This document shows positions 1 to 64,000 of a stretch of 64,000 bases of DNA, one piece after another. Below the pieces are notes generated by a model. The model did no database searches. It saw nothing but the letters and a program-made list of their open reading frames with translations, and was not told the origin of the DNA. How positions within the stretch are numbered: position 1 is the stretch's first letter; each line of letters begins with the position of its first letter. Position numbers and translations under genes: made by a program. This DNA comes from Hamadaea tsunoensis DSM 44101. Lineage in GTDB: Bacteria; Actinomycetota; Actinomycetes; Mycobacteriales; Micromonosporaceae. The stretch spans positions 1 through 64,000 of the forward strand of contig NZ_AUAX01000003.1 of assembly GCF_000428945.1 (NCBI RefSeq), read 5' to 3'.

Positions 1-666
1 TACCGGGGGGTGGGGCAGCTCGCCCGGGCCGTCGACGCGCTGCGCGACCACTTCTACGACTGCGTGGACTCCTTCGGCGCCGATCACGAGTACACCCTCG
101 CCGCCCGCATGTCGTACGCGAACACACTGCGCGAACGGGGCAGCCGCTCCGACCTCACCCAGGCGCACCTGCTCGCCGAGGAGGCCGCCAGCACCTACCA
201 GCGCATCTTCGAACCCCGCAATCCGCTCACCCTGGTCGCCGAGGTGAACCTGGCCGCCATCCTGCGCGCCGAGGGGGAACGCCAGCGGGCCCGGCAACTG
301 GACGCACTCGCGTACGAAGCACTGCGGGACGCGCTCGGCGAGCGGCACCCGTACACGATCGCGACCGCCGTGAACCGGGCCACCGACCTGTCCCTGGCGG
401 GTGACCGCAAGGGCGCCCTGGAGCTGTCCGAGGAGGCCTTCCGCAAGGCCGCCGAGGGCCGCGGTCCCAGCCACCCGCACACCCTCGCGGCGGGCGCGAA
501 CCTGGTCCTCGACCGGATCGCCGCCGGCGCCACCGAGAGCGCCGAGGAACTGCTGGAACACGTGCTCGGCCGGCTGCGGCGGACACTGAGCACGGACCAT
601 CCGATGATCACGGCTGTCGCGAGTGGAATACGCATCGAATGCGATATAGAACCGCCGGCGACATGA
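1..666 (+). CDS. fxsT: TPR protein of FxSxx-COOH system, 3' fragment
   Basis: Partial gene: the frame is open to the window edge, so the N-terminus, including any NTPase domain, is missing. The visible ~221 residues are tetratricopeptide-like helical repeats of the NB-ARC/TPR kind, with recurring motifs such as GADHEYTLAARMSYAN, RNPLTLVAEVNLA and RHPYTIATAVN. The C-terminus, CDIEPPAT, closely matches the end (GDIEAPPT) of the full-length NB-ARC/TPR protein at 3727-6984, and the repeats also resemble it, so these are paralogs. TPR proteins of this kind accompany FxsA/FxsB peptides in actinobacteria; their role is unknown, perhaps sensing or scaffolding. It precedes fxsA on the same strand by 210 bp with a hairpin between them. 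Confidence is good for the family and moderate for the system assignment. Confidence 0.75.
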   Translation, partial: YRGVGQLARAVDALRDHFYDCVDSFGADHEYTLAARMSYANTLRERGSRSDLTQAHLLAEEAASTYQRIFEPRNPLTLVAEVNLAAILRAEGERQRARQLDALAYEALRDALGERHPYTIATAVNRATDLSLAGDRKGALELSEEAFRKAAEGRGPSHPHTLAAGANLVLDRIAAGATESAEELLEHVLGRLRRTLSTDHPMITAVASGIRIECDIEPPAT

Positions 667-789
667 GCCCGCGTCGCCTGCCTGACAGCTGATTCCGTAC
701 TTTTCCGCAGGCCATTCGTCAAGAATCGTCAAGACGGGTTTCACCCGTCGCGCGACGGCTTCGTGGAAGCCATCATACACGTGACAGGT

Positions 790-823
790 GAGCACACCCC
801 CGCTCAAGAGCGGGGGTGTGCTC
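790..823 (+). terminator. Perfect 15-bp hairpin between TPR gene and fxsA
   Basis: Arms 790-804 and 809-823 are exactly complementary (gagcacacccccgct / agcgggggtgtgctc) around a 4-nt loop, caag. There is no T-run after it, so it may be a weak terminator for the TPR gene or a structured leader element of the fxsA transcript, which starts translation 53 nt downstream. Confidence 0.55.
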
Positions 824-876
824 GCTTCCCGTGTCGTGATCGCCAGATCCCGGCCACAATATATGGAGGTCCATCG

Positions 877-1062
877 TTGAACGCACCGGCGACGGGCAGA
901 CCGGAGTGGGCACCTCTGGTCGACGTATCCACCATGTCCATGAGCGACCTGATCGGCAACTCCGACTCGGTCCTGGCCAAGTCCGTCCAGCGGCTCGCCG
1001 ACAGCCTCGACGACCCTGACGGGATCATTTCCGCCTTCCAGTCGTTCACGTCCGCATCATGA
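877..1062 (+). CDS. fxsA: FxSxx-COOH RiPP precursor peptide
   Basis: A 61-residue precursor of a ribosomally made, post-translationally modified peptide. I chose the TTG start at 877 because a strong Shine-Dalgarno GGAGGT lies at 865-870 with 6-nt spacing; upstream in-frame ATG/GTG codons run through the hairpin and have no ribosome site. The leader is moderately acidic (PLVDVSTMSMSDLIGNSD). The C-terminus is F54-Q-S56-F57-T-S59-A-S61: the last five residues fit the defining FxSxx-COOH pattern, and a second FxS tripeptide lies directly before it. In this family FxsB installs a cyclophane crosslink from the aromatic ring to the Ser of an aromatic-x-Ser motif. The stop overlaps the fxsB ATG by 4 bp (ATGA at 1059), so maturase translation is coupled to that of the precursor. 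Product structure and activity are unknown. Confidence 0.88.
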   Translation: MNAPATGRPEWAPLVDVSTMSMSDLIGNSDSVLAKSVQRLADSLDDPDGIISAFQSFTSAS

Positions 1063-2354
1063 TCGATCCGGCGGTCATGATCGATGCGGGCGGCCCGGTG
1101 CCGGCTCCCGCTCTCGGTGTGGCCGCCGGGTCTGTCGACGAGGGTCACCGCCGCGCCGCGGCGTGGCCCTATGCGGAGTTGGACATAGCGGCGCTCCGGG
1201 CGTCGGGCTGGCGGCCCACCCCGGTGCGGGAGTTCATTCTCAAGATCCATCAACGGTGCAATCTGGCCTGCGACTACTGCTACGTGTACGAGTCGGCGGA
1301 CCAGAGCTGGCGCGACCGCCCGGCGGCGATGCCCGTCGAAGTACGCCAGGCGGCGGTCGCGGCGATCGGCACCCACGTACGCCGGCACGAGCTGACCCGG
1401 ATCCGGATCGTCCTGCACGGCGGCGAGCCGCTGCTCTACGGCCTGGACCGGATCGCCGCACTGATCGCGGAGGTACGCGCGGGCGTACCGGCGACCTGCG
1501 CGGTGGAGTTCGGCATGCAGACGAACGCCGTCCTGCTCACCGCCCCGGCCCTGGTACGCCTGCGGGAGCTGGGTGTCGTCGTCGGCGTCTCGGTCGACGG
1601 GGTCGAGGCCGACCACGACCGGCACCGGGTGACCCGGGCCGGCAAGGGCAGCTTCGCGTCCGTCTCGCGCGCGCTCGGCCTGCTCCGGTCGCCCGAGTAC
1701 CAGGCCGTCTACGGCGGGCTGCTGTGCACGGTCTCGCCCGAGAGCGATCCGATCGCCTGCTACGAGCAGCTGCTGGCGTTCGCGCCGCCGCTCATCGATT
1801 TCCTGCTGCCGCACGCCAACTGGGCGTACCCGCCGTCGCGGCCGGCCGGGTCGCCGACCGCGTACGCGGACTGGCTCATCGCCGTCTTCGATCGCTGGTA
1901 CGACGCGGGCGGGCCGATGCGCGTACGGATCTTCGAAGACGTGATCAACCTGCTGCTCGGCGGGCCCAGCCGCTCCGAGCAGGCGGGACTGAGCCCGGCC
2001 GCGATCTGCGTCGTCGAATCGGACGGGGCCCTGGAACAGGTCGACGCCCTCAAGTCCACGTACGCCGGCGCCTGTGCCACCGGCCTCAACGTCCTCACCG
2101 ACGACCTCGACCGGCTGCTGGAGCACCCCGGGGTGATCGCGCGGCAGATCGGCGTACAGGCGCTGTCCGACGACTGCCTCGCCTGCCCGATCCACCGGGT
2201 CTGCGGTGGCGGCCACTACGCCCACCGGTACGCCCCGGTCACGGGGTTCCGCAACACCTCGGCGTACTGCGCCGACATGCAGAAGCTGATCAACTACATC
2301 TGGAAACGCCTCGACGCCGACGTCCGCCGGCTCGCGGTGTGGGGGAAGGCATGA
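1059..2354 (+). CDS. fxsB: Radical SAM/SPASM peptide maturase FxsB
   Basis: A 431-aa radical S-adenosylmethionine enzyme. The Fe-S signature CxxxCxxC is C67-NLA-C71-DY-C74, followed by Y75. A C-terminal SPASM-type region follows, with C317 and then a Cys-rich segment, CLACPIHRVCGGGHY, and the family-like end FRNTSAYC. FxsB belongs to the group of radical SAM enzymes that form three-residue cyclophanes (triceptide maturases) on FxS motifs; here the substrate should be the FQS/FTS end of FxsA. There is no Shine-Dalgarno before the ATG at 1059, and the ATGA overlap with the fxsA stop suggests translational coupling. An alternative ATG at 1077 is possible. It overlaps the HExxH gene downstream by another 4 bp, giving a tight three-gene operon. 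Confidence 0.92.
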   Translation: MIDPAVMIDAGGPVPAPALGVAAGSVDEGHRRAAAWPYAELDIAALRASGWRPTPVREFILKIHQRCNLACDYCYVYESADQSWRDRPAAMPVEVRQAAVAAIGTHVRRHELTRIRIVLHGGEPLLYGLDRIAALIAEVRAGVPATCAVEFGMQTNAVLLTAPALVRLRELGVVVGVSVDGVEADHDRHRVTRAGKGSFASVSRALGLLRSPEYQAVYGGLLCTVSPESDPIACYEQLLAFAPPLIDFLLPHANWAYPPSRPAGSPTAYADWLIAVFDRWYDAGGPMRVRIFEDVINLLLGGPSRSEQAGLSPAAICVVESDGALEQVDALKSTYAGACATGLNVLTDDLDRLLEHPGVIARQIGVQALSDDCLACPIHRVCGGGHYAHRYAPVTGFRNTSAYCADMQKLINYIWKRLDADVRRLAVWGKA

Positions 2355-3652
2355 GCATCTACCACGAACTGCCCTCGGACGTCTTCGACCGGCTCGCCAC
2401 GGGCGGCGGCGGAGCGGACGCGATCGCGTACCTGCGGCGGGCCCAGCTCAGTCGGCACCGCCAGCTCATCGGCCTGCTGCTGTCGGCCTGGCCCGGGGAT
2501 CCCGCCCAGCGCGACGGCCTGGTCGACGCCCTCGACCGGGCGCAGCGCCAGGACCCCGCCGCCTTCGCCGAGGTCTTCACCGCGCCGCTGGTCGGCGCGT
2601 GGACCGGCATCACGGTCCGCGCCCACCGTCAGGGCCAGGCCACGCCCGCCGACTTCGCGCACCTCGGCGGCTTCACCATGGTCGCCTGCGCCGCCGCGGG
2701 AGTCGACGCGCAGACCACCATTCCGGTACGCGACGGCGAGGCGAGCCTGCCCGGCCTCGGCGTGGCCCTGTTGCCGGGGGCCGACGAAGCGCTCGTGACG
2801 GTCGAGGACAGCCGGTTGACGGTCCGGGGCGGCGGCGCCGTCGTCGAGGTCCCCGCCGACCCGAGCCGACCGGCCGCCGGCTGGCTTCCGGTGTGGATCC
2901 TGGCCAACGCGGCCGACGCGGGCATCCCGGCCCGCATCGAACTCGACGACCTCGACCCGTACCGGCACGGCCACCACGCCCCGCCCGCGAGCCGGCTCGC
3001 CCCGGCCGAGCTGGACCTGTGGCGGGAGAACTTCGCCGACGCCTGGCGGATGCTCGACTCCCGGCTCCCGGGGCGGGCCGCCGAGCTGGCCGCGGGGCTG
3101 CGCGTACTGGTGCCGCTGGCACAGACCGACGCGCGGGCGGCCCGCAGCGCGACGATCCGGCACGCTTTCGGCGTCTTCGGCCTGACCCGGCCGCCGTCGG
3201 TGGCGGACTTCGCGGTCACGCTGGTGCACGAGTTCCAGCACTCGAAGCTGAGCGCGCTGCTCGATCTGGTCCCGATGAGCGACCCGAACGACGGGCGCCG
3301 GTTCTTCGCGCCCTGGCGGCTCGACCCGCGCCCGCTCGCCGGCCTGCTCCAGGGCGTGTACGCCTTCGTCGGCGTCGCCGAAACCTGGTGTGCGCTGCGC
3401 GACGTGCCCGGCATCGGGCAGTTCGCCGAGGAGCAGTTCGCCGAGGCCCGGATCCAGGTCGATCTGGGACTGACCTCGGTCGAGGAGTCCGGCGCGCTCA
3501 CCCCGGCCGGGGAGAACCTCGCGGCGCATCTGCGCCGGGTCACCGACGGGCTGCTCGCGGTGCCGATCCCGGCGCAGACCGCCCAGGCGGCCGAAGCCTC
3601 GTTGGCGGAGAACCGGCAGCGCTGGCTCGACCGGCAGCTCGCCACCGCCTGA
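2351..3652 (+). CDS. HExxH-motif putative peptide-modification protein
   Basis: A 433-aa cytoplasmic protein with a zinc/iron-type HExxH motif at H293-E-F-Q-H297 inside VTLVHEFQHSKL, and a following VGVAETW that could supply a further ligand. Proteins of this family are repeatedly encoded next to fxsA/fxsB. Some HExxH proteins of RiPP clusters have, to my recollection, proved to be 2-oxoglutarate-dependent peptide hydroxylases rather than proteases, so a second modification of FxsA (for example beta-hydroxylation) is as plausible as leader removal. The ATG at 2351 overlaps the fxsB stop by 4 bp and has a GGGGGAAGG ribosome site just before it. The last gene of the operon, it ends 20 bp before a bidirectional terminator. 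Family assignment is firm; the reaction is inferred. Confidence 0.85.
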   Translation: MSIYHELPSDVFDRLATGGGGADAIAYLRRAQLSRHRQLIGLLLSAWPGDPAQRDGLVDALDRAQRQDPAAFAEVFTAPLVGAWTGITVRAHRQGQATPADFAHLGGFTMVACAAAGVDAQTTIPVRDGEASLPGLGVALLPGADEALVTVEDSRLTVRGGGAVVEVPADPSRPAAGWLPVWILANAADAGIPARIELDDLDPYRHGHHAPPASRLAPAELDLWRENFADAWRMLDSRLPGRAAELAAGLRVLVPLAQTDARAARSATIRHAFGVFGLTRPPSVADFAVTLVHEFQHSKLSALLDLVPMSDPNDGRRFFAPWRLDPRPLAGLLQGVYAFVGVAETWCALRDVPGIGQFAEEQFAEARIQVDLGLTSVEESGALTPAGENLAAHLRRVTDGLLAVPIPAQTAQAAEASLAENRQRWLDRQLATA

Positions 3653-3672
3653 CGATTCCTGACCCAATCCCG

Positions 3673-3712
3673 AAAGAAGCCCCCGATCCGGAGACCGGAC
3701 GGGGGCTTCTTT
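3673..3712. terminator. Bidirectional intrinsic terminator
   Basis: Perfect 13-bp inverted repeat with arms 3673-3685 (aaagaagcccccg) and 3700-3712 (cgggggcttcttt), A-rich on one side and T-rich on the other, lying between the convergent HExxH and NB-ARC/TPR genes. Confidence 0.9.
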
Positions 3713-3726
3713 CACGTCGGTACGCC

Positions 3727-6700
3727 TTACGTCGGCGGCGCCTCGATGTCGCCCTCGGTACGCTTGCCCTCCGCCGCCGCCACGACCTCGGGATGACCGT
3801 CGGAGAGCGCGTCGCGCAGGCCGGACAGCGACTCGTCGAAGAGTACGTCCGCCCGCGCCTCCTCGCCGATCGCCCGCAGGTCGTGCGAGAGGTTGATCGC
3901 CCGCATCAGCAGGTACGGGTGCTCGGAGTTGCCGCGGGCCTCGTGCCGGCCGCCGGCCACCTCGCGGGTGAGTTCCAGCATCTGCTCCGACAGGGCGACC
4001 GCCTCGGCGTGCCGGCCCAGGCGCGAGTAGTCCGTGGCCAGCGAGGCGCCGGCACAGATCGTGTACGGGTGGTCGGCGCCGAGGACGTCGGCCAGTTCGG
4101 TGTAGCAGCGCTCGTCGACCTCGGCGGCCCGGTCCATGTCGCCGACCGCCCGCAGGATGATCCCCTGGTTCACCAGCGCGACGAGGGTCAGCGGGTTGCG
4201 CGGGCCGAAGTCCGCCTCGTACCGCGTCAGGGCGTCGCCGATCTGCCGTTCGGCCTCGTCCAGGTCGTTCACCTGGCGCAGGGCGTTGGCGAGGCTGACC
4301 GTGGCGGCGACCGAGAACTCGTGCGCCAGCCCGAACCGGGCCGTGACCCGGCTCTGGTTGATCTGCATCATCTCGACGGCCTCTTCGAGCTGGCCGACCT
4401 TGCGCAGCAGGGTGGCGTGCGTCCGCTCGGCCAGGATGACCTGGCTGTGCGAGGCACCGAACAGGCGCTCCAGCTTGGGCCGGGTGTCGACGACGATCTC
4501 CAGACCGGCCTCGTAGGCGCCCATGCCGTAGTAGCTGCGCGCGACGTTGATCGTGGCGGCGAGCGCCCGGCCGTCGTCGCGGCTGATGTCCAGCCAGTGC
4601 TGGCGGACCTCCTCGTCGAGCCGGACCGCGTCCGGGAAGCGGCCCACCATGCGGTGGTCGACGGCGAGGTTGGACTGGGCGCGCAGGGTGTAGTGCGACC
4701 CTTCGGGGAACACCGACCGGTGCTGGGCGACCAGGTTGGTGTCGAACTCGAGCGCCTCCTTGTACCGGCCCTGGATACGCAGGTCGGCGCCGATCTGGTT
4801 GGCCAGGATCAGCGTGACCTCGTGGGTGGGTCCGATCGCCGGGTTCTCGCTGAGCTCCCGGTACGCCTCGGCGGTGTGCTCGGCGGCCTGGGTCGCCTGG
4901 CCGAGCGTACGCATCGCGTTGGCCAGGTGACCGCGCATGATCTGCGTCATCTCGCCGTGCGGACCCAGTCGGGGGCTCGACGTGTCGACGCGCCAGGCCT
5001 CCCACGCCAGCCGGGCGAGCCGGCGGCTGTTCTCGTAGTCGCCGGTGACGAACAGGGTCCGGACGTGGTCGAGGACGACCTGGCGGCCTTCGACGTTCTG
5101 GGCGTGGATCATGTCCGACGGTTCGAGGTGCGGGCCGATCTCGCGCTGCAGGGCCTCGACGTTGTCCTGGTCGTCCGGGTCGCCGGGGTTCGCCGCGGTG
5201 AGTAGGTTCTGCGCGTTGCGCCGCGTACGCTCGGCCAGCTCCTCGGGGAGGCTGTCGCGCAGCACCAACTGCACGAGCCGGTGGACCTGTACGCGCCGCT
5301 CGGCGTCGATCTTGGCCAGCCCGTACCGGCTGAGGTCGCGCACGATCCGGCTCATGGCGATCGAGGAGCCGAGCGTCTCGCGCAGCGGGCTGCTGATGTC
5401 CGCGTCCTTGCCGAACCGCAGCAGCGACAGCGAGACCGGCTCGCCGCCGAGATAGGACAGCAGCTCGAACAGCTGGGCCGTGGCCAGCGCGCTCTCCCGC
5501 AGCGTCTGCACGGCGACCGTGACGAACGCGGCGACGGTCAGCGGATAGCTCGCCGGCTTGCCCTCGGAGAGCAGGTCGCGGATGTGGTTGTCGAGCAGCG
5601 CGATGTACTCCTTGATGGGCATCGCGGTGGCCAGGTACCAGGCGGCCGCCTGCTCGAGCGCGAGCGGCAGGTCGCCCAGCTTGTCGGCGAGCTCGCCGGC
5701 CTCGACCGAGGAGATGCGCGGCGTGCCGTCGTCGCCCTGCGTACGCCGCTGCAGCAGCTCGACGCTCTCGGCCCGCTCGAAGACGTTGACCTCGATCGCC
5801 TCGCCGACGGTGGACCAGTCGAGGTTCCGGGTCGTGATGATCACGTGGCCGCCCGTGGACGGCAGCAGCTGGTCCAGGTCGGCCGGGTCGTCGGCGTTGT
5901 CGTAGATGAGCAGCCACGACCGGTCTCCCGTGGCCAGCGCGTCGAGCACCGTGCGCGCGGTCTGCTGCCGGTCTTCCAGCACGGGCAGGTCGAGCCGCTC
6001 GGCGAGCTGCGCCAGCGAGGACAGGACCGTCGAGGTCTGCTCCGCCGCGATCCACCACACGATGTTGTATTCGTCGAGGTGCCGGTACACGTACTCGATG
6101 ACGAGCTGCGTCTTGCCGACACCGCCGAGGCCGTGCAGGGTCTGCGGGAGCACGGACGCCTTGGAGCCGATGCGCAGCGCGTCGCTCAGCCGGTCGAGCA
6201 GCACCGCGCGGCCGGTGAAGTTCCGGTTCCGCAGCGGTACGCCGCCGCGGATCGGCGGGAAGTCGTCGCGGCTCGGCCGGGCCGCGACCGTCGGCGGCAC
6301 GGGCCGCTCCTCGCGCTGCGTGGGCGCCACCGGCGGGCGGCCGGCGCCGCGCTCGCTGACGGTCCGCAACGCGGACAGGTCGGACTGGCTGACGCCCAGG
6401 CCGCCGGCCACCAGGTCGGTCCAGCGCCGCAGGTCTGCGCCCTTCGTCCCGCCGACCATGTGGGCCAGCCGGTCGATGAAGGTCAGCAGCTGGGGTACGC
6501 CGTCGTCCGGCAGCGGCAGCGCCTCGAGCATCCGGATCGCCTCGGACAGGTCGAGCCAGGCGCGCAGCGAGCGCAGGTCGTCGGCGTCGACGAGGTTGTT
6601 CACGGCGTCGGCGACCAGCGGCAGCGGAATCGCGGCCAGGTGCGCGGCGAGCGCCTCCCGGTCCTGTGTGGACAGCAGCGCGTCGCCGCTGTCCTCGGCG

Positions 6701-6984
6701 AGGGCGCTGACGGCCGACAGATCCTCGCCCGGCGAGTGCGTCCGCACGATCTGCGCCAGCGCGGGCAGGCCACCGCTGAAGAACGCGCAGGCCCGCACGA
6801 TGGCGTTGAGATCGCGCCGGGCATCGGCGAACCGGGTGGCGTCCAGCGGCCGGCGCAGGCTCGCCTCCAACTCCTCCATGCACTGGTCGCGCACGTCGGA
6901 GTCGCGCAGGCTGTCGAGCCGCAGGAGCGCTTCGAGCAGACTGTCGAGCCGGCTGGAGCCGAGAATCGTTTCCGACACGGGCAC
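3727..6984 (-). CDS. fxsT: NB-ARC/TPR protein of FxSxx-COOH system
   Basis: A 1085-aa multidomain protein. Residues ~10-200 form a helical N-terminal region that resembles the effector-associated/death-like adaptor domains of actinobacterial NTPase conflict systems (tentative). A Pro-rich linker follows at ~215-250, then a STAND/NB-ARC ATPase with Walker A GLGGVGKT at 285-292, a Walker B-like LLIYDNADD and the TTRN (sensor) segment near residues 355-390. From ~600 to the end are TPR-type repeats. The tail is GDIEAPPT, matching the upstream TPR fragment at 1-666. The GTG start at 6984 is preceded by ggggaatga. Such proteins co-occur with FxsA/FxsB and look like signalling or sensor switches; whether this one regulates, scaffolds or exports the peptide is unknown. 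It is convergent with the biosynthetic genes. Confidence 0.85.
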   Translation of the reverse strand: MPVSETILGSSRLDSLLEALLRLDSLRDSDVRDQCMEELEASLRRPLDATRFADARRDLNAIVRACAFFSGGLPALAQIVRTHSPGEDLSAVSALAEDSGDALLSTQDREALAAHLAAIPLPLVADAVNNLVDADDLRSLRAWLDLSEAIRMLEALPLPDDGVPQLLTFIDRLAHMVGGTKGADLRRWTDLVAGGLGVSQSDLSALRTVSERGAGRPPVAPTQREERPVPPTVAARPSRDDFPPIRGGVPLRNRNFTGRAVLLDRLSDALRIGSKASVLPQTLHGLGGVGKTQLVIEYVYRHLDEYNIVWWIAAEQTSTVLSSLAQLAERLDLPVLEDRQQTARTVLDALATGDRSWLLIYDNADDPADLDQLLPSTGGHVIITTRNLDWSTVGEAIEVNVFERAESVELLQRRTQGDDGTPRISSVEAGELADKLGDLPLALEQAAAWYLATAMPIKEYIALLDNHIRDLLSEGKPASYPLTVAAFVTVAVQTLRESALATAQLFELLSYLGGEPVSLSLLRFGKDADISSPLRETLGSSIAMSRIVRDLSRYGLAKIDAERRVQVHRLVQLVLRDSLPEELAERTRRNAQNLLTAANPGDPDDQDNVEALQREIGPHLEPSDMIHAQNVEGRQVVLDHVRTLFVTGDYENSRRLARLAWEAWRVDTSSPRLGPHGEMTQIMRGHLANAMRTLGQATQAAEHTAEAYRELSENPAIGPTHEVTLILANQIGADLRIQGRYKEALEFDTNLVAQHRSVFPEGSHYTLRAQSNLAVDHRMVGRFPDAVRLDEEVRQHWLDISRDDGRALAATINVARSYYGMGAYEAGLEIVVDTRPKLERLFGASHSQVILAERTHATLLRKVGQLEEAVEMMQINQSRVTARFGLAHEFSVAATVSLANALRQVNDLDEAERQIGDALTRYEADFGPRNPLTLVALVNQGIILRAVGDMDRAAEVDERCYTELADVLGADHPYTICAGASLATDYSRLGRHAEAVALSEQMLELTREVAGGRHEARGNSEHPYLLMRAINLSHDLRAIGEEARADVLFDESLSGLRDALSDGHPEVVAAAEGKRTEGDIEAPPT

Positions 6985-7172
6985 TCATTCCCCATGCATA
7001 TCGATGCTGCTTATCGAAGCCGTCTGGTCACCGATGGTATCCGACCGTTCGGCACCCCCGAAACATCAAAGCGCGTGAATCATCTTCGCCCGCTTCGACA
7101 GTGGCTCCCATCATGCCAGCGAACGGAGATCAACAGCAGGCCCGACATCCCGAAGTGGAACGCCCGGCCGTC

Positions 7173-7197
7173 TATATCGGATTGTCGTATATCGGAT
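7173..7197. repeat. Two direct copies of TATATCGGAT
   Basis: Identical 10-mers at 7173-7182 and 7188-7197, 15 bp apart, in the 240-bp gap between the TetR gene (ends 7226) and the TPR gene start (6984). They are AT-rich against a GC-rich background and could be regulator half-sites upstream of the NB-ARC/TPR gene. No promoter was confidently placed in this gap. Confidence 0.4.
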
Positions 7198-7225
7198 CGC
7201 CGACACAGCGGTCCGGACGGCGTAC

Positions 7226-7849
7226 CTAGCGCGGGCGACGCCACCGCCAGTTCGCCTCGGCTTCGGCCGGCGGCGGGCCGGGAAGCGTACCGGCGGGGGC
7301 GGCGAGGCCGTCGACGATCACCGCGAGGTAGCGCCGGCGCAGCACCCGGGTCCGGTCGGCATCCGGTACGCGGATCGCCGCGCACGCCTCCAGCACGAAC
7401 CCGATGTCGTTGACGTCGGCGCCGGGCCGCAGCCGTCCGCTGTGCCGCGCCCGCTCGACGATGCCCGCCACGAGTACGCCCGACCGGCGCGCGTCCGCGG
7501 CCATGTCCTCCGTCGGGGTGAACGTCCCCGCGAGATGGACCGTCAGCGAGTGCACGTCGGCGTCCACGACGTCGGCCAGGAACCCGGTGAACGCCGCCCA
7601 CCCGTCCGGCTCGGCCGCGGCTGCCTCCGCTATCTCGTTGAACCGGCGCAGCCCGTCGTGGCACAGCCGGCGCAGCAGGTCTTCCTTGTTCGCGTACCGC
7701 CGGTAGAGGGCGCTGATGCCGACGCCGGCCCGCTCGGCCACGGCCGCGATCGGCGCCTTCGGGTCCGCCAGGAACACCTCCCGGGCGGCCGTCAGGATCA
7801 CGCCGTCATTGCGCGCGGCCTGTACGCGCCGCCCGGAGAGTGCCGTCAT
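7226..7849 (-). CDS. TetR-family transcriptional regulator
   Basis: A 207-aa one-component repressor type. The N-terminal helix-turn-helix reads AAVAERAGVGISALYRRYANKEDLL, typical of TetR; the C-terminal ligand domain is not assignable to a known effector. I prefer the ATG at 7849 over the one at 7861 because a -10-like TATGCT (7862-7857 on the minus strand) sits 7 nt before it, so translation is probably leaderless. It lies upstream of the NB-ARC/TPR gene on the same strand but 240 bp away, so a common transcript is uncertain. Its target may be itself or the membrane genes to the right. Confidence 0.85.
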   Translation of the reverse strand: MTALSGRRVQAARNDGVILTAAREVFLADPKAPIAAVAERAGVGISALYRRYANKEDLLRRLCHDGLRRFNEIAEAAAAEPDGWAAFTGFLADVVDADVHSLTVHLAGTFTPTEDMAADARRSGVLVAGIVERARHSGRLRPGADVNDIGFVLEACAAIRVPDADRTRVLRRRYLAVIVDGLAAPAGTLPGPPPAEAEANWRWRRPR

Positions 7850-7905
7850 ACTCGGAAGCATAAGCGGAACGAATCATTCCGGTCCAGTAGGGGGCCCGGC
7901 CGGGA

Positions 7906-8403
7906 TCAGTGATACTGGTGCACCACGGCGTGACCCCTGCCCCGCCCGATCATCCACCGGTTGACCGGCCAGGTCACGACGAACGCGAGCGCCAGCGAGA
8001 ACGCCAGCGACCCCCAGAAGAGCAGGTCGCCGAGGCCGGCGTCCATCGCGCCGGGAACCCCCACCATCACCGTGTTGTCGATCAGCTCCATGACCGCGAT
8101 CGACACCGTGTCGGCGGCCAGCGCCACCTTGGCCGCGGCCGCGAAACCGAGGCCGGCCTTCAGCACACCGCGCATCGTCAGGGCGTAGCCGAAGACGAAC
8201 GCGAGGATGATCGAGACCACCACGGTCGTGGCGTTGTGCCACCCGAAAGCGGTCCCCAGCACCATCCCCAGCACTTCACCGATCGCACACCCGGTCAGGC
8301 AGTGCAACGTGGCCTGAGCCGCCATCCGCCACAGACCTCCGGCACCTTGCCCCTGATGCCCCTGATGATCCATATGCCCGTGCTGCATGTGCTCGTGATC
8401 CAT
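7906..8403 (-). CDS. DUF4396 membrane protein with His-rich N-terminus
   Basis: A 165-aa membrane protein of the DUF4396 family. The N-terminus (MDHEHMQHGHMDHQGHQG) is packed with His and Met, suiting Cu/Zn-type metal binding. About four transmembrane helices follow, with a CLTGCAIGE pair of Cys in the first. A longer frame opens to 8493, but the promoter geometry favours the ATG at 8403: -35 TTGATA, 17-bp spacer, -10 TATCTT, then 6 nt to ATG. A perfect palindrome typical of CsoR-family copper operators fills the spacer and -10. No CsoR gene or copper ATPase is in the window. Function is unknown; metal-responsive expression is inferred. Confidence 0.8.
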   Translation of the reverse strand: MDHEHMQHGHMDHQGHQGQGAGGLWRMAAQATLHCLTGCAIGEVLGMVLGTAFGWHNATTVVVSIILAFVFGYALTMRGVLKAGLGFAAAAKVALAADTVSIAVMELIDNTVMVGVPGAMDAGLGDLLFWGSLAFSLALAFVVTWPVNRWMIGRGRGHAVVHQYH

Positions 8404-8409
8404 ACAGCA

Positions 8410-8438
8410 AAGATACCCCCAGGGGGTATGACTATCAA
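8410..8438 (-). promoter_or_regulatory. Promoter with CsoR-type operator
   Basis: On the minus strand: -35 TTGATA (8438-8433), 17-bp spacer, -10 TATCTT (8415-8410), start codon at 8403. The 17-bp palindrome ATACCCCCAGGGGGTAT (8413-8429) overlaps the spacer and -10, and matches the C-run/G-run form of CsoR/RcnR-family operators. Binding there would block RNA polymerase. Confidence 0.75.
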
Positions 8439-8612
8439 GATCCACCCACCCGCGCGCCGGCGGCGAACGACGGCGAAGGATGCGTCGCCCCACTCACCTG
8501 GCAGTGAGGCGCCCCAGCGCCGAACGGTCTCCCGCGCGAGGAGCGGAGGTGAGATCGACGAACCCGGGACATGAACTTGATCCTAAAAAAGATCTTGAAC
8601 TTGATCGAAAAA

Positions 8613-9716
8613 TCACCCCCACCAGAAGAGCGTGGCGATGACCGCGTAGAGCGCGATCATGACCGCCCCTTCGAGCCAGTTGCTCTCCCCGTCGAACATC
8701 GCGAGCGCGAGGATGACCACCGTCAGCAGCACCGCCGCCACCAGCAGCGGGGCGAAGACCAGCGTGAGCGTGGTCGCGGTGAGGAGGCTGAGCAGGACCA
8801 GGGCCGGCGCCATGACCAGCGCGATCTGCAGCGGGCTGTTGATGATGACGCTGACCGCGTAGTTCATCTGGTTGCGGGCGGCGAGCTGGATGCCGACGAC
8901 GTTCTCGATGGCGTTGCCCGCGATGGCCACGATGACGAGGCCCGCGAACGCCTGCGAGATGCCGAGCTGATCCATGGCCGGGGTAAGGGCGGCGACGAAC
9001 CAGTCCGAGACGAAGGCCGCCCCCACGCTCGCGGCAGCCAGCAGCGTGACCGCGAGCCACAGCGGCCACCGCGGCGGCTCGTGCCCGGCGGTGTCGGCGG
9101 GCTCGGCCCCCTTGCGCCGGCGCAGCGAGGCGGGCAGCGACAGCGCGAAGATCCCCAGCAGCACGATGGAGATCACGATGGACAGTGCCCGCTCATGCTG
9201 GGCCACCGGCGCGTGCAGGAGGTCGGCGAGCGCCGGCAGGACCATGGCCGAGGTCGCCAGGAACAGCAGGACGACCGTCGAGCGGATCTGCGCCGAGTCG
9301 AACTTCTGCGACCCGTGCTTCAACCCGCCGACGAGGAAGGCCGCCCCCAGCACCAGCAGGGCGTTGGACAGGATCGAGCCGATGATCGAGGCCTGCACGA
9401 CCCCGATGAGCCCCGCTTTCAGGGCGAAGAAGCCGATGAACAGCTCCGGCAGGTTGCCCAGCGCGCTCTGCAGCACGCCCGTCGCGCCGGCGCCCAGCCG
9501 GTCGCCCAGTTGCTCCACGGATCGGCCGACGAGCGAGGCGAGGAGCGCGACCGCCAGCGCGGCGGCGACGAACGCGACCACCACGGGCAGGCCGGCGTAG
9601 TGGCACAGGGCCGCGAAGCCTATCGCCACCCCAGATCCTATGAGGATCACCAGATCGGAACGGATGAAAAGGGAAGGACGCACGACTGCGGAGGGGGTGG
9701 CGGACATGGCCGCCAT
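8613..9716 (-). CDS. Ca2+/cation antiporter (CaCA/CAX family)
   Basis: A 367-aa polytopic inner-membrane exchanger. The duplicated alpha-repeats of the CaCA superfamily are visible: SALGNLPELFIGFFALKAG near residues 85-102 and AIAGNAIENVVGIQLAARN in the second half, each with the acidic residue used for cation binding. About 11 hydrophobic helices are present with a basic/acidic loop (LRRRKGAEPADTAGHE) between halves. It probably exchanges Ca2+ for H+ in the manner of ChaA/Cax. The start is uncertain (ATG 9716 or 9707; an upstream TTG at 9734 is less likely); no clear ribosome site is seen. It is upstream of the DUF4396 gene on the same strand but separated by 209 bp. Confidence 0.88.
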   Translation of the reverse strand: MAAMSATPSAVVRPSLFIRSDLVILIGSGVAIGFAALCHYAGLPVVVAFVAAALAVALLASLVGRSVEQLGDRLGAGATGVLQSALGNLPELFIGFFALKAGLIGVVQASIIGSILSNALLVLGAAFLVGGLKHGSQKFDSAQIRSTVVLLFLATSAMVLPALADLLHAPVAQHERALSIVISIVLLGIFALSLPASLRRRKGAEPADTAGHEPPRWPLWLAVTLLAAASVGAAFVSDWFVAALTPAMDQLGISQAFAGLVIVAIAGNAIENVVGIQLAARNQMNYAVSVIINSPLQIALVMAPALVLLSLLTATTLTLVFAPLLVAAVLLTVVILALAMFDGESNWLEGAVMIALYAVIATLFWWG

Positions 9717-9765
9717 GATGGCAGAACAGATCAACTCCCGCGCGCCGGGAAAGCCTTACGGGACC

Positions 9766-10503
9766 TCACCCCGTGACGCGGCCGCCCGACAGGTCGATCG
9801 TGACGCCCGTCAGCCAGGACGCCGAGTCGGAGGCCAGGAACAACGCGGCCGAGGCGACGTCGGCCGGCGTACCGAGGCGTTGGAGGGGATGGCCCTGCGC
9901 GACCTGTTCCTGGACCTGCGGCGGCATCATCGCCGCCACCCGCTCGGTGAGGATGGACGACGGTGCGATGCAGTTCACGCGTACGCCGGCCGGGCCGATC
10001 TCCGTCGCGAGGTGCCGGACCAGCATGACGAGCCCCGCGTTGGCCGCCCCGTACGCGACGTTCGCCTTGCTCGGCTGCCGCCCCGAGGTCGAGGACATCG
10101 CGATGATCGAGCCCCGGCCGCGGTCGATCATGGCCGGCAGGAAGGCGCGGATGGTCAGGAAGGCCGAGGTCAGGTCGGCGTCGATGATCTCGCGCCAGCG
10201 TTCCGGGCTCATCGCGGCGGCTGGCTCGGGCCGGCCCTGCCCCCCGGCGAAGGCGCACAGGACGTCGACCGGACCGGCCTGATCGGCGATCGCGGAGATC
10301 GCGGCGAAGTCGGTCACGTCGGCGACGTAGGGCGTACCGCCCGTCTCGGCGGCGACCTTGTCGAGGGCCTCCCGGTCCCGGCCGACCACGCAGACGCGGG
10401 CGCCCTGATCGGCGAACGCCCTGGCGACCCCGGCGCCGATACCGCGGGAGCCACCGGTGATCACGACCGTCCGGTCGCGCAGGTCCGGATACGTAGCAGT
10501 CAT
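9766..10503 (-). CDS. SDR-family oxidoreductase, YxxxN variant
   Basis: A 245-aa short-chain dehydrogenase/reductase fold: TGGSRGIG cofactor loop near residue 17, the DVTDF segment, the FAGG stretch in place of NNAG, and the Ser of AMSSTSG. The catalytic tetrad is altered: the usual YxxxK is Y-G-A-A-N here, checked on the DNA as tac ggg gcg gcc aac. Loss of the Lys normally impairs hydride-transfer chemistry, so this may be a specialised or weakly active member. Start ATG 10503; the longer frame to 10563 overlaps the promoter of the divergent permease. Substrate unknown. Confidence 0.85.
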   Translation of the reverse strand: MTATYPDLRDRTVVITGGSRGIGAGVARAFADQGARVCVVGRDREALDKVAAETGGTPYVADVTDFAAISAIADQAGPVDVLCAFAGGQGRPEPAAAMSPERWREIIDADLTSAFLTIRAFLPAMIDRGRGSIIAMSSTSGRQPSKANVAYGAANAGLVMLVRHLATEIGPAGVRVNCIAPSSILTERVAAMMPPQVQEQVAQGHPLQRLGTPADVASAALFLASDSASWLTGVTIDLSGGRVTG

Positions 10504-10594
10504 GGGCTCATCATCGAACACGCCGCAGCGAGCGGCATCCGGTGGATCCCCTGAACCGGACACACGGGCCTCTCCGCCTCATTACCCTCAGATC

Positions 10595-11647
10595 ATGACG
10601 GGGCGACACGAGACGGTGACCCAGCGACCCTGGCAGCGCTGGCGGTGGACCCGGTGGCTGGCCGACAACGGCGTCTCCACCCGCTCGGCCGGGCTCGTGA
10701 TCGGCGTACTGCTTCTGCAGCTCGGGTTCATCGCGAGCTACCTGGCCGCCTTCCACGAGCCGAAGCCGCACGAGATCGCCGTCGCGGTCACCAGCGCCCA
10801 GACCGCGACCCAGCTCAACGCCCTGCCCGGCGATCCCGTCAAAGCCGAGGTGTACGCGACCGACGCGGCCGCCCGGCAGGCGATCGAGGACCGGAACGCG
10901 TACGGGGCGTACCTGAACGGGGCGCAGTCGGACACCCTGCTCGTGGCGGGCGCCAACGGCTCGACGCTGTCCCTCGCCCTGGCGGACATCTTCACGCAGG
11001 TCAACAAGCAGACCGGTCGGCCGCTGGTGGTGACCGACATCAAGCCGCTGCCGAACGGGGACCCCCGCGGCCTGTCCGGCTTCTACCTGATCGTCGGCTG
11101 GACCGTCGGCGGCTACCTGGTCGCCTCGGCGCTCAGCATCAGCGTCGGATCGCGCCCGGCCAACAGCAAGCGGGCCGGCGTACGCCTGGCCGCGCTCGCG
11201 ATCTACTCGGTCGTCTCGGGGATCGCCGGGACCGCCGTCAGCTACTGGATCGTCGGCGGAATGCCGCACCACTACGTCCCGCTCGCGGCCATGGGCGCGC
11301 TGCTCGTCTTCGGGGTCGGCGCGACTACCATGGCGTTGCAGGTCGTCTCCAGCATCCTCGGCATCGGCCTGGCCGTGCTGCTGTTCGTCATCCTCGGCAA
11401 TCCGAGCGCGGGCGGGGCGTACCCGAGTCCGCTGCTGCCCGGATTCTGGCGGGCGATCGGGCCGTGGCTGCCGCCGGGCGCGGGCATGTCGGCGTTCCGC
11501 GGGATCGTCTACTTCGGAAACGCGAAGATCGGCTTCCCGCTCCTGGTCCTGGCCGGGTACGCGCTCGTCGGCACCGCCGGCACGCTGCTGTTCGCGGCGC
11601 GGCGGCCGAAGGTCGCGGACGCTATTGACGAATTCGGTACGGATTGA
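10595..11647 (+). CDS. ABC-2-like / YhgE-type membrane protein
   Basis: A 350-aa membrane protein: N-terminal TM helix (GLVIGVLLLQLGFIASYL), a ~150-aa extracytoplasmic domain, then five to six TM helices. It is a clear paralog of the protein at 23518-24528, sharing PLP(N/S)GDPRG before the second TM and LGNP(S/L)(A/S)G and W-LPPGA near the end. The topology resembles ABC-2 permease or DUF3533 proteins without a linked ATPase. The ATG at 10595 has a -10-like TACCCT exactly 6 nt upstream (10583-10588), suggesting a leaderless start; the longer frame to 10457 overlaps the divergent SDR gene. Role unknown, perhaps export or stress-related. Confidence 0.75.
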   Translation: MTGRHETVTQRPWQRWRWTRWLADNGVSTRSAGLVIGVLLLQLGFIASYLAAFHEPKPHEIAVAVTSAQTATQLNALPGDPVKAEVYATDAAARQAIEDRNAYGAYLNGAQSDTLLVAGANGSTLSLALADIFTQVNKQTGRPLVVTDIKPLPNGDPRGLSGFYLIVGWTVGGYLVASALSISVGSRPANSKRAGVRLAALAIYSVVSGIAGTAVSYWIVGGMPHHYVPLAAMGALLVFGVGATTMALQVVSSILGIGLAVLLFVILGNPSAGGAYPSPLLPGFWRAIGPWLPPGAGMSAFRGIVYFGNAKIGFPLLVLAGYALVGTAGTLLFAARRPKVADAIDEFGTD

Positions 11648-11687
11648 CCCCTCGACAGGGAGCCGCCCGGTTGGCCAGACTCGGAGC

Positions 11688-12212
11688 ATGGCTGGCAGAC
11701 GCGGGCGTCTGGCCCTCGCCCTCGCGGAGGCGGGAGTCTGGCGCTCGGCCGACCCCGAGGAACGCGAGCGGCAGTTCGCGGCCGTCCTGTCCGGCGACTA
11801 TCCCTTGAACCTGCCGGTCTTCGACGACGTGACCTTCCCGGCCGACGGGGAGGCGCTCACCGAGGGCGGTGTGGAGAAGCTGCTCGACGCGATGACTCCC
11901 GCGCTCGCCGAACACGGGCTGGCGTTGCGCGTACGCCGGTTGCGCCGCGACGAGCACGACTACGTGATCGACGTGAACGGCCGGTTCTGCCGGATCCGGA
12001 CGGCCGGGGAGCAGGGGCGCGCGGCGACCGTCCGGCCGCTCGCGATCGTCAACGACCTGCTCGCCGCCGCCGGTACGCCGTTACGCGTGTTCACCCTGTA
12101 CGCGGGCGGGAGCGAGGGGCTGGCGCTGCTGCTGGACCCGCGGGTCGTGCGGGCGATGAAACTGAGCGGGTTGTACGACCGCCGCGAGCTACCGGAGCTC
12201 GCGGCGGTGTGA
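11688..12212 (+). CDS. Conserved hypothetical protein (TTA codon)
   Basis: A 174-aa soluble protein that I do not recognise. The start is probably ATG 11688 (MAGRRGRLALALAEAG); an upstream ATG at 11625 overlaps the previous gene. No catalytic motif is visible; the sequence mixes acidic and basic helices with short strands (YVIDVNGRFCRIRT). Codon 132 (12081-12083) is the rare leucine codon TTA, so full translation depends on the tRNA-Leu(UAA) gene found at 51538. It lies 40 bp after the permease gene and may be cotranscribed with it. Confidence 0.7.
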   Translation: MAGRRGRLALALAEAGVWRSADPEERERQFAAVLSGDYPLNLPVFDDVTFPADGEALTEGGVEKLLDAMTPALAEHGLALRVRRLRRDEHDYVIDVNGRFCRIRTAGEQGRAATVRPLAIVNDLLAAAGTPLRVFTLYAGGSEGLALLLDPRVVRAMKLSGLYDRRELPELAAV

Positions 12213-12241
12213 AACCGTTGTGCTACAAGGGATGTGCGGGC

Positions 12242-12841
12242 TCACCGCGCCGGCGGCGGACCCCAGGGCGAAGTGTCGTCCTTGCTCTCGGACGCCGTCG
12301 AGTCCGACGGCCACGCGGAGGCGGCCGGCGTGGTCGCCGTGACCTCCTCGGTGGGACCGTCCGCCGGCCGGTAGGGCTCCGGGGACACCGGCGCCACGGC
12401 CGCGCCGAGCGGCTCCTCGTCCTTCGGCCACCGGCGCCACCGGCCCGCGCTCACGATGCTCACCAGCAGCATCGCGCCGACCACCGGGATGATCCCGTTC
12501 GCCAGCGGGGGCAGCAGGTTGACCGTGTGCCCGGCCACGTCCGACTGCCGGTTGAAGATGTCGTCGGCGGTCTTCGGCACGAAGACGAGAACCGCCGCGC
12601 TCGCGACATAGACGACGCCCGCGACGAGCGGACCGAGGGGTGAGACGCGCAGGCTGCCGATGAGGCCGGCGAGCAGGCCCGCGCCCACGAACACGGCGGC
12701 CGCGACGAGCAGCTTCGAGTCGTAGGCCGTGACCGGCCCCGACTTCTGCACATCGGCGGTGACCGCCGCGCCGTACGCGATGAGCGCCCAGGCCACCGGA
12801 GCGATCACCACTCCAGCCAGCAGGCTCCATAAATGACGCAT
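12242..12841 (-). CDS. Four-helix membrane protein, unknown
   Basis: A 199-aa membrane protein. Four hydrophobic segments (LLAGVVIAPVAWALIAYG, LLVAAAVFVGAGLLAGLIG, LVAGVVYVASAAVLVFV, IIPVVGAMLLVSIV) occupy the first ~135 residues; a Pro/Ser/Glu-rich, disordered cytoplasmic tail follows. No family motif is recognised; similar proteins with a charged tail are common in Micromonosporaceae. ATG start at 12841 with TATAAG nine nt upstream as a possible -10. Convergent with the preceding gene and divergent from the thioesterase. Confidence 0.72.
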   Translation of the reverse strand: MRHLWSLLAGVVIAPVAWALIAYGAAVTADVQKSGPVTAYDSKLLVAAAVFVGAGLLAGLIGSLRVSPLGPLVAGVVYVASAAVLVFVPKTADDIFNRQSDVAGHTVNLLPPLANGIIPVVGAMLLVSIVSAGRWRRWPKDEEPLGAAVAPVSPEPYRPADGPTEEVTATTPAASAWPSDSTASESKDDTSPWGPPPAR

Positions 12842-12906
12842 GTGAGGGACCTTATAGAGTTCCCGCCGCAGCGCAACCCATCGGCGGATGGCCGTAATCT
12901 GACATC

Positions 12907-13419
12907 GTGAACGACACGACGCCCAGGCCGACCGCGTACTCGCGGATCACGTTGAGCCGGATCATGACCGCGCTGGACGTCAATCTCTACGGCACGGTCC
13001 ACGGCGGCGTCATCATGAAGTTCGTCGACGACGCGGCCGGCGCGGTGGCCGCCCGGCACTGCGGGTTCAACGCCGTCACCGTCGCGATCGACGAGATCGA
13101 GCTGATCGTCCCCGTCCGGGTCGGCGACCTGGTGCACGCGAAGTCCCAGGTCAACTGGGTCGGCACGACGTCGCTGGAGATCGGTGTGACGGTCCTCGCC
13201 GAGCGCTGGAACGAGGGCGGCCGCACGCCTGAGCGGGTCGCCACGGCGTACCTCGCGTTCGTCGGGATCGACGAGAACGGCAAGCCGCGCGAGGTCCCCC
13301 CGGTCACCCTGGAGAACGCCACCGATGAGCGCCGCTTCGCCGAGGCGCTCATCCGGCGCGAGCACCGGCTCGCCCGGCGCCGGGCCATCGCGGCCCACCG
13401 CCGCGAACCCCGTAGCTAG
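12907..13419 (+). CDS. Acyl-CoA thioesterase (hotdog fold)
   Basis: A 170-aa hotdog-fold thioesterase of the acyl-CoA hydrolase (YciA/BACH-like) group. The N-terminal half carries the family pattern [20 protein letters not shown], with the catalytic Asp of the VDDAAG helix, and the C-terminal half the strands ETGV/LEIGVTV and [11 protein letters not shown]. It should hydrolyse acyl-CoA esters in the cytoplasm. The GTG at 12907 has a TAATCT -10 box 6 nt upstream (12895-12900), consistent with a leaderless mRNA. Its TAG stop overlaps the purE stop on the other strand (cta at 13416), so the two genes end in each other with a 4-bp overlap. Confidence 0.9.
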
Positions 13420-13901
13420 AGGCTCGCCTGCAGCGCCGCGTTCTTCTCGGCCACGACGTCGATCAGATTCCCGGCGTACGCGACGAGCTTCGCCTGCAGT
13501 TCGGGGTCGGACGCGGCGAGGATGCGTACCGCGAGCAGGCCGGCGTTGCGGGCGTTGCCGATGGCCACCGTGGCGACCGGGATGCCGGCCGGCATCTGCA
13601 CGATCGACATCAGCGAGTCCATGCCGTCCAGGTACTTCAACGGCACCGGTACGCCGATCACCGGCAGCGGCGTCACCGACGCGACCATGCCCGGCAGGGC
13701 CGCCGCGCCCCCCGCGCCCGCGATGATCACCTTGAGGCCGCGGCCGGCCGCCTGCTGCCCGTACTCGATCATCGCGACCGGCGTACGGTGGGCCGAGACC
13801 ACGCTGACCTCGTAGTCCACGCCGAACTCGGCGAGCGCCTCGGCGGCGGCCTTCATGGTCGGCCAGTCGGAGTCGCTGCCCATGATCACGCCGACGGTCA
13901 T
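13416..13901 (-). CDS. purE: N5-carboxyaminoimidazole ribonucleotide mutase
   Basis: A 161-aa PurE class I enzyme of de novo purine synthesis, converting N5-CAIR to CAIR. Diagnostic motifs are GSDSDW near residue 8, SAHRTP around 41 and [13 protein letters not shown] in the middle, plus the [19 protein letters not shown] stretch. Length matches the family. The ATG at 13901 overlaps the purK stop by 4 bp, so the two form a coupled operon read right to left. The 3' end overlaps the thioesterase stop codon. Confidence 0.97.
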
Positions 13902-15079
13902 GCCGTCCCCTCCCCGGATTCCGCGCTCGGTTCGCTGCCGTAGGTGAGCCAGTGCGCCGCCCGGGCCGCCCGCCGGCGGGTGTCGCCGAGGTCCACGCCC
14001 AGCGCGGTGACATGCCCGATCTTGCGGCCGGGCCGGGTCTGCTTGCCGTAGAGGTGCACCTTGACGCCCGGTTCGGCGGCGAACAGGTGGTGCACCCGCT
14101 CGTCGATCGCCATGCCGCCGTCGGGGCCGCCGAGGACGTTGGCCATCACGACGACCGGGGCGGACATCGACGTGTCGCCCATCGGGTAGTCGAGGACCGC
14201 GCGTACGTGCTGCTCGAACTGGCTCGTCCGGGCGCCCTCGATGGTCCAGTGGCCGCTGTTGTGCGGGCGCATCGCCAGCTCGTTGACGCTGACGCGGCCC
14301 TGCTTGTCGACGAACAGCTCGACGGCGAGCATGCCCACCACGCCGAGCTCGGTGGCGATCCGGATGCCCAGTTCCTGGATCTCCGCCGCCTGCTGCTCCG
14401 GCAGATCGGGCGCGGGCGCGAGCACCTCGACACAGATGCCGTCCTGCTGGACGGTCTCCACCACCGGGTACGCGGCGACCTGTCCGAACGGCGACCGGGC
14501 GACCTGCACGGCGAGTTCGCGGTCGAGGTCGACCTTCTCCTCGGCCATGAGGTCGACGCCGCCGTCGAGCAGCGCCCGGGCGTCCTCCGGCGAGTGCAGC
14601 ACCCAGACGCCCTTGCCGTCGTAGCCGCCGGTGACCGCCTTGCCGATGACCGGCCAGCCGACCTCGTCGCCGAACGCCTTCAGGTCCTCGGGCGAGTCGA
14701 CCGGCGTCCAGCGGGGCATCGGCGCGCCGAGCTCCCCCAGGCGTACGCGCATCGCCCGCTTGTTCTGCGCGAAGTGCAGCGCGTCGGCCGACGGGTACAG
14801 CGTGACCCCTTCGGCGGCGAGCGTGCGGATGAAGTCGCCGGGCACGTGTTCGTGGTCGAAGGTGACCACGTCGCAGCCCTCGGCGAACGAGCGCAGGGCG
14901 TCGAGGTCGAGGTGGGAGCCGAGCCGGACGTCGGCCGCGACCAGGGCGGCACCGTCGTCGGGCGAGGTGGCGAGTACGCGCAGCGACTGGCCGAGGGCGA
15001 TCGCGGCCTGGTGGGTCATGCGGGCGAGCTGGCCGCCGCCGACCATGCCGACCGTGGGCAGTCCGGTCCTGGTGTCCAT
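13898..15079 (-). CDS. purK: N5-carboxyaminoimidazole ribonucleotide synthase
   Basis: A 393-aa ATP-grasp enzyme that carboxylates AIR to N5-CAIR using ATP and bicarbonate. Visible are the N-terminal nucleotide-fold motif [12 protein letters not shown], the ATP-grasp segment [16 protein letters not shown], and late metal/ATP residues in [18 protein letters not shown]. Start ATG 15079 has a TAGGCT -10 box (15093-15088) 8 nt upstream, the usual sign of a near-leaderless transcript. It is first in a purK-purE operon; the gene further upstream (15147-17057) is on the same strand 67 bp away. Confidence 0.97.
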
Positions 15080-15146
15080 CGCGCGCAAGCCTACCGAGGC
15101 CGGTCGGCCGCACGCTGCGGGGACACCGCCCGGGGAGACGCAGCCC

Positions 15147-17057
15147 TCACCGCCGCCCCGCCCGGGCCGTGCGCTTGCGGCCGCCGGCGCGGGGCCGGAT
15201 CGCGGCCGTGCGGGCCGGTTCGGCCAGCCCGAGCACCACCGGCGTACGCCGGTCGTCCTGGCCGAACGGGTTGCCCTTCGCGAGCGCCACCGCGGCCGCC
15301 GGGTCCCCGGGTCCGGCGAAGCCGACGAGGCGTACGCCCTCCCCGTCGGCGCCGACGACCGCGCAGCCGGCCAGCCGGGCGAACTGGTCGCCGGTGAGCA
15401 CCTTGGCCAGGGTCGCGAACAGCTCGGCGGCCGCCTCGTCACCGCGCCGGGGACCGGTCACCACGCTGACGTCGGCCGGCGCGGTCGCCTCGCGGCGGGG
15501 CGGGCGTACCGCGCGCATCGCGGGGGTGGTCAGCCGCAGGGCCGGACCGTGCAGGCCGAGGCGTTCACAGAGGGCGACGGCGAGCGTCCGCACCGCTCCA
15601 CCGTGGTCGATCAGCGCCTGCTCGGCCCAGGCGTCCCGGCCGATCCCGCCTTCGGCGGCCCGCAATCGGGCCGACAGCCGGGCCAGGGCCCGCGGCCGGA
15701 TCTCCCACACCCCGCGTACGCCGCCCTGGGCGACCGCGACGGCCTTGGCGGCGACGAGCACGTACCAGGCGACCGGGCTGGCCACCGCCTCGGCGACGTA
15801 CCACGCGAGCTTCTCCGCCAACGGGTCGCCGGGGCGCAGCACATCGGTACGCAACGGCACCCGCCGCCAGTCCGTCCCGTCGATCTCGACGCGCGCGACG
15901 GGTACGGGCGGCGGGACCGGGGCGGCGGCGTACCGGCGCAGCCAGCGGCCCAGCACCAGCCGGCGGTAGAGAACGTCGGCCAGGCCCTCGCGACCGGCGT
16001 GGAACGCGGCCAGTTCGGCGATCGCGGGCGTGGCGTGCCCGGCCGGCTGATCGTGCAGCAGCGTGGCCGCCGCCTCGGTCGCGTTGCGGCGCAACACGTC
16101 CACAACCGGCCGGGTACGCGTACCGGAGCCGGGCCAGGGCTCGTCCGGGGCGAGGATCCGGGGGAACCGCAGCTCCACTCCGTAGCGGCTGCCGATACGG
16201 TCGGCCAGGCGGGCGAGGTGCGCGGCCGGTGGCGCGCCGTCGATCAGCGCGTCGATCTCACCGGCGCACCCGCGCGCGACCATCCATAAGCGATAGTCGT
16301 CCAGGCTCGGCATCGGCTCCCCCACGTCCGCCAGGAACGTGTCGAGGTCCAGGCCGACCGGCACGGGATCGGCGTAGACCGGCAGGTCCGCGAGGCCCAG
16401 TACGGCGTCCACCAGGTCAGCGGCGTCCGGGTCCGAGGCCGCGCGTACTCCCGCTCGGCCTGGAACGGACCGGCGGAGCGCGACGCGCGCGGAGACCGGG
16501 CGACGCGCGGGCGGCCGCGCCTGCATCTCCTCGATCTCGCCACCGCCGAGCCGGATCACCTGACCCGGGCGGACCCGGCGGATGGCGGCGAAGAAGGTCG
16601 CGTCGGTCTCGTCGCACTCGCCGGTGGCGATGAAGGCCGCCACCACCGCCGGGTCCGGATCGGCCGGCACCCCCGCCATGAGCAGCGCCTCCGGCTCGGA
16701 GGCCACCATCGTGCCGCGCGCCGTCCGCGCGAAGTAGAGCGACGGCCCGTCGCCGTTGCAGGCCAGCAGCAGCCCGCGCCCGTCGTGCACGATCACCGCG
16801 TAGGGTTCCGCGCCGCCCAGCAAGCCCGGCAGACCCTTTTCCCGGTACGCCGAGAGCAGTGCTCCGAGCTCGGCGAACCCGTCGACGACCGCTCGGACAC
16901 CATCAACTTCGTGAATCATGGGGAGCGCCGCGCGGACCACGAGGGTGACCGCGCCGACCCGCTGACGGGCGACATCGGCGCCGCGTGGGGCGAGGGCATC
17001 TGCGAGGGCGTCGGCGGTGGGCTGCGGACAGTGGAGCGTTGCGGCGAGGCCGGCCAT
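15147..17057 (-). CDS. Degenerate asparagine-synthase-like protein
   Basis: A 636-aa protein. Residues ~75-170 look like the second half of a class II glutamine amidotransferase domain (YAVIVHDGRGLLLACNGDG, then MVASEPEALLMAG and RRVRPGQVIRLGGGEIE), as in AsnB. The catalytic N-terminal Cys is absent: the protein begins MAGLAATLHC. The rest lacks an obvious PP-loop (SGGxDS) ATP site, so amidotransfer and asparagine synthesis are unlikely; the C-terminal ~250 residues are not assignable. ATG 17057 has TAGCAT 7 nt upstream (17070-17065), a leaderless pattern. Codon 257 (16287-16289 on the plus strand) is a rare TTA leucine codon. Function unknown. Confidence 0.65.
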   Translation of the reverse strand: MAGLAATLHCPQPTADALADALAPRGADVARQRVGAVTLVVRAALPMIHEVDGVRAVVDGFAELGALLSAYREKGLPGLLGGAEPYAVIVHDGRGLLLACNGDGPSLYFARTARGTMVASEPEALLMAGVPADPDPAVVAAFIATGECDETDATFFAAIRRVRPGQVIRLGGGEIEEMQARPPARRPVSARVALRRSVPGRAGVRAASDPDAADLVDAVLGLADLPVYADPVPVGLDLDTFLADVGEPMPSLDDYRLWMVARGCAGEIDALIDGAPPAAHLARLADRIGSRYGVELRFPRILAPDEPWPGSGTRTRPVVDVLRRNATEAAATLLHDQPAGHATPAIAELAAFHAGREGLADVLYRRLVLGRWLRRYAAAPVPPPVPVARVEIDGTDWRRVPLRTDVLRPGDPLAEKLAWYVAEAVASPVAWYVLVAAKAVAVAQGGVRGVWEIRPRALARLSARLRAAEGGIGRDAWAEQALIDHGGAVRTLAVALCERLGLHGPALRLTTPAMRAVRPPRREATAPADVSVVTGPRRGDEAAAELFATLAKVLTGDQFARLAGCAVVGADGEGVRLVGFAGPGDPAAAVALAKGNPFGQDDRRTPVVLGLAEPARTAAIRPRAGGRKRTARAGRR

Positions 17058-17103
17058 GCGCCCGATGCTATCGGCCCATGTCCGAATGGCCGGGCAAATG
17101 ACC

Positions 17104-19110
17104 CTATGCGGTGAGCATTGTCGACAACTCGACAGGATCCGTCACCGGTCGCTCGCAGACGAACCCCCGGCACACGTACGCCGTCGGGCGCCCGTCGATC
17201 ATCGGCCGCTGGGCCAGCAACGGCACGCCCGGCTTGTCCGGCTCGCCGACGACGATCACGGCACCGGGCGGCAGCCGCCGGATCGCGGTCGCCACCAGCT
17301 CGTCACCGGGATCGTCGGTCGCGATGGCCACCTCGACCGGCCCACCGGCCAGCGCCTCGGCGGCCGACGCGGCGTACCCGGCGAACCGCGGGTGCTGTTC
17401 GATCACGGCACCGACGGTCGCCAGCACGGCCTCGGCCCGTTCGCGGTACCCGGGCTCCCCGCTCAACGCCGCGTACGCGACCATCGCCTGCGCGTACGCG
17501 GACAGCCCGCTCGGCGTGGCGTTGTCGGTCGGGTCCGCCGGCCGGGTGACCAGCCGCTGCGCGTCGGAAGCGGTGTCGAACACCCGCCCGTCCTCGGTGA
17601 ACAGCTCGGTCGCGGTGTCGAGCAGCACCTTCGCCTTCGCCATCCACTCCGGATCGCCGGTCAGCTGATGCACCGCCAGGTACGCCTCCGCCAAGCAGCC
17701 GTAGTCCTCCAGCACCCCGCGCGGCTCGCCCACCCGGCCGTCCCGCGACACCCGGCGCAGCCGCCCGTCGACGAAGTGCACGAGATCGAGCAGGTGCGCG
17801 GCGCGTACCGGCGCGACGACGTCGGGCCCGGTCAACCCGTGCGGCCCGCCGAGCGCCCCTTCGAGCTGCACGTACTCGCACATCGCGGTGATCGCCAGCG
17901 CGTTCCACGCCGTCACCACCTTGTCGTCCAGCCCCGGCTGCGGCCGGTCCGCGCGGGCCAGGGACAGCCTCCTGCGTACGCTCAGCCAGCGGGCCTTGAC
18001 CTCGGGCGCCGCATCGTCGATGTCCCGGGCCAGCGTGAGGACGGTCTGCCGCTCCTCGAAGTTGCCGTCCTCGGTCACCCCGAACAGGTCCGCCGCGAAC
18101 GCCGCGTCCTCGTCGCCCAGGGTGGTGATCAGCTGCGAGGGCGTCCACACGTAGGTGAGCCCCTCGACCCCTTCGCTGTCGGCGTCGTACGCCGACGCGA
18201 ACCCGCCCTCGCCCGTCATCATGTCGTTGACCAGGTACGCGTACGTCTCCCCCGCGATCCGGCCGGCCAGCGCGTCGCCGGTCAGCCGCCACAGCTGGGT
18301 GTAGACCCGCAACAGCAAAGCGTTGTCGTACAACATCTTCTCGAAGTGCGGCACGACCCACTGACCATCCACGGTGTACCGGTGGAAGCCGCCGTCGACC
18401 TGGTCGTACAGTCCGCCACGGGCCATCCGCTCGGCCGTGTGGCGTACCGCCTCGAGGACCGCGCCATCCCCCGTACGCTGGTAGTTCCTCAGCATGAACA
18501 GCATCGCGAGATGCGGCGGGAACTTCGGGCCGCCGGCGCCGAACCCGCCGAACTCCTCGTCGTGCAGGCCCACCAGCCGATCGGCCGCCGCGTCCAACTG
18601 CTCCTTCGTCACCGGAGCCCGCCCGGCCGGGGCCGGCGGCGCGATCGCCTCGACGACGGCCGCACCCTGGCTGACAATCGCCTCCCGCTGCTCGGCCCAC
18701 GCGGTGCCGACCGCGTCCAGCAGCTTGCCGAACTGCTGCGGCGGGAAGTACGTCCCGCACAGGAACGGCTCGCCCTCCGGGGTCGCGAAGACGGTCATCG
18801 GCCAGCCGCCCTGCCCGGTCATCGCCTGCGTCGCGGCCATGTAGACGGCGTCGACGTCGGGATGCTCCTCGCGATCGACCTTCACGGGGAGGAAGGCGTT
18901 GTTGAGCTTCGCGGCGATGACGTCGTCCTCGAAGGATTCGTGCGCCATGACATGGCACCAATGGCAGGCGGCGTAGCCGACGGAGATCAGCAGCGGCACG
19001 TCGCGGCGCTTCGCCTCGGCGAGGGCTTCGTCTCCCCAGGGCCACCAGTCGACCGGGTTCGTGGCGTGCTGCAGGAGATAGGGCGAGGTCGCGCTGCCAA
19101 GCCGGTTCAT
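17104..19110 (-). CDS. DUF255 thioredoxin-fold protein (YyaL/SSP411-like)
   Basis: A 668-aa cytoplasmic protein of the DUF255/spermatogenesis-associated protein 20 family. It starts [22 protein letters not shown] and has the thioredoxin-like C49-H-W-C52 motif in [18 protein letters not shown], followed by the conserved [11 protein letters not shown] and YFPP segments. The remaining ~450 residues form the alpha/alpha-barrel resembling N-acyl-glucosamine epimerases. The biochemical role is unsettled in any organism. Start ATG 19110 has GGAGGT directly abutting and AAAGG further up. In M. tuberculosis a homolog follows mca and a small membrane gene; here the same partners lie 12 kb away at 31460-32660. 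Confidence 0.93.
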
Positions 19111-19232
19111 ACCTCCACCTTTCCACACACCGGACCCGCCACGACGGCCGACCGGTTCGCCGCCCGCCGGATGGTCGGCGGACTCGTCGTCGTCGGCCTG
19201 GGGCCGGGCACTGTTCATCTTCGTCGTCGAGC

Positions 19233-21056
19233 GTGCTTGCCGTGACCGAGCCAACCGTGCATTCGCGGCGCACCGTTCTCCAGGGTGCCGCGCTCACCGC
19301 AGCCGCCGTCGTGGGAGCCACCACGCTGCGGGCCTTCGACGCCGCGGCCGCGGCCGCACCCGCCAGCCGGGGCATTTTCGGATACGGGGTGGCCAGCGGC
19401 GACCCCACCGCCGACTCCATCGTGATCTGGACGCGGGCCACGCCACCCCGGCGCCGCCCCGGCGATCCGGTCGCCGTACCCGGCAGCGGGCTCGGCAAAC
19501 CCGTCGAGGTCGAGTGGGAACTGGCCCGCGACCGCGCGTTCCAGGCCGTCGTGCGGCGCGGCCGCGTGCGTACGAGCGCGGCTTCCGATCACACCGTCAA
19601 GATCGATGTCGGCGGGCTGCACCCCTACACCCGGTATTACTACCGGTTCCGGGCCGAGGGCGAGACCAGCCCGGTCGGGCGTACGCAGACGTCGCCGGAC
19701 GAGGCGCATCGCGTACACGCGCTGCGGTTCGGGCTGGTGTCGTGCAGCAACTACACCGGCGGCTACTTCGGCGCGTACGCGGCTCTCGGCGACCGTGACG
19801 ACCTGGACTTCGTGCTGCACGTCGGCGATTACATCTACGAGTACGGCAACGGCGCCGACCGCTACGGCCCGGCCGCCCTCATCGGCACCCGTGACGCCGA
19901 GCCGCCGACGGAGACGATCGACCTCGCCGGATACCGGCTGCGGCACGCGCTGCACAAGGCCGACGCGGATCTCGCCCACGCGCACCGGCGGCACCCGTGG
20001 ATCACGATCTTCGACGATCACGAGGTCGCCAACAACGCCTGGGCGACCGGCGCAGAGAACCACACGCCGGGCACCGAGGGCGAGTTCGACGCCCGCCGGC
20101 GCGCCGCGTACCAGGCGTATCTGGAGTGGATGCCGTTCCGGCTGCCCGACCAGCACACCGTGCCGCACCAGGGCACCCGGTTCTTCAAGCGGTTCACCTT
20201 CGGCCCGCTGGGCGATCTGTCGGTCCTCGAGACCCGTCAGAACCGCAGCCGGCAGATCGACGTGCCCGGCTTCACCACCAGCGGCGGCGGGTTCATCCCG
20301 GTCGGTGTTCCGGCGGTCGACGCCGCGCTCGCCGACCCCAGCCGTCACCTGCCGGAGCCGGAGCAGCTCGCCTGGCTGCAGGACAACGTGTCCGACCACC
20401 ATCGGCAGTGGCACCTCGTCGGCAATCAGGTGATGATGACCCCCGTACGCTGGCCGGGCGCGGCGCTCGGCGTACCGGGGAACCTGACGCTGCTGAACTC
20501 CGATCAGTGGGACGGCTACCAGGCCGACCAGAACGCCCTGCTCGGGCATTTCGCGTCCCGGCCCGCGCGCAGCGGCGACGTCGTCGTGCTGACCGGTGAC
20601 ATCCATTCGTCCTGGGCGGCCGACCTGCCCGCCGATCGGGGCCCGGGTGGATACGAGCCGGCCGGTGTCGAGTTCGTCTGCCCGTCCGTCACCAGCGACG
20701 GCTTCTTCGAACTCGTCCGGGCGTCGCTGCCCGCCGGTACGCCGACAGCCGTCGCTCTCGCCGCCACGGCCAGGGTGACGGGCGCCGTCGCCGCCACGAA
20801 TCCGTGGGTTCGCTACCTCGACGGCGTCGGCCACGGGTACGCGTTGATCGACGTCACTCCGGAGCGCGTACAGGCGGATTTCTTTCTGACGCCGACGCCG
20901 ACGGACAGCCTGCCGGACCCGCGGGTGGCTGCCGGCGTGCGCCCGGTCTACGCCCGCGGCTTCCAGACGATCGCCGGCAGCCGGCGGGTCAGCGCGGCCG
21001 ATACGCCGATCGGCCCCCGGTCGGACCACCCGGCGCGGGAGCACGGCCGGCACTGA
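19233..21056 (+). CDS. phoD: Secreted alkaline phosphatase D (PhoD)
   Basis: A 607-aa phosphodiesterase/phosphatase exported by the Tat pathway: [11 protein letters not shown] near residue 11 followed by a hydrophobic stretch and Ala-rich cleavage region. The PhoD N-terminal domain ([20 protein letters not shown]) precedes the metallophosphoesterase core with [30 protein letters not shown] and LTGDIHSSW, which supply the Ca2+/Fe3+ ligands. It should release phosphate from extracellular esters or teichoic-type polymers under phosphate limitation; no clear PHO box is seen in the 120 bp upstream. GTG start at 19233 (an alternative GTG at 19242). Followed by a terminator at 21073. Confidence 0.94.
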
Positions 21057-21072
21057 GCATCGCTCGGACGGT

Positions 21073-21114
21073 GGTGGCCCTGGCACGCGATGTGCCGGGG
21101 CCACCGTTCGTTTT
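21073..21114 (+). terminator. Intrinsic terminator of phoD
   Basis: Arms 21073-21086 (ggtggccctggcac) and 21092-21105 (gtgccggggccacc) pair over 14 bp with one G-U, loop gcgat, followed by gttcgtttt. Confidence 0.85.
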
Positions 21115-21196
21115 CGCCGCCGACGGCCGCTCGGGCGCAGCGGGGAATCTCGATCCCTCGGAGCGCTTGACGAGAGTTAGTGATAAGGCTAAATTC

Positions 21197-21232
21197 TTGA
21201 CTCAAAGAAAGTTAGGAAACTTTCTTTACAAT
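21197..21232 (+). promoter_or_regulatory. AT-rich promoter/operator region of chitinase gene
   Basis: A perfect 10-bp inverted repeat, aaagaaagtt (21204-21213) and aactttcttt (21218-21227) around agga, containing GGAAACTTTC. TTGACT precedes it at 21197 and a possible -10 TACAAT overlaps its right end at 21227-21232; spacing between those two (24 bp) is too long for a standard pair, so the exact promoter is unclear. Probably an operator for catabolite or substrate control of the secreted chitinase. Confidence 0.55.
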
Positions 21233-21297
21233 CCTTCCGCCGCCCCGGAAGGACCCCGCACCCCCGCAGTCCCATCCGCCCGTATCGGAGGACAGCA

Positions 21298-22698
21298 ATG
21301 TCTTGGTCACCCCCGAAACGCCTCCTCGCCGCGGCCGCCGCCGTCGGTCTCGCCACCGCCGGCTGGCTCGTCGGCACCGCCGCGCCGGCCTCCGCGGCGG
21401 CGAACCCCGGCCCCGGCTTCCCCGCCCATTACGCCGCACCGTACGTCGAGATGTGGCTCTCCCCCAGCACGATGGTCAACGCCATGAACGCGACGGGGAA
21501 CAAGTACTACACGCTCGCATTCGTGATCAGCAACGGCTCCTGCACCCCGCTGCTCAACGGGGACACGCCGATCAACGACGCCGGTTGGACCAGCGCGATC
21601 AACACGATCCGCGCCGCGGGCGGTGACGTCATCGCGTCGTTCGGCGGCGCGTCCGGCACCGAACTCGGCGTCGCCTGTACGTCGGTGGCTTCGCTGCAGG
21701 CCGCGTACAAGAGCGTGATCGACCAGCTCAACCTGAACCGGGTCGACTTCGACATCGAAGGCGCGCCCCTCGACAACACGGCCGCCAACGACCGCCGCAA
21801 CCAGGCGCTGGCGAACCTGCAGTCGCAGTACGCCGCCGCCGGCAAGACACTGGCCGTCGACTACACCCTGCCGGTGCTGCCGTCCGGCCTGCTCAGTGAC
21901 TCGCTGAGCCTGCTCAACAACGCGAAGAGCCACAACCTGAACGTCAATCTCGTCAACATCATGACGATGGACTACGGGTACGCGACCGACATGGGCCAGG
22001 CCGCCATCAACGCGGCGAATGCCCTGCACAGCCAGCTCGGCTCGATCTGGACCACGAAGACGTCCGCGCAGCTGTGGGCGATGGAGGGCAACACCCCGAT
22101 GATCGGTGTCAACGACACCACCAGCGAGGTGTTCACCACCGGCAACGCGTCCACACTGGAGAGTTTCGCCGCGTCCAACGGCATCCAGCAGCTGTCGTTC
22201 TGGTCGCTCGGCCGGGACAACCAGGGCTCCAGCGGCACTTCGCAGAGCACCTACCAGTTCACGAACACGTTCAAGGCCATCACCGGCGGTACCACCGGCG
22301 GGGGCGGCGGAGGCGGTGGCGGCGGTACGCCGATCCACGGCTACGGCGGCAAGTGCGTCGACGTCTCGGGGGCCAGCTCCGCCAACGGGACCGCGATCCA
22401 GCTGTGGACCTGCAACGGCACGACCGCCCAGAACTGGACCCACACCGGCAACACGTTCCAGGCGCTCGGCAAGTGCATGGACGTGACCGCGGCCGGCACC
22501 GCCAACGGCACCAAGGTGCAGCTGTACGACTGCAACGGCACCGCGGCGCAGGCGTGGACCGTGGGCGCCAACAACAGCCTGGTGAACACGGGCTCCGGCA
22601 AGTGCCTGGACGCCACCGGACCCAGCTCCGCCGACGGTACGCGACTGCAGATCTGGACCTGCGGGGGCTCGGCCAACCAGAGCTGGACGCTGTCCTGA
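21298..22698 (+). CDS. Secreted GH18 chitinase with ricin-type lectin domain
   Basis: A 466-aa exoenzyme. Sec signal peptide (residues 1-34, cleavage near ASA), GH18 catalytic domain ~40-320 with the D-x-D-x-E signature D150-F-D152-I-E154 (E154 the proton donor) and MTMDYGYA further on, a poly-Gly linker ~326-342, then a ricin B-type carbohydrate-binding domain ~343-466 with three QxW-like subrepeats (QLWTCNGTTAQNW, QLYDCNGTAAQAW, QIWTCGGSANQSW). Its domain pattern and the LSPSTMVNAMNATG opening resemble bacterial ChiC-like chitinases acting on chitin. Ribosome site ggagg seven nt before ATG. The upstream region is AT-rich with an operator-like inverted repeat at 21204-21227. Confidence 0.92.
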   Translation: MSWSPPKRLLAAAAAVGLATAGWLVGTAAPASAAANPGPGFPAHYAAPYVEMWLSPSTMVNAMNATGNKYYTLAFVISNGSCTPLLNGDTPINDAGWTSAINTIRAAGGDVIASFGGASGTELGVACTSVASLQAAYKSVIDQLNLNRVDFDIEGAPLDNTAANDRRNQALANLQSQYAAAGKTLAVDYTLPVLPSGLLSDSLSLLNNAKSHNLNVNLVNIMTMDYGYATDMGQAAINAANALHSQLGSIWTTKTSAQLWAMEGNTPMIGVNDTTSEVFTTGNASTLESFAASNGIQQLSFWSLGRDNQGSSGTSQSTYQFTNTFKAITGGTTGGGGGGGGGGTPIHGYGGKCVDVSGASSANGTAIQLWTCNGTTAQNWTHTGNTFQALGKCMDVTAAGTANGTKVQLYDCNGTAAQAWTVGANNSLVNTGSGKCLDATGPSSADGTRLQIWTCGGSANQSWTLS

Positions 22699-22716
22699 CG
22701 ATCAGTAGGTGAAGAG

Positions 22717-22750
22717 GAACGCGGCCGGGCGGATCAGCCCGGCCGCGTTC
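22717..22750. terminator. Terminator after chitinase gene
   Basis: Perfect 14-bp stem, gaacgcggccgggc (22717-22730) and gcccggccgcgttc (22737-22750), loop ggatca, between the convergent chitinase and TetR genes. Confidence 0.8.
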
Positions 22751-22797
22751 ACCGTGTTCCCGCGAGGATCGAACGGGCTGAGGCGGGCCGATCGCGC

Positions 22798-23424
22798 TCA
22801 GGCTTCCGACCGGCGGCCGCTTCCGGCGAGGAGATCGTGCACCCCGGCCAGGTAGCCCTCCGGAGTCGTGTCCGAGACGAGCAGGCGCTGGACGATGAAC
22901 CCTTGCAGCAGCCCGAACATGGCCGCGCCCACCTGCTCCGGGACCGCCTCCGGCGACAGGTTCCCCGCCGCCTGCCAGCGCCGGGCGACCTCCGCGCAGT
23001 GCCCCCGCAGCCGCCGGTACGCGACGTCGACCTGAGCCGCGAGTGCGGGCTGGCGCAGCGCCTCGGACCAGACCTGCAGCGCGATCCGGGTGAGGTCGAC
23101 GCCGCCGGCCGAGTCGATGATCGTCCGGTTCATGATGCCGCCGGCCATCTGCGCGACGGCCTCCTCCGGCGACGGGGCGGCGCCGTCGGCGAGCAGGTCG
23201 CCGAGCCATTCGTCGACCGCAGCCAACCACCACTCCGCGGCGGCGACGATGATCTCGTCCTTGCTGCGGAAGTACCGGTAGACGGCGCCCGCCGACAGTC
23301 CTGCCTCGGCGATGATCGCGGCCATCGAGGTCGCGTGGAAGCCGTCCCGGGCGAAACAGCGGGCGGCCGCGCGGAGGATCTCGGCCCGGCGCTGGACCAG
23401 GTACTCGTCGGTGACGCGAGGCAT
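22798..23424 (-). CDS. TetR-family regulator of divergent permease
   Basis: A 208-aa TetR regulator: helix-turn-helix FHATSMAAIIAEAGLSAGAVYRYFRSKDEII near residues 30-60. I chose ATG 23424 (MPRVTDEYLVQRRAEI), since the upstream extension to 23469 would run through the operator region. It is divergent from the membrane protein gene at 23518, and the 93-bp spacer holds two operator-like palindromes and a good promoter, so it very likely represses itself and that gene. The same arrangement (TetR near a homologous permease) is seen at 7226-11647. Confidence 0.88.
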   Translation of the reverse strand: MPRVTDEYLVQRRAEILRAAARCFARDGFHATSMAAIIAEAGLSAGAVYRYFRSKDEIIVAAAEWWLAAVDEWLGDLLADGAAPSPEEAVAQMAGGIMNRTIIDSAGGVDLTRIALQVWSEALRQPALAAQVDVAYRRLRGHCAEVARRWQAAGNLSPEAVPEQVGAAMFGLLQGFIVQRLLVSDTTPEGYLAGVHDLLAGSGRRSEA

Positions 23425-23437
23425 GTCACCACAATAA

Positions 23438-23500
23438 AGCGAACGTTCGTTCTTGACGAGCCTGGGCACGCTTCCTAGGCTGAAAAACGAATGACCGTTC
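23438..23500 (+). promoter_or_regulatory. Promoter with two TetR-type operators
   Basis: -35 TTGACG (23453-23458), 17-bp spacer, -10 TAGGCT (23476-23481): a near-consensus actinobacterial promoter for the gene at 23518. Palindrome CGAACGTTCG lies at 23440-23449 just before the -35, and an inverted repeat AACGaatgacCGTT at 23486-23499 just after the -10. Both are plausible sites for the divergent TetR protein. Confidence 0.7.
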
Positions 23501-23517
23501 TTCTTTAGGAGGCCGCG

Positions 23518-24528
23518 ATGACCGCGGACACGGCGACCGGCACGGCCACGACGGCCCTGCCCGACCGGGCCGAACCGAACTCTCCCTGGTCACGGGTTGC
23601 CGCTACCGCGGCGCTGCTCACCGTGATCATTTCCGCGTTGCTGACCGCGTTCGCCTGGCCGGCGGCCCGCTCGTCGGTGCACGGCGTACCGATCGTGGTT
23701 GCCGGGCCGCCGGCCGCGGTCGCCCAGGTCACGGCCGCCCTTGACCAGCATCAGCCCGGCGCCTTCACGGTGACGGCCGTCGCGGACACGGCCGCCGCCG
23801 AGAGCTCGGTACTGCACCGGGAGGCGTACGGGGCGATCGATCTGAGCTCCGGGCGGCCTCAGGTCATCGTCGCGTCGGCGGCCGGGCCGGTGGTGGCTCA
23901 GGCGCTGCAGGGGGTCGCCGCGGGACTCGCCCAACCGGCCCAGTCCACCGTCGGCGTACGCGACCTCGTCCCGCTCCCGTCCGGCGACCCCCGCGGTGCC
24001 GGGCTGGCCGCCGGGGCGCTCCCGCTCGTCCTCGGCGGCATGATCGCGGCCGTCCTGTTCACCGTCCGCGTACGCGGAACCGGCCGCCGGGTCGCCGGAG
24101 CCGTCGCGTACGCGGTGGCCGGCGGGTTGGCGATGGCGGCGATCCTCCAGTTCTGGCTGGGGTCGATCAGCGGGAACTATGCCGCCAACGCGGGCGTGAT
24201 GGCGTTGTCCCTGGCCGCGACCTCGCTGACCGTGCTGGGACTCGAATCGCTGCTCGGTACGGCCGGTTTCGCGCTCGGCGGCCTGGCGATCTTCCTGCTC
24301 GGCAATCCGCTGTCGGGCGCCACGAGCGCGCCGGAGATGCTGCCGGGCTGGTCCGGGGAGGTCGGCCGATTCCTGCCCCCGGGTGCGGCGGTCACGCTGC
24401 TGCGCTCGGTCGCCTTCTTCCACGGCCACGCCGTCGCCCAGCCCATCGCGGTGCTCGCGGGCTGGCTCGCCCTCGGCGTCGTCCTCTGCCTGCTGGGCGG
24501 CCTGCGTACCCGCCGGCTCACCCGCTGA
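23518..24528 (+). CDS. ABC-2-like membrane protein, paralog of 10595-11647
   Basis: A 336-aa membrane protein with one TM helix near residue 30-50, a ~140-aa extracytoplasmic domain, and five to six TM helices in the C-terminal half. It shares PLPSGDPRG, FLLGNPLSG and RFLPPGAAVTLLRS with the paralog at 10595 (PLPNGDPRG, VILGNPSAG, PWLPPGAGMSAFRG). AGGAGG (23507-23512) precedes ATG 23518 with 5-nt spacing. Control by the divergent TetR regulator is strongly suggested by the palindromes in the spacer. Function is unknown: ABC-2 permease-like or DUF3533-like, without an adjacent ATPase; drug or lipid efflux is a guess. Confidence 0.78.
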   Translation: MTADTATGTATTALPDRAEPNSPWSRVAATAALLTVIISALLTAFAWPAARSSVHGVPIVVAGPPAAVAQVTAALDQHQPGAFTVTAVADTAAAESSVLHREAYGAIDLSSGRPQVIVASAAGPVVAQALQGVAAGLAQPAQSTVGVRDLVPLPSGDPRGAGLAAGALPLVLGGMIAAVLFTVRVRGTGRRVAGAVAYAVAGGLAMAAILQFWLGSISGNYAANAGVMALSLAATSLTVLGLESLLGTAGFALGGLAIFLLGNPLSGATSAPEMLPGWSGEVGRFLPPGAAVTLLRSVAFFHGHAVAQPIAVLAGWLALGVVLCLLGGLRTRRLTR

Positions 24529-24536
24529 CCCACCCC

Positions 24537-24617
24537 CAAGATCCCGATTGGATCAGGTTTTCGCACGTAATCTTGGCCCAAGATTCGGGTGATTTCCCTG
24601 ATCCAAGCGGGATCTTG
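24537..24617. repeat. REP-like nested inverted repeat
   Basis: Outer arms 24537-24557 (caagatcccgattggatca + gg) and 24597-24617 are complementary over 21 bp with one mismatch; a perfect inner palindrome AATCTTGGCCCAAGATT lies at 24569-24585. The element sits between two convergent genes, so it can also act as a terminator. A half-copy recurs at 62389-62410. Confidence 0.75.
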
Positions 24618-24640
24618 AAGCGCGAACCGCGGGGCAGCGG

Positions 24641-25330
24641 TCATCGGCGTACCGCGCGGACGATCGCGTCGTGGAGGGTCACCGTCCGCCCTTCACCATC
24701 CGTGTACGCGCGCCCCGGGTTGGACGCCTCGATCTCCCAGTCCGCCGGGTCGAGGGTGCCCGCCATGCGCTCGGCCGGGTACATCAGGGCGGCCAGGTGC
24801 GCCGGCCGGTCGAACGCCTCCACATCGGACGGATGGTGGCCGACGATCAGGAGGGTGCCGCCGGGGCGTACCGCGGCGGCGAGCTTGCGGTGCAACGTCT
24901 GCAGGTCCTCCCACGGCAGGTGCATGAACTGCGCGGACACCAGGTCGTACGCCTCCCGCTCGGGCGTCCAGGCGAGGACGTCGGCCTGCCGCCACGTGAT
25001 CCGGGCGGCGACCTCGGGACCGGCCTGGGTGGCGGCGACATCGGCGGCCCGGTCGAGGGCGACCTGGGAGATGTCGACCCCGGTCACCTTCCAGCCGCGG
25101 CCGGCCAGCCAGATCGCGTCCGCGCCCTCCCCCGCGCCGACGTCGAGCGCGTCGCCGGGCGGCAGGGCCTCGACCGTGGCGACGAGGCGTGGGTTCGGGT
25201 TGCCACTCCAGACCGAGTCGGCCGAGCCGTACCGGTCGTCCCAATATTCCGCGGTGAACATCGTCGCCAGATCGTGGTCGTGCCCGTCCTGGGGACCGTG
25301 GCCGTGCTGGTGGTGCTGGTGCGAAGTCAT
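24641..25330 (-). CDS. Class I SAM-dependent methyltransferase
   Basis: A 229-aa methyltransferase with a His-rich start (MTSHQHHQHGHGPQDGHDHD), then SAM-binding motif I LDVGAGEGADAIWLAGRG, motif II acidic end VTGVDIS and the post-motif segment RPGGTLLIVGHHPS. The fold resembles the tellurite/thiopurine methyltransferase-like group (TehB-like: WDDRYGSADSVWSGNPNP). The substrate is unknown; the His-rich head could bind metal or metalloid. ATG 25330. A 19-bp palindrome (25370-25388) lies 40 bp upstream. Downstream is the REP-like element. Confidence 0.85.
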   Translation of the reverse strand: MTSHQHHQHGHGPQDGHDHDLATMFTAEYWDDRYGSADSVWSGNPNPRLVATVEALPPGDALDVGAGEGADAIWLAGRGWKVTGVDISQVALDRAADVAATQAGPEVAARITWRQADVLAWTPEREAYDLVSAQFMHLPWEDLQTLHRKLAAAVRPGGTLLIVGHHPSDVEAFDRPAHLAALMYPAERMAGTLDPADWEIEASNPGRAYTDGEGRTVTLHDAIVRAVRR

Positions 25331-25369
25331 GCGTCCACGATGACCCGGCCGACGCGTACCGGCGAAGAA

Positions 25370-25388
25370 GTTTGCCGAAGCGGCAAAC
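25370..25388. promoter_or_regulatory. Palindrome GTTTGCCG-aag-CGGCAAAC
   Basis: Perfect 8-bp arms with a 3-nt spacer in the 76-bp gap between the AhpD-like gene and the methyltransferase gene (both minus strand). The position 40 bp before the methyltransferase start suits an operator; no T-run supports a terminator. Confidence 0.45.
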
Positions 25389-25406
25389 CGCAAGCCGGCG
25401 GCTGGG

Positions 25407-25862
25407 TCAGCCCCAGGTCTGGGGCGCGGGCTGGCGGGTCGTCGCGTTGAGCCGGTTGAAGAAGTTGGTCGTGGCGACCCACAGCACGAGGGCCGCGAGC
25501 TGCTTCTCGTCGTAGTGCCGCGCGGCCTCGTCCCAGACGGCGTCCGGGACCGGGTCGGTGCGGTCGGCCAGGCGGGTCGCGCACTCGGCGAGCGCGAGCG
25601 CGGCGCGCTCGGCGTCGGTGAAGTACGTGGACTCCCGCCAGGCCGCGACGGCGAACAGGCGCTCGTCGGTCTCGCCGTTCTTCTTCGCGCTGCGCGCGCC
25701 GGAGTCGACGCACGCGCTGCAGCCGTTGATCTGGCTGGCCCGCAGGTGCACGAGCTCAAGCGTCCCCTGGGGTACGCCGCCCGAGTGCGCCGCCTTGTAG
25801 AGCAGGTTGATCGCCGGGGTCGCGTCGAGTACGCCGGCCGGGTTGTTCATACGTGCCTGCAT
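25407..25862 (-). CDS. Carboxymuconolactone decarboxylase/AhpD-family protein
   Basis: A 151-aa alkylhydroperoxidase-like protein with the CMD/AhpD core: ELVHLRASQINGCSACVDSG, where C48 and C51 form the redox CxxC. The His usually four residues after the second Cys is Gly here (CVDSG), so peroxidase activity of the classical kind is uncertain. The GTG at 25880 is less likely than ATG 25862, which has GGAGGA about 9 nt before it. It is divergent from the PadR regulator gene 160 bp away and upstream of the methyltransferase gene; it may be controlled by either palindrome nearby. Confidence 0.85.
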   Translation of the reverse strand: MQARMNNPAGVLDATPAINLLYKAAHSGGVPQGTLELVHLRASQINGCSACVDSGARSAKKNGETDERLFAVAAWRESTYFTDAERAALALAECATRLADRTDPVPDAVWDEAARHYDEKQLAALVLWVATTNFFNRLNATTRQPAPQTWG

Positions 25863-26021
25863 TTCTGTTTTCCTCCACACAGCGGGGTTGATCTGTCATC
25901 TGGCTGACGGACCCCGCCCTGCCGATGTGACCGGCCGTGGCTCAGCTCACATTCGCCCTCGCCACCCATTGCTCGTACGCGTATACTCGTCTACGAATAA
26001 TCGGTAGAAGGAGGCGACGAG

Positions 26022-26657
26022 GTGCCGAAACGCAGGAAGGTGACCAACCTGCTCGGCCTCGCCGTGCTGTCGACGGTGCTGTTCCAGCCCATGCACCCGT
26101 ACGAGATGGCGGCGGTCATGCGCGAGCGTGGCAAGGACCGCGACATGAACGTCAAATGGGGTTCGCTCTACACGGTCGTCCAGAACCTGGAGAAACACGG
26201 GTTCCTGGAGGTCGTGCACAGCGATCGGCAGGGCGCCCGGCCGGAGCGGACGGTCTACCGGATCACCGAGGCCGGGCGGCAGGAAATGGTCGACTGGGTC
26301 AGCGAGCTGCTCGCCTCGACCGAGGAGGAGCAGCCCCGGTTCCGGGCGGGCCTGTCGATCATGGGAGTCGTCGGGCCCCGCGAAGCGACCCGGCTGCTCG
26401 GCCTGCGCGTGGCGGCGCTGGAGAAGCAGCTCGCCGCGGAACGTGCTGAGTTGACCGCGCTGCGCGAGCGCATGCACCCGTTCTTCCTGATGGAGGCCGA
26501 CTACGGGCTGACCCTGCGCGAGGCCGACCTCGGCTGGGTACGCGAACTGCACCGGCAGCTCGCCGACGAAACCCTGCCCGGCCTGGACCTCTGGCACCGC
26601 TTCTACGACACCGGCGTACTGCCGCCGGAACTGGTGCCGCCGGCCGACGGCGGATGA
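26022..26657 (+). CDS. PadR-family transcriptional regulator
   Basis: A 211-aa PadR regulator: winged helix in residues ~10-90 (AVLSTVLFQPMHPYEMAAVMRERG, VKWGSLYTVVQNLEKHGFLE, RTVYRITEAGRQEM), then the C-terminal coiled-coil dimerisation helices (LRVAALEKQLAAERAELTALRERM). The GTG at 26022 has GAAGGAGG upstream. Just before lies tatactcgt-ct-acgaata (25982-25999), an imperfect AT-rich dyad that could be its own operator. The ligand is unknown. Followed by a small hairpin terminator. Confidence 0.88.
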   Translation: MPKRRKVTNLLGLAVLSTVLFQPMHPYEMAAVMRERGKDRDMNVKWGSLYTVVQNLEKHGFLEVVHSDRQGARPERTVYRITEAGRQEMVDWVSELLASTEEEQPRFRAGLSIMGVVGPREATRLLGLRVAALEKQLAAERAELTALRERMHPFFLMEADYGLTLREADLGWVRELHRQLADETLPGLDLWHRFYDTGVLPPELVPPADGG

Positions 26658-26664
26658 CCGGAAC

Positions 26665-26700
26665 GTCCCGGTGGCAGTGCGGCAACACCGCCACCGGGAC
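26665..26700 (+). terminator. Hairpin after PadR gene
   Basis: Perfect 11-bp arms gtcccggtggc (26665-26675) and gccaccgggac (26690-26700); no T-run, so a terminator of moderate certainty. Confidence 0.55.
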
Positions 26701-26787
26701 TCGACTCACCACACGGGTGGTACCCCGGGCGGCAAGCGGCAGCTCCAGGATATCCGGGGACCACCCTCCATCCGATGGAGGAAGACC

Positions 26788-27456
26788 ATGAGCAGTCCCG
26801 GCACCAAGCGCCTGCCCGTACCGACCATGGAAGGCGCGACCGCCCGCTGGTACGCCCGCAACCGCGGCTCCGCGCCGCAACGGGCGGCGTACCGGACGCA
26901 GGCGGCCGCGTTCGCCCGCCGGATCCCCGAAGGCGCCGAGATCCTCGAGATCGCACCCGGTCCCGGCTACTTCGCCGTCGAGCTGGCGCACCTCGGATTC
27001 CCGGTCACCGGGCTCGACATCAGCACGTCGTTCGTCCGGATCGCCTCGGCGTACGCGCGCTCGGAAGGGGTCGCCGTGGACTTCCGGCACGGCGACGCGG
27101 CCGCGCTGCCGTTCCCGGACCGGGCCTTCGACGTCGTCGTCTGCCAGGCCGCGTTCAAGAACTTCCAGGAGCCCGTACGCGCGCTCGACGAGATGCACCG
27201 GGTGCTGCGGCCGGGCGGGACCGCGTACATCCATGACATGAACCACGACATCACGGCGGCGGACATCGCGGCCGAGGTGGCGCCGATGGGTCTGTCCACA
27301 CGGGATGCCTGGTTCACGCGGATCGCGCTGCGCGGGCTGCGGCGCCGGGCGTTCACGGCGGACCGGTTCCGGGGGCTGGCCCAGGCGTCCCGGTTCGGCT
27401 CGTGCGAGGTCGACGCGGAGGGCATCGGCCTGGAGGTCCGCCTGCGCCGTCCCTAG
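26788..27456 (+). CDS. Class I SAM-dependent methyltransferase
   Basis: A 222-aa methyltransferase: motif I ILEIAPGPGYFAVELA near residues 52-67, acidic motif II VTGLDIS, FRHGDAAALPFPDRAFDVVVCQAAFKNF and VLRPGGTAYIHDM. It looks like the UbiE/small-molecule methyltransferase group. The substrate cannot be told. ATG 26788 with ggagg ten nt upstream. It follows the PadR gene after 130 bp containing a hairpin, so is probably transcribed separately. Confidence 0.85.
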   Translation: MSSPGTKRLPVPTMEGATARWYARNRGSAPQRAAYRTQAAAFARRIPEGAEILEIAPGPGYFAVELAHLGFPVTGLDISTSFVRIASAYARSEGVAVDFRHGDAAALPFPDRAFDVVVCQAAFKNFQEPVRALDEMHRVLRPGGTAYIHDMNHDITAADIAAEVAPMGLSTRDAWFTRIALRGLRRRAFTADRFRGLAQASRFGSCEVDAEGIGLEVRLRRP

Positions 27457-27465
27457 TGGACGATC

Positions 27466-27503
27466 GGCCGCCGGGACCTGGTCTCGGCGGCCGCCAAGTT
27501 TTA
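27466..27503 (+). terminator. Terminator after methyltransferase gene
   Basis: Stem ggccgccgggacc/ggtctcggcggcc with one G-U pair (27466-27478, 27480-27492), followed by gccaagtttta. Confidence 0.65.
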
Positions 27504-27526
27504 GCCGGCCCCCAAGTTTTAGCCGG
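27494..27526. repeat. Tandem 15-mer ccaagttttagccgg
   Basis: Two identical 15-mers at 27494-27508 and 27512-27526 (18-bp period) directly after the terminator stem and before the PEP-mutase-like gene. They may be a local duplication of the terminator tail or regulator sites. Confidence 0.6.
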
Positions 27527-27573
27527 ATTCGAATCAGTTCGGCCGGGCGCCGGCGTAGGCCAGACTCAGGGGC

Positions 27574-28353
27574 ATGACGTTTCGCGCATTGCATCACGCC
27601 GACACCCCGCTCGTCCTCGTGAACGCCTGGGACGTGGCCAGCGCCCGGGTCGTGGAGGACGCCGGCGCCCCCGCCGTCGCCACCACCTCCGCCGGCGTCG
27701 CCTGGAGCCTCGGCGCGCCCGACGGCGACCGGCTCACCCGCGACCTCGCCGTCGAGCACGTGCGGCGGATCGTGGCCGCGGTACGCGTACCGGTCACGGC
27801 CGACATCGAGAGCGGCTTCGGCGACACCCCGGAAGAGGTGGGCGAGACGGTCCGGGCGATCGTCGCGGCCGGCGCCGTCGGCATCAACCTGGAGGACTCC
27901 GTACGCGACGGCGGCCCCACCGCGCTGCGGGACGTGCCCGGCCAGGTGGACCGGATCGCCGCGGCCCGGGCCGCCGACCCCGACGTGTACATCAACGCCC
28001 GCGTGGACCCGTTCCTGCGCGGCGGCGGCTTCGACGACGCCGTACGCCGGGCGGCCGCGTACCTGGCGGCGGGGGCGGACGGGATCTTCGTGCCCGGCGT
28101 GGCCGACCTGACCACGATCGCGGCCCTGGTCAAGGAGATCCCGGCCCCGCTGAACATCCTCGTCGGACCGGGATCGCCGAGCGTCGCCGAGCTGGCCTCG
28201 GTCGGCGTACACCGGGTCAGCCTCGGTTCCGCGGTCGCCGAAGCCGCGTACGCGGTGGCCGCCCGGGCCGCCCGGGAGGCGTACACGTCCGGGACCTACC
28301 AGGCCGTCTCGGCGGCGCTCGACTACGACGCCCTGAACTCTTTGTTCGAGTAG
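27574..28353 (+). CDS. Isocitrate lyase/PEP mutase family protein
   Basis: A 259-aa (beta/alpha)8 enzyme of the phosphoenolpyruvate mutase/isocitrate lyase superfamily. Signature segments: LVNAWDVASARVVEDAG, VTADIESGFGDTPEEV (metal-binding Asp/Glu), GINLEDSVRDGG and YINARVDPFLRG. The lyase Cys motif KKCGH is absent, so it is closer to the uncharacterised oxaloacetate/2-methylisocitrate-like or phosphonopyruvate-type members. Substrate unknown. ATG 27574. The last codons and the TAG stop are part of a triple tandem repeat (28338-28384). Confidence 0.85.
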   Translation: MTFRALHHADTPLVLVNAWDVASARVVEDAGAPAVATTSAGVAWSLGAPDGDRLTRDLAVEHVRRIVAAVRVPVTADIESGFGDTPEEVGETVRAIVAAGAVGINLEDSVRDGGPTALRDVPGQVDRIAAARAADPDVYINARVDPFLRGGGFDDAVRRAAAYLAAGADGIFVPGVADLTTIAALVKEIPAPLNILVGPGSPSVAELASVGVHRVSLGSAVAEAAYAVAARAAREAYTSGTYQAVSAALDYDALNSLFE

Positions 28354-28384
28354 CTCTTGTTCGAGTAGCTCTTTGTTCGAGTGG
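28338..28384. repeat. Triple tandem repeat over stop codon
   Basis: Copies ctctttgttcgagtag (28338-28353), ctcttgttcgagtag (28354-28368) and ctctttgttcgagtgg (28369-28384). The first copy encodes the final Ser-Leu-Phe-Glu and stop of the PEP-mutase-like gene; the others fill the spacer to the YbjQ gene. Confidence 0.9.
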
Positions 28385-28397
28385 CTACAGTGTCGGC

Positions 28398-28805
28398 ATG
28401 CTGGTCGTGACATCCAATGAGGTTCCCGGATACGAGATCCGCGCCGTCTACGGCGAGGTCTTCGGGCTGACCGTCCGCTCGCTGCGCTTCGGGGCCAGCT
28501 TCACCGCCGGCTTCCGCTCGATCGGCGGCGGTGAGGTCCCCGAGATGACGAAGCTGGTGGCGCAGAGCCGCAACGAGGCGATGGGCCGGATGCTCGCCGA
28601 GGCGCACAACCGCGGGGCGAACGCCGTCGTGGCCATGCGGTTCGACACCGGCGAGATCATGCAGCAGTGGACCGAGGTGTGCGCGTACGGCACGGCGGTC
28701 TGGGTCGCCCCGGTCACCGACGACGCCAAGAAGCAGTACGACTACCTGGTCAGCGCCGGTCAGATGCCGCACCAGCAGGCTTATCGGACCTACGTTCAGC
28801 AGTGA
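28398..28805 (+). CDS. YbjQ/UPF0145 family protein
   Basis: A 135-aa protein of the heavy-metal-binding-like YbjQ family (UPF0145): VTSNEVPGYEIRAVYGEVFGLTVRS at the start, then ARNEAMGRMLAEA-type helix (QSRNEAMGRMLAEAHNRGANAVVAMRF) and CAYGTAVWV. The fold forms pentameric beta rings in structures; the function is unknown. ATG 28398 with a -10-like TACAGT (28386-28391) exactly 6 nt upstream suggests a leaderless transcript starting just after the tandem repeat. Confidence 0.9.
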   Translation: MLVVTSNEVPGYEIRAVYGEVFGLTVRSLRFGASFTAGFRSIGGGEVPEMTKLVAQSRNEAMGRMLAEAHNRGANAVVAMRFDTGEIMQQWTEVCAYGTAVWVAPVTDDAKKQYDYLVSAGQMPHQQAYRTYVQQ

Positions 28806-28808
28806 CGG

Positions 28809-31328
28809 CTACACCACGACGCGCATCGCGGGCGGCGGCGGTTCGGGCAGGCTCCGGAGCGCCGCCGTGATCTCCTCCTCCGGCATCGGCCGGAAGAAGT
28901 GGAAGCCCTGCGCGGCCGTGCAGCCGAGTTCGGTCAGCGTACGCCGCTGCTCGTTGGTCTCGACGCCCTCGGCGACGATGCGCAGGCCGAGCTGGCGGCC
29001 GAGGTCCACGGTGGTCCGCACGATCGCGGCGGCCTGCGGCGAGTCGCCCATGGCCCGCACGAAGCTGCGGTCCACCTTGACCTCGTCGACCGCGATCCGG
29101 GTGAGGAACGTCAGCGACGAGTAGCCGGTGCCGAAGTCGTCGACCGACAGCTGTACGCCCATCACCCGCAGATCGCCGAGGACCTCGTCGATGACCCGCA
29201 GGTCGCTCATGACGACGGTCTCGGTGATCTCCAGAACCAGCCGCTGCGGCGGTACGCCGTGCTTGTCCAGCAGCTTCTGGATGTCGCCCGGCAGTTCGGA
29301 GTCGAGCAGGTTGCGGGCCGACAGGTTGACCGAGACCGGCACGTCGACGCCCTCGGCACGCCACTGCGCGGCCGCGCCGAGCGCCTTGTCGATGACGTAG
29401 CGGGTGAACGGCGCGAGCAGATCGCTGGCCTCGACGGCGCGGACGAAGTCCTTGGGGTGCAGCCGTCCCCGGCGCGGATGTTCCCAGCGGGCGAGCGCCT
29501 CCACGCCGGTCGGCGCGCCGGTGTGCAGGTCGACGGCCGGCTGCAGGGCGAGTACGAGCTGGTCGTCCACCCGCAGCGCGGTACGCATCTCCGCCACGAG
29601 CGCGAGCCGGTCGGTGCTGGCCCCGTCCTGGGTCGGGTCGTACGCGACGACCGACGAGCGGCCGTCCTTGGCCTGGTAGAGCGCCACGTCGGCGCGGCGC
29701 AGCAGCTCCGGCATGTCGACCCGGCCGGAGGTCGCGACGACGACGCCGATCGAGGTCTCGGCCGAGACGGTGACCCCGGCGATCTCGGTCGGCTCGGCGA
29801 GGGCGGCCGCGATACGCCGGGCGCGCCGCACCGCCTGCCGCTGAGCCTGGCGCAGGGCCGGCTCGGTGCCGTCCTCGGGCAGGTCGAACAGGAGCAGGCC
29901 GAACTCGTCGCCGCCGAGGCGGGCCAGTAGCTCCACATCGGACACGAGGTCGCCCAGCCGGCCCGCCGCCACCTGGAGCAGCTGGTCGCCGGCGACGTGG
30001 CCGAGAGCGTTGTTGACTTCCTTGAAGTTGTCGACGTCGAGCAGCAGCAGCGCGACCGCGGCACCGCGGCCCAGCCCGCGCAGCGTCTCGTCACCCCGGT
30101 GCAGCAGCGCTTCCCGGTTGAACAGCTTGGTCAGCGGGTCGCGGACGGCCTCGTCGACGGCCCGCTCCGTGGCCGTCCGCAGGGCCGCGTGGGTGGCCGC
30201 GTCGTGCAGGGCGACCCCGAGCGCGTCCGCGTACGCGGCCAGGGCGGCCCGGTCGCGCGAGCGCAGGCCGGTCGTCCCGGCGAAGTGGAGGGTCAAGGTG
30301 CCGACGGGGCCACCGGCCACCTCCAGCGGCCGGCTGACCGAGGCCGTCACACCCCCGTGATGTACGCCGGCCGTGTGGCGGGTCGTCGGGCCGTCCGGGT
30401 TCAGCAGCTCGACCACGACTTCCGTCGCCCGGAACAGGGTCAGCGCGCTGCGGGCACCCGCGTTGGCGATGCCGGGCAGGTCCCCGTGCCGGCGCAGCGC
30501 CCGGATCGCCTCGGCGTACCGGTGCCAGCCCTGGCGCTCCTGGGAGTCGAGCAGCCGGTGCGTGTACGTCTGCTGCAGCAGCCACAGCACCGGGGGCAAC
30601 GCGATCAGCCAGTGCCACTCGTGCACCAGCAGGGCGACGATCAGCAGGCCGATCAGCAGGTTGCCGAGGGTCATCATCCAGATGCTGGCCAGCGCCCGGC
30701 GGATCAGCGGGCCGAACCGGGTGCCGTCGCGCAGCATCACGTAGACGCACGCGATCACCACGGTCAGCAGCGAGTAGCCGAGCGCGGCGCCGGCGAGGAC
30801 CGCACCGCCGACGGGCGTGAAGTGAGTGGTGTCGGCCAGCAGCAGATGGGCCGCGACGGCGGCGGGCGCGGCCGCGAGGGCCAGGCTCGCGCTGCGCCGG
30901 AGCACCTCGACCGCCGGCCGGCCCTCCTCGGAGAACGCGGCCAGCACGAAGTTCGCCAGCAGGACACCGCTCAAGGTCGCGGCGGGCAGCCAGCCGTCGC
31001 GTCCGATCCAGACGGCCACGATGACGGCCGCGTCGCCCCAGGCGGTGGCGAACGTGGCGGCGCCGATGCGAACACGCAGACGGCCGAGGTGGCTGACGAA
31101 GATCAGGCCGACCACGATGCCGAACCGCGCCCAGTCGTCGATCGGTGACAGGACGAGCCCGCCGACGGACGCGACGAGGGCCGCCACGAGCATCGACCCG
31201 ATGAAGGTACGCGCCCGGCGCGGAAGTTCGGGGGCGCCGGAGGACACGTAGAGCCGGCGGACGGCGTCGCCCGCCTGGTCCCAGCCGCTGCGCAAACCTT
31301 GGGCAGCCTGACGGAGCAGGTCGTTCAT
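28809..31328 (-). CDS. GGDEF-EAL cyclic-di-GMP protein with membrane sensor
   Basis: An 839-aa bifunctional-type c-di-GMP enzyme. N-terminal ~270 residues contain about seven TM helices (integral membrane sensor), followed by a GAF-like region ~300-400, GGDEF domain with intact GGDEF at 472-476, and EAL domain with EAL at 610-612 plus NLSARNLLD, ETVVMSD and DDFGTGYSSL. Both active sites look intact, so it could make and degrade c-di-GMP. The allosteric I-site RxxD normally before GGDEF is missing (LVSD). ATG 31328 was chosen over 31349. Actinobacterial c-di-GMP controls development and exploration; the stimulus here is unknown. Confidence 0.93.
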   Translation of the reverse strand: MNDLLRQAAQGLRSGWDQAGDAVRRLYVSSGAPELPRRARTFIGSMLVAALVASVGGLVLSPIDDWARFGIVVGLIFVSHLGRLRVRIGAATFATAWGDAAVIVAVWIGRDGWLPAATLSGVLLANFVLAAFSEEGRPAVEVLRRSASLALAAAPAAVAAHLLLADTTHFTPVGGAVLAGAALGYSLLTVVIACVYVMLRDGTRFGPLIRRALASIWMMTLGNLLIGLLIVALLVHEWHWLIALPPVLWLLQQTYTHRLLDSQERQGWHRYAEAIRALRRHGDLPGIANAGARSALTLFRATEVVVELLNPDGPTTRHTAGVHHGGVTASVSRPLEVAGGPVGTLTLHFAGTTGLRSRDRAALAAYADALGVALHDAATHAALRTATERAVDEAVRDPLTKLFNREALLHRGDETLRGLGRGAAVALLLLDVDNFKEVNNALGHVAGDQLLQVAAGRLGDLVSDVELLARLGGDEFGLLLFDLPEDGTEPALRQAQRQAVRRARRIAAALAEPTEIAGVTVSAETSIGVVVATSGRVDMPELLRRADVALYQAKDGRSSVVAYDPTQDGASTDRLALVAEMRTALRVDDQLVLALQPAVDLHTGAPTGVEALARWEHPRRGRLHPKDFVRAVEASDLLAPFTRYVIDKALGAAAQWRAEGVDVPVSVNLSARNLLDSELPGDIQKLLDKHGVPPQRLVLEITETVVMSDLRVIDEVLGDLRVMGVQLSVDDFGTGYSSLTFLTRIAVDEVKVDRSFVRAMGDSPQAAAIVRTTVDLGRQLGLRIVAEGVETNEQRRTLTELGCTAAQGFHFFRPMPEEEITAALRSLPEPPPPAMRVVV

Positions 31329-31459
31329 CAGGCCACCGCACCCCCTCACTGTGGGTCCCCGGCTGAACCTCCGCTGACGCGAATCCCGGTGGAAGGCTAC
31401 GGCTTAATTGGTGTGGGCGACAGTCTCCGTGCGCCAAAAAGCGGAATTGTGGAAGATTC

Positions 31460-31750
31460 TCACCGCGCGTCGGAGTCGTCCATCGGCACGTCGGAGCCGC
31501 TGTCACGGCCCGGCAAGGCCCCGACGTCCGTCGATGTGGCCTGCCCCGTGGGCGCCTCACCGTCGAAGGAGGACGGCAGCCTCTTGATCCGCTTTCCCAT
31601 GTTGCGGATCAAGAGAACCGTCGCCGCGCCGAGCACGATGATGAGGAGCAGACCCATCGGCCCGGCGAGGCCGCCCGATCGGGTGTCCCCGAAGTTGTTG
31701 TCGGCGATCACTCTCGTGGTGAGCGCGGCCGCGCCGAGCTGGTGAAGCAT
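31460..31750 (-). CDS. Small single-pass membrane protein next to mca
   Basis: A 96-aa protein with one strong TM helix (GPMGLLLIIVLGAATVLLI, residues ~30-49), a short extracytoplasmic head and a basic/acidic cytoplasmic tail (NMGKRIKRLPSSFDGE). GAGGAGG lies 8 nt before ATG 31750. It begins 13 bp after the mca stop and so is in one operon with it. A small membrane gene occupies the same place after mca in M. tuberculosis (Rv1083, from memory). Function unknown. The 130 bp between it and the GGDEF-EAL gene show nothing notable. Confidence 0.8.
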   Translation of the reverse strand: MLHQLGAAALTTRVIADNNFGDTRSGGLAGPMGLLLIIVLGAATVLLIRNMGKRIKRLPSSFDGEAPTGQATSTDVGALPGRDSGSDVPMDDSDAR

Positions 31751-31763
31751 GGTCCGATCCTCC

Positions 31764-32660
31764 TCAGACGCCGGCGGTCTGCGCGACCCCGGCGAACAGG
31801 TCGTCCTCCGGGACGGAGCTGTCCACCAACGATCGCACGAGCTGGTAGTCCTCGGTCGGCCAGCCCTTGCGCCGCAGCTCCAGCGGCGCGCGGAAGAAGA
31901 AGCCGTCCGGGTCGATCTGGGTCGCGTGGGCCCGCAGCGCCTCGTCACGGATCACGAAGTACTCGTCGCAGACGACCTGGGTGGTGATCCGGTCGCTGTT
32001 GTCGCGCCCCTCGTCGGCGCCCCACTTCTCGAGCATCTCCGCGTAGGGGCTCTCGATGCCGGCGGCCAGGCACGCCTCGTGCATCGCCACGAACTGCCGC
32101 CGCGTGAAGCTCACGTGGTAGTACAGCTTCAGCGGCTGCCAGGGCTCGCCCTCTTCGGGGTAGCGGTCGGGGTCCGGGGCGGCCTCGAAGGCCGCGACGC
32201 TCACCCGGTGGCACTGGATGTGGTCGGGGTGCGGGTAGCCGCCGTTCTCGTCGTAGGTGATCACGACATGCGGGCGGAACTCACGCATGACGGCCACCAG
32301 CGGACGAGCCGCCTCCTCGACGTCCACCAGGGCGAAGCAGCCCTCCGGCAGCTTCGAGGTGTCGGCCGGGTCGTAATCCTCCACGTAACCCGAGTCGACG
32401 AAGCCCAGCCAGGCCTGCCCGACCCCGAGGATCTCGCGGGCGCGCTCCATCTCGGCCCGCCGGATCTCGGAGATGTTCTCCAGGATGGCCGGGTCGCCCT
32501 GCAACTTCGGGTTGAGCACGTCGCCACGCTCGCCGCCGGTGCAGGTGACGACCAGCACCTCGACGCCCTCCCGCGCGTAGCGGGCCATGGTCGCCGCGCC
32601 CTTGCTCGACTCGTCGTCGGGGTGTGCGTGCACGGCCATGAGCCTGAGCTGCTCAGTCAC
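31764..32660 (-). CDS. mca: Mycothiol conjugate amidase
   Basis: A 298-aa zinc hydrolase of the LmbE/MshB family that cleaves mycothiol S-conjugates to a mercapturic acid and GlcN-Ins, the actinobacterial thiol detoxification route. Zinc motif A-H13-P-D-D16 near the N-terminus, TCTGGERGDVLNP, and YPHPDHIQCH, which gives the third ligand. The presence of GGYPHPDHIQCHRV and the C-terminal KLYYHVSFTRRQ favour Mca over MshB. GTG 32660 follows GGAGGAGAC. It is divergent from the DUF4307-greA pair and upstream of the small membrane gene. Confidence 0.95.
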   Translation of the reverse strand: MTEQLRLMAVHAHPDDESSKGAATMARYAREGVEVLVVTCTGGERGDVLNPKLQGDPAILENISEIRRAEMERAREILGVGQAWLGFVDSGYVEDYDPADTSKLPEGCFALVDVEEAARPLVAVMREFRPHVVITYDENGGYPHPDHIQCHRVSVAAFEAAPDPDRYPEEGEPWQPLKLYYHVSFTRRQFVAMHEACLAAGIESPYAEMLEKWGADEGRDNSDRITTQVVCDEYFVIRDEALRAHATQIDPDGFFFRAPLELRRKGWPTEDYQLVRSLVDSSVPEDDLFAGVAQTAGV

Positions 32661-32772
32661 GACGTCTCCTCCGTGAGGTGGAATGCGATGATGGGTCCTG
32701 CGACGGGGCAACGCCCGCCGCCGGCCATTCTTGCCTGGCCCACCGACAGTTCCGTGGGGAGGACCCGAAAAC

Positions 32773-33213
32773 GTGACAAGCGAGCAGCAGCCAGTATTCC
32801 CGCCCGGCCGCTACGGGCGCCGCCGCACCGCCCGGCGTACGCCGCGGGGCGTGCTGACCGCCGGCGTCATCGTGCTGGTGGCGGTGTTCACATTCATCGG
32901 GTACACCCTCTACCGAGCGTACGGCGACCAGGACTACAGCGCCGAGGTGACCCGCTTCTCGACGGCCGACCGCTCCGTCGACGTCCAGTTCTTCGTGCGC
33001 CTGCCGGACGGCGGGCGGGCGGACTGCGTACTGCGCGCCCGGGGATCGGACGGGCTGGAGGTCGGCCGGGCCACCGTCGCCGTGACCGCCGGCTCCGAAC
33101 CGGCGCACACGGTGGTCGAATACCGGCTGGCCACGACCGCCCGACCGGTCACCGGCGAGATCGTCGCCTGCACGCCGGCCGCCACCTCGGCCGATTCCGG
33201 CTCGCGCGGATAA
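32773..33213 (+). CDS. DUF4307 membrane protein
   Basis: A 146-aa protein: Arg-rich N-terminus (RYGRRRTARRTPRG), a single TM helix (VLTAGVIVLVAVFTFIGYTLY) and a ~90-aa extracytoplasmic beta domain with one Cys in DCVLRARG and one in IVACTP. It belongs to the DUF4307 family, encoded between mca and greA in many actinobacteria. GTG 32773 follows GGGAGGACC. Function unknown; synteny suggests an envelope role. Followed by greA after 64 bp. Confidence 0.88.
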   Translation: MTSEQQPVFPPGRYGRRRTARRTPRGVLTAGVIVLVAVFTFIGYTLYRAYGDQDYSAEVTRFSTADRSVDVQFFVRLPDGGRADCVLRARGSDGLEVGRATVAVTAGSEPAHTVVEYRLATTARPVTGEIVACTPAATSADSGSRG

Positions 33214-33277
33214 TCCAGCTTCTTGGCGTACGCTGTTAAGTTTGAACTTCCGCCCATCTCTACCCAAGGAGCCCGCC

Positions 33278-33769
33278 GTGCCATCGACCGAGTCCACCAC
33301 CTGGCTGTCTCAGGAGGCGTTCGACCGGCTGCAGGGTGAGCTTGACGAGCTGATCGCGGCCCGTCCGGCAGTCGCAGCCGAGATCAACGCCCGCCGCGAG
33401 GAGGGCGACCTGCGGGAGAACGGCGGTTACCACGCCGCCCGCGAGGAGCAGGGCAAGCAGGAGGGGCGCATCCGCTACCTGCAGGAGTTCCTGCGTACCG
33501 CGGTGGTGGGCGACGCTCCCTCGGCCGACACGGTCGCCCCGGGCATGGTCGTGACGATCCAGTTCGACGACGACCCGGACGACACCGAGACGTTCCTGCT
33601 GGGCTCCCGGGAGATCGCCGCGACCACCGAGCTGACGGTCTACAGCCCCGAGTCCGCGCTGGGCGCCGCGATCCTGCACGCGCGGCCCGGCCAGACGGTG
33701 AGCTACACCGCACCGAGCGGGGCCAAGATCACTGTCACGGTCGTGAAATTCGAGCCGTTCGCCGGATAG
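33278..33769 (+). CDS. greA: Transcription elongation factor GreA
   Basis: A 163-aa GreA: N-terminal coiled-coil that enters the RNA polymerase secondary channel (LDELIAARPAVAAEINARREEGDLRENGGYHAAREEQG split over residues ~25-65, with the acidic tip EEGDLRENGGY), then the C-terminal FKBP-like domain. It stimulates cleavage of backtracked transcripts. GTG 33278 is preceded by AAGGAG; the longer frame from 33242 lacks a ribosome site. Part of the conserved mca/DUF4307/greA neighbourhood. Confidence 0.96.
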   Translation: MPSTESTTWLSQEAFDRLQGELDELIAARPAVAAEINARREEGDLRENGGYHAAREEQGKQEGRIRYLQEFLRTAVVGDAPSADTVAPGMVVTIQFDDDPDDTETFLLGSREIAATTELTVYSPESALGAAILHARPGQTVSYTAPSGAKITVTVVKFEPFAG

Positions 33770-33895
33770 GCGGCATTTCAGGGGCCTTGGGGAGATGCAT
33801 ACCGGCCCTTCGGCCCATTGAGGACGTCCTGAACTCCTGGAAGGCTTGCGCCGCTCGCTGTGACCGCGAGCCTTCCACGGAGGGGAATTCCTCGT

Positions 33896-34831
33896 ATGTC
33901 TGAAACCCTCGAGCCGGCGGCCGTCGACCGTCGCCGTCTCATCCGCCGGGCCGGAACCGTCGCCGCGGGCCTGGGTGCCGCAGGCGTGGCCACGGCCGTC
34001 GCCGCGACCCCGGCCAGCGCCGCGAGCGGTGATGCCGTGCTGCTGGGCAAGGCGGACAACGACTCGGGCACGGCCACGACCGGGATCACCAGCTCGAACA
34101 CCACCGGCACGCTCGCCCTGGAAAACAAGGTCGGCGCGGCGCCGCTCGTGCTGCCGCCGAAGGACTGGAACTCGGGCACCTACCCGGACGGCTCGCTGGG
34201 CTTCACCCCGGACGGCCCGCTCCAGTACTCGTTCTCGATCGACACCGGCTCGGGCATCGCGCACAACAACATCGCGTACGTCTACGACACCAGCTGGGCG
34301 TCGATGCCGATCGCGCTGAGCACCCCGGTACGCGTCCTGGACACCCGCAAGAGCAGCGCCGTCCTCGACTTCGTGCTGAACCCGAGCGTCCTGGACACGC
34401 AGGGCCGTCTGAAGAGCGGCGCCACGCTGCAGCTGGACCTCAGCTCGCTGGCGTACCTGGCGCTGGGCGTGTTCGGCAACCTGGCCGCGATCACCCCGGA
34501 CCGCGCCGGCTGGCTGAAGCTCTTCGCGCTGGACACTCCCGAGCCCGCGACCTCCAACGTGAACTTCGCCGCCAACCAGTACGCGTCGAACTCGTTCTTC
34601 GTCGGCGCCGGCTTCCGGACGGACACGCACGGCGTACCGACGGTCACCACCGGCCTGTCGATCAAGGCGCTCGGCAACACGCACGTCATCCTGGACGTCT
34701 TCGGGTTCAGCGTCGCGCAGTCGAACGACGTCGCGGAGCTGAACAGCGTGAAGGGTGCGGCGAAGCTGGCCAAGGAGCAGGCGGTCACCCGCGCCCAGGT
34801 CCGCGCGAACAACAAGCACCCGTTCCACTGA
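33896..34831 (+). CDS. Tat-secreted LDTR-motif protein
   Basis: A 311-aa exported protein. RRRLIRRAG at 12-20 and the following hydrophobic Ala-rich stretch form a Tat signal, cleaved near PASAAS at 40. The mature part is beta-rich, with a PVRVLDTR motif at 144-151 and ends in a basic helix (AKEQAVTRAQVRANNKHPFH). The R-[VI]-[LV]-D-[ST]-R motif also appears three times in the large secreted protein at 49764-51476, so both carry the same actinobacterial extracellular module. No enzymatic motif is visible. GGAGGGG lies ten nt before ATG 33896. Function unknown, possibly surface structural. Confidence 0.75.
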   Translation: MSETLEPAAVDRRRLIRRAGTVAAGLGAAGVATAVAATPASAASGDAVLLGKADNDSGTATTGITSSNTTGTLALENKVGAAPLVLPPKDWNSGTYPDGSLGFTPDGPLQYSFSIDTGSGIAHNNIAYVYDTSWASMPIALSTPVRVLDTRKSSAVLDFVLNPSVLDTQGRLKSGATLQLDLSSLAYLALGVFGNLAAITPDRAGWLKLFALDTPEPATSNVNFAANQYASNSFFVGAGFRTDTHGVPTVTTGLSIKALGNTHVILDVFGFSVAQSNDVAELNSVKGAAKLAKEQAVTRAQVRANNKHPFH

Positions 34832-34868
34832 TCGGCGCCCGCCGACCGCGAGCACGACAAGAACACGC

Positions 34869-34898
34869 AAAGGAGCCGGGATCCGTCCCGGCTCCTTT
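34869..34898. terminator. Bidirectional terminator
   Basis: Perfect 13-bp stem aaaggagccggga (34869-34881) and tcccggctccttt (34886-34898), loop tccg, between convergent genes. Confidence 0.9.
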
Positions 34899-34914
34899 CG
34901 CGTACCCGGGCGGG

Positions 34915-36315
34915 TCAGGTCAGGTCGCGGCAGGGGATCGTGACGCGCCAGCCCGACGGGTGCGTCTTCACCGACACCTCCCCGCCGCCCGTCTCCGGTA
35001 CGCCGACCGGCGCCACCTTCGACAGGTCGACCGGCAGCCGCCCGCCGTCCGAGTGATCGCAGGCCATCCGCGCCTCGGCGACGACGACCGCCCAGGACCG
35101 GGCCGCGGAGCGGTGGTTGGGCACGAACCAGTTGAGCGCCGACACGACCGCCAGGATCAGCGCCAGTACGCCGGCCGGCGCCAGCGCGAGCGGATCGGGC
35201 CGGGGCGCCAGCAGGGCCGCCAAGGCGGCGATGAGCAGCAGACCGGGCGCGTACAGGTAGCGGTCGGCGGTCGCGCCTAAGGTCATGAGTTCCGCCGAGG
35301 CGAGCACGACGCTCGTGGTGGCCGCCGCGATGGCGAGTTGCCACCGGGGCTTCGTCAGGCGTACGAGGGCGGCCGCGAGCGCCAGGGCGAGGATCGTCAG
35401 CGATGCGATCCCGTAGCCCCACGGGGACCGCTGCGCTTCCCACCGTTCGCCGAAGAGCGTGTGCGGTACGAGCCAGCGGGCGTACTCCCCGAGGGCCCAG
35501 ACGGGATTCGGCCGCAGCGTGCCGCCGGCGCCACCGGCCAGCGCGAACGTGACGAACTGGAGCACCGCTCCGACGGCCAGGTAGCCGGCCAGGAGGATGC
35601 CGTGCACGTCCCGCCGCACGGCGATCCGCAGTGCGGCCAGCGGGAGCAGCAGCAGCGCGTACGGCGTGGTGAGGGCGGTGCCGGCGACGACGAGTCCCGC
35701 CGCGATCCGCGGCCCGATCCGGACCGGCGACCACAGCAGCAGCCAGAACGTCGCGTACAGGAGAGGGAATTGCAGGGTGGCCAGGTTGTCGATGACGGAG
35801 CCGCTGTCAGGGCCGAAGCGGCCCTGCCCGATCGGCGCGAGCACCAGCGGTGCCGCCACCAGTACGCGTGACAGCCGCCACGAGAGGTGAGCACTGCTCG
35901 CGACGTAGACGAGCAGCGCGAGGGCGCTCGTGACGAGGGCGGCGAGCGTGCTCGCCACGGCGGCCGCCCACTCGACCGGAAAGAGGGTGGCGACCTCGGC
36001 CAGCAGCCGCGGGACGAGCGGGAGGAAGCCGCCGACGGGCGTGGTGAGGGCGGCGGCCGGGGAGCGCGTGAGCGCGTCGGAGAGGTAGACGCTGGCGTCC
36101 TGCGCCCAGATCGAGTCCCACGCGCCGTGCCCGTTGACGCGCAGCAGGCTGGCGGCGGCCCCGCCAAGCACCAGCAGTACGCCGGCCGGCCAGTGCCACG
36201 CGTGCGGTACGGCAGCCGGGGTGTCCGGGAAGAGCGGCGCGATCCAGTCCCGTGGCGAGCGGCCCTCGGTGGCTGGCCTGACCTGCGGAAAATGCGTTGC
36301 GGAGGCTGTGCTCAT
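34915..36315 (-). CDS. Polytopic membrane protein, GT-C/mannosyltransferase-like
   Basis: A 466-aa integral membrane protein with about ten TM helices and a short extracytoplasmic C-terminal domain (VSVKTHPSGWRVTIPCRDLT). The first loop after TM1 carries DSIWAQDASVYLSD, where an acidic residue of the luminal loop recalls the D/E motif of GT-C glycosyltransferases using lipid-linked sugars; assignment is tentative. ATG 36315 is directly preceded by GTG 36318, with gatgaggg upstream. Codon 346 from the ATG (35278-35280) is TTA, so the gene needs the bldA-type tRNA at 51538. Neighbour of ilvA but with a 95-bp gap. Confidence 0.65.
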   Translation of the reverse strand: MSTASATHFPQVRPATEGRSPRDWIAPLFPDTPAAVPHAWHWPAGVLLVLGGAAASLLRVNGHGAWDSIWAQDASVYLSDALTRSPAAALTTPVGGFLPLVPRLLAEVATLFPVEWAAAVASTLAALVTSALALLVYVASSAHLSWRLSRVLVAAPLVLAPIGQGRFGPDSGSVIDNLATLQFPLLYATFWLLLWSPVRIGPRIAAGLVVAGTALTTPYALLLLPLAALRIAVRRDVHGILLAGYLAVGAVLQFVTFALAGGAGGTLRPNPVWALGEYARWLVPHTLFGERWEAQRSPWGYGIASLTILALALAAALVRLTKPRWQLAIAAATTSVVLASAELMTLGATADRYLYAPGLLLIAALAALLAPRPDPLALAPAGVLALILAVVSALNWFVPNHRSAARSWAVVVAEARMACDHSDGGRLPVDLSKVAPVGVPETGGGEVSVKTHPSGWRVTIPCRDLT

Positions 36316-36410
36316 CACGCCCTCATCGTTGAGATCGACGCATCACCCCCGGTCGATCACCCGGCCGAGGCAGATGATGGTAGACCGCCACGGCGCGGGC
36401 GGGCACCGGC

Positions 36411-37616
36411 TCAGAGGACGACCAGGTACCCGGCCGACCGCAGGGCGCCGAGCAGCCGATCGGAGTGTTCCGATCCCCGGGTCTCCACCGAGAAAGCCAC
36501 GGAGACCTCGCCCAGCCGCAGGTTGGCGTCGTGCCGCTGGTGGGCGACGTCCACGACGTTCGCGCGGTGCTCGGCGATCAGGGAGAGCAGCGTGGCGAGC
36601 TGTCCCGGCCGGTCGTCGCAGCGCACCGTGAACCGCAGGAACCGGCCGGCCAGCGCCAGTCCGTGCTCGATCACCCGCATGAGCAGCAGCGGGTCGATGT
36701 TGCCGCCGGACAGGATGGCGACCGCCGGCGTCTCGACCTCGGCCGCCCCGCTCAGCAGCGCCGCCACGCCGACCCCGCCCGCCGGCTCCACCACCAGCTT
36801 GCAGCGTTCGAGCAGCATCAGCAGGGCGCGCGAGATCTCCTCGTCGGTCACCGTGACGACGTCGTCCACCAGCTTGCTGACATGCGCGTACGTGATGTCG
36901 CCCGGGCGCAGGACCGCGATGCCGTCGGCGATCGTGGCCAGCGTGTCCAGCCTGATCGGCTGCCCGGCCCGCAGGGACAGCGGGAACGCCGCCGCACCGG
37001 CCGCCTGTACGCCGACGATGCGTACCTCCGGGCGCAGGGCCTTGACCGCGACCGCGACGCCGGAGATGAGCCCGCCGCCGCCGATGCCGGTGATGATCGT
37101 CTTGACGTCCGGGACCTGTTCGAGGATCTCCAGGCCGACCGTGCCCTGGCCGGCGATCACGTCCGGGTGGTCGAACGGATGGATGAAGATCGCCCCGGTA
37201 CGCTCCGCGAACTCCTGCGCGGCGACCAGCGCCTCGTCGACGGTGGCCCCTTCCAGCTGGATGTGCGCCCCGTAGCCCTTGGTCGCGGAGACCTTCGGCA
37301 GCGGCGCGTTGATCGGCATGAACACGGTCGACTGCGCGCCGCACGCGGTGGCCGCGAGGGCGACGCCCTGGGCGTGGTTGCCGGCGCTGGCCGCCACGAC
37401 GCCGCGGGCGCGCTCCTCGGGGGTGAGCCGGTAGATCCGCGTGTACGCCCCCCGCACCTTGTACGCGCCGGCCCGCTGGAGGTTCTCGCACTTCAGCCAC
37501 ACCGGGCCGGAGAGCTTGGCGGTCAACGGCCGGCAGGGTTCGATCGGCGTGGTCCGGACAACGCCGGTCAGCAGCTTCCGCGCGGCTTCGATGTCTTCGA
37601 GGCTGATCAGCGTCAC
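36411..37616 (-). CDS. ilvA: Threonine dehydratase
   Basis: A 401-aa PLP enzyme that deaminates threonine to 2-oxobutyrate for isoleucine synthesis. PLP Lys K53 in AYKVRGAY, the phosphate loop SAGNHAQG, GGGGLISG, and Ser of SGGNIDP are all in place. A C-terminal ACT-like domain (residues ~325-401, RFTVRCDDRPGQLATLLSLIAEH) suggests the shorter catabolic/biosynthetic hybrid form common in actinobacteria rather than the long IlvA with two ACT repeats. GTG 37616 chosen; the upstream ATG at 37724 would overlap the divergent gene. Confidence 0.93.
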   Translation of the reverse strand: MTLISLEDIEAARKLLTGVVRTTPIEPCRPLTAKLSGPVWLKCENLQRAGAYKVRGAYTRIYRLTPEERARGVVAASAGNHAQGVALAATACGAQSTVFMPINAPLPKVSATKGYGAHIQLEGATVDEALVAAQEFAERTGAIFIHPFDHPDVIAGQGTVGLEILEQVPDVKTIITGIGGGGLISGVAVAVKALRPEVRIVGVQAAGAAAFPLSLRAGQPIRLDTLATIADGIAVLRPGDITYAHVSKLVDDVVTVTDEEISRALLMLLERCKLVVEPAGGVGVAALLSGAAEVETPAVAILSGGNIDPLLLMRVIEHGLALAGRFLRFTVRCDDRPGQLATLLSLIAEHRANVVDVAHQRHDANLRLGEVSVAFSVETRGSEHSDRLLGALRSAGYLVVL

Positions 37617-37685
37617 GGCTTGATCGTCCCACCCTTCGGGAGACCGGGGACAGCGGCCTCCGGCGTACCGGGCGATTCGCGACTT

Positions 37686-38192
37686 ATGATCCGATTCGTG
37701 ATGACTTTCGTCAAGGCACTGCACGTCCTCAGCGCCGTCATGCTGATCGGCCCGCTGATGAGCGCGCCCTTCGTGGGCCGCCGGGCCATCGCCCGGCGCA
37801 GCGCCGACGGGGTCCGCGCCGCCGCGAACCAGATGAGCTTCTACGGCCTCGGCTCGATCCTGACCGCCCTGCTCGGCGTACTCACGGTGTCGGCGAGCGG
37901 CGGGAAGGTGAAGTTCGGCGACCCGTGGGTGATCATCTCCAGCACCCTCTACGTCGTCGCGCTCGGACTCGTCTTCTTCTACGCGGTGCCCGCGTTACGC
38001 AAGGCCGCGAACATGGTCGCCGAGGGCGTCCTGGAGGCCACCCCCGACACGGCCGCGCTCACCGCCACCGGCGGCGACCTCCAGCTCAAGGAGCGGCTCG
38101 ACGCGATCACCGGCCGCGTCTACGGCGCCGGGATCGTCGTCCTGCTGGCCTTCGCGCTCATCACGCTCTTGATGACCATCAGGCCATTTTGA
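37686..38192 (+). CDS. DUF2269-like membrane protein (TTA codon)
   Basis: A 168-aa protein with four TM helices (ALHVLSAVMLIGPLMSAPFVG, GLGSILTALLGVLTV, IISSTLYVVALGLVFFY, GAGIVVLLAFALITLL), similar to DUF2269 family proteins; the His in the first helix (KALHVLS) is typical of that group. Function unknown. ATG 37686, or ATG 37701. Codon 104 (37995-37997) is TTA. Its 3' end overlaps the convergent amidase gene by 14 bp. Divergent from ilvA. Confidence 0.72.
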   Translation: MIRFVMTFVKALHVLSAVMLIGPLMSAPFVGRRAIARRSADGVRAAANQMSFYGLGSILTALLGVLTVSASGGKVKFGDPWVIISSTLYVVALGLVFFYAVPALRKAANMVAEGVLEATPDTAALTATGGDLQLKERLDAITGRVYGAGIVVLLAFALITLLMTIRPF

Positions 38193-39561
38193 CCGTACGC
38201 GGAAAGCCCGGTGCGTGCCGCCGCCACGGCTGCTGCATCTCGAACTGGCCGGCCACGGCGAGCAGGACGAGTTCGCTGCCCGGCGGCCCGACGAGCTGAA
38301 CGGCGAGCGGCATGCCGTCGGCGCGTACGCCCACGGGGACGGTCAGGGCCGGGAAACCCGAGATGTTCCACGGGGCGGCGAACGGCGCGTACTTCATGTT
38401 GGCGCGCACGTTGCTCAGCCAGGACCGGCTCGACCACTCGGCCGCCCGCAACGGCGTACGGGCCAGGGCCGGCGTGAGCAGGATGTCGTAGGGGCCGTCG
38501 TTGAAGAACCCCTCGCACCGGGCCCGGAAGTTGATCCGGTCGGCTTCGCGTACGTAGCCGCGCTGGAGCGCCCAGCGGCCGACCTTGAGGTGGCGCTGCG
38601 TACGCCGCTGCAATGTGGACAGGTCCAGGCCGGCCGCCTCGGCGTCGCGCCAGGCGGCCCCGAACCAGGTGGCCAGGCCACGAAGGCCGAGGTTGAACGG
38701 GTAGCCCGGATCGGCCGACACCGTGTCGTGCCCGGCGTCCACCAGCAGTTTCGTCGCGATCGAGACCGCATTCTTGGCATCGTCGTCGGCGCTCGAACCG
38801 GCCACCGGCGACAGCAGCGAGATCGCGGCCCGCAGGCGCGGCGGGTGCTCCAGCTTCCCCGGCGTACGCCCGGCGAGCACGTGGAAGCCGACGGCCGCGT
38901 CGGCGACGGTCGTCGCGAAGACGCCGTTCTCGGTCAGCCCGAACCAGGAGTCCAGGCCGATCTGGGACGGCACGACCCCGCGCCCGGGCTTGAGCCCGAT
39001 GAGTCCGCAGCAGGCGGCGGGGATGCGTACGGAGCCCATGCCGTCGTTGCCGTGCGCGATCGGCACGAGCCCGGCCGCGACGGCGGCGGCGGAGCCGCCC
39101 GACGATCCGCCCGGCGTACGGTCGAGGTTCCAGGGATTGCGCGTGATGCCGGACGCGTCGTCGGTGGTCCCCCACAGGCCCAGCTCGGGCATGCGCGTGA
39201 CGCCGACGATGATCGCGCCGGCGCCGCGCAGGCGGCGGACGACCTCGTGGTCGGATTCGGCCACAGTGGACCGGGCCGCGGCCGAGCCGTTCCATGTGGG
39301 CAGGCCCGCGACGGCGGTGTTCTCCTTGACCGCCACCGGTACGCCGGCCAGCGGGAGATGCCCGAGATCCGGCTGATCGTCGACCTTCGCCGCCTCCAGG
39401 GTGGCCTCGGTCTCGCGCAGCGCCCGGAAGGCGCCGATCTGCCCGTCCTGGGAATGGATGTAGTCCAGATGATCGGCGACGACCTGGGTCGCGGAGATGT
39501 CGCCCCGCCGCACGGCGCGGGCTATCTGCTTCCCGGTCGCCCCCACCCAGGTCTCCGACAT
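38179..39561 (-). CDS. Amidase (amidase-signature family)
   Basis: A 460-aa Ser-Ser-Lys amidase. The catalytic Lys lies in [14 protein letters not shown], the cis-Ser and nucleophile Ser in [17 protein letters not shown], and the oxyanion region in [16 protein letters not shown], all in canonical spacing. It hydrolyses amide bonds of a small substrate not identifiable here (no GatA context: gatB/gatC are absent). ATG 39561; the longer frame to 39786 runs into the metB 3' end. The 3' end overlaps the membrane protein gene by 14 bp. Confidence 0.92.
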
Positions 39562-39679
39562 GGACCCACTCCTCCCCAGCAGTGCGTTGGACCACTGTAC
39601 CCGCGGTGGGCCGCCGGAGACGGCGAGCGCCCCGCGCCAACTTCGGCCCGGGGCGCAACGCTCGTGCATGGACGGTGGG

Positions 39680-40816
39680 TCAGCCCAGCGCCTGCTCCAG
39701 GTCCGCGAGCAGGTCATCCGCGGTCTCGATGCCCACGGAAAGGCGTACGAGGTCGGCCGGCACCTCCAGGGCGGAACCCGCGACACTCGCGTGCGTCATC
39801 CGGCCGGGGTGCTCGATGAGCGACTCGACCCCGCCGAGCGACTCCGCGAGGGTGAACACCTTCGCCCGGTTGCACACGGCCTCCGCGCTCGCCGGATCGC
39901 CGGTACGGAAGCTGATCATGCCGCCGAACCGGCGCATCTGCTTGGCCGCCACCTCGTGGTTCGGGTGATCGGGCAGGCCCGGATAGAGCACCTTGGCCAC
40001 CTTCGGATGCCGGCTCAGGTACTCCGTGATCCGCTCGGCGTTGTCGCAGTGCCGGTCCATGCGTACGGCCAGGGTCTTCACCCCGCGCAGGGTCAGCCAG
40101 GCGTCGAACGGGCCGTTGACCGCGCCCATCGAGTTCTGGTGGAACTTCGCCTGCTCGAACACCGTCTCGTCGTTCAGAACCAGGGCACCACCGACCACAT
40201 CGGAGTGTCCGCCGACATACTTCGTCGTCGAGTGCACGACCACGTCCGCCCCCAGCGCCAGCGGCTGCTGCAGGTACGGGCTGGCGAACGTGTTGTCCAC
40301 CACCAGCAGCGCCCCGGCGTCCCGGGCCACCTGCGCCAGCGCCGCGATGTCCGCGATCCCCAGCAGCGGATTCGTCGGCGTCTCGACCCAGATCAACCTG
40401 GTCTTGTCGGTGACGGCCGCGCGTACCGCGTCGACGTCGGTCAGCCGCGCCGGGGTGAAGTCGATCCCCCAGGGCTGCGCGACCTTCGCGAACAACCGAT
40501 AGGTCCCGCCGTACGCGTCGTCGGGAATAACGACGTGGTCACCCGGCTTGCACACAGCGCGAAGGAGGGTGTCCTCAGCGGCGAGACCACTGGCGAAGGT
40601 CAGCCCGTGACGTCCGCCTTCGAGCGCCGCCAGGCATTCCTGAAGGCTGTCGCGGGTCGGATTGCCGCTCCGCGAGTAGTCGTAACCCAGCCGCGGCGCC
40701 CCGACAGCATCCTGGGCGAAGGTCGAGGTCTGGAATATGGGCGGGATCACCGCGCCGGTACGCCCGTCCGGCTCCTGGCCGGCGTGGATGGCGAGCGTCT
40801 CGAAACCGTAAGACAT
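39680..40816 (-). CDS. metB: Cystathionine gamma-synthase
   Basis: A 378-aa Cys/Met-metabolism PLP enzyme. PLP Lys K199 in [17 protein letters not shown] phosphate site SGLAAEDT, Tyr of [10 protein letters not shown], and the C-terminal [20 protein letters not shown] are as in MetB/MetC. Given a CBS gene 3.4 kb away and the metB position next to cbs in M. tuberculosis, cystathionine gamma-synthase (or gamma-lyase of reverse transsulfuration) is likely. ATG 40816 has TAGGCT (40828-40823) 6 nt upstream, a leaderless pattern. Divergent from msrA over ~72 bp. Confidence 0.93.
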
Positions 40817-40888
40817 CACCTCAGCCTAGTCGGGCAGACTTTGAACAGCGGCGCTACGCCGCACCAGCACACCCGGAGGTGTCATCCC

Positions 40889-41542
40889 ATGTTCGTGTGG
40901 CGCAAGAAGCTCGAGTTGCCGACCGCGGCCGAGGCCCTGCCCGGCCGGGAGACCCCGATGCGAGTCGCCGGCGGCCACTACGTCCTCGGCACTCCCCTGA
41001 CCGGCCCCGAGCCTGACGGAGCCCAGGTCGCGATCGTCGGCATGGGCTGTTTCTGGGGCGCCGAGCGACTCTTCTGGAAGCTCCCCGGCGTCTACTCGAC
41101 CTCCGTCGGCTACGCCGGCGGCATCACGCCGAACCCGTCGTACGACGAGGTCTGCTCCGGTTTCACCGGGCACACCGAGGCCGTGCGGATCGTGTTCGAC
41201 CCGGCCGTGATCAGCTACGGCGACCTGCTCAAGGTCTTCTGGGAGAACCACGACCCGACCCAGGGCATGCGCCAGGGCAACGACGTCGGTACGCAGTACC
41301 GCTCGGCGGTCTACACGACCACGCCCGAGCAGCTGGCCGAGGCGCAGGCGTCCCGCGAGGCGTTCGCGCCCATCGTCAAGAGCGCCGGGTACGACGAGAT
41401 CACGACGGAGATCGGGCCGCTCGCGGAGTACTACTACGCGGAGGAGTACCACCAGCAGTACCTGGCCAAGAATCCGGACGGATACTGCGGAATCGGTCCG
41501 AACGGCATGACCTGCCCGGTCGGCGTAGCCAAGACCGCCTAG
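40889..41542 (+). CDS. msrA: Peptide-methionine (S)-S-oxide reductase
   Basis: A 217-aa MsrA repairing Met-S-sulfoxide. Catalytic C54 in [13 protein letters not shown], conserved YAGG and [13 protein letters not shown], the [10 protein letters not shown] motif and C-terminal resolving Cys in [21 protein letters not shown] sits 8 nt before ATG 40889; a longer frame from 39497 is antisense to metB and rejected. Followed by a strong terminator. Placed beside sulfur amino acid genes (metB, cbs) as in a sulfur/oxidative neighbourhood. Confidence 0.96.
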
Positions 41543-41552
41543 CCATCTGATG

Positions 41553-41589
41553 AAACGCCCCGCTCCCCTCTCGGAGCGGGGCGTTTTTC
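41553..41589 (+). terminator. Terminator of msrA
   Basis: Perfect 14-bp stem aaacgccccgctcc (41553-41566) and ggagcggggcgttt (41573-41586) followed by ttt. Confidence 0.93.
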
Positions 41590-41591
41590 TA

Positions 41592-41609
41592 TACAGAATT
41601 CTGTACAGT
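41592..41609 (+). promoter_or_regulatory. Antitoxin operator/promoter palindrome
   Basis: Perfect palindrome TACAGAATTCTGTA (41592-41605) overlapping a second, CTGTACAG (41601-41608). TACAGT (41604-41609) could be a -10 with the ATG 41617 seven nt later. Typical place for autoregulation by a Phd/YefM antitoxin. Confidence 0.65.
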
Positions 41610-41616
41610 TATCGGT

Positions 41617-41922
41617 ATGACGATCCTTGTCCATCCTCAGGAGATGTCGGTCACCGAGGCCACACAGCGAGGCGTCGCCGGCCTCGTCACCGAGGCCGAG
41701 CAGGGTACGGATGTCGTGGTCACCCGGCACAAAAGGCCGGTCGCGGCCGTGATCGCGTACCACCGGCTGGAAGAACTGGCTCAAGCTGCCGAGGACCTGC
41801 GGGATCTCGCCCTGGCGCTGGCGCGGCAGGTTTCCGACACCGGCGAGCGGACCAGCTTCGACGAGGTGCTGCGGGCATACGGCCATACCCGGGAGTCCCT
41901 GGCCGAACTGCCGGACGAGTGA
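41617..41922 (+). CDS. Type II antitoxin, Phd/YefM family
   Basis: A 101-aa antitoxin. Residues 8-60 fit the Phd/YefM DNA-binding domain (VTEATQRGVAGLVTEAEQGTDVVVTRHKRPVAAVIAYHRLEEL, split), and the rest is an acidic toxin-binding tail (ESLAELPDE). No ribosome site is seen before ATG 41617; with the -10-like TACAGT seven nt upstream it is likely leaderless. The tail end overlaps the toxin start by 4 bp (GTGA at 41919). The palindromes at 41592-41608 are the probable autoregulatory operator. Confidence 0.85.
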   Translation: MTILVHPQEMSVTEATQRGVAGLVTEAEQGTDVVVTRHKRPVAAVIAYHRLEELAQAAEDLRDLALALARQVSDTGERTSFDEVLRAYGHTRESLAELPDE

Positions 41923-42440
41923 CTGTGGCAGACATCCGGTTCACCAACGACGCGATCGACGACCTGCGCCGTCTCGGCCCGGAGGTCGTTCCCCGGGTCC
42001 TGAAGAAGATCCTCCTGCTGGAGACCAACGTCGTCGCCGGATATCCGCTGGGTGGCGAGCTGGCCGGCTTCCGCAAACTCGTGGTCGGCAACAACACCTG
42101 GCGCATCGTCTACCGGGTCAACGCCGACGTGATCGAGATCTGCGAGATCTGGGCCGTGGGCGCCCGCGCCGACGCCGAGGTGTACGCGGAAGCGTCGGCT
42201 CGCGTACGCGCCGCAGCCGTGACACGGCCCGAGCTGACCGCGCTCGGCGACGTGATCGAGCGGCTGGGCCGGCAGGCGGAAGGTATCGCAGGCTTCCCGC
42301 CTCCGTCGCCACCGGAGCCCGTGCCGGACTGGCTGGCGACGCGACTGATCCACACAGTCCGCCTGCCTCGCGAGGAGGTTGCCGCGATGGATCTGCAGCA
42401 GGCCGTCGACGCTTGGGCGAAATTCACAGCCGGCGGTTGA
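41919..42440 (+). CDS. RelE/ParE-family toxin with C-terminal extension
   Basis: A 173-aa protein. Residues 1-~85 are a RelE/ParE fold (FTNDAIDDLRRLGPEVVPRVLKKI, then YPLGGELAGFRKLVVGNNTWRIVYRV and VIEICEIWAVG), a ribosome-dependent or gyrase toxin type. About 90 further residues follow, more than in usual RelE (~85-100 aa), mostly helical with a Pro-rich hinge (FPPPSPPEPVPDW) and ending LQQAVDAWAKFTAGG. The GTG 41919 overlaps the antitoxin stop; GTG 41925 is an alternative. The extension's role is unknown. Confidence 0.8.
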   Translation: MTVADIRFTNDAIDDLRRLGPEVVPRVLKKILLLETNVVAGYPLGGELAGFRKLVVGNNTWRIVYRVNADVIEICEIWAVGARADAEVYAEASARVRAAAVTRPELTALGDVIERLGRQAEGIAGFPPPSPPEPVPDWLATRLIHTVRLPREEVAAMDLQQAVDAWAKFTAGG

Positions 42441-42452
42441 CCTGGAATCGGA

Positions 42453-43364
42453 TCAGCTGCCGTCCTTGTCGGAGTCGGCGGCGAAGACGATCACCCCGAG
42501 ATACCCGTCGGCCGGCTGCGTGACCTTCATGAGCATCGAGTCCTGGTAGATCGAATCCTTGTCGTTGAACGTGTCCCGGCCGGTGTGGCTCGCGTACGGG
42601 GCGTTCGTGAAGACTGTGGTGTTGAGGGATTCGTCGAACATCATCTGCGTGGTCAGTACCCGTTTGTCCGAGAAGTGGACCATCGCGTGGATGTGCACGG
42701 TACGCCCGCGGTACCAGCCCGGCCAGATCGTGGTGAACTCGACGATCCCGTCGGCGTTGGTGACCTGGGCACCGCGGAGGTAGCGCTTGTCGTCCTGCGG
42801 CTTGAGGTCCATCGAGCCGTCGTCTTCCGAGGAGCCGCCCTGCATCCCGCCGCCCTGGGGAGCGCCGGACGGCGGGGTCCCGCCACCACCGGGAGCCCCG
42901 CCACCAGGAGCACCGCCACCAGGAGCACCGCCGCCGGGAGCACCGCCGCCGCCCTGCGACATCGACTCGGCGCCGGAGTAGGCGCCCGCCGCGTCGCAGT
43001 GCCAGATCTCGACGACCGCGTCGGACAGCGGCTTGCAGGTCTCGCTGTCCTGCACCTTGATGGCCACCCGTAGCCGCGTGCCGGGCCGGTCCTCGCGGAT
43101 GTCGCTGCGGATCTTGTCGGCGTCGAAGTAGTACGGGCCCTGTGTCGTCGTCTTCGTCAGGGTGCAGGTGCCGGCCCCCGCGAACAGGTCGGTGAGGTCG
43201 GCCGCGGTGCTCGCCTGCGGGGTGACGGTCGCGCCGGTGGACGTCGTCACCGAGCCCGGACCGTCCGCGCCGCAGGCGGCGAGCAGGCCGGTGAGGCCGA
43301 CGGAGCTGATTCCGGCGAAGACCGCACGGCGGCTGACCCGCTGACCCTCGTGATCGTGTCCCAT
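42453..43364 (-). CDS. Lipoprotein with intradiol dioxygenase fold
   Basis: A 303-aa exported protein: SRRAVFAGISS Tat-like motif and lipobox LLAAC31, so a Tat-exported lipoprotein. The body is an intradiol ring-cleavage dioxygenase domain: TQGPYYFDADKI, VEIWHCDAAGAYSG, YLRGAQVTNADGIVEF and WPGWYRGRTVHIH, which supply two Tyr and two His ligands for Fe(III). Between the first Tyr region and the rest is a repetitive GGGAP-rich insertion (residues ~138-180). Secreted dioxygenase-like proteins of this type are common in actinobacteria, substrate unknown. ATG 43364. Confidence 0.87.
   Translation of the reverse strand: MGHDHEGQRVSRRAVFAGISSVGLTGLLAACGADGPGSVTTSTGATVTPQASTAADLTDLFAGAGTCTLTKTTTQGPYYFDADKIRSDIREDRPGTRLRVAIKVQDSETCKPLSDAVVEIWHCDAAGAYSGAESMSQGGGGAPGGGAPGGGAPGGGAPGGGGTPPSGAPQGGGMQGGSSEDDGSMDLKPQDDKRYLRGAQVTNADGIVEFTTIWPGWYRGRTVHIHAMVHFSDKRVLTTQMMFDESLNTTVFTNAPYASHTGRDTFNDKDSIYQDSMLMKVTQPADGYLGVIVFAADSDKDGS
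42880..42953 (-). repeat. Imperfect 15-bp tandem repeat coding GGGAP
   Basis: About four copies of a 15-bp unit (form ccaccaggagcaccg, with variants) encode repeated Gly-Gly-Gly-Ala-Pro in the dioxygenase lipoprotein. Copy number is likely variable between strains. Confidence 0.8.
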
Positions 43365-43687
43365 GCGCCGACCGTACGTAGGAGTCGTGCGTGACCCGTC
43401 GATAGCGCCTGGGAAACACCTGAAAGAAAAGTTGGGCGGGAGGTACGCCGACCGGACTGCGGGGAACCGGTCTGTGCGTACTCCCGCCCAACGAACCCGT
43501 CCGCTACGCGGTCAGCTCCTGGCCGGAGGTGCTGTGCGGGTCGGCGGAGGCGGCCTACCCGGTACCGCGGGACGGGTGTCGCGGGACGTGAGCGCTGGCG
43601 GGCGCGTACACGTCGCCGCTCACTGGGTTTCCCTCGTCGTCGGTCGGATCCGGGGGACGGGTCCGGCGGACGGCGGGGCACCCGTGC
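43365..43687. other. 323-bp intergenic gap with large hairpin
   Basis: No credible gene seen. It holds the minus-strand terminator hairpin at 43431-43492; the rest (43493-43687) is GC-rich without recognisable motif. A minus frame of ~144 codons crosses this gap but is poor in protein-like sequence. Confidence 0.6.
43422..43492 (-). terminator. Large hairpin with T-rich tail (minus strand)
   Basis: Arms 43431-43448 and 43476-43492 pair over 17 bp with one bulged G, with a further 6-bp inner stem (43450-43455/43467-43472). On the minus strand the stem is followed by ttttcttt, so it probably ends the transcript of the gene at 43688-44038. Confidence 0.75.
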
Positions 43688-44038
43688 TCATGAGTCGAAG
43701 AACGCTCCTCGGTGGGCAGGGGACGCGCCGGTACGCATGCTGGGCAGTGCGCGCAGGCTGTTCAGGTCGTGCCGGACGGTCCAGGCCTGCTGCCAGGTCC
43801 GCGTCGACGCGGCCGCGGCGCGCTCGGCGAGCCGTCGCGGCGGGCACGGCCAGGAGTGGCCGCACCAGGAGCAGGCGTCGTCGGGCGTGTCCAGGCCGTC
43901 GAGCGGGGTGTGGCGGGCGAGCAGGTGCTGCGCGTCCTGCCACAGCAGACGGTCCAGGACGTCCGTCGGTTCGGCGGTGCTGCCGGTGTCCCCGGCGGCG
44001 TTGCCGCTGCCGGACAGCGGATCGGCGACGCTGATCAC
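43688..44038 (-). CDS. Conserved actinobacterial hypothetical with CxxC-type Cys
   Basis: A 116-aa protein of unknown function with a C-W-C pair and further Cys in DACSWCGHSWPCPPRRLAERA, suggesting metal binding, and a C-terminal RHDLNSLRALPSMRTGA. GTG 44038 has GGGGAGG seven nt upstream and is preferred to the ATG at 44125. Such short CSWCGHSWPC proteins recur in Micromonosporaceae (from memory). Followed by the hairpin at 43431. Confidence 0.65.
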   Translation of the reverse strand: MISVADPLSGSGNAAGDTGSTAEPTDVLDRLLWQDAQHLLARHTPLDGLDTPDDACSWCGHSWPCPPRRLAERAAAASTRTWQQAWTVRHDLNSLRALPSMRTGASPAHRGAFFDS

Positions 44039-44181
44039 TGACTTCCTCCCCCCGGGCGGAGCACCGACGGCGCCCCGTGGAGCGGTGTTCCTGACATGGA
44101 AGTCAACGCCTTGGTCAAGCGTCACACTCGGACAAACTGTCCGACGTCCGCCACGTCGCCCGAGAAGGTGACCGTACGCAG

Positions 44182-44213
44182 GTGGGAGGGCCCGCCGCAG
44201 CGGACCCTCCCAC
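44182..44213 (-). terminator. Hairpin after cbs
   Basis: Arms gtgggagggcccgc (44182-44195) and gcggaccctcccac (44200-44213), one mismatch, four-nt loop, 15 bp past the cbs stop on the minus strand. Confidence 0.65.
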
Positions 44214-44227
44214 GTGGACGTACAGGT

Positions 44228-45598
44228 TCAGGCGAGGTGCGTGAGGAGGTCCTGCCGGGTGACGACGCCGGTCGGCTTGCCGTCGACGAGGACCATCGCC
44301 GCGTCGGCCTTGGCCAGCAGGGCGACCGCCTCGGCGACCGGCTGGCCGCCGCCGATCATGGGCAGCGCCGGCGACAGGTGCTTGTCCAGCATGTCGTGCA
44401 GGTGGGCCTGGCCGGCGAAGAGCGCGTCCATCAGGTCCCGCTCCGCGATCGAGCCGGCCACCTCACCGGTCACCACCGGCGGCTCCGCCTTGAGGACGGG
44501 CAGCTGGGAGACGCCGTACTCGCGCATGATGTCGATCGCGTCGCGGACGGTCTCGGAGGGGTGGACGTGGATGAGCGACGGCATGCCCGCCGACTTGGCC
44601 CGCAGCACGTCCGCCACGGTCGGCCCCTCGGCGGCCAGGAAGCCGTACCGGGACATCCAGTCGTCGTTGAAGATCTTCGACAGGTAGCCCCGGCCGCCGT
44701 CGGGCAGCAGGACCACGATCACCGCGTCGGCCGGCGCGCTCGCCGCGACCTTGAGCGCCGCCACCGCCGCCATCCCGCAGGAACCGCCGACGAGCAGGCC
44801 CTCCTCGCGGGCGAGCCGCCGGGTCAGCTCGAACGACTCGCGGTCGGTGACCTCGATGATCTCGTCGCAGACGGACTTGTCGTACGTGGTCGGCCAGAAG
44901 TCCTCGCCCACGCCTTCGACCAGGTACGGCCGGCCGGTCCCACCGGAGTAGACGGAGCCCTCGGGGTCGGCGCCGATGATCTTCACCGCGCCGCCCGAGA
45001 CCTCCTTCAGGTAGCGGCCGACGCCCGAGATGGTGCCGCCGGTGCCGACACCCGCCACGAAGTGCGTGATCCGCCCCTCGGTCTGCGCCCACAGCTCCGG
45101 TCCGGTCGTCTCGTAGTGCGACCGCGGGTTGTGCGGATTCGAGTACTGGTCGGGCTTCCAGGCGCCGGGGATCTCGCGTACGAGCCGGTCGGAGACGGAG
45201 TAGTAGGAGCGCGGGTCCTCGGGCGCCACGGCCGTCGGGCAGACCACGACCTCGGCCCCGTACGCGCGCATCACGTTCTGCTTGTCCTCGCTGACCTTGT
45301 CGGGGCAGACGAACACGCAGCGGTAGCCGCGGGTCTGCGCCACGAGGGCCAGCCCGACACCGGTGTTGCCACTGGTCGGCTCGACGATCGTGCCGCCCGG
45401 GCGCAGCAGGCCCTCCTGCTCGGCGGCGTCGATCATGCGGGTGGCGATCCGGTCCTTCACCGAACCGCCCGGGTTGAGGTACTCGACCTTGGCCAGCACC
45501 ATCGGCCCCTCGGCCGCCGTCACACCCTTGGTCACGCTGTGCAGCCGGACCAGCGGGGTGTCGCCGATCAGATCAACAACGTTGTCGACATATCGCAT
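44228..45598 (-). CDS. cbs: Cystathionine beta-synthase
   Basis: A 456-aa PLP enzyme with a catalytic domain (PLP Lys K48 in NPGGSVKDR, SGNTG phosphate loop TSGNTGVGL, GTGGTISG) and a C-terminal pair of CBS domains (residues ~335-456) for regulation, as in actinobacterial Cbs that condenses serine or O-acetylserine with homocysteine. ATG 45598 has TACGCT (45610-45605) 6 nt before it: a leaderless pattern. It precedes metB on the same strand, though 3.4 kb away; both belong to transsulfuration. Confidence 0.95.
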   Translation of the reverse strand: MRYVDNVVDLIGDTPLVRLHSVTKGVTAAEGPMVLAKVEYLNPGGSVKDRIATRMIDAAEQEGLLRPGGTIVEPTSGNTGVGLALVAQTRGYRCVFVCPDKVSEDKQNVMRAYGAEVVVCPTAVAPEDPRSYYSVSDRLVREIPGAWKPDQYSNPHNPRSHYETTGPELWAQTEGRITHFVAGVGTGGTISGVGRYLKEVSGGAVKIIGADPEGSVYSGGTGRPYLVEGVGEDFWPTTYDKSVCDEIIEVTDRESFELTRRLAREEGLLVGGSCGMAAVAALKVAASAPADAVIVVLLPDGGRGYLSKIFNDDWMSRYGFLAAEGPTVADVLRAKSAGMPSLIHVHPSETVRDAIDIMREYGVSQLPVLKAEPPVVTGEVAGSIAERDLMDALFAGQAHLHDMLDKHLSPALPMIGGGQPVAEAVALLAKADAAMVLVDGKPTGVVTRQDLLTHLA

Positions 45599-45619
45599 CG
45601 GGTAAGCGTATTACGTCGC

Positions 45620-46036
45620 CTAGTCGACGACCTGACCGTCGATCACGTCCTCGGGCGCGTACCGGGGCGGTGGCGTGTCGTGTACGCGGCTTCGTGCCCG
45701 CTTGTCCGGTTTGGCGATCCGCTCCCATTCCAGGAACCGGTCGGTCTCGGACAGGAAGGCCCCGGCCAGCCAGGCCAGCACCACGGTGTCGTCGATCAGG
45801 CCGATCAGCCCGAAGGGGATCTCCGGGATCAGGTCGATCGGCGACACGATGTACAGCGTGGCCACGCTCATCAGCGCGACCCGGCTGAAACCGTCGTAAC
45901 GCCCGGTCACGGAGTGGAAGATGAGCCGCGGCGCGGCCATCAGCCGGGCACCGAGCCCCGGTCCGCCTCGATGGGCGGCGGTCACCGCCCGCCACAACGC
46001 CGTCAGCGCCGCGGTACGCCTCATGGTCCGTCCCAT
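45620..46036 (-). CDS. DUF1232 membrane protein (YkvA-like)
   Basis: A 138-aa protein with the DUF1232 signature: LYIVSPIDLIPEIPFGLIGLIDDTVVLAWLAG in residues ~62-93, a hydrophobic hairpin inserted in the membrane. Function unknown. ATG 46036 with gaggg upstream; ATG 46024 is an alternative. Followed by cbs on the same strand after 21 bp, so cbs may not be only leaderless. Divergent from the SGNH pair. Confidence 0.88.
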   Translation of the reverse strand: MGRTMRRTAALTALWRAVTAAHRGGPGLGARLMAAPRLIFHSVTGRYDGFSRVALMSVATLYIVSPIDLIPEIPFGLIGLIDDTVVLAWLAGAFLSETDRFLEWERIAKPDKRARSRVHDTPPPRYAPEDVIDGQVVD

Positions 46037-46095
46037 GTGCCCTCGCTAACCTAGGTCGTGGAGGTTCCGAACATCCACGTTACTCGGGAAGGTCC

Positions 46096-47163
46096 ATGAG
46101 CACCGCTGGGCGAAAGATCGCACGGACCGCCGCGTACACCGGCGGGTTGCTGGTCGGGGCCGGCCTCGTGGGGGTCGGCGTACTGTTCGGGCAGGCCGAG
46201 GCGGCCAAGCGGATCATTCCGCTGGCCGAGGCGCCGCCGCCCCGGGCCGACGGCCGCTACGGTCCCCGGTTCCCCGGACGGCCGCTGTCGCTCGTCGTGC
46301 TGGGCGACTCGTCGGCGGCCGGCTTCGGCGTACGCCGTCCGCGGGAGACGCTCGCCGCGCTGATCGCGACCGGGCTGGCCCGCCGCCTGCACCGGCCGGT
46401 CGACCTGCGCGTGCTGGCGGTGGTGGGCGCGCACTCCGACGAGCTGCGCCACCAGGTCCAGGTCGCGCTCGAAGGGACGGCGCCGGACCTGGGCGTGATC
46501 CTCATCGGCGCCAACGACGTGACCCGCGACGTCACCCGCCCCGGTCACCGGCACGTGGCCGTACGCCATCTCGTCGAGGCGGTACGCGCGCTGCGTACGG
46601 CCGGGGCCGAGGTGGTGGTCGGCACGTGCCCGGATCTCGGTGCGGTGCAACCGATCCGCCCGCCGCTGCGGTGGGTGGCACGGCGCTGGAGCCGGCAGAT
46701 GGCGATGGCCCAGACGGTCGCGGTGGTCGAGGCCGGCGGCCGGACGGTGTCGCTCGGCGATCTGCTGGGGCCGAAGTTCGCCCGGGATCCGCAGCGCCTG
46801 TTCGCCGACGACCGCTTCCACCCCTCTGCGGACGGGTACGCGCTGGCAGCGGCCGTGCTGCTGCCGACGGCCGTGGCCGCGGTGCATCGACAGGACGATC
46901 GTCCGGCTGCGCAAACCGCCACATCCGGGGTACGGTCGCTGCCGGAGGCGGCCGCCGAGGCGGTTCGCCGCCCTGGTACGGAGGTCAGCGGGGTCGAGGT
47001 CGGCGGCCGCGAACGCGGTCCGCGCGGGCGCTGGGCCGAACTGCGCCACCGCGTCCGGGAGGCGTTGCGCCCGGAACACGGCGTCCACGTCCGGCCCGGG
47101 GCGGGTCTCCACCCGGTCGGCGTACGCCCGGCCGACGTGCGAGCGGAGGGACTGACCTCATGA
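46096..47163 (+). CDS. SGNH/GDSL-family hydrolase, first copy
   Basis: A 355-aa exported esterase/lipase-like protein. N-terminal uncleaved TM or signal helix (TGGLLVGAGLVGVGVLFG) and then SGNH blocks: GDSSAAGFG with nucleophile S72, Gly in block II, GANDV in block III, and DRFHPSADGY supplying the catalytic Asp and His. The C-terminus has a ~70-aa basic extension. Tandem paralog of the next gene, overlapping it by 4 bp (ATGA at 47160). A homolog follows fadA in M. tuberculosis (Rv1075c, from memory). Confidence 0.88.
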   Translation: MSTAGRKIARTAAYTGGLLVGAGLVGVGVLFGQAEAAKRIIPLAEAPPPRADGRYGPRFPGRPLSLVVLGDSSAAGFGVRRPRETLAALIATGLARRLHRPVDLRVLAVVGAHSDELRHQVQVALEGTAPDLGVILIGANDVTRDVTRPGHRHVAVRHLVEAVRALRTAGAEVVVGTCPDLGAVQPIRPPLRWVARRWSRQMAMAQTVAVVEAGGRTVSLGDLLGPKFARDPQRLFADDRFHPSADGYALAAAVLLPTAVAAVHRQDDRPAAQTATSGVRSLPEAAAEAVRRPGTEVSGVEVGGRERGPRGRWAELRHRVREALRPEHGVHVRPGAGLHPVGVRPADVRAEGLTS

Positions 47164-47948
47164 GCCTGGTCCGGCGGGCGGGCAAGGCCGCGACGATCGC
47201 CCTGGTCGCGGGCACGGTGGGCGGTGCTGTGCTGCTCACGACCGAGGCCGTCCTCGCGCGTCGGCGCACGTACGCGCAGCCCGCGCTGGGCCTGAACCTG
47301 CGAACGCGGCACGGCGAGGACAACGCGCCGCCGTTGCGCCTGGTCATGCTCGGGGACTCGTCGGCGCTCGGCGTCGGCGTGGAGACCGTCAAGGACACCG
47401 TCGGCGGCCAGCTCGCCGCGCTGCTCGCGGCGCCGGGCGGGGCCGCCCGGCGGGTCGAGCTTTCCAGCGTCGGCGTCTCCGGCTCCCGCTCCGCCGACCT
47501 CGCCACCCAGGTCGCCCGCGCGCTGCTGGGCGACCGCCCGGACGTCGCGGTCATCCTCGTCGGCGCCAACGACGTCATCGGCCTGCGCTCCCCCGGCGAG
47601 GCCGCGGGCCACCTGGGGACCGCCGTCCGGCGCCTGCGCGAGGCCGGGGTCGAGGTCGTCGTGGGCACCTGCCCGGACCTCGGCGCCGCCCGGGCCATAG
47701 CGCCGCCGCTGCGCCAGGTCGTGGCCTATCTCGGCCGCCGCGTCGCCCGTGCGCAACTGCGGGCCGTACGCGCGGCGGGCGGCGCCGTCGTCGACCTCGC
47801 CACCGAGACCGGTCCGGTGTTCCGGGCCGACCCCGCGACGCTGTGCTCGGACCGGTACCACCCGTCGGCCGACGGGTATCGGGTGTGGGCGTACGCGCTG
47901 ATGCCGGCGGTGGCCGACGCGGCCGGGGTCAGCCCGACACTGCCCTGA
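47160..47948 (+). CDS. SGNH/GDSL-family hydrolase, second copy
   Basis: A 262-aa paralog of the preceding protein: N-terminal hydrophobic helix, GDSSALGVG with nucleophile S67, VGANDVIG, and DRYHPSADGYRVWAYAL with the catalytic dyad. Same spacing of blocks but shorter C-terminus. Start overlaps the upstream stop, so both are cotranslated. Likely an extracytoplasmic esterase; substrate unknown (lipid or polysaccharide acyl groups). Confidence 0.88.
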   Translation: MSLVRRAGKAATIALVAGTVGGAVLLTTEAVLARRRTYAQPALGLNLRTRHGEDNAPPLRLVMLGDSSALGVGVETVKDTVGGQLAALLAAPGGAARRVELSSVGVSGSRSADLATQVARALLGDRPDVAVILVGANDVIGLRSPGEAAGHLGTAVRRLREAGVEVVVGTCPDLGAARAIAPPLRQVVAYLGRRVARAQLRAVRAAGGAVVDLATETGPVFRADPATLCSDRYHPSADGYRVWAYALMPAVADAAGVSPTLP

Positions 47949-48004
47949 TCGCGCCCGGCCCGGACACGGCACCGAAGAAAGTCACACCCTCTGGCGCGGC
48001 CAGG

Positions 48005-48018
48005 TTACTCATAAGTAA
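48005..48018 (+). promoter_or_regulatory. Palindrome TTACT-cata-AGTAA
   Basis: Perfect 5-bp arms around a 4-nt spacer, just upstream of CGGAGG (48021-48026) and the thiolase ATG 48028. Suits a TetR-type fatty-acid regulator operator; no regulator identified in the window. Confidence 0.5.
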
Positions 48019-48027
48019 TCTCGGAGG

Positions 48028-49275
48028 ATGACTGAAGCCGTCATCGTCGCCACCGCGCGCTCGCCCATCGGCCGGGCGGTCAAGGGTTCGCTGAAGGATC
48101 TTCGGGCCGACGACCTCACCGCCACGATCATCCAGGCGGCTCTGGACAAGGTGCCGCAGCTGGATCCGCGTACCATCGAAGATCTTTATCTCGGGTGCGG
48201 CATGCCCGGCGGCGAGCAGGGCCACCAGATGGCCAAGGTCGTCGCGACCCTGATGGGCTACGACACGCTGCCCGGCGCGACCATCACCCGCTACTGCGCC
48301 TCGTCGCTGCAGTCGACGCGGATGGCGTACCACGCGATCAAGGCCGGCGAGGGCGACGTCTTCATCTCGGCCGGTGTCGAGATGGTCTCGCGGTTCGCCC
48401 GCGGCAGCGCGGACGGCCTGCCGCCGGAGGCGCAGGAACTCGTCGGCGGCACGTGGCGCAACCACCGGTTCGACGACGCCGTGGCCCGGACCGCGAAGCG
48501 CGCCGAGGGCGGCGCGGCGACGTGGCACGACCCGCGCGAGGACGGCGAGCTGCCCGACATCTACATGTCGATGGGCCAGACCGCGGAGAACCTCGCCGAC
48601 CTGTACGGCGTGACCCGGGCCGACATGGACGAGTTCGGCGTACGCAGCCAGAACAACGCGGAGAAGGCCATCGCGGCGGGCTTCTGGCAGCGCGAGATCA
48701 CCCCGGTCGAGCTGCCCGACGGCACGGTCGTGAGCGCGGACGACGGCCCCCGGGCCGGCGTGACCCTGGAGGCGGTCGCGGGGCTGAAGCCGGTGTTCCG
48801 CCCGGACGGCCGGGTGACCGCCGGCAACTGCTGCCCGCTCAACGACGGCGCGGCCGCGGTGATCGTCATGTCCGACACGAAAGCCCGCGAGCTGGGCATC
48901 ACCCCGCTGGCCCGGATCGTCTCGACCGGTGTCACCGCGATGAGCCCCGAGATCATGGGCATCGGCCCGGTGGGCGCGACCCGCCAGGCCCTCGCCCGCG
49001 CCGGGATGTCGATCGACGACATCGACCTGGCCGAGATCAACGAGGCGTTCGCCGCCCAGGTCATCCCGTCCTATCGGGAGCTCGGCCTGCCGCTGGACAA
49101 GGTCAACGTGATGGGCGGCGCGATCGCCGTCGGCCACCCGTTCGGCATGACCGGCGCCCGGATCACCGGCACACTCATCAACAATCTTCAGTGGAACGAC
49201 AAGTCGATCGGCCTCGAGACGATGTGCGTCGGCGGCGGCCAGGGCATGGCGATGATCCTGGAACGGCTCTCCTAG
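48028..49275 (+). CDS. fadA: Acetyl-CoA acetyltransferase (thiolase)
   Basis: A 415-aa thiolase with nucleophile C90 in [15 protein letters not shown], catalytic [16 protein letters not shown] His and second Cys in CVGGGQGMA. It performs thiolytic cleavage of 3-ketoacyl-CoA or condensation of acetyl-CoA. CGGAGG lies before ATG 48028 and a palindromic operator just upstream. No fadB neighbour in the window. Homolog of the FadA3-type thiolase found next to an SGNH gene in mycobacteria. Confidence 0.93.
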
Positions 49276-49289
49276 GGTCTGCGACAGAC

Positions 49290-49595
49290 CTAAAGCGACC
49301 TGCGCACAGCCTCCACGCGGCCGGCCAGCCGGGCGAGTTCCTCGTCCGGTACGCCGGCCGCCAGCGCGTCCGCGACCGTCACCCGCAACTGGTCGGGCAG
49401 GTTCGCGTCGGCCAGCCGTGGTACGCCCCGGCGCGGCCGCCCCTCCGCCTCGGCGCCCGCGTCGGCGAAGTCCTGGACGAGCGCGTACACGGTCTCGCCA
49501 CGATCGCGCCAGCGCGGGGAAGGCCAGTGGGCGACCTGGCCCACGAGCAGGTCCACCTGCCGGGTGAGGGCATGCCGCGCTGTGATCTTGCTCAT
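49290..49595 (-). CDS. Conserved hypothetical helical protein
   Basis: A 101-aa helical protein (MSKITARHALTRQVDLLVGQ...) of unknown function, acidic middle and no cysteines. ATG 49595 follows cagggtag. Convergent with the thiolase gene with 14 bp between stops, and a small 6-bp hairpin (49276-49290) between them. I do not recognise its family. Confidence 0.65.
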   Translation of the reverse strand: MSKITARHALTRQVDLLVGQVAHWPSPRWRDRGETVYALVQDFADAGAEAEGRPRRGVPRLADANLPDQLRVTVADALAAGVPDEELARLAGRVEAVRRSL

Positions 49596-49763
49596 CTACC
49601 CTGCACTCCATTTCGTCCGATTGTCGGCTTGTCGGATGTGGTTGGTGACATTCTCCTCGATCCGGTACGCGGCCCTTTCGGCTGAGTCGGCGGGCCGTTC
49701 GGTCCACAGCAGATCTTTTGCCTTGCGAAGGATCCTCGGTATGACTTAGGTTCCGCTGCTGGA

Positions 49764-51476
49764 ATGCGCTTCTCGCCAAGAAAATCGGGGGTTCTGTTGC
49801 GCACCCTTCGCAGCGCCGTCTTCGGCGCCATCCTCATCGCGGCCGTCGGGAGCATCCCGGCTACCGCGGCCCACGCGGCCGACGGTCTCGCCGAGGCGAG
49901 CCTCAGCCCCACCAGCCTGGCCTTCGGCCAGGTGAACATCGGCCACTCCACGTCTCAGACCGTGACGGTCACGAGCACGGGCGACACGTCGCTGACCCCG
50001 GGAGCGGTATCGCTCACCGGCGCCAACGCGGCCGCCTTCTCGGTCACGGGCAACACCTGCACGGGCGCCACCCTGACGACCGGGCAGACCTGCACCATCC
50101 GGGTCACCGCGAACCCCGTCACGGCGGGCGCGCAGGCCGCCACCCTAAACGTCGTGGCCAACACGGCGGCCGGTTCCCTCACGGCCGACGTGACCGCCAC
50201 CGGCGTCAAGGAGGGCGGCGGCACGTACTTCCCGGTGAACCCGGCCCGCATCCTCGACTCCCGTACGGGTAACGGGGTCACCAAGGGCATCGTCGGCAAG
50301 GGCGGCACCGTTCACCTCCAGGTGACCGGCCGCGGCGGCGTACCCAGCACCGGTGTTTCGGCGGTCGTGCTCAACCTGACGGTCACCGGCACCACCGGCC
50401 CCGGCTTCCTGACGGCCTACCCGTCGGGCGCCGCGGTCCGTCCGACCGCGTCGTCGCTGAACTTCGCCAAGGGCTGGACCCGTTCCAACTCCGTCACCGT
50501 CCAGGTCGGCACCGGCGGGAAGGTGGACATCTACGCGTCCGCCTCGACGCACATCATCGCCGACGTGAGCGGCTGGTACGGCGCGAACGGACTCAGCAGC
50601 GTCGGCGGCCAGCTCCAGTCCGTCGAGCCGTACCGCAAGTTCGACAGCCGCACGGACTGGGGCCAGCCGCTCCACTCCGACGAGTGGGGTCAGTTCGCGT
50701 TCAACTTCGGCGCCGACTTCAACTCGCACCTGCGGGCGGTCATCGTCAACATCACCGCCATCGGCGGCCCCAAGGGTGGTTACCTCACCGCGTGGAACGG
50801 GGACCCGAACAACATCCCCAGCACCTCGACGGTGAACTACCTCGCCAAGGAGATCACGCCGAACCTGGCCGTGGTCCCGGTCGGCCCCTGCTACCTCTGC
50901 GACCCCGGCTACACCGACCTGCCGTCGATCACCGTCCTCACCCTGCAGGACACCAACTTCATCATCGATGTCGTTGGCCTGATCGACGACGGAACGGTCT
51001 CCGACGGTCTCCGGTTCACCCCGGCGGCTCCGCAGCGGATCGTGGACAGCCGCATCGGCCAGGGTCTGGGGGCCAACCTCGGCACGGCGCAGACCGGCGC
51101 GGTCACCGTTCCGGCTGAGGTCGCTCCCGCGGGTACCCAGGCGCTCGCCCTGAACATCACGGGCGTCACGCCGACCGCGGCGACCTACCTCACCGCGTGG
51201 CCGTCCGACCTGCCCAAGCCCGAGGTCAGCAACCTGAACCTCGCCAAGGGCCAGGTCGCCGCCAACCAGGGACTCACCTTCCTGGCCGGCAGCCAGTTCA
51301 ACGTCTACAACAACAACGGCACCACCGGCGTCGTCATCGACGCGGTCGGCAGCTACTGGCTGTACCCGGGTACCGCGGGCAGCCTCGGCACGATCGCGGT
51401 CCAGGGCATCCGTGGCGGATCCGGCCACGAGCTCTTCGAGAAGGGCGCTCCGGCGGCCGTCCAGCACAAGGCGTGA
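49764..51476 (+). CDS. Large secreted LDSR-motif repeat protein
   Basis: A 570-aa exported protein with a signal peptide (residues 1-39, AHA-AD cleavage), a choice-of-anchor D-type immunoglobulin-like domain ~44-145 (LSPTSLAFGQVNIGHSTSQTVTVT), and three copies of an extracellular module each starting [RK]-[IF]-[LVD]-D-S-R (near 162, 292, 425) and ending with D-V-x-G-[WL]-[YI] or D-A-V-G-S-Y-W. The same module is in the Tat-secreted protein at 33896-34831. Likely a surface or biofilm-type structural protein. ATG 49764 has a poor ribosome site; TTG 49797 after cgggggttc is an alternative start. Confidence 0.78.
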   Translation: MRFSPRKSGVLLRTLRSAVFGAILIAAVGSIPATAAHAADGLAEASLSPTSLAFGQVNIGHSTSQTVTVTSTGDTSLTPGAVSLTGANAAAFSVTGNTCTGATLTTGQTCTIRVTANPVTAGAQAATLNVVANTAAGSLTADVTATGVKEGGGTYFPVNPARILDSRTGNGVTKGIVGKGGTVHLQVTGRGGVPSTGVSAVVLNLTVTGTTGPGFLTAYPSGAAVRPTASSLNFAKGWTRSNSVTVQVGTGGKVDIYASASTHIIADVSGWYGANGLSSVGGQLQSVEPYRKFDSRTDWGQPLHSDEWGQFAFNFGADFNSHLRAVIVNITAIGGPKGGYLTAWNGDPNNIPSTSTVNYLAKEITPNLAVVPVGPCYLCDPGYTDLPSITVLTLQDTNFIIDVVGLIDDGTVSDGLRFTPAAPQRIVDSRIGQGLGANLGTAQTGAVTVPAEVAPAGTQALALNITGVTPTAATYLTAWPSDLPKPEVSNLNLAKGQVAANQGLTFLAGSQFNVYNNNGTTGVVIDAVGSYWLYPGTAGSLGTIAVQGIRGGSGHELFEKGAPAAVQHKA

Positions 51477-51496
51477 GCCTGAGCTGACGTACGAAA

Positions 51497-51530
51497 CGCA
51501 GCCCCGGACCGTGACCGGTCCGGGGCTGCG
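51497..51530 (+). terminator. Terminator of secreted repeat protein gene
   Basis: Perfect 14-bp stem cgcagccccggacc (51497-51510) and ggtccggggctgcg (51517-51530), loop gtgacc. Confidence 0.88.
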
Positions 51531-51537
51531 GTGTCGG

Positions 51538-51619
51538 TGCCCGAAGGGGGACTCGAACCCCCAAGCCTTGCGGCGAGCCATTTTAAGTGGCCTGCGTATA
51601 CCGATTTCGCCATTCGGGC
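51538..51619 (-). tRNA. tRNA-Leu(UAA), bldA-type
   Basis: An 82-nt type II tRNA with long variable arm. Acceptor stem GCCCGAA pairs with TTCGGGC (51545-51539), discriminator A, CC encoded but not the final A. Anticodon loop CTTAAAA gives anticodon UAA, decoding UUA leucine. In Streptomyces this rare tRNA (bldA) controls development and antibiotic genes; here at least four genes in the window carry TTA codons (see findings). Confidence 0.93.
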
Positions 51620-51769
51620 GCGACCGGCGGCGGTGCGGTCTCACGCTATCGCACGGGCGCCGCGACGGCGGACATGATTCGGCCCACGCAACGATGATCA
51701 CGAGTGCGGATTCACACGGATCGGCCATCGGCGCGCGTGCCGAGAGCGAAGGGACGATAGGGTCGCACC

Positions 51770-53626
51770 GTGACGCGCACTGCTCCGCCCCGCACGCCAC
51801 CACCGCATTCCGTCGAAATCTCGGAAAATTCCGGCGCTGACAGCGGCATCACCGAGGCCGGTGACGGTCCACTGGGTGGGCTGCGCGCGCGTACCCGGCG
51901 GTGGGTCGGCGTACCGCTGCTGCGTGATCTGCTCATCCTTGCCGGCTTCGGCGCCTTCGCCATCTGGCTCACGCACGGCCTGCTCGCCGACCCGACCGGC
52001 CGCGCGCTCGCCCAGAACCCCGACGACCAGACGCTCTACGAGTGGTTCCTGACCTACGACACCAAGATCTGGAGCGGCGGCTTCCACCTCGTCACCGACC
52101 GGCTCAACGCGCCGTTCGGGGTCAACCTGCTCGCCAACACCACCGTCATCGCGCTGGGCGCGGTCTTCACACCGGTCACGCTCGCGTACGGGGCGGCCAC
52201 GACGTTCGCGGTCATCGTCGCCGTCAACCTGGCGGCCACCGCCGCGGCCTGGTACTTCCTGTTCACGCGTACGCTGCGGGCGAGCCGGCCGGCCTCGGTC
52301 GCCGGGGCGGCGCTCTGCGGCTTCGCCCCGGGGATGATCTCGCAGTCCAACGCGCACCTGCACATCACCGCGCAGTGGCTGGTGCCCGCGATCGTCTGGG
52401 CGGTCGTGCGGATGTGGCGGGCCGCCGTGGCCGACGACCGGCGCCGGACGGCCACGAGCGGGGTCGCCCTCGCGTTGCTCGTCTGCCTCCAGGTGCTCAT
52501 CGGCGAGGAGACCCTCTTCCTGACCGCCCTGACGCTGCTGTTCGTCGCCGGGGCGTACGCGTGGGTCACCAAGCCGGGCCGGCCGCTGATCGCCCGCTTC
52601 GGACGCGGTATCGGCGTGGCCGCCGGGGTGGCGGTCGTGCTGCTCGCGTACCCGCTGTGGATGCAGTTCCACGGGCCGCAGGCGGTGCCGGACGGGCCGT
52701 TCAGCCCGTACTACTTCTACGCGGACCTGGCCAGTTTCCCGGCGTTCTCGCCGCTGTCGATCGCCGGCTCGGCGGACTCGGCCAGCCTGTCGACCGGGTA
52801 CACCGAGTTGAACACGTTCTTCGGCTGGCCGCTGCTGCTGGTGACCACCGCCGCCACGGTGTGGCTGCGACGCAACCCGGTCGCGCTGGCGAGCGGCATC
52901 GGGGCGCTGGTGATGGCGTTGTTCTCGCTCGGCCCGCGGATCGTGGTAGCCCACCACAACACCCACGTTCCCGGCCCGTACCGGCTGATCCAGGGCCTGC
53001 CCGTGGTCGACGGGGCGCTGCCCATGCGCTTCGCGCTGGCGTCGGTGCCGCTCATCGCCCTCGTCCTCGTGCTGGCCTGGGACCACGCTCGCTCGGCGGC
53101 CCCGCGGCCGATCCGGGGCACGGCTCTCGGCGTACCCGTGCTGGTGCTCGCGGCTCTGGTGCCGCTGACCCCGCGGCCGCTGCCGACGGTCGAGCGCGCG
53201 GAGATCCCGCGGTTCTACAGCGAGGGGCTGTGGCGGCAGTGCGCGCCGGAGGGCGGGGTGATCGTGCCCGTGCCGATGGCGACACCGCCCGAGCCCGAGC
53301 CGATGCGGTACGCCGCGGCGACCCGGGTGGCGTTCTCGATGCCGGAGGGCTTCTTCATCGGACCGTACGGGCGCTGGGGCAACGCGTCGATCGGCATCCC
53401 GCGGCGGCAGACCTCGGCCCTGATCGACGAGGTGACCCGCACCGGCAAGGTACGCGACGTCAACGACGACGACCGGGCGATCGCCAAGCACGACCTGGCG
53501 GTGTGGCAGGCGGACTGCGTGGCGCTGACCGACACGCCGAACCGGGCGGCGCTGGAGACGACCCTGGAGGGGCTGCTCGGCCCGGGCCAGACGATCGGCG
53601 ACGCGACCGTCTGGCGAATCAGCTAG
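51770..53626 (+). CDS. Polytopic membrane protein, GT-C/DUF2079-like
   Basis: A 618-aa membrane protein with about ten to twelve TM helices. An acidic loop after TM1 (QNPDDQTLYEWF) and large extracytoplasmic C-terminal domain (~440-618) resemble GT-C glycosyltransferases that use polyprenyl-linked sugars; assignment is tentative. GTG 51770 has a TAGGGT -10 box (51758-51763) 6 nt upstream, a leaderless pattern. Followed by a 34-bp perfect palindrome terminator. Confidence 0.6.
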   Translation: MTRTAPPRTPPPHSVEISENSGADSGITEAGDGPLGGLRARTRRWVGVPLLRDLLILAGFGAFAIWLTHGLLADPTGRALAQNPDDQTLYEWFLTYDTKIWSGGFHLVTDRLNAPFGVNLLANTTVIALGAVFTPVTLAYGAATTFAVIVAVNLAATAAAWYFLFTRTLRASRPASVAGAALCGFAPGMISQSNAHLHITAQWLVPAIVWAVVRMWRAAVADDRRRTATSGVALALLVCLQVLIGEETLFLTALTLLFVAGAYAWVTKPGRPLIARFGRGIGVAAGVAVVLLAYPLWMQFHGPQAVPDGPFSPYYFYADLASFPAFSPLSIAGSADSASLSTGYTELNTFFGWPLLLVTTAATVWLRRNPVALASGIGALVMALFSLGPRIVVAHHNTHVPGPYRLIQGLPVVDGALPMRFALASVPLIALVLVLAWDHARSAAPRPIRGTALGVPVLVLAALVPLTPRPLPTVERAEIPRFYSEGLWRQCAPEGGVIVPVPMATPPEPEPMRYAAATRVAFSMPEGFFIGPYGRWGNASIGIPRRQTSALIDEVTRTGKVRDVNDDDRAIAKHDLAVWQADCVALTDTPNRAALETTLEGLLGPGQTIGDATVWRIS

Positions 53627-53642
53627 AACAGCTGTGCATACG

Positions 53643-53676
53643 GAAACGGCGGGCCGCGATCGCGGCCCGCCGTTTC
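53643..53676. terminator. 34-bp perfect palindrome terminator
   Basis: Every base of 53643-53676 pairs with its partner (gaaacggcgggccgc + gcggcccgccgtttc around gatc). Placed between the convergent membrane protein and NDH-2 genes, T-rich ends both ways. Confidence 0.9.
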
Positions 53677-53686
53677 TCGTTGAGTG

Positions 53687-55057
53687 TCAGCTGCGGGGCG
53701 GGGTCGAGGCCGCGGCCTCGTCGAACGCCTCGCGCGGGGTGTGCAGGCTGCCCAGCGGCACGACCTCGCGGCGCAGGAACAGCGCGAGCGTCCAGTCCGC
53801 GATGACGCGTACCTTGCGGTTGGTCGACGGGATCCGGCTCATGTGGTAGGTCCGGTGCATCATCCACGCCGGCCAGCCGCGCAGCTTCACGCCGTAGACG
53901 TGCGCGACGCCCTTGTGCAGGCCGAGGCTCGCCACCGAACCCACGTGCTTGTGCCGGTACGGGCGGACCTCCCGGCCCCGGATGACGTTGCGGATGTTGT
54001 CGGCGGCCCGCTTCGCCTGGCGTACCGCGTGCTGGGCGCTCGGCGAGCAGAACGGCAGCTGGCCGTTGACGTCCGGGGTGCCGGTGATGTCCGGGACCGA
54101 CGCGCAGTCGCCCGCGCTCCAGGCGCCCTCGACGATCCGGTCGCCGTCGACCACCTGCAGGGTCGGCAGGCAGGTGATGGCGCCGCGCTGGCTGCGCGGG
54201 AAGTCGGTCGCCTCGATCATCGGGCTCGGCTTGACGCCCGCCGTCCACACGATCGTGTCGGACGGGAACTCGTCGCCGTCGGAGGCCTTCACCACTCCGT
54301 CGACGCAGGACTCCAGGCGGGTGTCGAGGCGTACGTCGATGCCGCGCTTGGTCAGCTGCGTCACCGTGTACGCGCCCATCTCCGGTCCGACCTCGGGCAG
54401 GATCCGCTTGGCGGCCTCGATGAGCACCCAGCGGGTGTCCTTCGGGGTCAGCTCCGGGTAGTACCGGTTGATCGCGTCGCGGACCATGTCCTCCATCTCG
54501 GCGAGCGCCTCGATGCCGGCGTACCCGCCGCCGATGAACACGAAGGTCAGGGCCCGGCTGCGCACGGCCGGGTCGGTGGTGCTGGCCGCCACGTCGAGCC
54601 GCTCCAGCACATGGTTGCGCAGGTAGATGGCTTCGCCGATGGTCTTGAAGCCGACGCCGTTCTCCCGCAACCCGGGGATGGGCAGCGTACGCGAGACGCT
54701 GCCGGGCGCCACGATGATGTGGTCGTACTCGATCTCCAGCGCGGGACCGACGTAAGGCTGCACGGTCGCCGTCTTCGCCGTGTGCGCCACCTTCGTCACC
54801 TCGCCCGCGACGATCTTGCAGCGCTTGAGCTCTCGCCGCAGGGGCACGACAGCGTGACGCGGGGAGATGTTTCCGGCCGCCGCCTCGGGGAGGAACGGCT
54901 GATAGGTCATATGGGGCTGGGGATCGACGATGATCACCTCGGCCTCGCGGGAACTGAGCTTCCGGGACAGTCGCAGGGCTGCGTAAAGCCCGACATGTCC
55001 GGCACCGACCACAAGGATGCGCTGAGGTTTCACGTCATTATCTTCGCCCGTTGACAT
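53687..55057 (-). CDS. ndh: Type II NADH dehydrogenase (NDH-2)
   Basis: A 456-aa flavoprotein: FAD-binding Rossmann motif VVGAGHVGLYAALRLS near residue 16, second nucleotide motif FIGGGYAGIEALAEM for NADH, and the FAD Asp in SAGDCASVPD. It feeds electrons to menaquinone without proton pumping, at the inner membrane face. The C-terminal amphipathic region ends SRIPSTNRKVRVIADWTLALFLRREVVPL. The start (55057) precedes a segment (STGEDNDVKPQR) without a clear ribosome site. Confidence 0.93.
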   Translation of the reverse strand: MSTGEDNDVKPQRILVVGAGHVGLYAALRLSRKLSSREAEVIIVDPQPHMTYQPFLPEAAAGNISPRHAVVPLRRELKRCKIVAGEVTKVAHTAKTATVQPYVGPALEIEYDHIIVAPGSVSRTLPIPGLRENGVGFKTIGEAIYLRNHVLERLDVAASTTDPAVRSRALTFVFIGGGYAGIEALAEMEDMVRDAINRYYPELTPKDTRWVLIEAAKRILPEVGPEMGAYTVTQLTKRGIDVRLDTRLESCVDGVVKASDGDEFPSDTIVWTAGVKPSPMIEATDFPRSQRGAITCLPTLQVVDGDRIVEGAWSAGDCASVPDITGTPDVNGQLPFCSPSAQHAVRQAKRAADNIRNVIRGREVRPYRHKHVGSVASLGLHKGVAHVYGVKLRGWPAWMMHRTYHMSRIPSTNRKVRVIADWTLALFLRREVVPLGSLHTPREAFDEAAASTPPRS

Positions 55058-55118
55058 TTGCAGGGCGGTTCAGATGCGAAAACTTGTGATGGCGCACACC
55101 TGGGAACAAGCTGTCCGA

Positions 55119-55670
55119 TCAATTGTTCGTACGCCGCCGCAGCAGGCGTACGAGGACGGCGATCAGTCCCGCCGCGGCCGCCAGACCGGCCAGGGACGCC
55201 AGCGCCGTGCCGTTGATTCCGGAGGTCAGCGACGCCCCCACGATCAACACGAGGCCCACGAGAGCCGAGCCGCCGGCGATCGCGAACGCCCGCAGGTACC
55301 ACCGCAGCAGAACCTCCGGCGAGACCACCGCATCGAACGGGATGAGCGCCGCGAGCGACGCCGACGAGTGTGCGAGGAAGAGCACACTCCCGAAGAGGAC
55401 GAGCTGCACGGCACTCAGCTCGCCGAGCCGGCCCAGCCACCCCGCGACCCAGCCGAACAGGCCCGCGGCCAGGACGATCGTGACCATCCGCGTACCGGGG
55501 GCGAGGGCGGTCACGAGGGCGGCGAGCGCGGCGACCGACAGCGGGGTCACGCCGAACATGAACGACGGGATCGCCAGGACGAGGGCGATGAAGGTGAACA
55601 CGAAGACCAGGCCGCGGACCAGAACGGTCGCCGGCGTGATCCGGCTGATCGCCTCCAGGAATTTGGTCAT
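55119..55670 (-). CDS. Membrane protein at end of MoxR-DUF58 operon
   Basis: A 183-aa protein with about five TM helices (VLVRGLVFVFTFIALVLAIPSFMFG, LAALVTALAPGTRMVTIVLAAGLFGW, LVLFGSVLFLAHSSASLAALI, LRAFAIAGGSALVGLVLIVGA, ALASLAGLAAAAGLIAVLV) and a short basic tail. No known family. ATG 55670 follows GGAGGG; the gap from the DUF58 stop is 10 bp, so it is the last gene of the operon. Confidence 0.75.
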   Translation of the reverse strand: MTKFLEAISRITPATVLVRGLVFVFTFIALVLAIPSFMFGVTPLSVAALAALVTALAPGTRMVTIVLAAGLFGWVAGWLGRLGELSAVQLVLFGSVLFLAHSSASLAALIPFDAVVSPEVLLRWYLRAFAIAGGSALVGLVLIVGASLTSGINGTALASLAGLAAAAGLIAVLVRLLRRRTNN

Positions 55671-55680
55671 CGGGCCCTCC

Positions 55681-57054
55681 TCACCGGTGTACCCCGGCAC
55701 CCTGCGCGCGCCCGGCCATCCGGGCGACGTCCCGCAGCACCAGGTCGAGGCTGCCGGCCCCCTGCCAGCTCACCACCGGTACGCCGTGCTCGCGCAGCTG
55801 TCCGATCGTGTTGGCCCGCTCCAAGCGCCAGATGCCGAACGCGGCGGGCGTCCAGGCGTTGGCGGTCTGCGTACCGATGCCGGCCGGGAGGGTGTCGACG
55901 GTCACCACGAACCGGCCGGCCCGCGCGAGCCCGGCGATCATGTCCGCCGACCGGGCGTCCAGCAGCGGCGTCATGACCACGACCAGCGCGTTCGGCGAGA
56001 TCGCGGCGGACAGCCTTGACCCGCCCGCGACGCGTACGACCTGGTGGGGGTAGACGTCGAGGAGCCACTCCAGCACCATCATGAACTGCCGCCGGCCGGA
56101 CGCCGGGCGCAGCCGCCGGTCGTTCGCGCCGTACTCGATCAGGGAGACCCGGTCGCCCAGGGTCAGGTAGTGCTCCGCGATGGCGGCGCTGGCCCGCACC
56201 GTCGTGTCGACCACGCTCGCCTCGCCCGCGATCCCGCCCGACCGGCCGGCCTCGGTGAGCACGTCCAGCAGCAGCACCACCTCGGCGTCGCGGTCGGACA
56301 GCGTACGCGCGACGTGCAGCTGCCGCGTCCGCAACGTGGTACGCCAGTCGATGCGCCGCAGCCGGTCGCCCGGGCCGAACTGGCGTACGCCGGCCAGCTC
56401 ACCGCCCTCGCCGGCTCGCCGGGACCGGTGCTGGCCGACCAGCCCGGCCGCCCGGGGCATCGCCTCGACGGCCGCGAACGGCTCGGTGACGGGGAAGACC
56501 TTGAAGCCCAGCGAACCGGTGACGACGGCCCGGCAGGCGAGCAGCCCACCCCCGGCGGCGGCGACCGCGGCGGCCGGGCCGATGCTGTGCCGGCCCCAGC
56601 GGCGGGCCGGACCCTTGAGGACGACGTCGGCCGCCTCGCCCCGGTTCAGCGCGGCGACCACGGGCCGGTCGGGCTGCTTGTCGCCGTTGGTCGACCGCAG
56701 CGTCAGCCAGGCCGAATGCTGGGTACGCGCCACGACCAGGTCGTACGCGACGACGTCCCGGTTGGCGGCGGTCAGCGTGGTGGTCAGCTCCGCGCCCTCG
56801 GCCGCGTACTCCTCCAGGGTGGCGAGCCGCAGCCCCGGCACGGTACGCGGCCGGCGCGACAGTCCCCACGCGACGCTCGCCACGAAGGGCACGGCGATCA
56901 CGACGAGGTCGATCCGGCCGAACAGGACGGCGCCGACCAGGAGCAGGCCGACGAGGACCAGCGCCCGGCCGAGCGCCTTGGTCGGATGCCAGTCGTGCGA
57001 GGTCTCCTCCGGCGGCGGGTCACCCCCCGGCACCGGAACGGCAGGACGCAGCAC
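55681..57054 (-). CDS. DUF58 domain protein
   Basis: A 457-aa DUF58 protein: two N-terminal TM helices (ALGRALVLVGLLLVGAVLF, IDLVVIAVPFVASVAWGL), a beta-rich middle, and the signature GDRLRRIDWRTTLRTRQLHVARTLSDRDAEVVLLLD followed by a von Willebrand A-like fold. DUF58 proteins act with MoxR AAA ATPases in membrane-associated chaperone or maturation systems. GTG 57054 is 3 bp beyond the MoxR stop. Part of the UDG-DUF4129-MoxR-DUF58 operon. Confidence 0.9.
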   Translation of the reverse strand: MLRPAVPVPGGDPPPEETSHDWHPTKALGRALVLVGLLLVGAVLFGRIDLVVIAVPFVASVAWGLSRRPRTVPGLRLATLEEYAAEGAELTTTLTAANRDVVAYDLVVARTQHSAWLTLRSTNGDKQPDRPVVAALNRGEAADVVLKGPARRWGRHSIGPAAAVAAAGGGLLACRAVVTGSLGFKVFPVTEPFAAVEAMPRAAGLVGQHRSRRAGEGGELAGVRQFGPGDRLRRIDWRTTLRTRQLHVARTLSDRDAEVVLLLDVLTEAGRSGGIAGEASVVDTTVRASAAIAEHYLTLGDRVSLIEYGANDRRLRPASGRRQFMMVLEWLLDVYPHQVVRVAGGSRLSAAISPNALVVVMTPLLDARSADMIAGLARAGRFVVTVDTLPAGIGTQTANAWTPAAFGIWRLERANTIGQLREHGVPVVSWQGAGSLDLVLRDVARMAGRAQGAGVHR

Positions 57055-57057
57055 GGG

Positions 57058-58137
57058 TCAGCCCCGGGCCGTGTAACGGTAGGGGTCGGGCTGGCCGGGG
57101 TCGGCGTACTCCCAGTCCTCCGACTGGCCGTGCGCCGGGCCGGGCCGCTGGTGCGCCTGCGCGTACGCGGGCAGGGCGCCGCTGGCGGGCGCGGGCGTGG
57201 TGCTGAGCACGTCGCCGACGATCGAGGCGGGGTCGACCCGCTTGAGCCACATCTCGGGGCGCAGCGTCATGCGGTGCGCGAGCGCGGGAACGGCCACGTC
57301 CTTGACGTCCTCGGGGATCACGTAGTCCCGGCCGGCCATCGCGGCGCGGGCCCGGGCGAGCAGCATGAGCGCCAGCGAACCTCGGGGCGAGGCGCCGACC
57401 AGGACCGACGGGTGCGTACGCGTCGCGCCGGTCAGGGCCACGATGTACTGCCCGATCGAGTCCTCGACGTCGATGCCCTCCAGGGCGTTCTGCATGGCGA
57501 GCAGCGTCGTGGCGTCCACGACCGGCTCGACGGCGGCCTCCTCGCGCTGGCGGGCCATCCGGCGGCGCAGCACGTTCAGCTCCTCGACCGGATCCGGGTA
57601 GCCGAACGACACGCGCAGCAGGAACCGGTCGAGCTGCGCCTCGGGCAGCGGATAGGTGCCCTCGTACTCGATGGGGTTGGCCGTGGCGAGCACGTGGAAC
57701 GGCGCCTCCAGCCGGTAGGTCACGCCCTCGACGGAGACCTGCTTCTCCTGCATCGCCTCCAGCAGCGCGGCCTGCGTCTTCGGCGGCGTCCGGTTGATCT
57801 CGTCGGCGAGCAGCATGTTCGTGAAGATCGGGCCGGCCCGGAAGGTGAAGTCGTGGCTGCGCTGGTCGTAGAGGAACGAGCCGGTGACGTCGGCCGGCAG
57901 CAGGTCGGGCGTGAACTGCAGGCGCCGGAAGTCCAGGCCCAGGGCCTGCGCGAACATCCGCGCGGTCAGCGTCTTGCCGAGGCCGGGCAGATCTTCCAGC
58001 AGCACGTGGCCGCCGGCCAGGATGCCCGCGAAGACCAGCTCCAGCGCGCTCCGCTTGCCGACGATCACCGTACCGACCCGGTCGAGGACCTGCTGCGAGA
58101 TCCGGCCCACCTCGGCCGGCGTCAAGTCCTTGGTCAT
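57058..58137 (-). CDS. MoxR-family AAA+ ATPase
   Basis: A 359-aa MoxR ATPase: Walker A within LEDLPGLGKTLTA (residues ~48-58), Walker B NMLLADEINR, sensor motif LATANPIEYEGTYPLPEAQLDRF, and the C-terminal lid helices. These ATPases assist assembly or metal insertion of partner proteins, with DUF58 and DUF4129 as frequent operon mates. ATG 58137 after GGAGCGG, overlapping the upstream gene by 4 bp. Residues after ~310 are a disordered Pro/Gln-rich tail. Confidence 0.93.
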   Translation of the reverse strand: MTKDLTPAEVGRISQQVLDRVGTVIVGKRSALELVFAGILAGGHVLLEDLPGLGKTLTARMFAQALGLDFRRLQFTPDLLPADVTGSFLYDQRSHDFTFRAGPIFTNMLLADEINRTPPKTQAALLEAMQEKQVSVEGVTYRLEAPFHVLATANPIEYEGTYPLPEAQLDRFLLRVSFGYPDPVEELNVLRRRMARQREEAAVEPVVDATTLLAMQNALEGIDVEDSIGQYIVALTGATRTHPSVLVGASPRGSLALMLLARARAAMAGRDYVIPEDVKDVAVPALAHRMTLRPEMWLKRVDPASIVGDVLSTTPAPASGALPAYAQAHQRPGPAHGQSEDWEYADPGQPDPYRYTARG

Positions 58138-58691
58138 ATCCGCTCCATCCACGCGATCAGGTTGGTCAGCTCTCGGGGGCTCGGCGGCCGGCGTACCGGC
58201 TCGGCCAGGAAGGTCCACAGTGGCTCGCCGAGCACCTGCCGGGCCCGCGCCGGGTCGGACTCCCGGGTGATGCCGTGCCGCTGCCGCAGCCGCTCGTCCA
58301 CGATCTCCACCAGCGCCGTACGCAGCTTGCGGTTGAACGCGCCCGTGTCGCCGTGGCACCAGTCCAGCCGGGTCTCCCAGCGCCGCAACGCCTGTCGCAG
58401 CCCGTCGGCGGGCGCACCCTCGCCCATCGACCGGCCGGCGTGCCGCGAGGGCAGCGGCGGGCGTACGGTGCGGACGGCGCGGAAGACCAGCACGGCGGCG
58501 ACCGCGACCGCGGCCACGAACCACCACGGTGCCGACAGCGAGGACACCCGCAGGGCGAAGAGCCCGACCGCCGTCAGCGCGGCCACCATCAGGAAGTACT
58601 TGAACAGTTCGGCACCCGGGCGGCCGGACGGCACGGGCCGGTCTTCCGGCGCCGGCCCGCCGAGCAGGTCGTCGATGCTCGTCCCGCTCAC
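58134..58691 (-). CDS. Membrane protein in MoxR operon
   Basis: A 185-aa protein with two TM helices (LFKYFLMVAALTAVGLFAL, PWWFVAAVAVAAVLVFRAV) and a ~100-aa cytoplasmic domain (LRQALRRWETRLDWCHGD...). It is a hypothetical of this conserved operon; not assigned to a named family. Both ends overlap neighbours by 4 bp (ATGA at 58134 and 58688), so translation is coupled. Confidence 0.8.
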   Translation of the reverse strand: MSGTSIDDLLGGPAPEDRPVPSGRPGAELFKYFLMVAALTAVGLFALRVSSLSAPWWFVAAVAVAAVLVFRAVRTVRPPLPSRHAGRSMGEGAPADGLRQALRRWETRLDWCHGDTGAFNRKLRTALVEIVDERLRQRHGITRESDPARARQVLGEPLWTFLAEPVRRPPSPRELTNLIAWMERI

Positions 58692-59383
58692 TGCGCCACC
58701 TCCGCCCGCTCCACCGTCAGCGCGTCGCGCAGGACCCGCAGCGCGCCCCTGGCCCGGTCCCGCATGGTCACGTCGACGACGTGCGGCGAGTAGCGCGCCG
58801 CCCGGTACACGTCGGCGAAGTCGTTGAGGACGGTGCCGTCCACCGCCCGGTCGGCGAGCAGCCGAAGGACCAGTTCGGTCGGGGTGTCCCCCGGCTTACG
58901 CGGCATGCCGGCCAGGTCGGCGGCGCGCTCCAGGCGTACCCAGCAGGCGATGACGACCTTCCGCGGATCCGCGTCGGAGTCGTCGAGCTCCACCAGGCCC
59001 TGGTCGACCGCTTTCTGGATCTCCTTGGCGGAGTCCACGCGCGCCGAACCCACCGGCGGTGGCGGCGGCATCTCCTTGACGCGCCGGACGGCTCCCCGGA
59101 TCAGGAAGTAGACGAGCACGCCCACGATGCCGAGGACGAGGAGCAGGCAGAAGGCCTGGACCGCGTACACCAGGATCGAGGGGATGACGATGCGCTGGGC
59201 CGCCGCGCCGACGGATTCCTGCACCTGCGGATGCGCGGTGGGCAGGCCGGGGTCCCAGGTCGCGGCCGGCTTGGGGGCCCCGAGGGGGGCGGTTCGCAGC
59301 GGCAGGGATCCGGTCGTCGCCGCGAGGCCGACCAGGAGCAGCAGAAAAGCGGCCGCGGCGAGCGGCATCCACCGGCGTGGCAC
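58688..59383 (-). CDS. DUF4129 protein
   Basis: A 231-aa protein: TM helix near residues 8-25, a second at ~72-92 (ILVYAVQAFCLLLVLGIVGVLVYFLI), and a C-terminal DUF4129 domain with CWVRLERAADLAGMPRKPGDTPTEL and ADVYRAARYSPHVVD. It lies just before the MoxR and DUF58 genes, the usual association. GTG 59383 has AGGAGGT eight nt upstream. The gap from the UDG stop is 2 bp, so the UDG gene heads the same operon. Confidence 0.88.
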   Translation of the reverse strand: MPRRWMPLAAAAFLLLLVGLAATTGSLPLRTAPLGAPKPAATWDPGLPTAHPQVQESVGAAAQRIVIPSILVYAVQAFCLLLVLGIVGVLVYFLIRGAVRRVKEMPPPPPVGSARVDSAKEIQKAVDQGLVELDDSDADPRKVVIACWVRLERAADLAGMPRKPGDTPTELVLRLLADRAVDGTVLNDFADVYRAARYSPHVVDVTMRDRARGALRVLRDALTVERAEVAQ

Positions 59384-59385
59384 GC

Positions 59386-60087
59386 TCAGGCACCTCCTAC
59401 ACCGGCGAGCCGCCGCGCCTCGACGAACACGTCGTCCAGCATGGCGGGTGTCAGCCGTCCGGTAAAGGTGTTCTGCTGCGAAACGTGGTACGAGCCAAGC
59501 AATGCGGGGCCGCCGCCCTGCCACACCACGCCGTGCCCGAACGCCGGCCGGGGCCGCGGCGCGATGCCGTAGACCGCGTCCAGCGCCGGCCACCAGTTCG
59601 ACCACGCGAAGGCGCCGAGCGCGACGACCACCCGCAGCGTCGGCCGCAACAGCGCCACCTCGCGCCGCAGGAAGGGCGCGCAGGCGTCGCGCTCCTGCGG
59701 CGTGGGCTTGTTCTCCGGCGGCGCGCAGCGCACCGAGGCCGTGATCCGGGTGTACGCGAGCCGCAGCCCGTCGTCGGCGGCGACGGCCTCGGCCTGGTTG
59801 GCCAGGCCGGCGCGGTGCAGCGCGGCGTAGAGCACGTCGCCGCTGCGGTCACCGGTGAACATGCGGCCGGTGCGGTTGCCACCGTGCGCGGCCGGGGCCA
59901 GGCCGAGAATCAGGATCCGGGCGTCGGCGGCGCCGAAGCCGGGCACCGGCCGGCCCCAGTAGGTCTGATCACGGAAGGCGGCCCGCTTCTCCACGGCCAC
60001 CCGTTCCCGCCAGGCGACCAGTCGCGGGCAGCGCCGGCACTCGCTGACCTCGGCGTCGAGCGCGGCGAGGTCGGCGGCGGAGGTCAC
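59386..60087 (-). CDS. udgB: Uracil-DNA glycosylase family 5 (UdgB)
   Basis: A 233-aa family 5 (type B) uracil-DNA glycosylase: [13 protein letters not shown] (motif A), [13 protein letters not shown] (motif B) and four Cys for a 4Fe-4S cluster (C17, C20, C121, C136). It removes uracil and related lesions from GC-rich DNA. GTG 60087 has TAGGCT (60099-60094) 6 nt upstream, a leaderless pattern. Gene order suggests it is the first cistron of the DUF4129-MoxR-DUF58 operon, 2 bp apart, though functionally unrelated. Confidence 0.94.
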
Positions 60088-60190
60088 CCGGTCAGCCTAG
60101 TGGTCCCCGGCGTTTCCCGTGGGCACGGTGCCGTTTCGCCGTGCTTGCCGTCGCGGCGCCGTTCTCCGCGTCGCGGCGGCGGTGGGCCGG

Positions 60191-60237
60191 GACGAAAAGA
60201 CCCGCGCGGGTCCGGAAGGAAGCGCGGACCCGCGCGG
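60191..60237 (-). terminator. Terminator of dienelactone hydrolase gene
   Basis: Perfect 14-bp stem cccgcgcgggtccg (60200-60213) and cggacccgcgcggg (60224-60237), followed on the minus strand by tcttttcg. Confidence 0.85.
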
Positions 60238-60262
60238 GCGTGCCTGGGCGTGCGAAGTCTCG

Positions 60263-60943
60263 TTACAGCGTGCCGCGGAAGAAGTCGACGGTACGCGCCC
60301 ACGACAGCGTCGCCGCCTCGCGATCGAAGTGCTCGGGCCGGTCGTCGTTGAAGAAGGCGTGGTCGGTGCCCGGGTAGTCGTAGACCGTCACCGCGCCGCC
60401 GGCGTCGCCGATCCCCTTGACGGCCGACTGGATGTGCGGCGCCGTGGAGGTCCCGTCCTGTTCGGAGCAGTGGATGACCGCGGCCTTGCCCGCGTACGCC
60501 GTCCAGTCGGGAGTGAGCTTGTCGGTGTAGGGAGCCGGGTAGTACGCGGCGACCGCGACGATCGAGGGCGCGACCGTGGCCGCCCAGAGCGCCAGCATGC
60601 CGCCGGCGCAGAAGCCGACCGTGCCGATCCTGCCGTCGACCTCGGGCCGGCCGGCGAGGTACTCCGCGGCACCCGCGAGGTCGGCGGCGGCCTGCGGCAA
60701 CGCCATCTGCATCAGCAGCCGCTGCGCCTCGTCCGGCTCGGCGGCGGCGACACCGTGGTAGAAGTCGGGGGCGAGCGCCACGAAGCCCGCCTGCGCGAAG
60801 CGGTCGGCCACACCGGTGATGTGCGAGACGAGTCCCCACCACTCCTGGATAACGATCACGGCCGGACCGGTGCCGGATTCCGGCACCGCCAGGTACCCCG
60901 AACTCGTGCCACCATTGCTCGCGAAGGTCACCTTTTCACCCAC
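60263..60943 (-). CDS. Dienelactone hydrolase family protein
   Basis: A 226-aa alpha/beta hydrolase of the DLH family: VIVIQEWWGLVSHITG, nucleophile Cys in GFCAGGML and the catalytic His in PGTDHAFFND with Asp upstream. It should hydrolyse an enol-lactone or similar small ester. GTG 60943 follows AGGAGGACC; an ATG at 60973 is less well supported. Convergent hairpin downstream. No catechol pathway genes adjoin it. Confidence 0.9.
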   Translation of the reverse strand: MGEKVTFASNGGTSSGYLAVPESGTGPAVIVIQEWWGLVSHITGVADRFAQAGFVALAPDFYHGVAAAEPDEAQRLLMQMALPQAAADLAGAAEYLAGRPEVDGRIGTVGFCAGGMLALWAATVAPSIVAVAAYYPAPYTDKLTPDWTAYAGKAAVIHCSEQDGTSTAPHIQSAVKGIGDAGGAVTVYDYPGTDHAFFNDDRPEHFDREAATLSWARTVDFFRGTL

Positions 60944-61087
60944 TGGTTGGTCCTCCTGTCGGTCAGGCGTCATCGGCTGTTCGCCCGGCAGATGCGTTGC
61001 GCGTAGCCAACCACGCTGAGCAGACCCAGGGGAAGAAGTCGCACGTAAAAGTCGCGGTCCTCACGTGCCAGTTTCGCAACGAGATGT

Positions 61088-62335
61088 TTACACGGAGTGA
61101 GCGAGTTCCGGCTCCTCGGTAGTCGCCGCCGGCGTGTTGTCGAGCGTACGCACGGCCGGCGTCACCGCCATCGCCACGACGACGATCAGGCTGACCACGC
61201 CGGCGGCCACCAGGGCGGTACGCGTACCGAAGGCGAGGGCGGCCGGGCCGGCGACGATCTGTCCGACGGGGACGGCGATGATCGAGCCCAGGATGTCCCA
61301 CGAGTACGCCCGCGCCAGCGCGTCGGCCGGCACGTGTCGCTGCATGCTCGTCTCCCAGGCGACGCTGAAGATCTCGACGCCGATCCCGCCGAGGAAGGCG
61401 AGCCCGACGAGGATCGGCAGGGCCGGATCGACTCCGAGCATGACCAGCAGTGGCGCCTCGCCCAGCATGCCGATGACGCCGAGCAGCAGGAAACGGCGTA
61501 CGCGCAGGCGCAGGGCGAGCAGGCCGCCGAGGACGAATCCGGCCGTCTGGGCGCTGAGCAGCAGACCCCACCCGGTACGCCCGAACGTCTCGTCGGCGAT
61601 CGCCGGGCCGAGGACGTAGATGCCGCCGACGAGGAGCATGTTGAGCACCGAGAACCCGACGACCACGACCCACAGCCAGGTACGCGACACGAAAACCCGC
61701 CAGCCGTCGCGCAGGTCGTGCAGGATCTTGGCGCCCTGCCGGGCCCGGTCACTCTGCTCGGACACCCGGATCAGGGCGAACAGCAGACCGGCGACGGCGA
61801 AGCTCGCGGCGTCGATCGCGATGCCCCAGGCCGATCCGACCGCCGCGATCAGTACGCCGCCCAGCGCCGTACCGCCGATCGTCACGAAGCTGGTGGCCAG
61901 CCGCTGCAGCGCGTTGGACTGCTGGCGGATCTCGTCCGGGACGACCTGCCCGGCCAGGGCGGCGGAGGCGGGCAGCGCGAACGCGGCGACCATGCCGTTG
62001 ACCGTGCCGATGGCGGCCAGCGCCCCGATCGAGGCGTGGCCGCTGAACAGCAGCACCGCGATGGCGCCCTGGGTCGCCGCGGCCAGCACGGCCGACGCGA
62101 TCATCACGACCCGGCGCGGGAGCCGGTCCGCGATCACCCCGCCGACCAGGACGAACAGTACGTTGGTCCCGGAGCGGGCGGCCACCACGAGGCCGAGGTC
62201 GCTGGCCGAGCCGGTCAGGTCCAGCACGGCGAAGGCGAGGGCCATGGGGGCGACCGCGTTGCCGATCATGTCGACGATGCGGCCGAGGAGCAGCCACCGG
62301 AAGGGTGCGTGGCGCAGGGGGGCGAACGCGCTCAT
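61088..62335 (-). CDS. MFS transporter
   Basis: A 415-aa major facilitator with twelve TM helices and the MFS loop motif GGVIADRLPRRVV after TM2 (residues ~65-77), with its counterpart LLALRLRVRRF after TM8. It is close to macrolide/efflux type MFS proteins (Enterobactin/MefA-like), with a Thr/Glu tail. Substrate unknown. ATG 62335 (GTG 62344 also possible). The REP-like half element lies between this gene and the phosphatase upstream. Confidence 0.88.
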   Translation of the reverse strand: MSAFAPLRHAPFRWLLLGRIVDMIGNAVAPMALAFAVLDLTGSASDLGLVVAARSGTNVLFVLVGGVIADRLPRRVVMIASAVLAAATQGAIAVLLFSGHASIGALAAIGTVNGMVAAFALPASAALAGQVVPDEIRQQSNALQRLATSFVTIGGTALGGVLIAAVGSAWGIAIDAASFAVAGLLFALIRVSEQSDRARQGAKILHDLRDGWRVFVSRTWLWVVVVGFSVLNMLLVGGIYVLGPAIADETFGRTGWGLLLSAQTAGFVLGGLLALRLRVRRFLLLGVIGMLGEAPLLVMLGVDPALPILVGLAFLGGIGVEIFSVAWETSMQRHVPADALARAYSWDILGSIIAVPVGQIVAGPAALAFGTRTALVAAGVVSLIVVVAMAVTPAVRTLDNTPAATTEEPELAHSV

Positions 62336-62388
62336 GCACGGCACCCTAGCCGCGTCCGCAGTGACGCAGCCAGCCAGTTCACCCGTTC

Positions 62389-62410
62389 CAAGATCCCGTT
62401 TGGATCACGG
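62389..62410. repeat. Half-copy of REP-like element
   Basis: The minus strand reads TGATCCAAACGGGATCTTGG, matching the right arm of the element at 24597-24617 in 18 of 20 positions. It sits 6 bp beyond the phosphatase stop codon. Confidence 0.65.
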
Positions 62411-62415
62411 GGAGA

Positions 62416-63330
62416 TCAGGCCAGCGAGTCCGCGATGCCGTCGAGGATGTCGTGCTCCGACGCGAGGGCCGAGTCGAACCCGGTCTTCTCCATGATCGTC
62501 CGCAGGATCAGCCCGCCGGCCACGATCACGTCCACCCGGCCCGGATGCATGACGCCGACCCCGCTGCGCTGCTCACGGGTCATCTCGGCGAGGCCGGCCG
62601 TCACGAACGCGACCTCCTCGCGGCTCACCCGCGCGTGGTGGATGCGCGCCGGGTCGTACTCGTTCAGGCCACGGGCGATCGCGGTCACCGTGGTCACCGA
62701 ACCGGCCAGCCCGACCAGCGTGTGGGCCGTCGAGCCGGGGACCGTACTCAGCGCCAGATCGACGGCCGCCGAGATGTCGGCCGTCGCCGCGGCCAGTTCC
62801 GCCAGCTCCGGCGGGTCGCTGTGCAGGTGCCGCTCGGTCATGCGTACGCAGCCGATGTCCACGCTGCGGGCGGCCGTGACCTCGGTCGAGCCGAGCACGA
62901 ACTCCGTCGAGCCGCCGCCGATGTCCACCACCAGGTACGGCCCCGGCTCCGCCAGGCCCGACACCGCTCCCGTGAACGACAGCCGCGCCTCCTCGTCCCC
63001 CGTCACGACCTCCGCCGGGTGGCCCAGCGTCGCGCGTACCATGTCGTGGAAGTCAGCCGCGTTGGCCGCGTCGCGGGTCGCGCTGGTCGCCACCATCCGG
63101 ACCGCGTCGACCTCCGCTTTCTCGATCTCCGACGCGTACGCCGAGAGCGCCACCCGGGTCCGTTCGATCGCGTCGGGGTTCAACCGGCCGGTCTTGTCCA
63201 CACCCTGGCCGAGGCGGACGATCCGCATCTGGCGGGTGACGTCGGTGGCGCCGCGGCCGTCGTCGGCGAGCTCGGCGATGAGCAGGCGGATCGAGTTGGT
63301 ACCGCAGTCAATGGCCGCGACACGCCTCAT
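62416..63330 (-). CDS. Ppx/GppA-family phosphatase
   Basis: A 304-aa exopolyphosphatase/pppGpp phosphatase of the ASKHA fold: DCGTNSIRLL at residue 8 and VVDIGGGSTEF at the second phosphate loop, GTVTTVTAIA-like (LAGSVTTVTAIARG) later. In actinobacteria the gene follows the eno-ftsB-DUF501 set and hydrolyses polyphosphate or pppGpp. ATG 63330 overlaps the upstream GNAT stop by 4 bp, so it is cotranslated. No strong terminator besides the REP-like element. Confidence 0.93.
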   Translation of the reverse strand: MRRVAAIDCGTNSIRLLIAELADDGRGATDVTRQMRIVRLGQGVDKTGRLNPDAIERTRVALSAYASEIEKAEVDAVRMVATSATRDAANAADFHDMVRATLGHPAEVVTGDEEARLSFTGAVSGLAEPGPYLVVDIGGGSTEFVLGSTEVTAARSVDIGCVRMTERHLHSDPPELAELAAATADISAAVDLALSTVPGSTAHTLVGLAGSVTTVTAIARGLNEYDPARIHHARVSREEVAFVTAGLAEMTREQRSGVGVMHPGRVDVIVAGGLILRTIMEKTGFDSALASEHDILDGIADSLA

Positions 63331-63842
63331 GAACTCCCCTTTTCGAGGATGAGCAGCATCCGGGTGTTGCCGAGGGTGTTGGGCTTCACCCGTTCCAGCG
63401 CGAGGAACTCGGCGACACCCTCGTCGTAGGAGCGCAGCAGCTGCTCGTAGACGACCGACGGAACGGGGGCGCCGTCGATCGGGACGAACCCGAACGAGGC
63501 GAAGAACGCGATCTCGAACGTGAGCGCGAAGACCCGGCGTACGCCCAGCTCACGAGCCTGATCCAGGAGCGCGCCGACGATCTGGTGGCCGATCTTGCGG
63601 CCGCGGAACCCGGGGTCGACGGCGACCGTGCGGACCTCGGCGAGGTCCTCCCACATGACGTGGATGGCGCCACAGCCGACCACGCGCCCGTCGACCTCGG
63701 CGACCCAGAACTCCTGGATGTCCTCGTAGAGCGTGACCGTGGCCTTGCTCAGCAGCCGGCGTTGCGGCGAGTAGACGTCGACGAGGGCCCGGATCCCCCG
63801 GACGTCGGCGGTCCGGGCGCGCCGGACGAGCACCTCAGACAC
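63327..63842 (-). CDS. GNAT-family N-acetyltransferase (ArgA-like)
   Basis: A 171-aa N-acetyltransferase: LVRRARTADVRGIRALVDVYS at the start, AVDPGFRGRKIGHQIVGALLDQA (acetyl-CoA loop R-x-x-G-x-G/A variant RGRKIG) and FASFGFVPID. The fold is like amino-acid N-acetyltransferases of the ArgA class, found beside ppx in actinobacteria. GTG 63842 overlaps the DUF501 stop by 8 bp. Substrate is most probably glutamate, not proven. Confidence 0.9.
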   Translation of the reverse strand: MSEVLVRRARTADVRGIRALVDVYSPQRRLLSKATVTLYEDIQEFWVAEVDGRVVGCGAIHVMWEDLAEVRTVAVDPGFRGRKIGHQIVGALLDQARELGVRRVFALTFEIAFFASFGFVPIDGAPVPSVVYEQLLRSYDEGVAEFLALERVKPNTLGNTRMLLILEKGSS

Positions 63843-64000
63843 AGGGCCCGCCCGACCACCAGGGATCGACGTTCTCGATCACCTCGTCGCCGAAGGGGTT
63901 CACGCCCGGTCCGGCCGCGAGCGCGTGGGCCAGGTGGACGTGCAGGCATTTGACGCGGTCGGGCATGCCGCCCGCGGAGACCCCGGCGACCTCCTCGACG
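63835..64000 (-). CDS. DUF501 protein, 3' fragment
   Basis: Partial: the gene enters from beyond the window's right edge. The visible 54 codons end GGMPDRVKCLHVHLAHALAA...NPFGDEVIENVDPWWSGGPCV, the conserved C-terminus of DUF501 proteins that lie between ftsB and ppx in actinobacteria. Stop (tca at 63835-63837) overlaps the GNAT start by 8 bp. Function unknown. Confidence 0.9.
   Translation of the reverse strand, partial: VEEVAGVSAGGMPDRVKCLHVHLAHALAAGPGVNPFGDEVIENVDPWWSGGPCV

What the first reader, a model, noticed from the sequence alone, without database searches (positions are those of the whole stretch)
1..6984. FxSxx-COOH RiPP cluster with split and convergent TPR partners
The sequence shows a precursor ending in FxSxx-COOH, a radical SAM/SPASM enzyme, a HExxH protein and an NB-ARC/TPR protein. 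FxsB-type enzymes make cyclophane crosslinks on FxS motifs, but the biological role of this system and the product of this cluster are unknown to me. The co-occurring NTPase/TPR proteins hint at a sensing or conflict function.
Basis: partly seen in the sequence, partly recalled or inferred. Interest (0 to 1): 0.8.

Follow-up and report, generated by a model that had tools for sequence, protein, structure and literature searches.

The report
Cross-linked peptide cluster with NLR-like receptors
An actinobacterium carries a small gene set that should staple a short peptide at its tail end, next to two immune-receptor-like proteins that may read that peptide; the gene set is of a known kind, and the peptide-receptor link is a proposal still to be tested.

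Summary
The cluster is real: FxsA (877-1062), FxsB (1059-2354), an alpha-ketoglutarate (aKG)-HExxH enzyme (2351-3652) and a convergent NB-ARC/TPR protein (3727-6984, minus), preceded by the 3' end of a second NB-ARC/TPR gene (1-666). The "split" TPR is a contig end: the window starts at base 1 of contig C3; the missing front half is most likely on contig C58. NCBI models name the system, and eLife 2020 (PMC7159879) tied it to conflict systems, so the kind is known. An FxsB-type enzyme joins Phe C4 to Ser Cbeta; the peptide here ends FQS-FTS-AS, two adjacent triads. Less expected is the receptor: EAD2 plus VMAP-M0 fused to NB-ARC-TPR, whereas in Actinomadura-type loci those two domains head a separate VMAP protein nearby. 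The five-gene layout recurs in 10 of 14 loci with the closest FxsB (one, L057, has FxsB alone). In 12 relatives no other flanking gene family is in more than 4 loci, so no common exporter or protease was seen. Best reading: a cytoplasmic, C-terminally stapled peptide is the ligand of an NLR-like receptor that signals through EAD2. The ligand step is inferred, not shown.

The parts
1..666 (+). 3' end of an upstream NB-ARC/TPR gene (TPR1), cut by the contig end
   Evidence: NF040586 positions 609-830; window = contig C3 from base 1; front half most likely on C58 (inference)
790..823 (.). perfect inverted repeat, 16-bp arms, probable terminator of TPR1
   Evidence: z -8.0; of 10 relatives examined only L060 has any arm of 10 bp or more in that gap, a different 11-bp one
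877..1062 (+). FxsA precursor, 61 aa, TTG start with GGAGG upstream, ends SAFQSFTSAS-COOH
1059..2354 (+). FxsB, radical SAM/SPASM cyclophane-forming maturase, CxxxCxxC at residues 67-74
   Evidence: TIGR04269 452.6 bits; PDB ChlB 9gm3, 262 bits; Cys list
2351..3652 (+). aKG-HExxH-type peptide beta-hydroxylase, HEFQH at residues 293-297
   Evidence: TIGR04267 158.5 bits; PDB 22nu 201 bits and ChlH 8s5f 34 bits; motif place
3672..3713 (.). inverted repeat, 14-bp arms, between the convergent genes; probable two-way terminator
   Evidence: z -6.4; of the 9 relatives with TPR2 examined one, L056, also has a 14-bp repeat there
3727..6984 (-). TPR2: EAD2 (18-87), VMAP-M0 (105-204), NB-ARC (282-447), TPR superhelix (last helix ends at 1071), C-terminal tail DIEAPPT

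Best explanation
FxsB joins each Phe to the Ser two residues on in FQS and FTS, giving two small C-terminal rings; the HExxH enzyme then hydroxylates a nearby side chain, the conserved [DH]D.[DN]G stretch being the likeliest place. The peptide stays in the cytoplasm with its tail free. The TPR superhelix of the convergent STAND protein (TPR2) binds that modified C-terminus and so sets the state of its NB-ARC switch; opening exposes EAD2, which oligomerises with itself or with the EAD2 of the second Fxs receptor in the genome (contig C31, beside the TIR protein FxsC). TPR1, fast-evolving and perhaps with an HTH-like head, is a second reader, maybe transcriptional or the invader sensor. Shown here: gene content, domain architecture, conserved layout, intact catalytic motifs, predicted receptor fold. 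Established for relatives in print: cyclophane and hydroxylation chemistry. Inferred: which residues are modified, that the peptide stays inside and is the ligand, the direction of switching, and the downstream effector.
For: Family matches. FxsB-type enzyme MscB makes C4(Phe)-Cbeta(Ser) (PMC11002830, passages of section 16; that its IPR026335 is the FxsB family is recalled). HExxH enzyme ChlH hydroxylates Asp/His after the cyclophane is in place (PMC12636437, passages) and shares HExxH and the PWRxDxRP block with P0003. Layout in 10 of the 14 loci with the closest FxsB; TPR1 and TPR2 each one clade, support 100/100. Among 107 non-core flanking ORFs of 12 relatives no family is in more than 4 loci. 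FxsB and NF040586 co-occur: 17 of 18 FxsB genomes against 11 of 132 others (not corrected for kinship). TPR2 heads: EAD2 over cut-off in 10 of 11, VMAP-M0 in 8 of 11. The model (pLDDT 87.3) matches a STAND-TPR protein, APPBP2 with its RxxGP degron, Apaf-1 and NRC resistosomes.
Against: No binding or activity evidence of any kind. No catalytic effector in the cluster. At E 0.001 this genome has only two EAD2 matches, both Fxs receptors, and its single VMAP-C protein is not among them, so recruitment of a VMAP is not supported here. NF040586 occurs without FxsB in 11 of 150 genomes; 6 of 35 collection loci and 7 of 23 order-sampled loci with FxsB show no NB-ARC/TPR hit in the fetched stretch, some of them near contig ends. 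L057, with an FxsB 63% identical, has none of the partners. No PADLOC match for the receptor. A family with an MFS member recurs in 14 of 35 loci of other types, so export is possible elsewhere. TM-scores of the fold matches are low over the whole chain (0.17-0.37 for the ranks shown as best).
Confidence: 0.42

Rival explanations
1. The modified peptide is itself the effector: a toxin or amplifying signal held in check or released by the STAND receptors, as proposed in eLife 2020.
For: [quoted passage not shown] no catalytic effector domain was matched in the cluster.
Against: No flanking family that could be an immunity gene or a leader peptidase is shared by more than 4 of 12 relatives, so release of a fragment would need an enzyme from elsewhere or the HExxH protein itself.
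Confidence: 0.2
2. An ordinary secreted RiPP (signal or antibiotic); the TPR proteins are cluster regulators or immunity proteins.
For: FxsB and aKG-HExxH enzymes belong to RiPP maturation families; STAND-TPR proteins also serve as regulators (recalled); the TPR1 head looks HTH-like by a weak fold match; a family with an MFS member is linked in 14 of 35 loci of other types.
Against: No exporter or leader peptidase family is shared among the 12 window-type relatives examined (mechanical gene calls, so small genes can be missed). EAD2 and VMAP-M0 were described from conflict systems (PMC7159879).
Confidence: 0.2
3. The HExxH protein is a zincin peptidase that cuts the precursor, as stated in eLife 2020, rather than a hydroxylase.
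For: HExxH motif; printed claim in PMC7159879 section 24.
Against: TIGR04267 (aKG-HExxH hydroxylase) 158.5 against 40 bits; homology to ChlH, shown to be an aKG-dependent hydroxylase. A related HEXXH enzyme cleaves backbone oxidatively (title and passages of PMC12636437), so release of a fragment is not excluded.
Confidence: 0.1
4. Chance neighbourhood: a RiPP cluster next to unrelated NB-ARC/TPR genes in a genome rich in them.
For: 45 NB-ARC matches in 9.48 Mb; 11 of 150 genomes have NF040586 without FxsB; L057 has FxsB with no partners.
Against: Same order and strands in 10 of 14 loci, both receptors monophyletic; co-occurrence p 3e-14 without correction for kinship.
Confidence: 0.03

Closest known systems
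FxSxx-COOH / FxsB system (NCBIfam TIGR04268, TIGR04269, TIGR04267, NF040586)
   Same: All four protein types present and, but for the precursor, over the curated cut-offs.
   Different: Precursor has tandem triads FQS-FTS and scores 24 against 28; no FxsC (TIR) match on contig C3, though the genome has two over cut-off (C19, C2) and weaker ones on C31 and C36.
Peptide-processing systems coupled to VMAP-ternary conflict systems (eLife 2020, PMC7159879)
   Same: Precursor + HExxH + radical SAM + AP-ATPase(NB-ARC)-TPR; the paper also names stand-alone versions (section 24).
   Different: Here the NB-ARC/TPR carries EAD2-VMAP-M0 where the passages I read name TIR or MinD/ParA; two receptors flank the cluster; the only VMAP-C match of the genome lies on contig C13.
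Triceptides / three-residue cyclophane enzymes (MscB; ChlB-ChlH)
   Same: FxsB is homologous to ChlB (262 bits); the core holds F-x-S.
   Different: Core at the extreme C-terminus; enzymes are separate proteins, not an rSAM-HExxH fusion (fusion described in PMC12636437, passages).
NLR / STAND receptors (Apaf-1, plant NRC; bacterial Avs recalled)
   Same: NB-ARC plus sensor repeats plus adaptor head; Foldseek matches to STAND-TPR, Apaf-1 and NRC.
   Different: Candidate ligand is a self-made modified peptide encoded next door; head is EAD2-M0; no phage sensing shown.

Membership tests
FxSxx-COOH system | FxsB-family radical SAM/SPASM over TIGR04269 cut-off | tested here: met
   452.6 against 370 bits
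FxSxx-COOH system | Precursor ending F-x-S-x-x-COOH, over TIGR04268 cut-off | tested here: inconclusive
   Ends FTSAS, E 3.4e-5, but 24 against 28 bits; of 8 window-type precursors scored (window and 7 relatives) 2 pass, L053 37.5 and L052 33.7
FxSxx-COOH system | FxSxx_TPR protein over NF040586 cut-off | tested here: met
   822.6 against 300 bits
FxSxx-COOH system | FxsC TIR-like protein (an optional part) | tested here: not met
   No match on C3 or C58 at E 0.001. With a home-made profile of two sequences FxsC is near FxsB in 3 of 35 collection loci and 10 of 23 order-sampled loci
aKG-HExxH beta-hydroxylase | HExxH and the downstream PWRxDxRP block of ChlH | tested here: met
aKG-HExxH beta-hydroxylase | aKG/iron-dependent hydroxylation | not testable with these tools
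   needs enzyme assay
Three-residue cyclophane RiPP (triceptide) | Aromatic-x-[S/N] triad in the core | tested here: met
   F-x-S or F-x-N in 13 of the 13 window-type precursors found
Three-residue cyclophane RiPP (triceptide) | C-C cross-link present | not testable with these tools
   needs mass spectrometry and NMR
VMAP-ternary conflict system | VMAP protein with VMAP-C in the cluster, with MoxR and vWA | tested here: not met
   The only VMAP-C match of the genome is on C13; MoxR and vWA not searched
STAND (AP-ATPase) receptor | NB-ARC with P-loop and C-terminal repeats | tested here: met
   NB-ARC 32.6 against 23.5 bits, GLGGVGKT, fold match to STAND-TPR 6mfv

The most novel reading that the evidence does not exclude
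A bacterial NLR-like receptor whose resting or triggering ligand is a self-made, C-terminally stapled and hydroxylated peptide: the cell uses radical-SAM and aKG chemistry (both sensitive to iron, SAM and redox upset) to write a molecular password, and loss or change of that password on attack lets the EAD2 head assemble a death or signalling complex. The paired receptors would split the work: a slower-evolving reader of the peptide (TPR2, mean 55% identity between clades) and a faster-evolving reader of invaders (TPR1, 36%).
Probability: 0.15. Interest if true: 0.87.

Novelty: new variant of a known kind. Interest (0 to 1): 0.5.

Why it matters
The chemistry of FxsB and aKG-HExxH enzymes is being worked out in print, but in the papers and listings that I saw the purpose of FxSxx peptides is only proposed. 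EAD2 and VMAP-M0 fused to the co-inherited receptor, and a peptide module without a shared exporter, turn a loose conflict association into one direct test: does the TPR domain bind the modified peptide tail? If so, it would be a made-to-order small ligand for an NLR-like switch in bacteria.

Tried and rejected
Split gene: rejected, contig end. VMAP recruitment through EAD2 in this genome: not supported, no VMAP-C protein with an EAD2 match. Hairpin at 790-823 as a conserved element: rejected, absent from 9 of 10 relatives examined, and the one in L060 differs. Pairing of contig ends by synteny of the C58 genes: no informative match. Actinomadura EAD2 protein as a nucleotide cyclase: my reading of its letters, not confirmed by Pfam or by PDB searches. 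TPR1 head as HTH: no Pfam HTH match (the one line is a non-significant CetZ_C); best folds are XRE-type regulators with probability up to 0.95 but E 0.26 or worse, so weak. Known defence system: PADLOC gives nothing for P0003-P0005 and only viperin-type radical SAM matches (42 and 24.6 bits) for FxsB. Dropped rows: L057 (FxsB alone) was left out because it has no partner genes; L058 counts as lacking TPR1 and TPR2 because its one NB-ARC hit (184 bits) is another gene. Literature: FxSxx-COOH is in 2 held papers, one of them a fungicide study; further listings showed no functional test of the system; most subscription papers are not held, so this is no proof that none exists.
Full report
What is there. 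The window is bases 1-64000 of contig C3 of a 9.48 Mb, 68-contig genome. Its first 7 kb hold FxsA (877-1062), FxsB (1059-2354) and an aKG-HExxH protein (2351-3652) on the plus strand, overlapping by 4 bases each, then a convergent NB-ARC/TPR protein on the minus strand (3727-6984; here called TPR2). Upstream, bases 1-666 encode the last 221 residues of another NB-ARC/TPR protein (TPR1). NCBIfam assigns FxsB, HExxH and TPR2 to the FxSxx-COOH families over cut-off; the precursor is at 24 against 28 bits. Of 8 window-type precursors scored, counting the window, 2 pass, so the group looks off-centre for that model.

The split. TPR1 is cut by the contig end. Bases 1-737 of C3 match C44 at 98.6%, and bases 1-796 of C58 and C19 match at 98.4%; a repeat inside the gene probably broke the assembly (inference). 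C58 carries the front of an NB-ARC/TPR gene that falls inside the TPR1 clade (10 rows, support 100/100), its head 52% identical to that of L051 TPR1. So window TPR1 is most likely C58 plus C3; pairing of C58 with C44 is not excluded.

The precursor. Of the 13 window-type precursors found, 13 have F-x-S or F-x-N in a conserved context (S[AS]F.[SN]) and 9 have a second [FY]-x-S directly behind it. The window ends FQS-FTS-AS. In one search residues 15-56 match positions 1-42 of the 44-position model, which puts S56 at position 42 and makes FQS the canonical triad. Other types vary: F-D-N or F-T-N near the C-terminus in Actinomadura, FGNAV-COOH on own contig C19. No signal-peptide program was run; none is evident by eye.

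The enzymes. FxsB has the CxxxCxxC motif (67-74) and further cysteines fitting SPASM and is homologous to ChlB (9gm3, 262 bits). MscB joins Phe C4 to Ser Cbeta (PMC11002830, passages of section 16); that MscB's IPR026335 is the FxsB family is recalled. The HExxH protein aligns with ChlH and with PDB 22nu through HExxH and the PWRxDxRP block; ChlH hydroxylates Asp and His, which depends on a cyclophane already made (PMC12636437, passages; the primary paper is not held). The conserved [DH]D.[DN]G before the triads is a plausible site; that is inference.

The receptor. TPR2 is EAD2 - VMAP-M0 - NB-ARC - TPR. Of 11 TPR2 proteins, EAD2 is over the Pfam cut-off in 10 (L054 at 22.6 against 23.8) and VMAP-M0 in 8; no M0 match appeared in L052, L054 and L061. 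In the three Actinomadura-type loci whose VMAP protein I scanned (L063, L069, L074) the same pair heads a separate EAD2-M0-VMAP-C protein, and in the three loci scanned for it (L066, L069, L074) another protein ends in EAD2. A module fused in one lineage and separate but neighbouring in another argues that the parts work together. The passages and section of eLife 2020 that I read (supplements and figures not seen) name TIR or MinD/ParA heads for this AP-ATPase, not this one. The AlphaFold2 model (pLDDT 87.3, pTM 0.66) matches STAND-TPR 6mfv (E 2e-11), APPBP2 with its RxxGP degron (2e-8), Apaf-1 (3e-8) and NRC resistosomes, with low whole-chain TM-scores. That RxxGP is read as a C-terminus is recalled; the match shows that such a superhelix can hold a peptide end, as analogy and not proof.

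Conservation. Of the 35 FxsB loci from the genome collection, 29 have an NB-ARC/TPR hit of 80 bits or more and 18 an HExxH hit; L082 is cut by its contig end. In 23 further loci drawn from 150 genomes of the order, 16 have NB-ARC/TPR and 17 HExxH in the fetched stretch. Over the 150 genomes 18 have FxsB, 28 have NF040586 at E 1e-100 or better, 17 have both (Fisher p 3e-14, not corrected for kinship). The 14 loci with FxsB 59% or more identical to the window's are the window, L051-L062 and L075. In these, FxsA, FxsB and HExxH stand together in 13, TPR1 in 11, TPR2 in 11, both receptors in 10; L057 has FxsB alone, L058 lacks both receptors, L062 lacks TPR2, and L075 begins too near its contig end to show TPR1. 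Outside the family, L104 also has two NB-ARC/TPR genes around the cluster. Among 107 non-core flanking ORFs of 12 relatives (L057 left out), no family is in more than 4 loci, and those with 4 are Catellatospora and Hamadaea only. My gene calls are mechanical, so small genes can be missed. In other types a family with an MFS member (one member scanned) is in 14 of 35 loci.

Rates. Mean identity between the three clades of window-type loci is FxsB 0.62, HExxH 0.57, TPR2 0.55, FxsA 0.44, TPR1 0.36 (10 loci, 9 for TPR2; TPR1 of the window taken from C58). TPR2 nearly keeps pace with the enzymes and TPR1 does not.

Against. At E 0.001 EAD2 is matched only twice in this genome, in TPR2 and in its relative on C31; the one VMAP-C protein, on C13, is not among them. 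Thus the published idea that EAD2 recruits VMAP signalling parts does not fit here, and self-assembly or pairing with C31 is more likely. C31 has FxsC, a TIR protein, in the same locus (TIR_2 129 bits; FxsC model 129.6 against 130), which offers an effector in trans. FxsB loci without receptors exist (6 of 35, 7 of 23), as do NF040586 genomes without FxsB (11 of 150). There is no experimental evidence for any step beyond homology.

Verdict. A known system, a new receptor variant, and a sharper hypothesis. The chemistry I would put at about 0.85, the peptide as receptor ligand at about 0.42; the checking round changed denominators but not these odds.

Noticed in passing
G000 contig C31, locus L049:7513-13427: A second EAD2-NB-ARC-TPR receptor with its own HExxH enzyme, a TIR protein (FxsC, 0.4 bits under its cut-off) and a 72-aa precursor-like ORF (8818-9036) with G-W-N-S-F near the end, which no NCBIfam model matches; no FxsB match on C31, so modified in trans or not cyclised.
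   Followed up: partly
window:3727-3750 (C-terminus of TPR2) and relatives: The extreme C-terminus of most of these TPR proteins is conserved as [DV]-[ILV]-[DE]-P-x-x(-x)-COOH although the helix before it varies; D1079, I1080, E1081 are kept in 27, 24 and 24 of 30 rows, and the model orders the tail. Purpose unknown; an internal pseudo-ligand for the groove is one idea.
   Followed up: partly
G000 contig ends C3:1-737 / C44:32-767 and C58:1-796 / C19:1-796: Near-identical part copies of the TPR1 gene at four contig ends: it looks like a recent duplication with one copy 5'-truncated on C19.
   Followed up: partly
L055, L056, L059, L075 next to TPR2: A third NB-ARC-like gene lies divergent from TPR2; the one scanned, L056, has a MinD/ParA-like head over cut-off and NB-ARC below it.
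   Followed up: no
L069:8361-9368 and 8 aligned homologues in Actinomadura loci: EAD2 at the C-terminus behind a conserved domain that reads to me like a nucleotide cyclase (DIAGFS, EDRGDGV); Pfam and PDB searches do not confirm it.
   Followed up: partly
G000 contig C19, locus L047: The genome's other FxsB cluster: FxsC, a ParA-like/TIR/NB-ARC/TPR protein, HExxH, FxsB and a precursor ending FGNAV-COOH.
   Followed up: partly
L057: An FxsB 63% identical to the window's with no FxsA, HExxH or NB-ARC/TPR hit in its 21 kb: a possible orphan.
   Followed up: no
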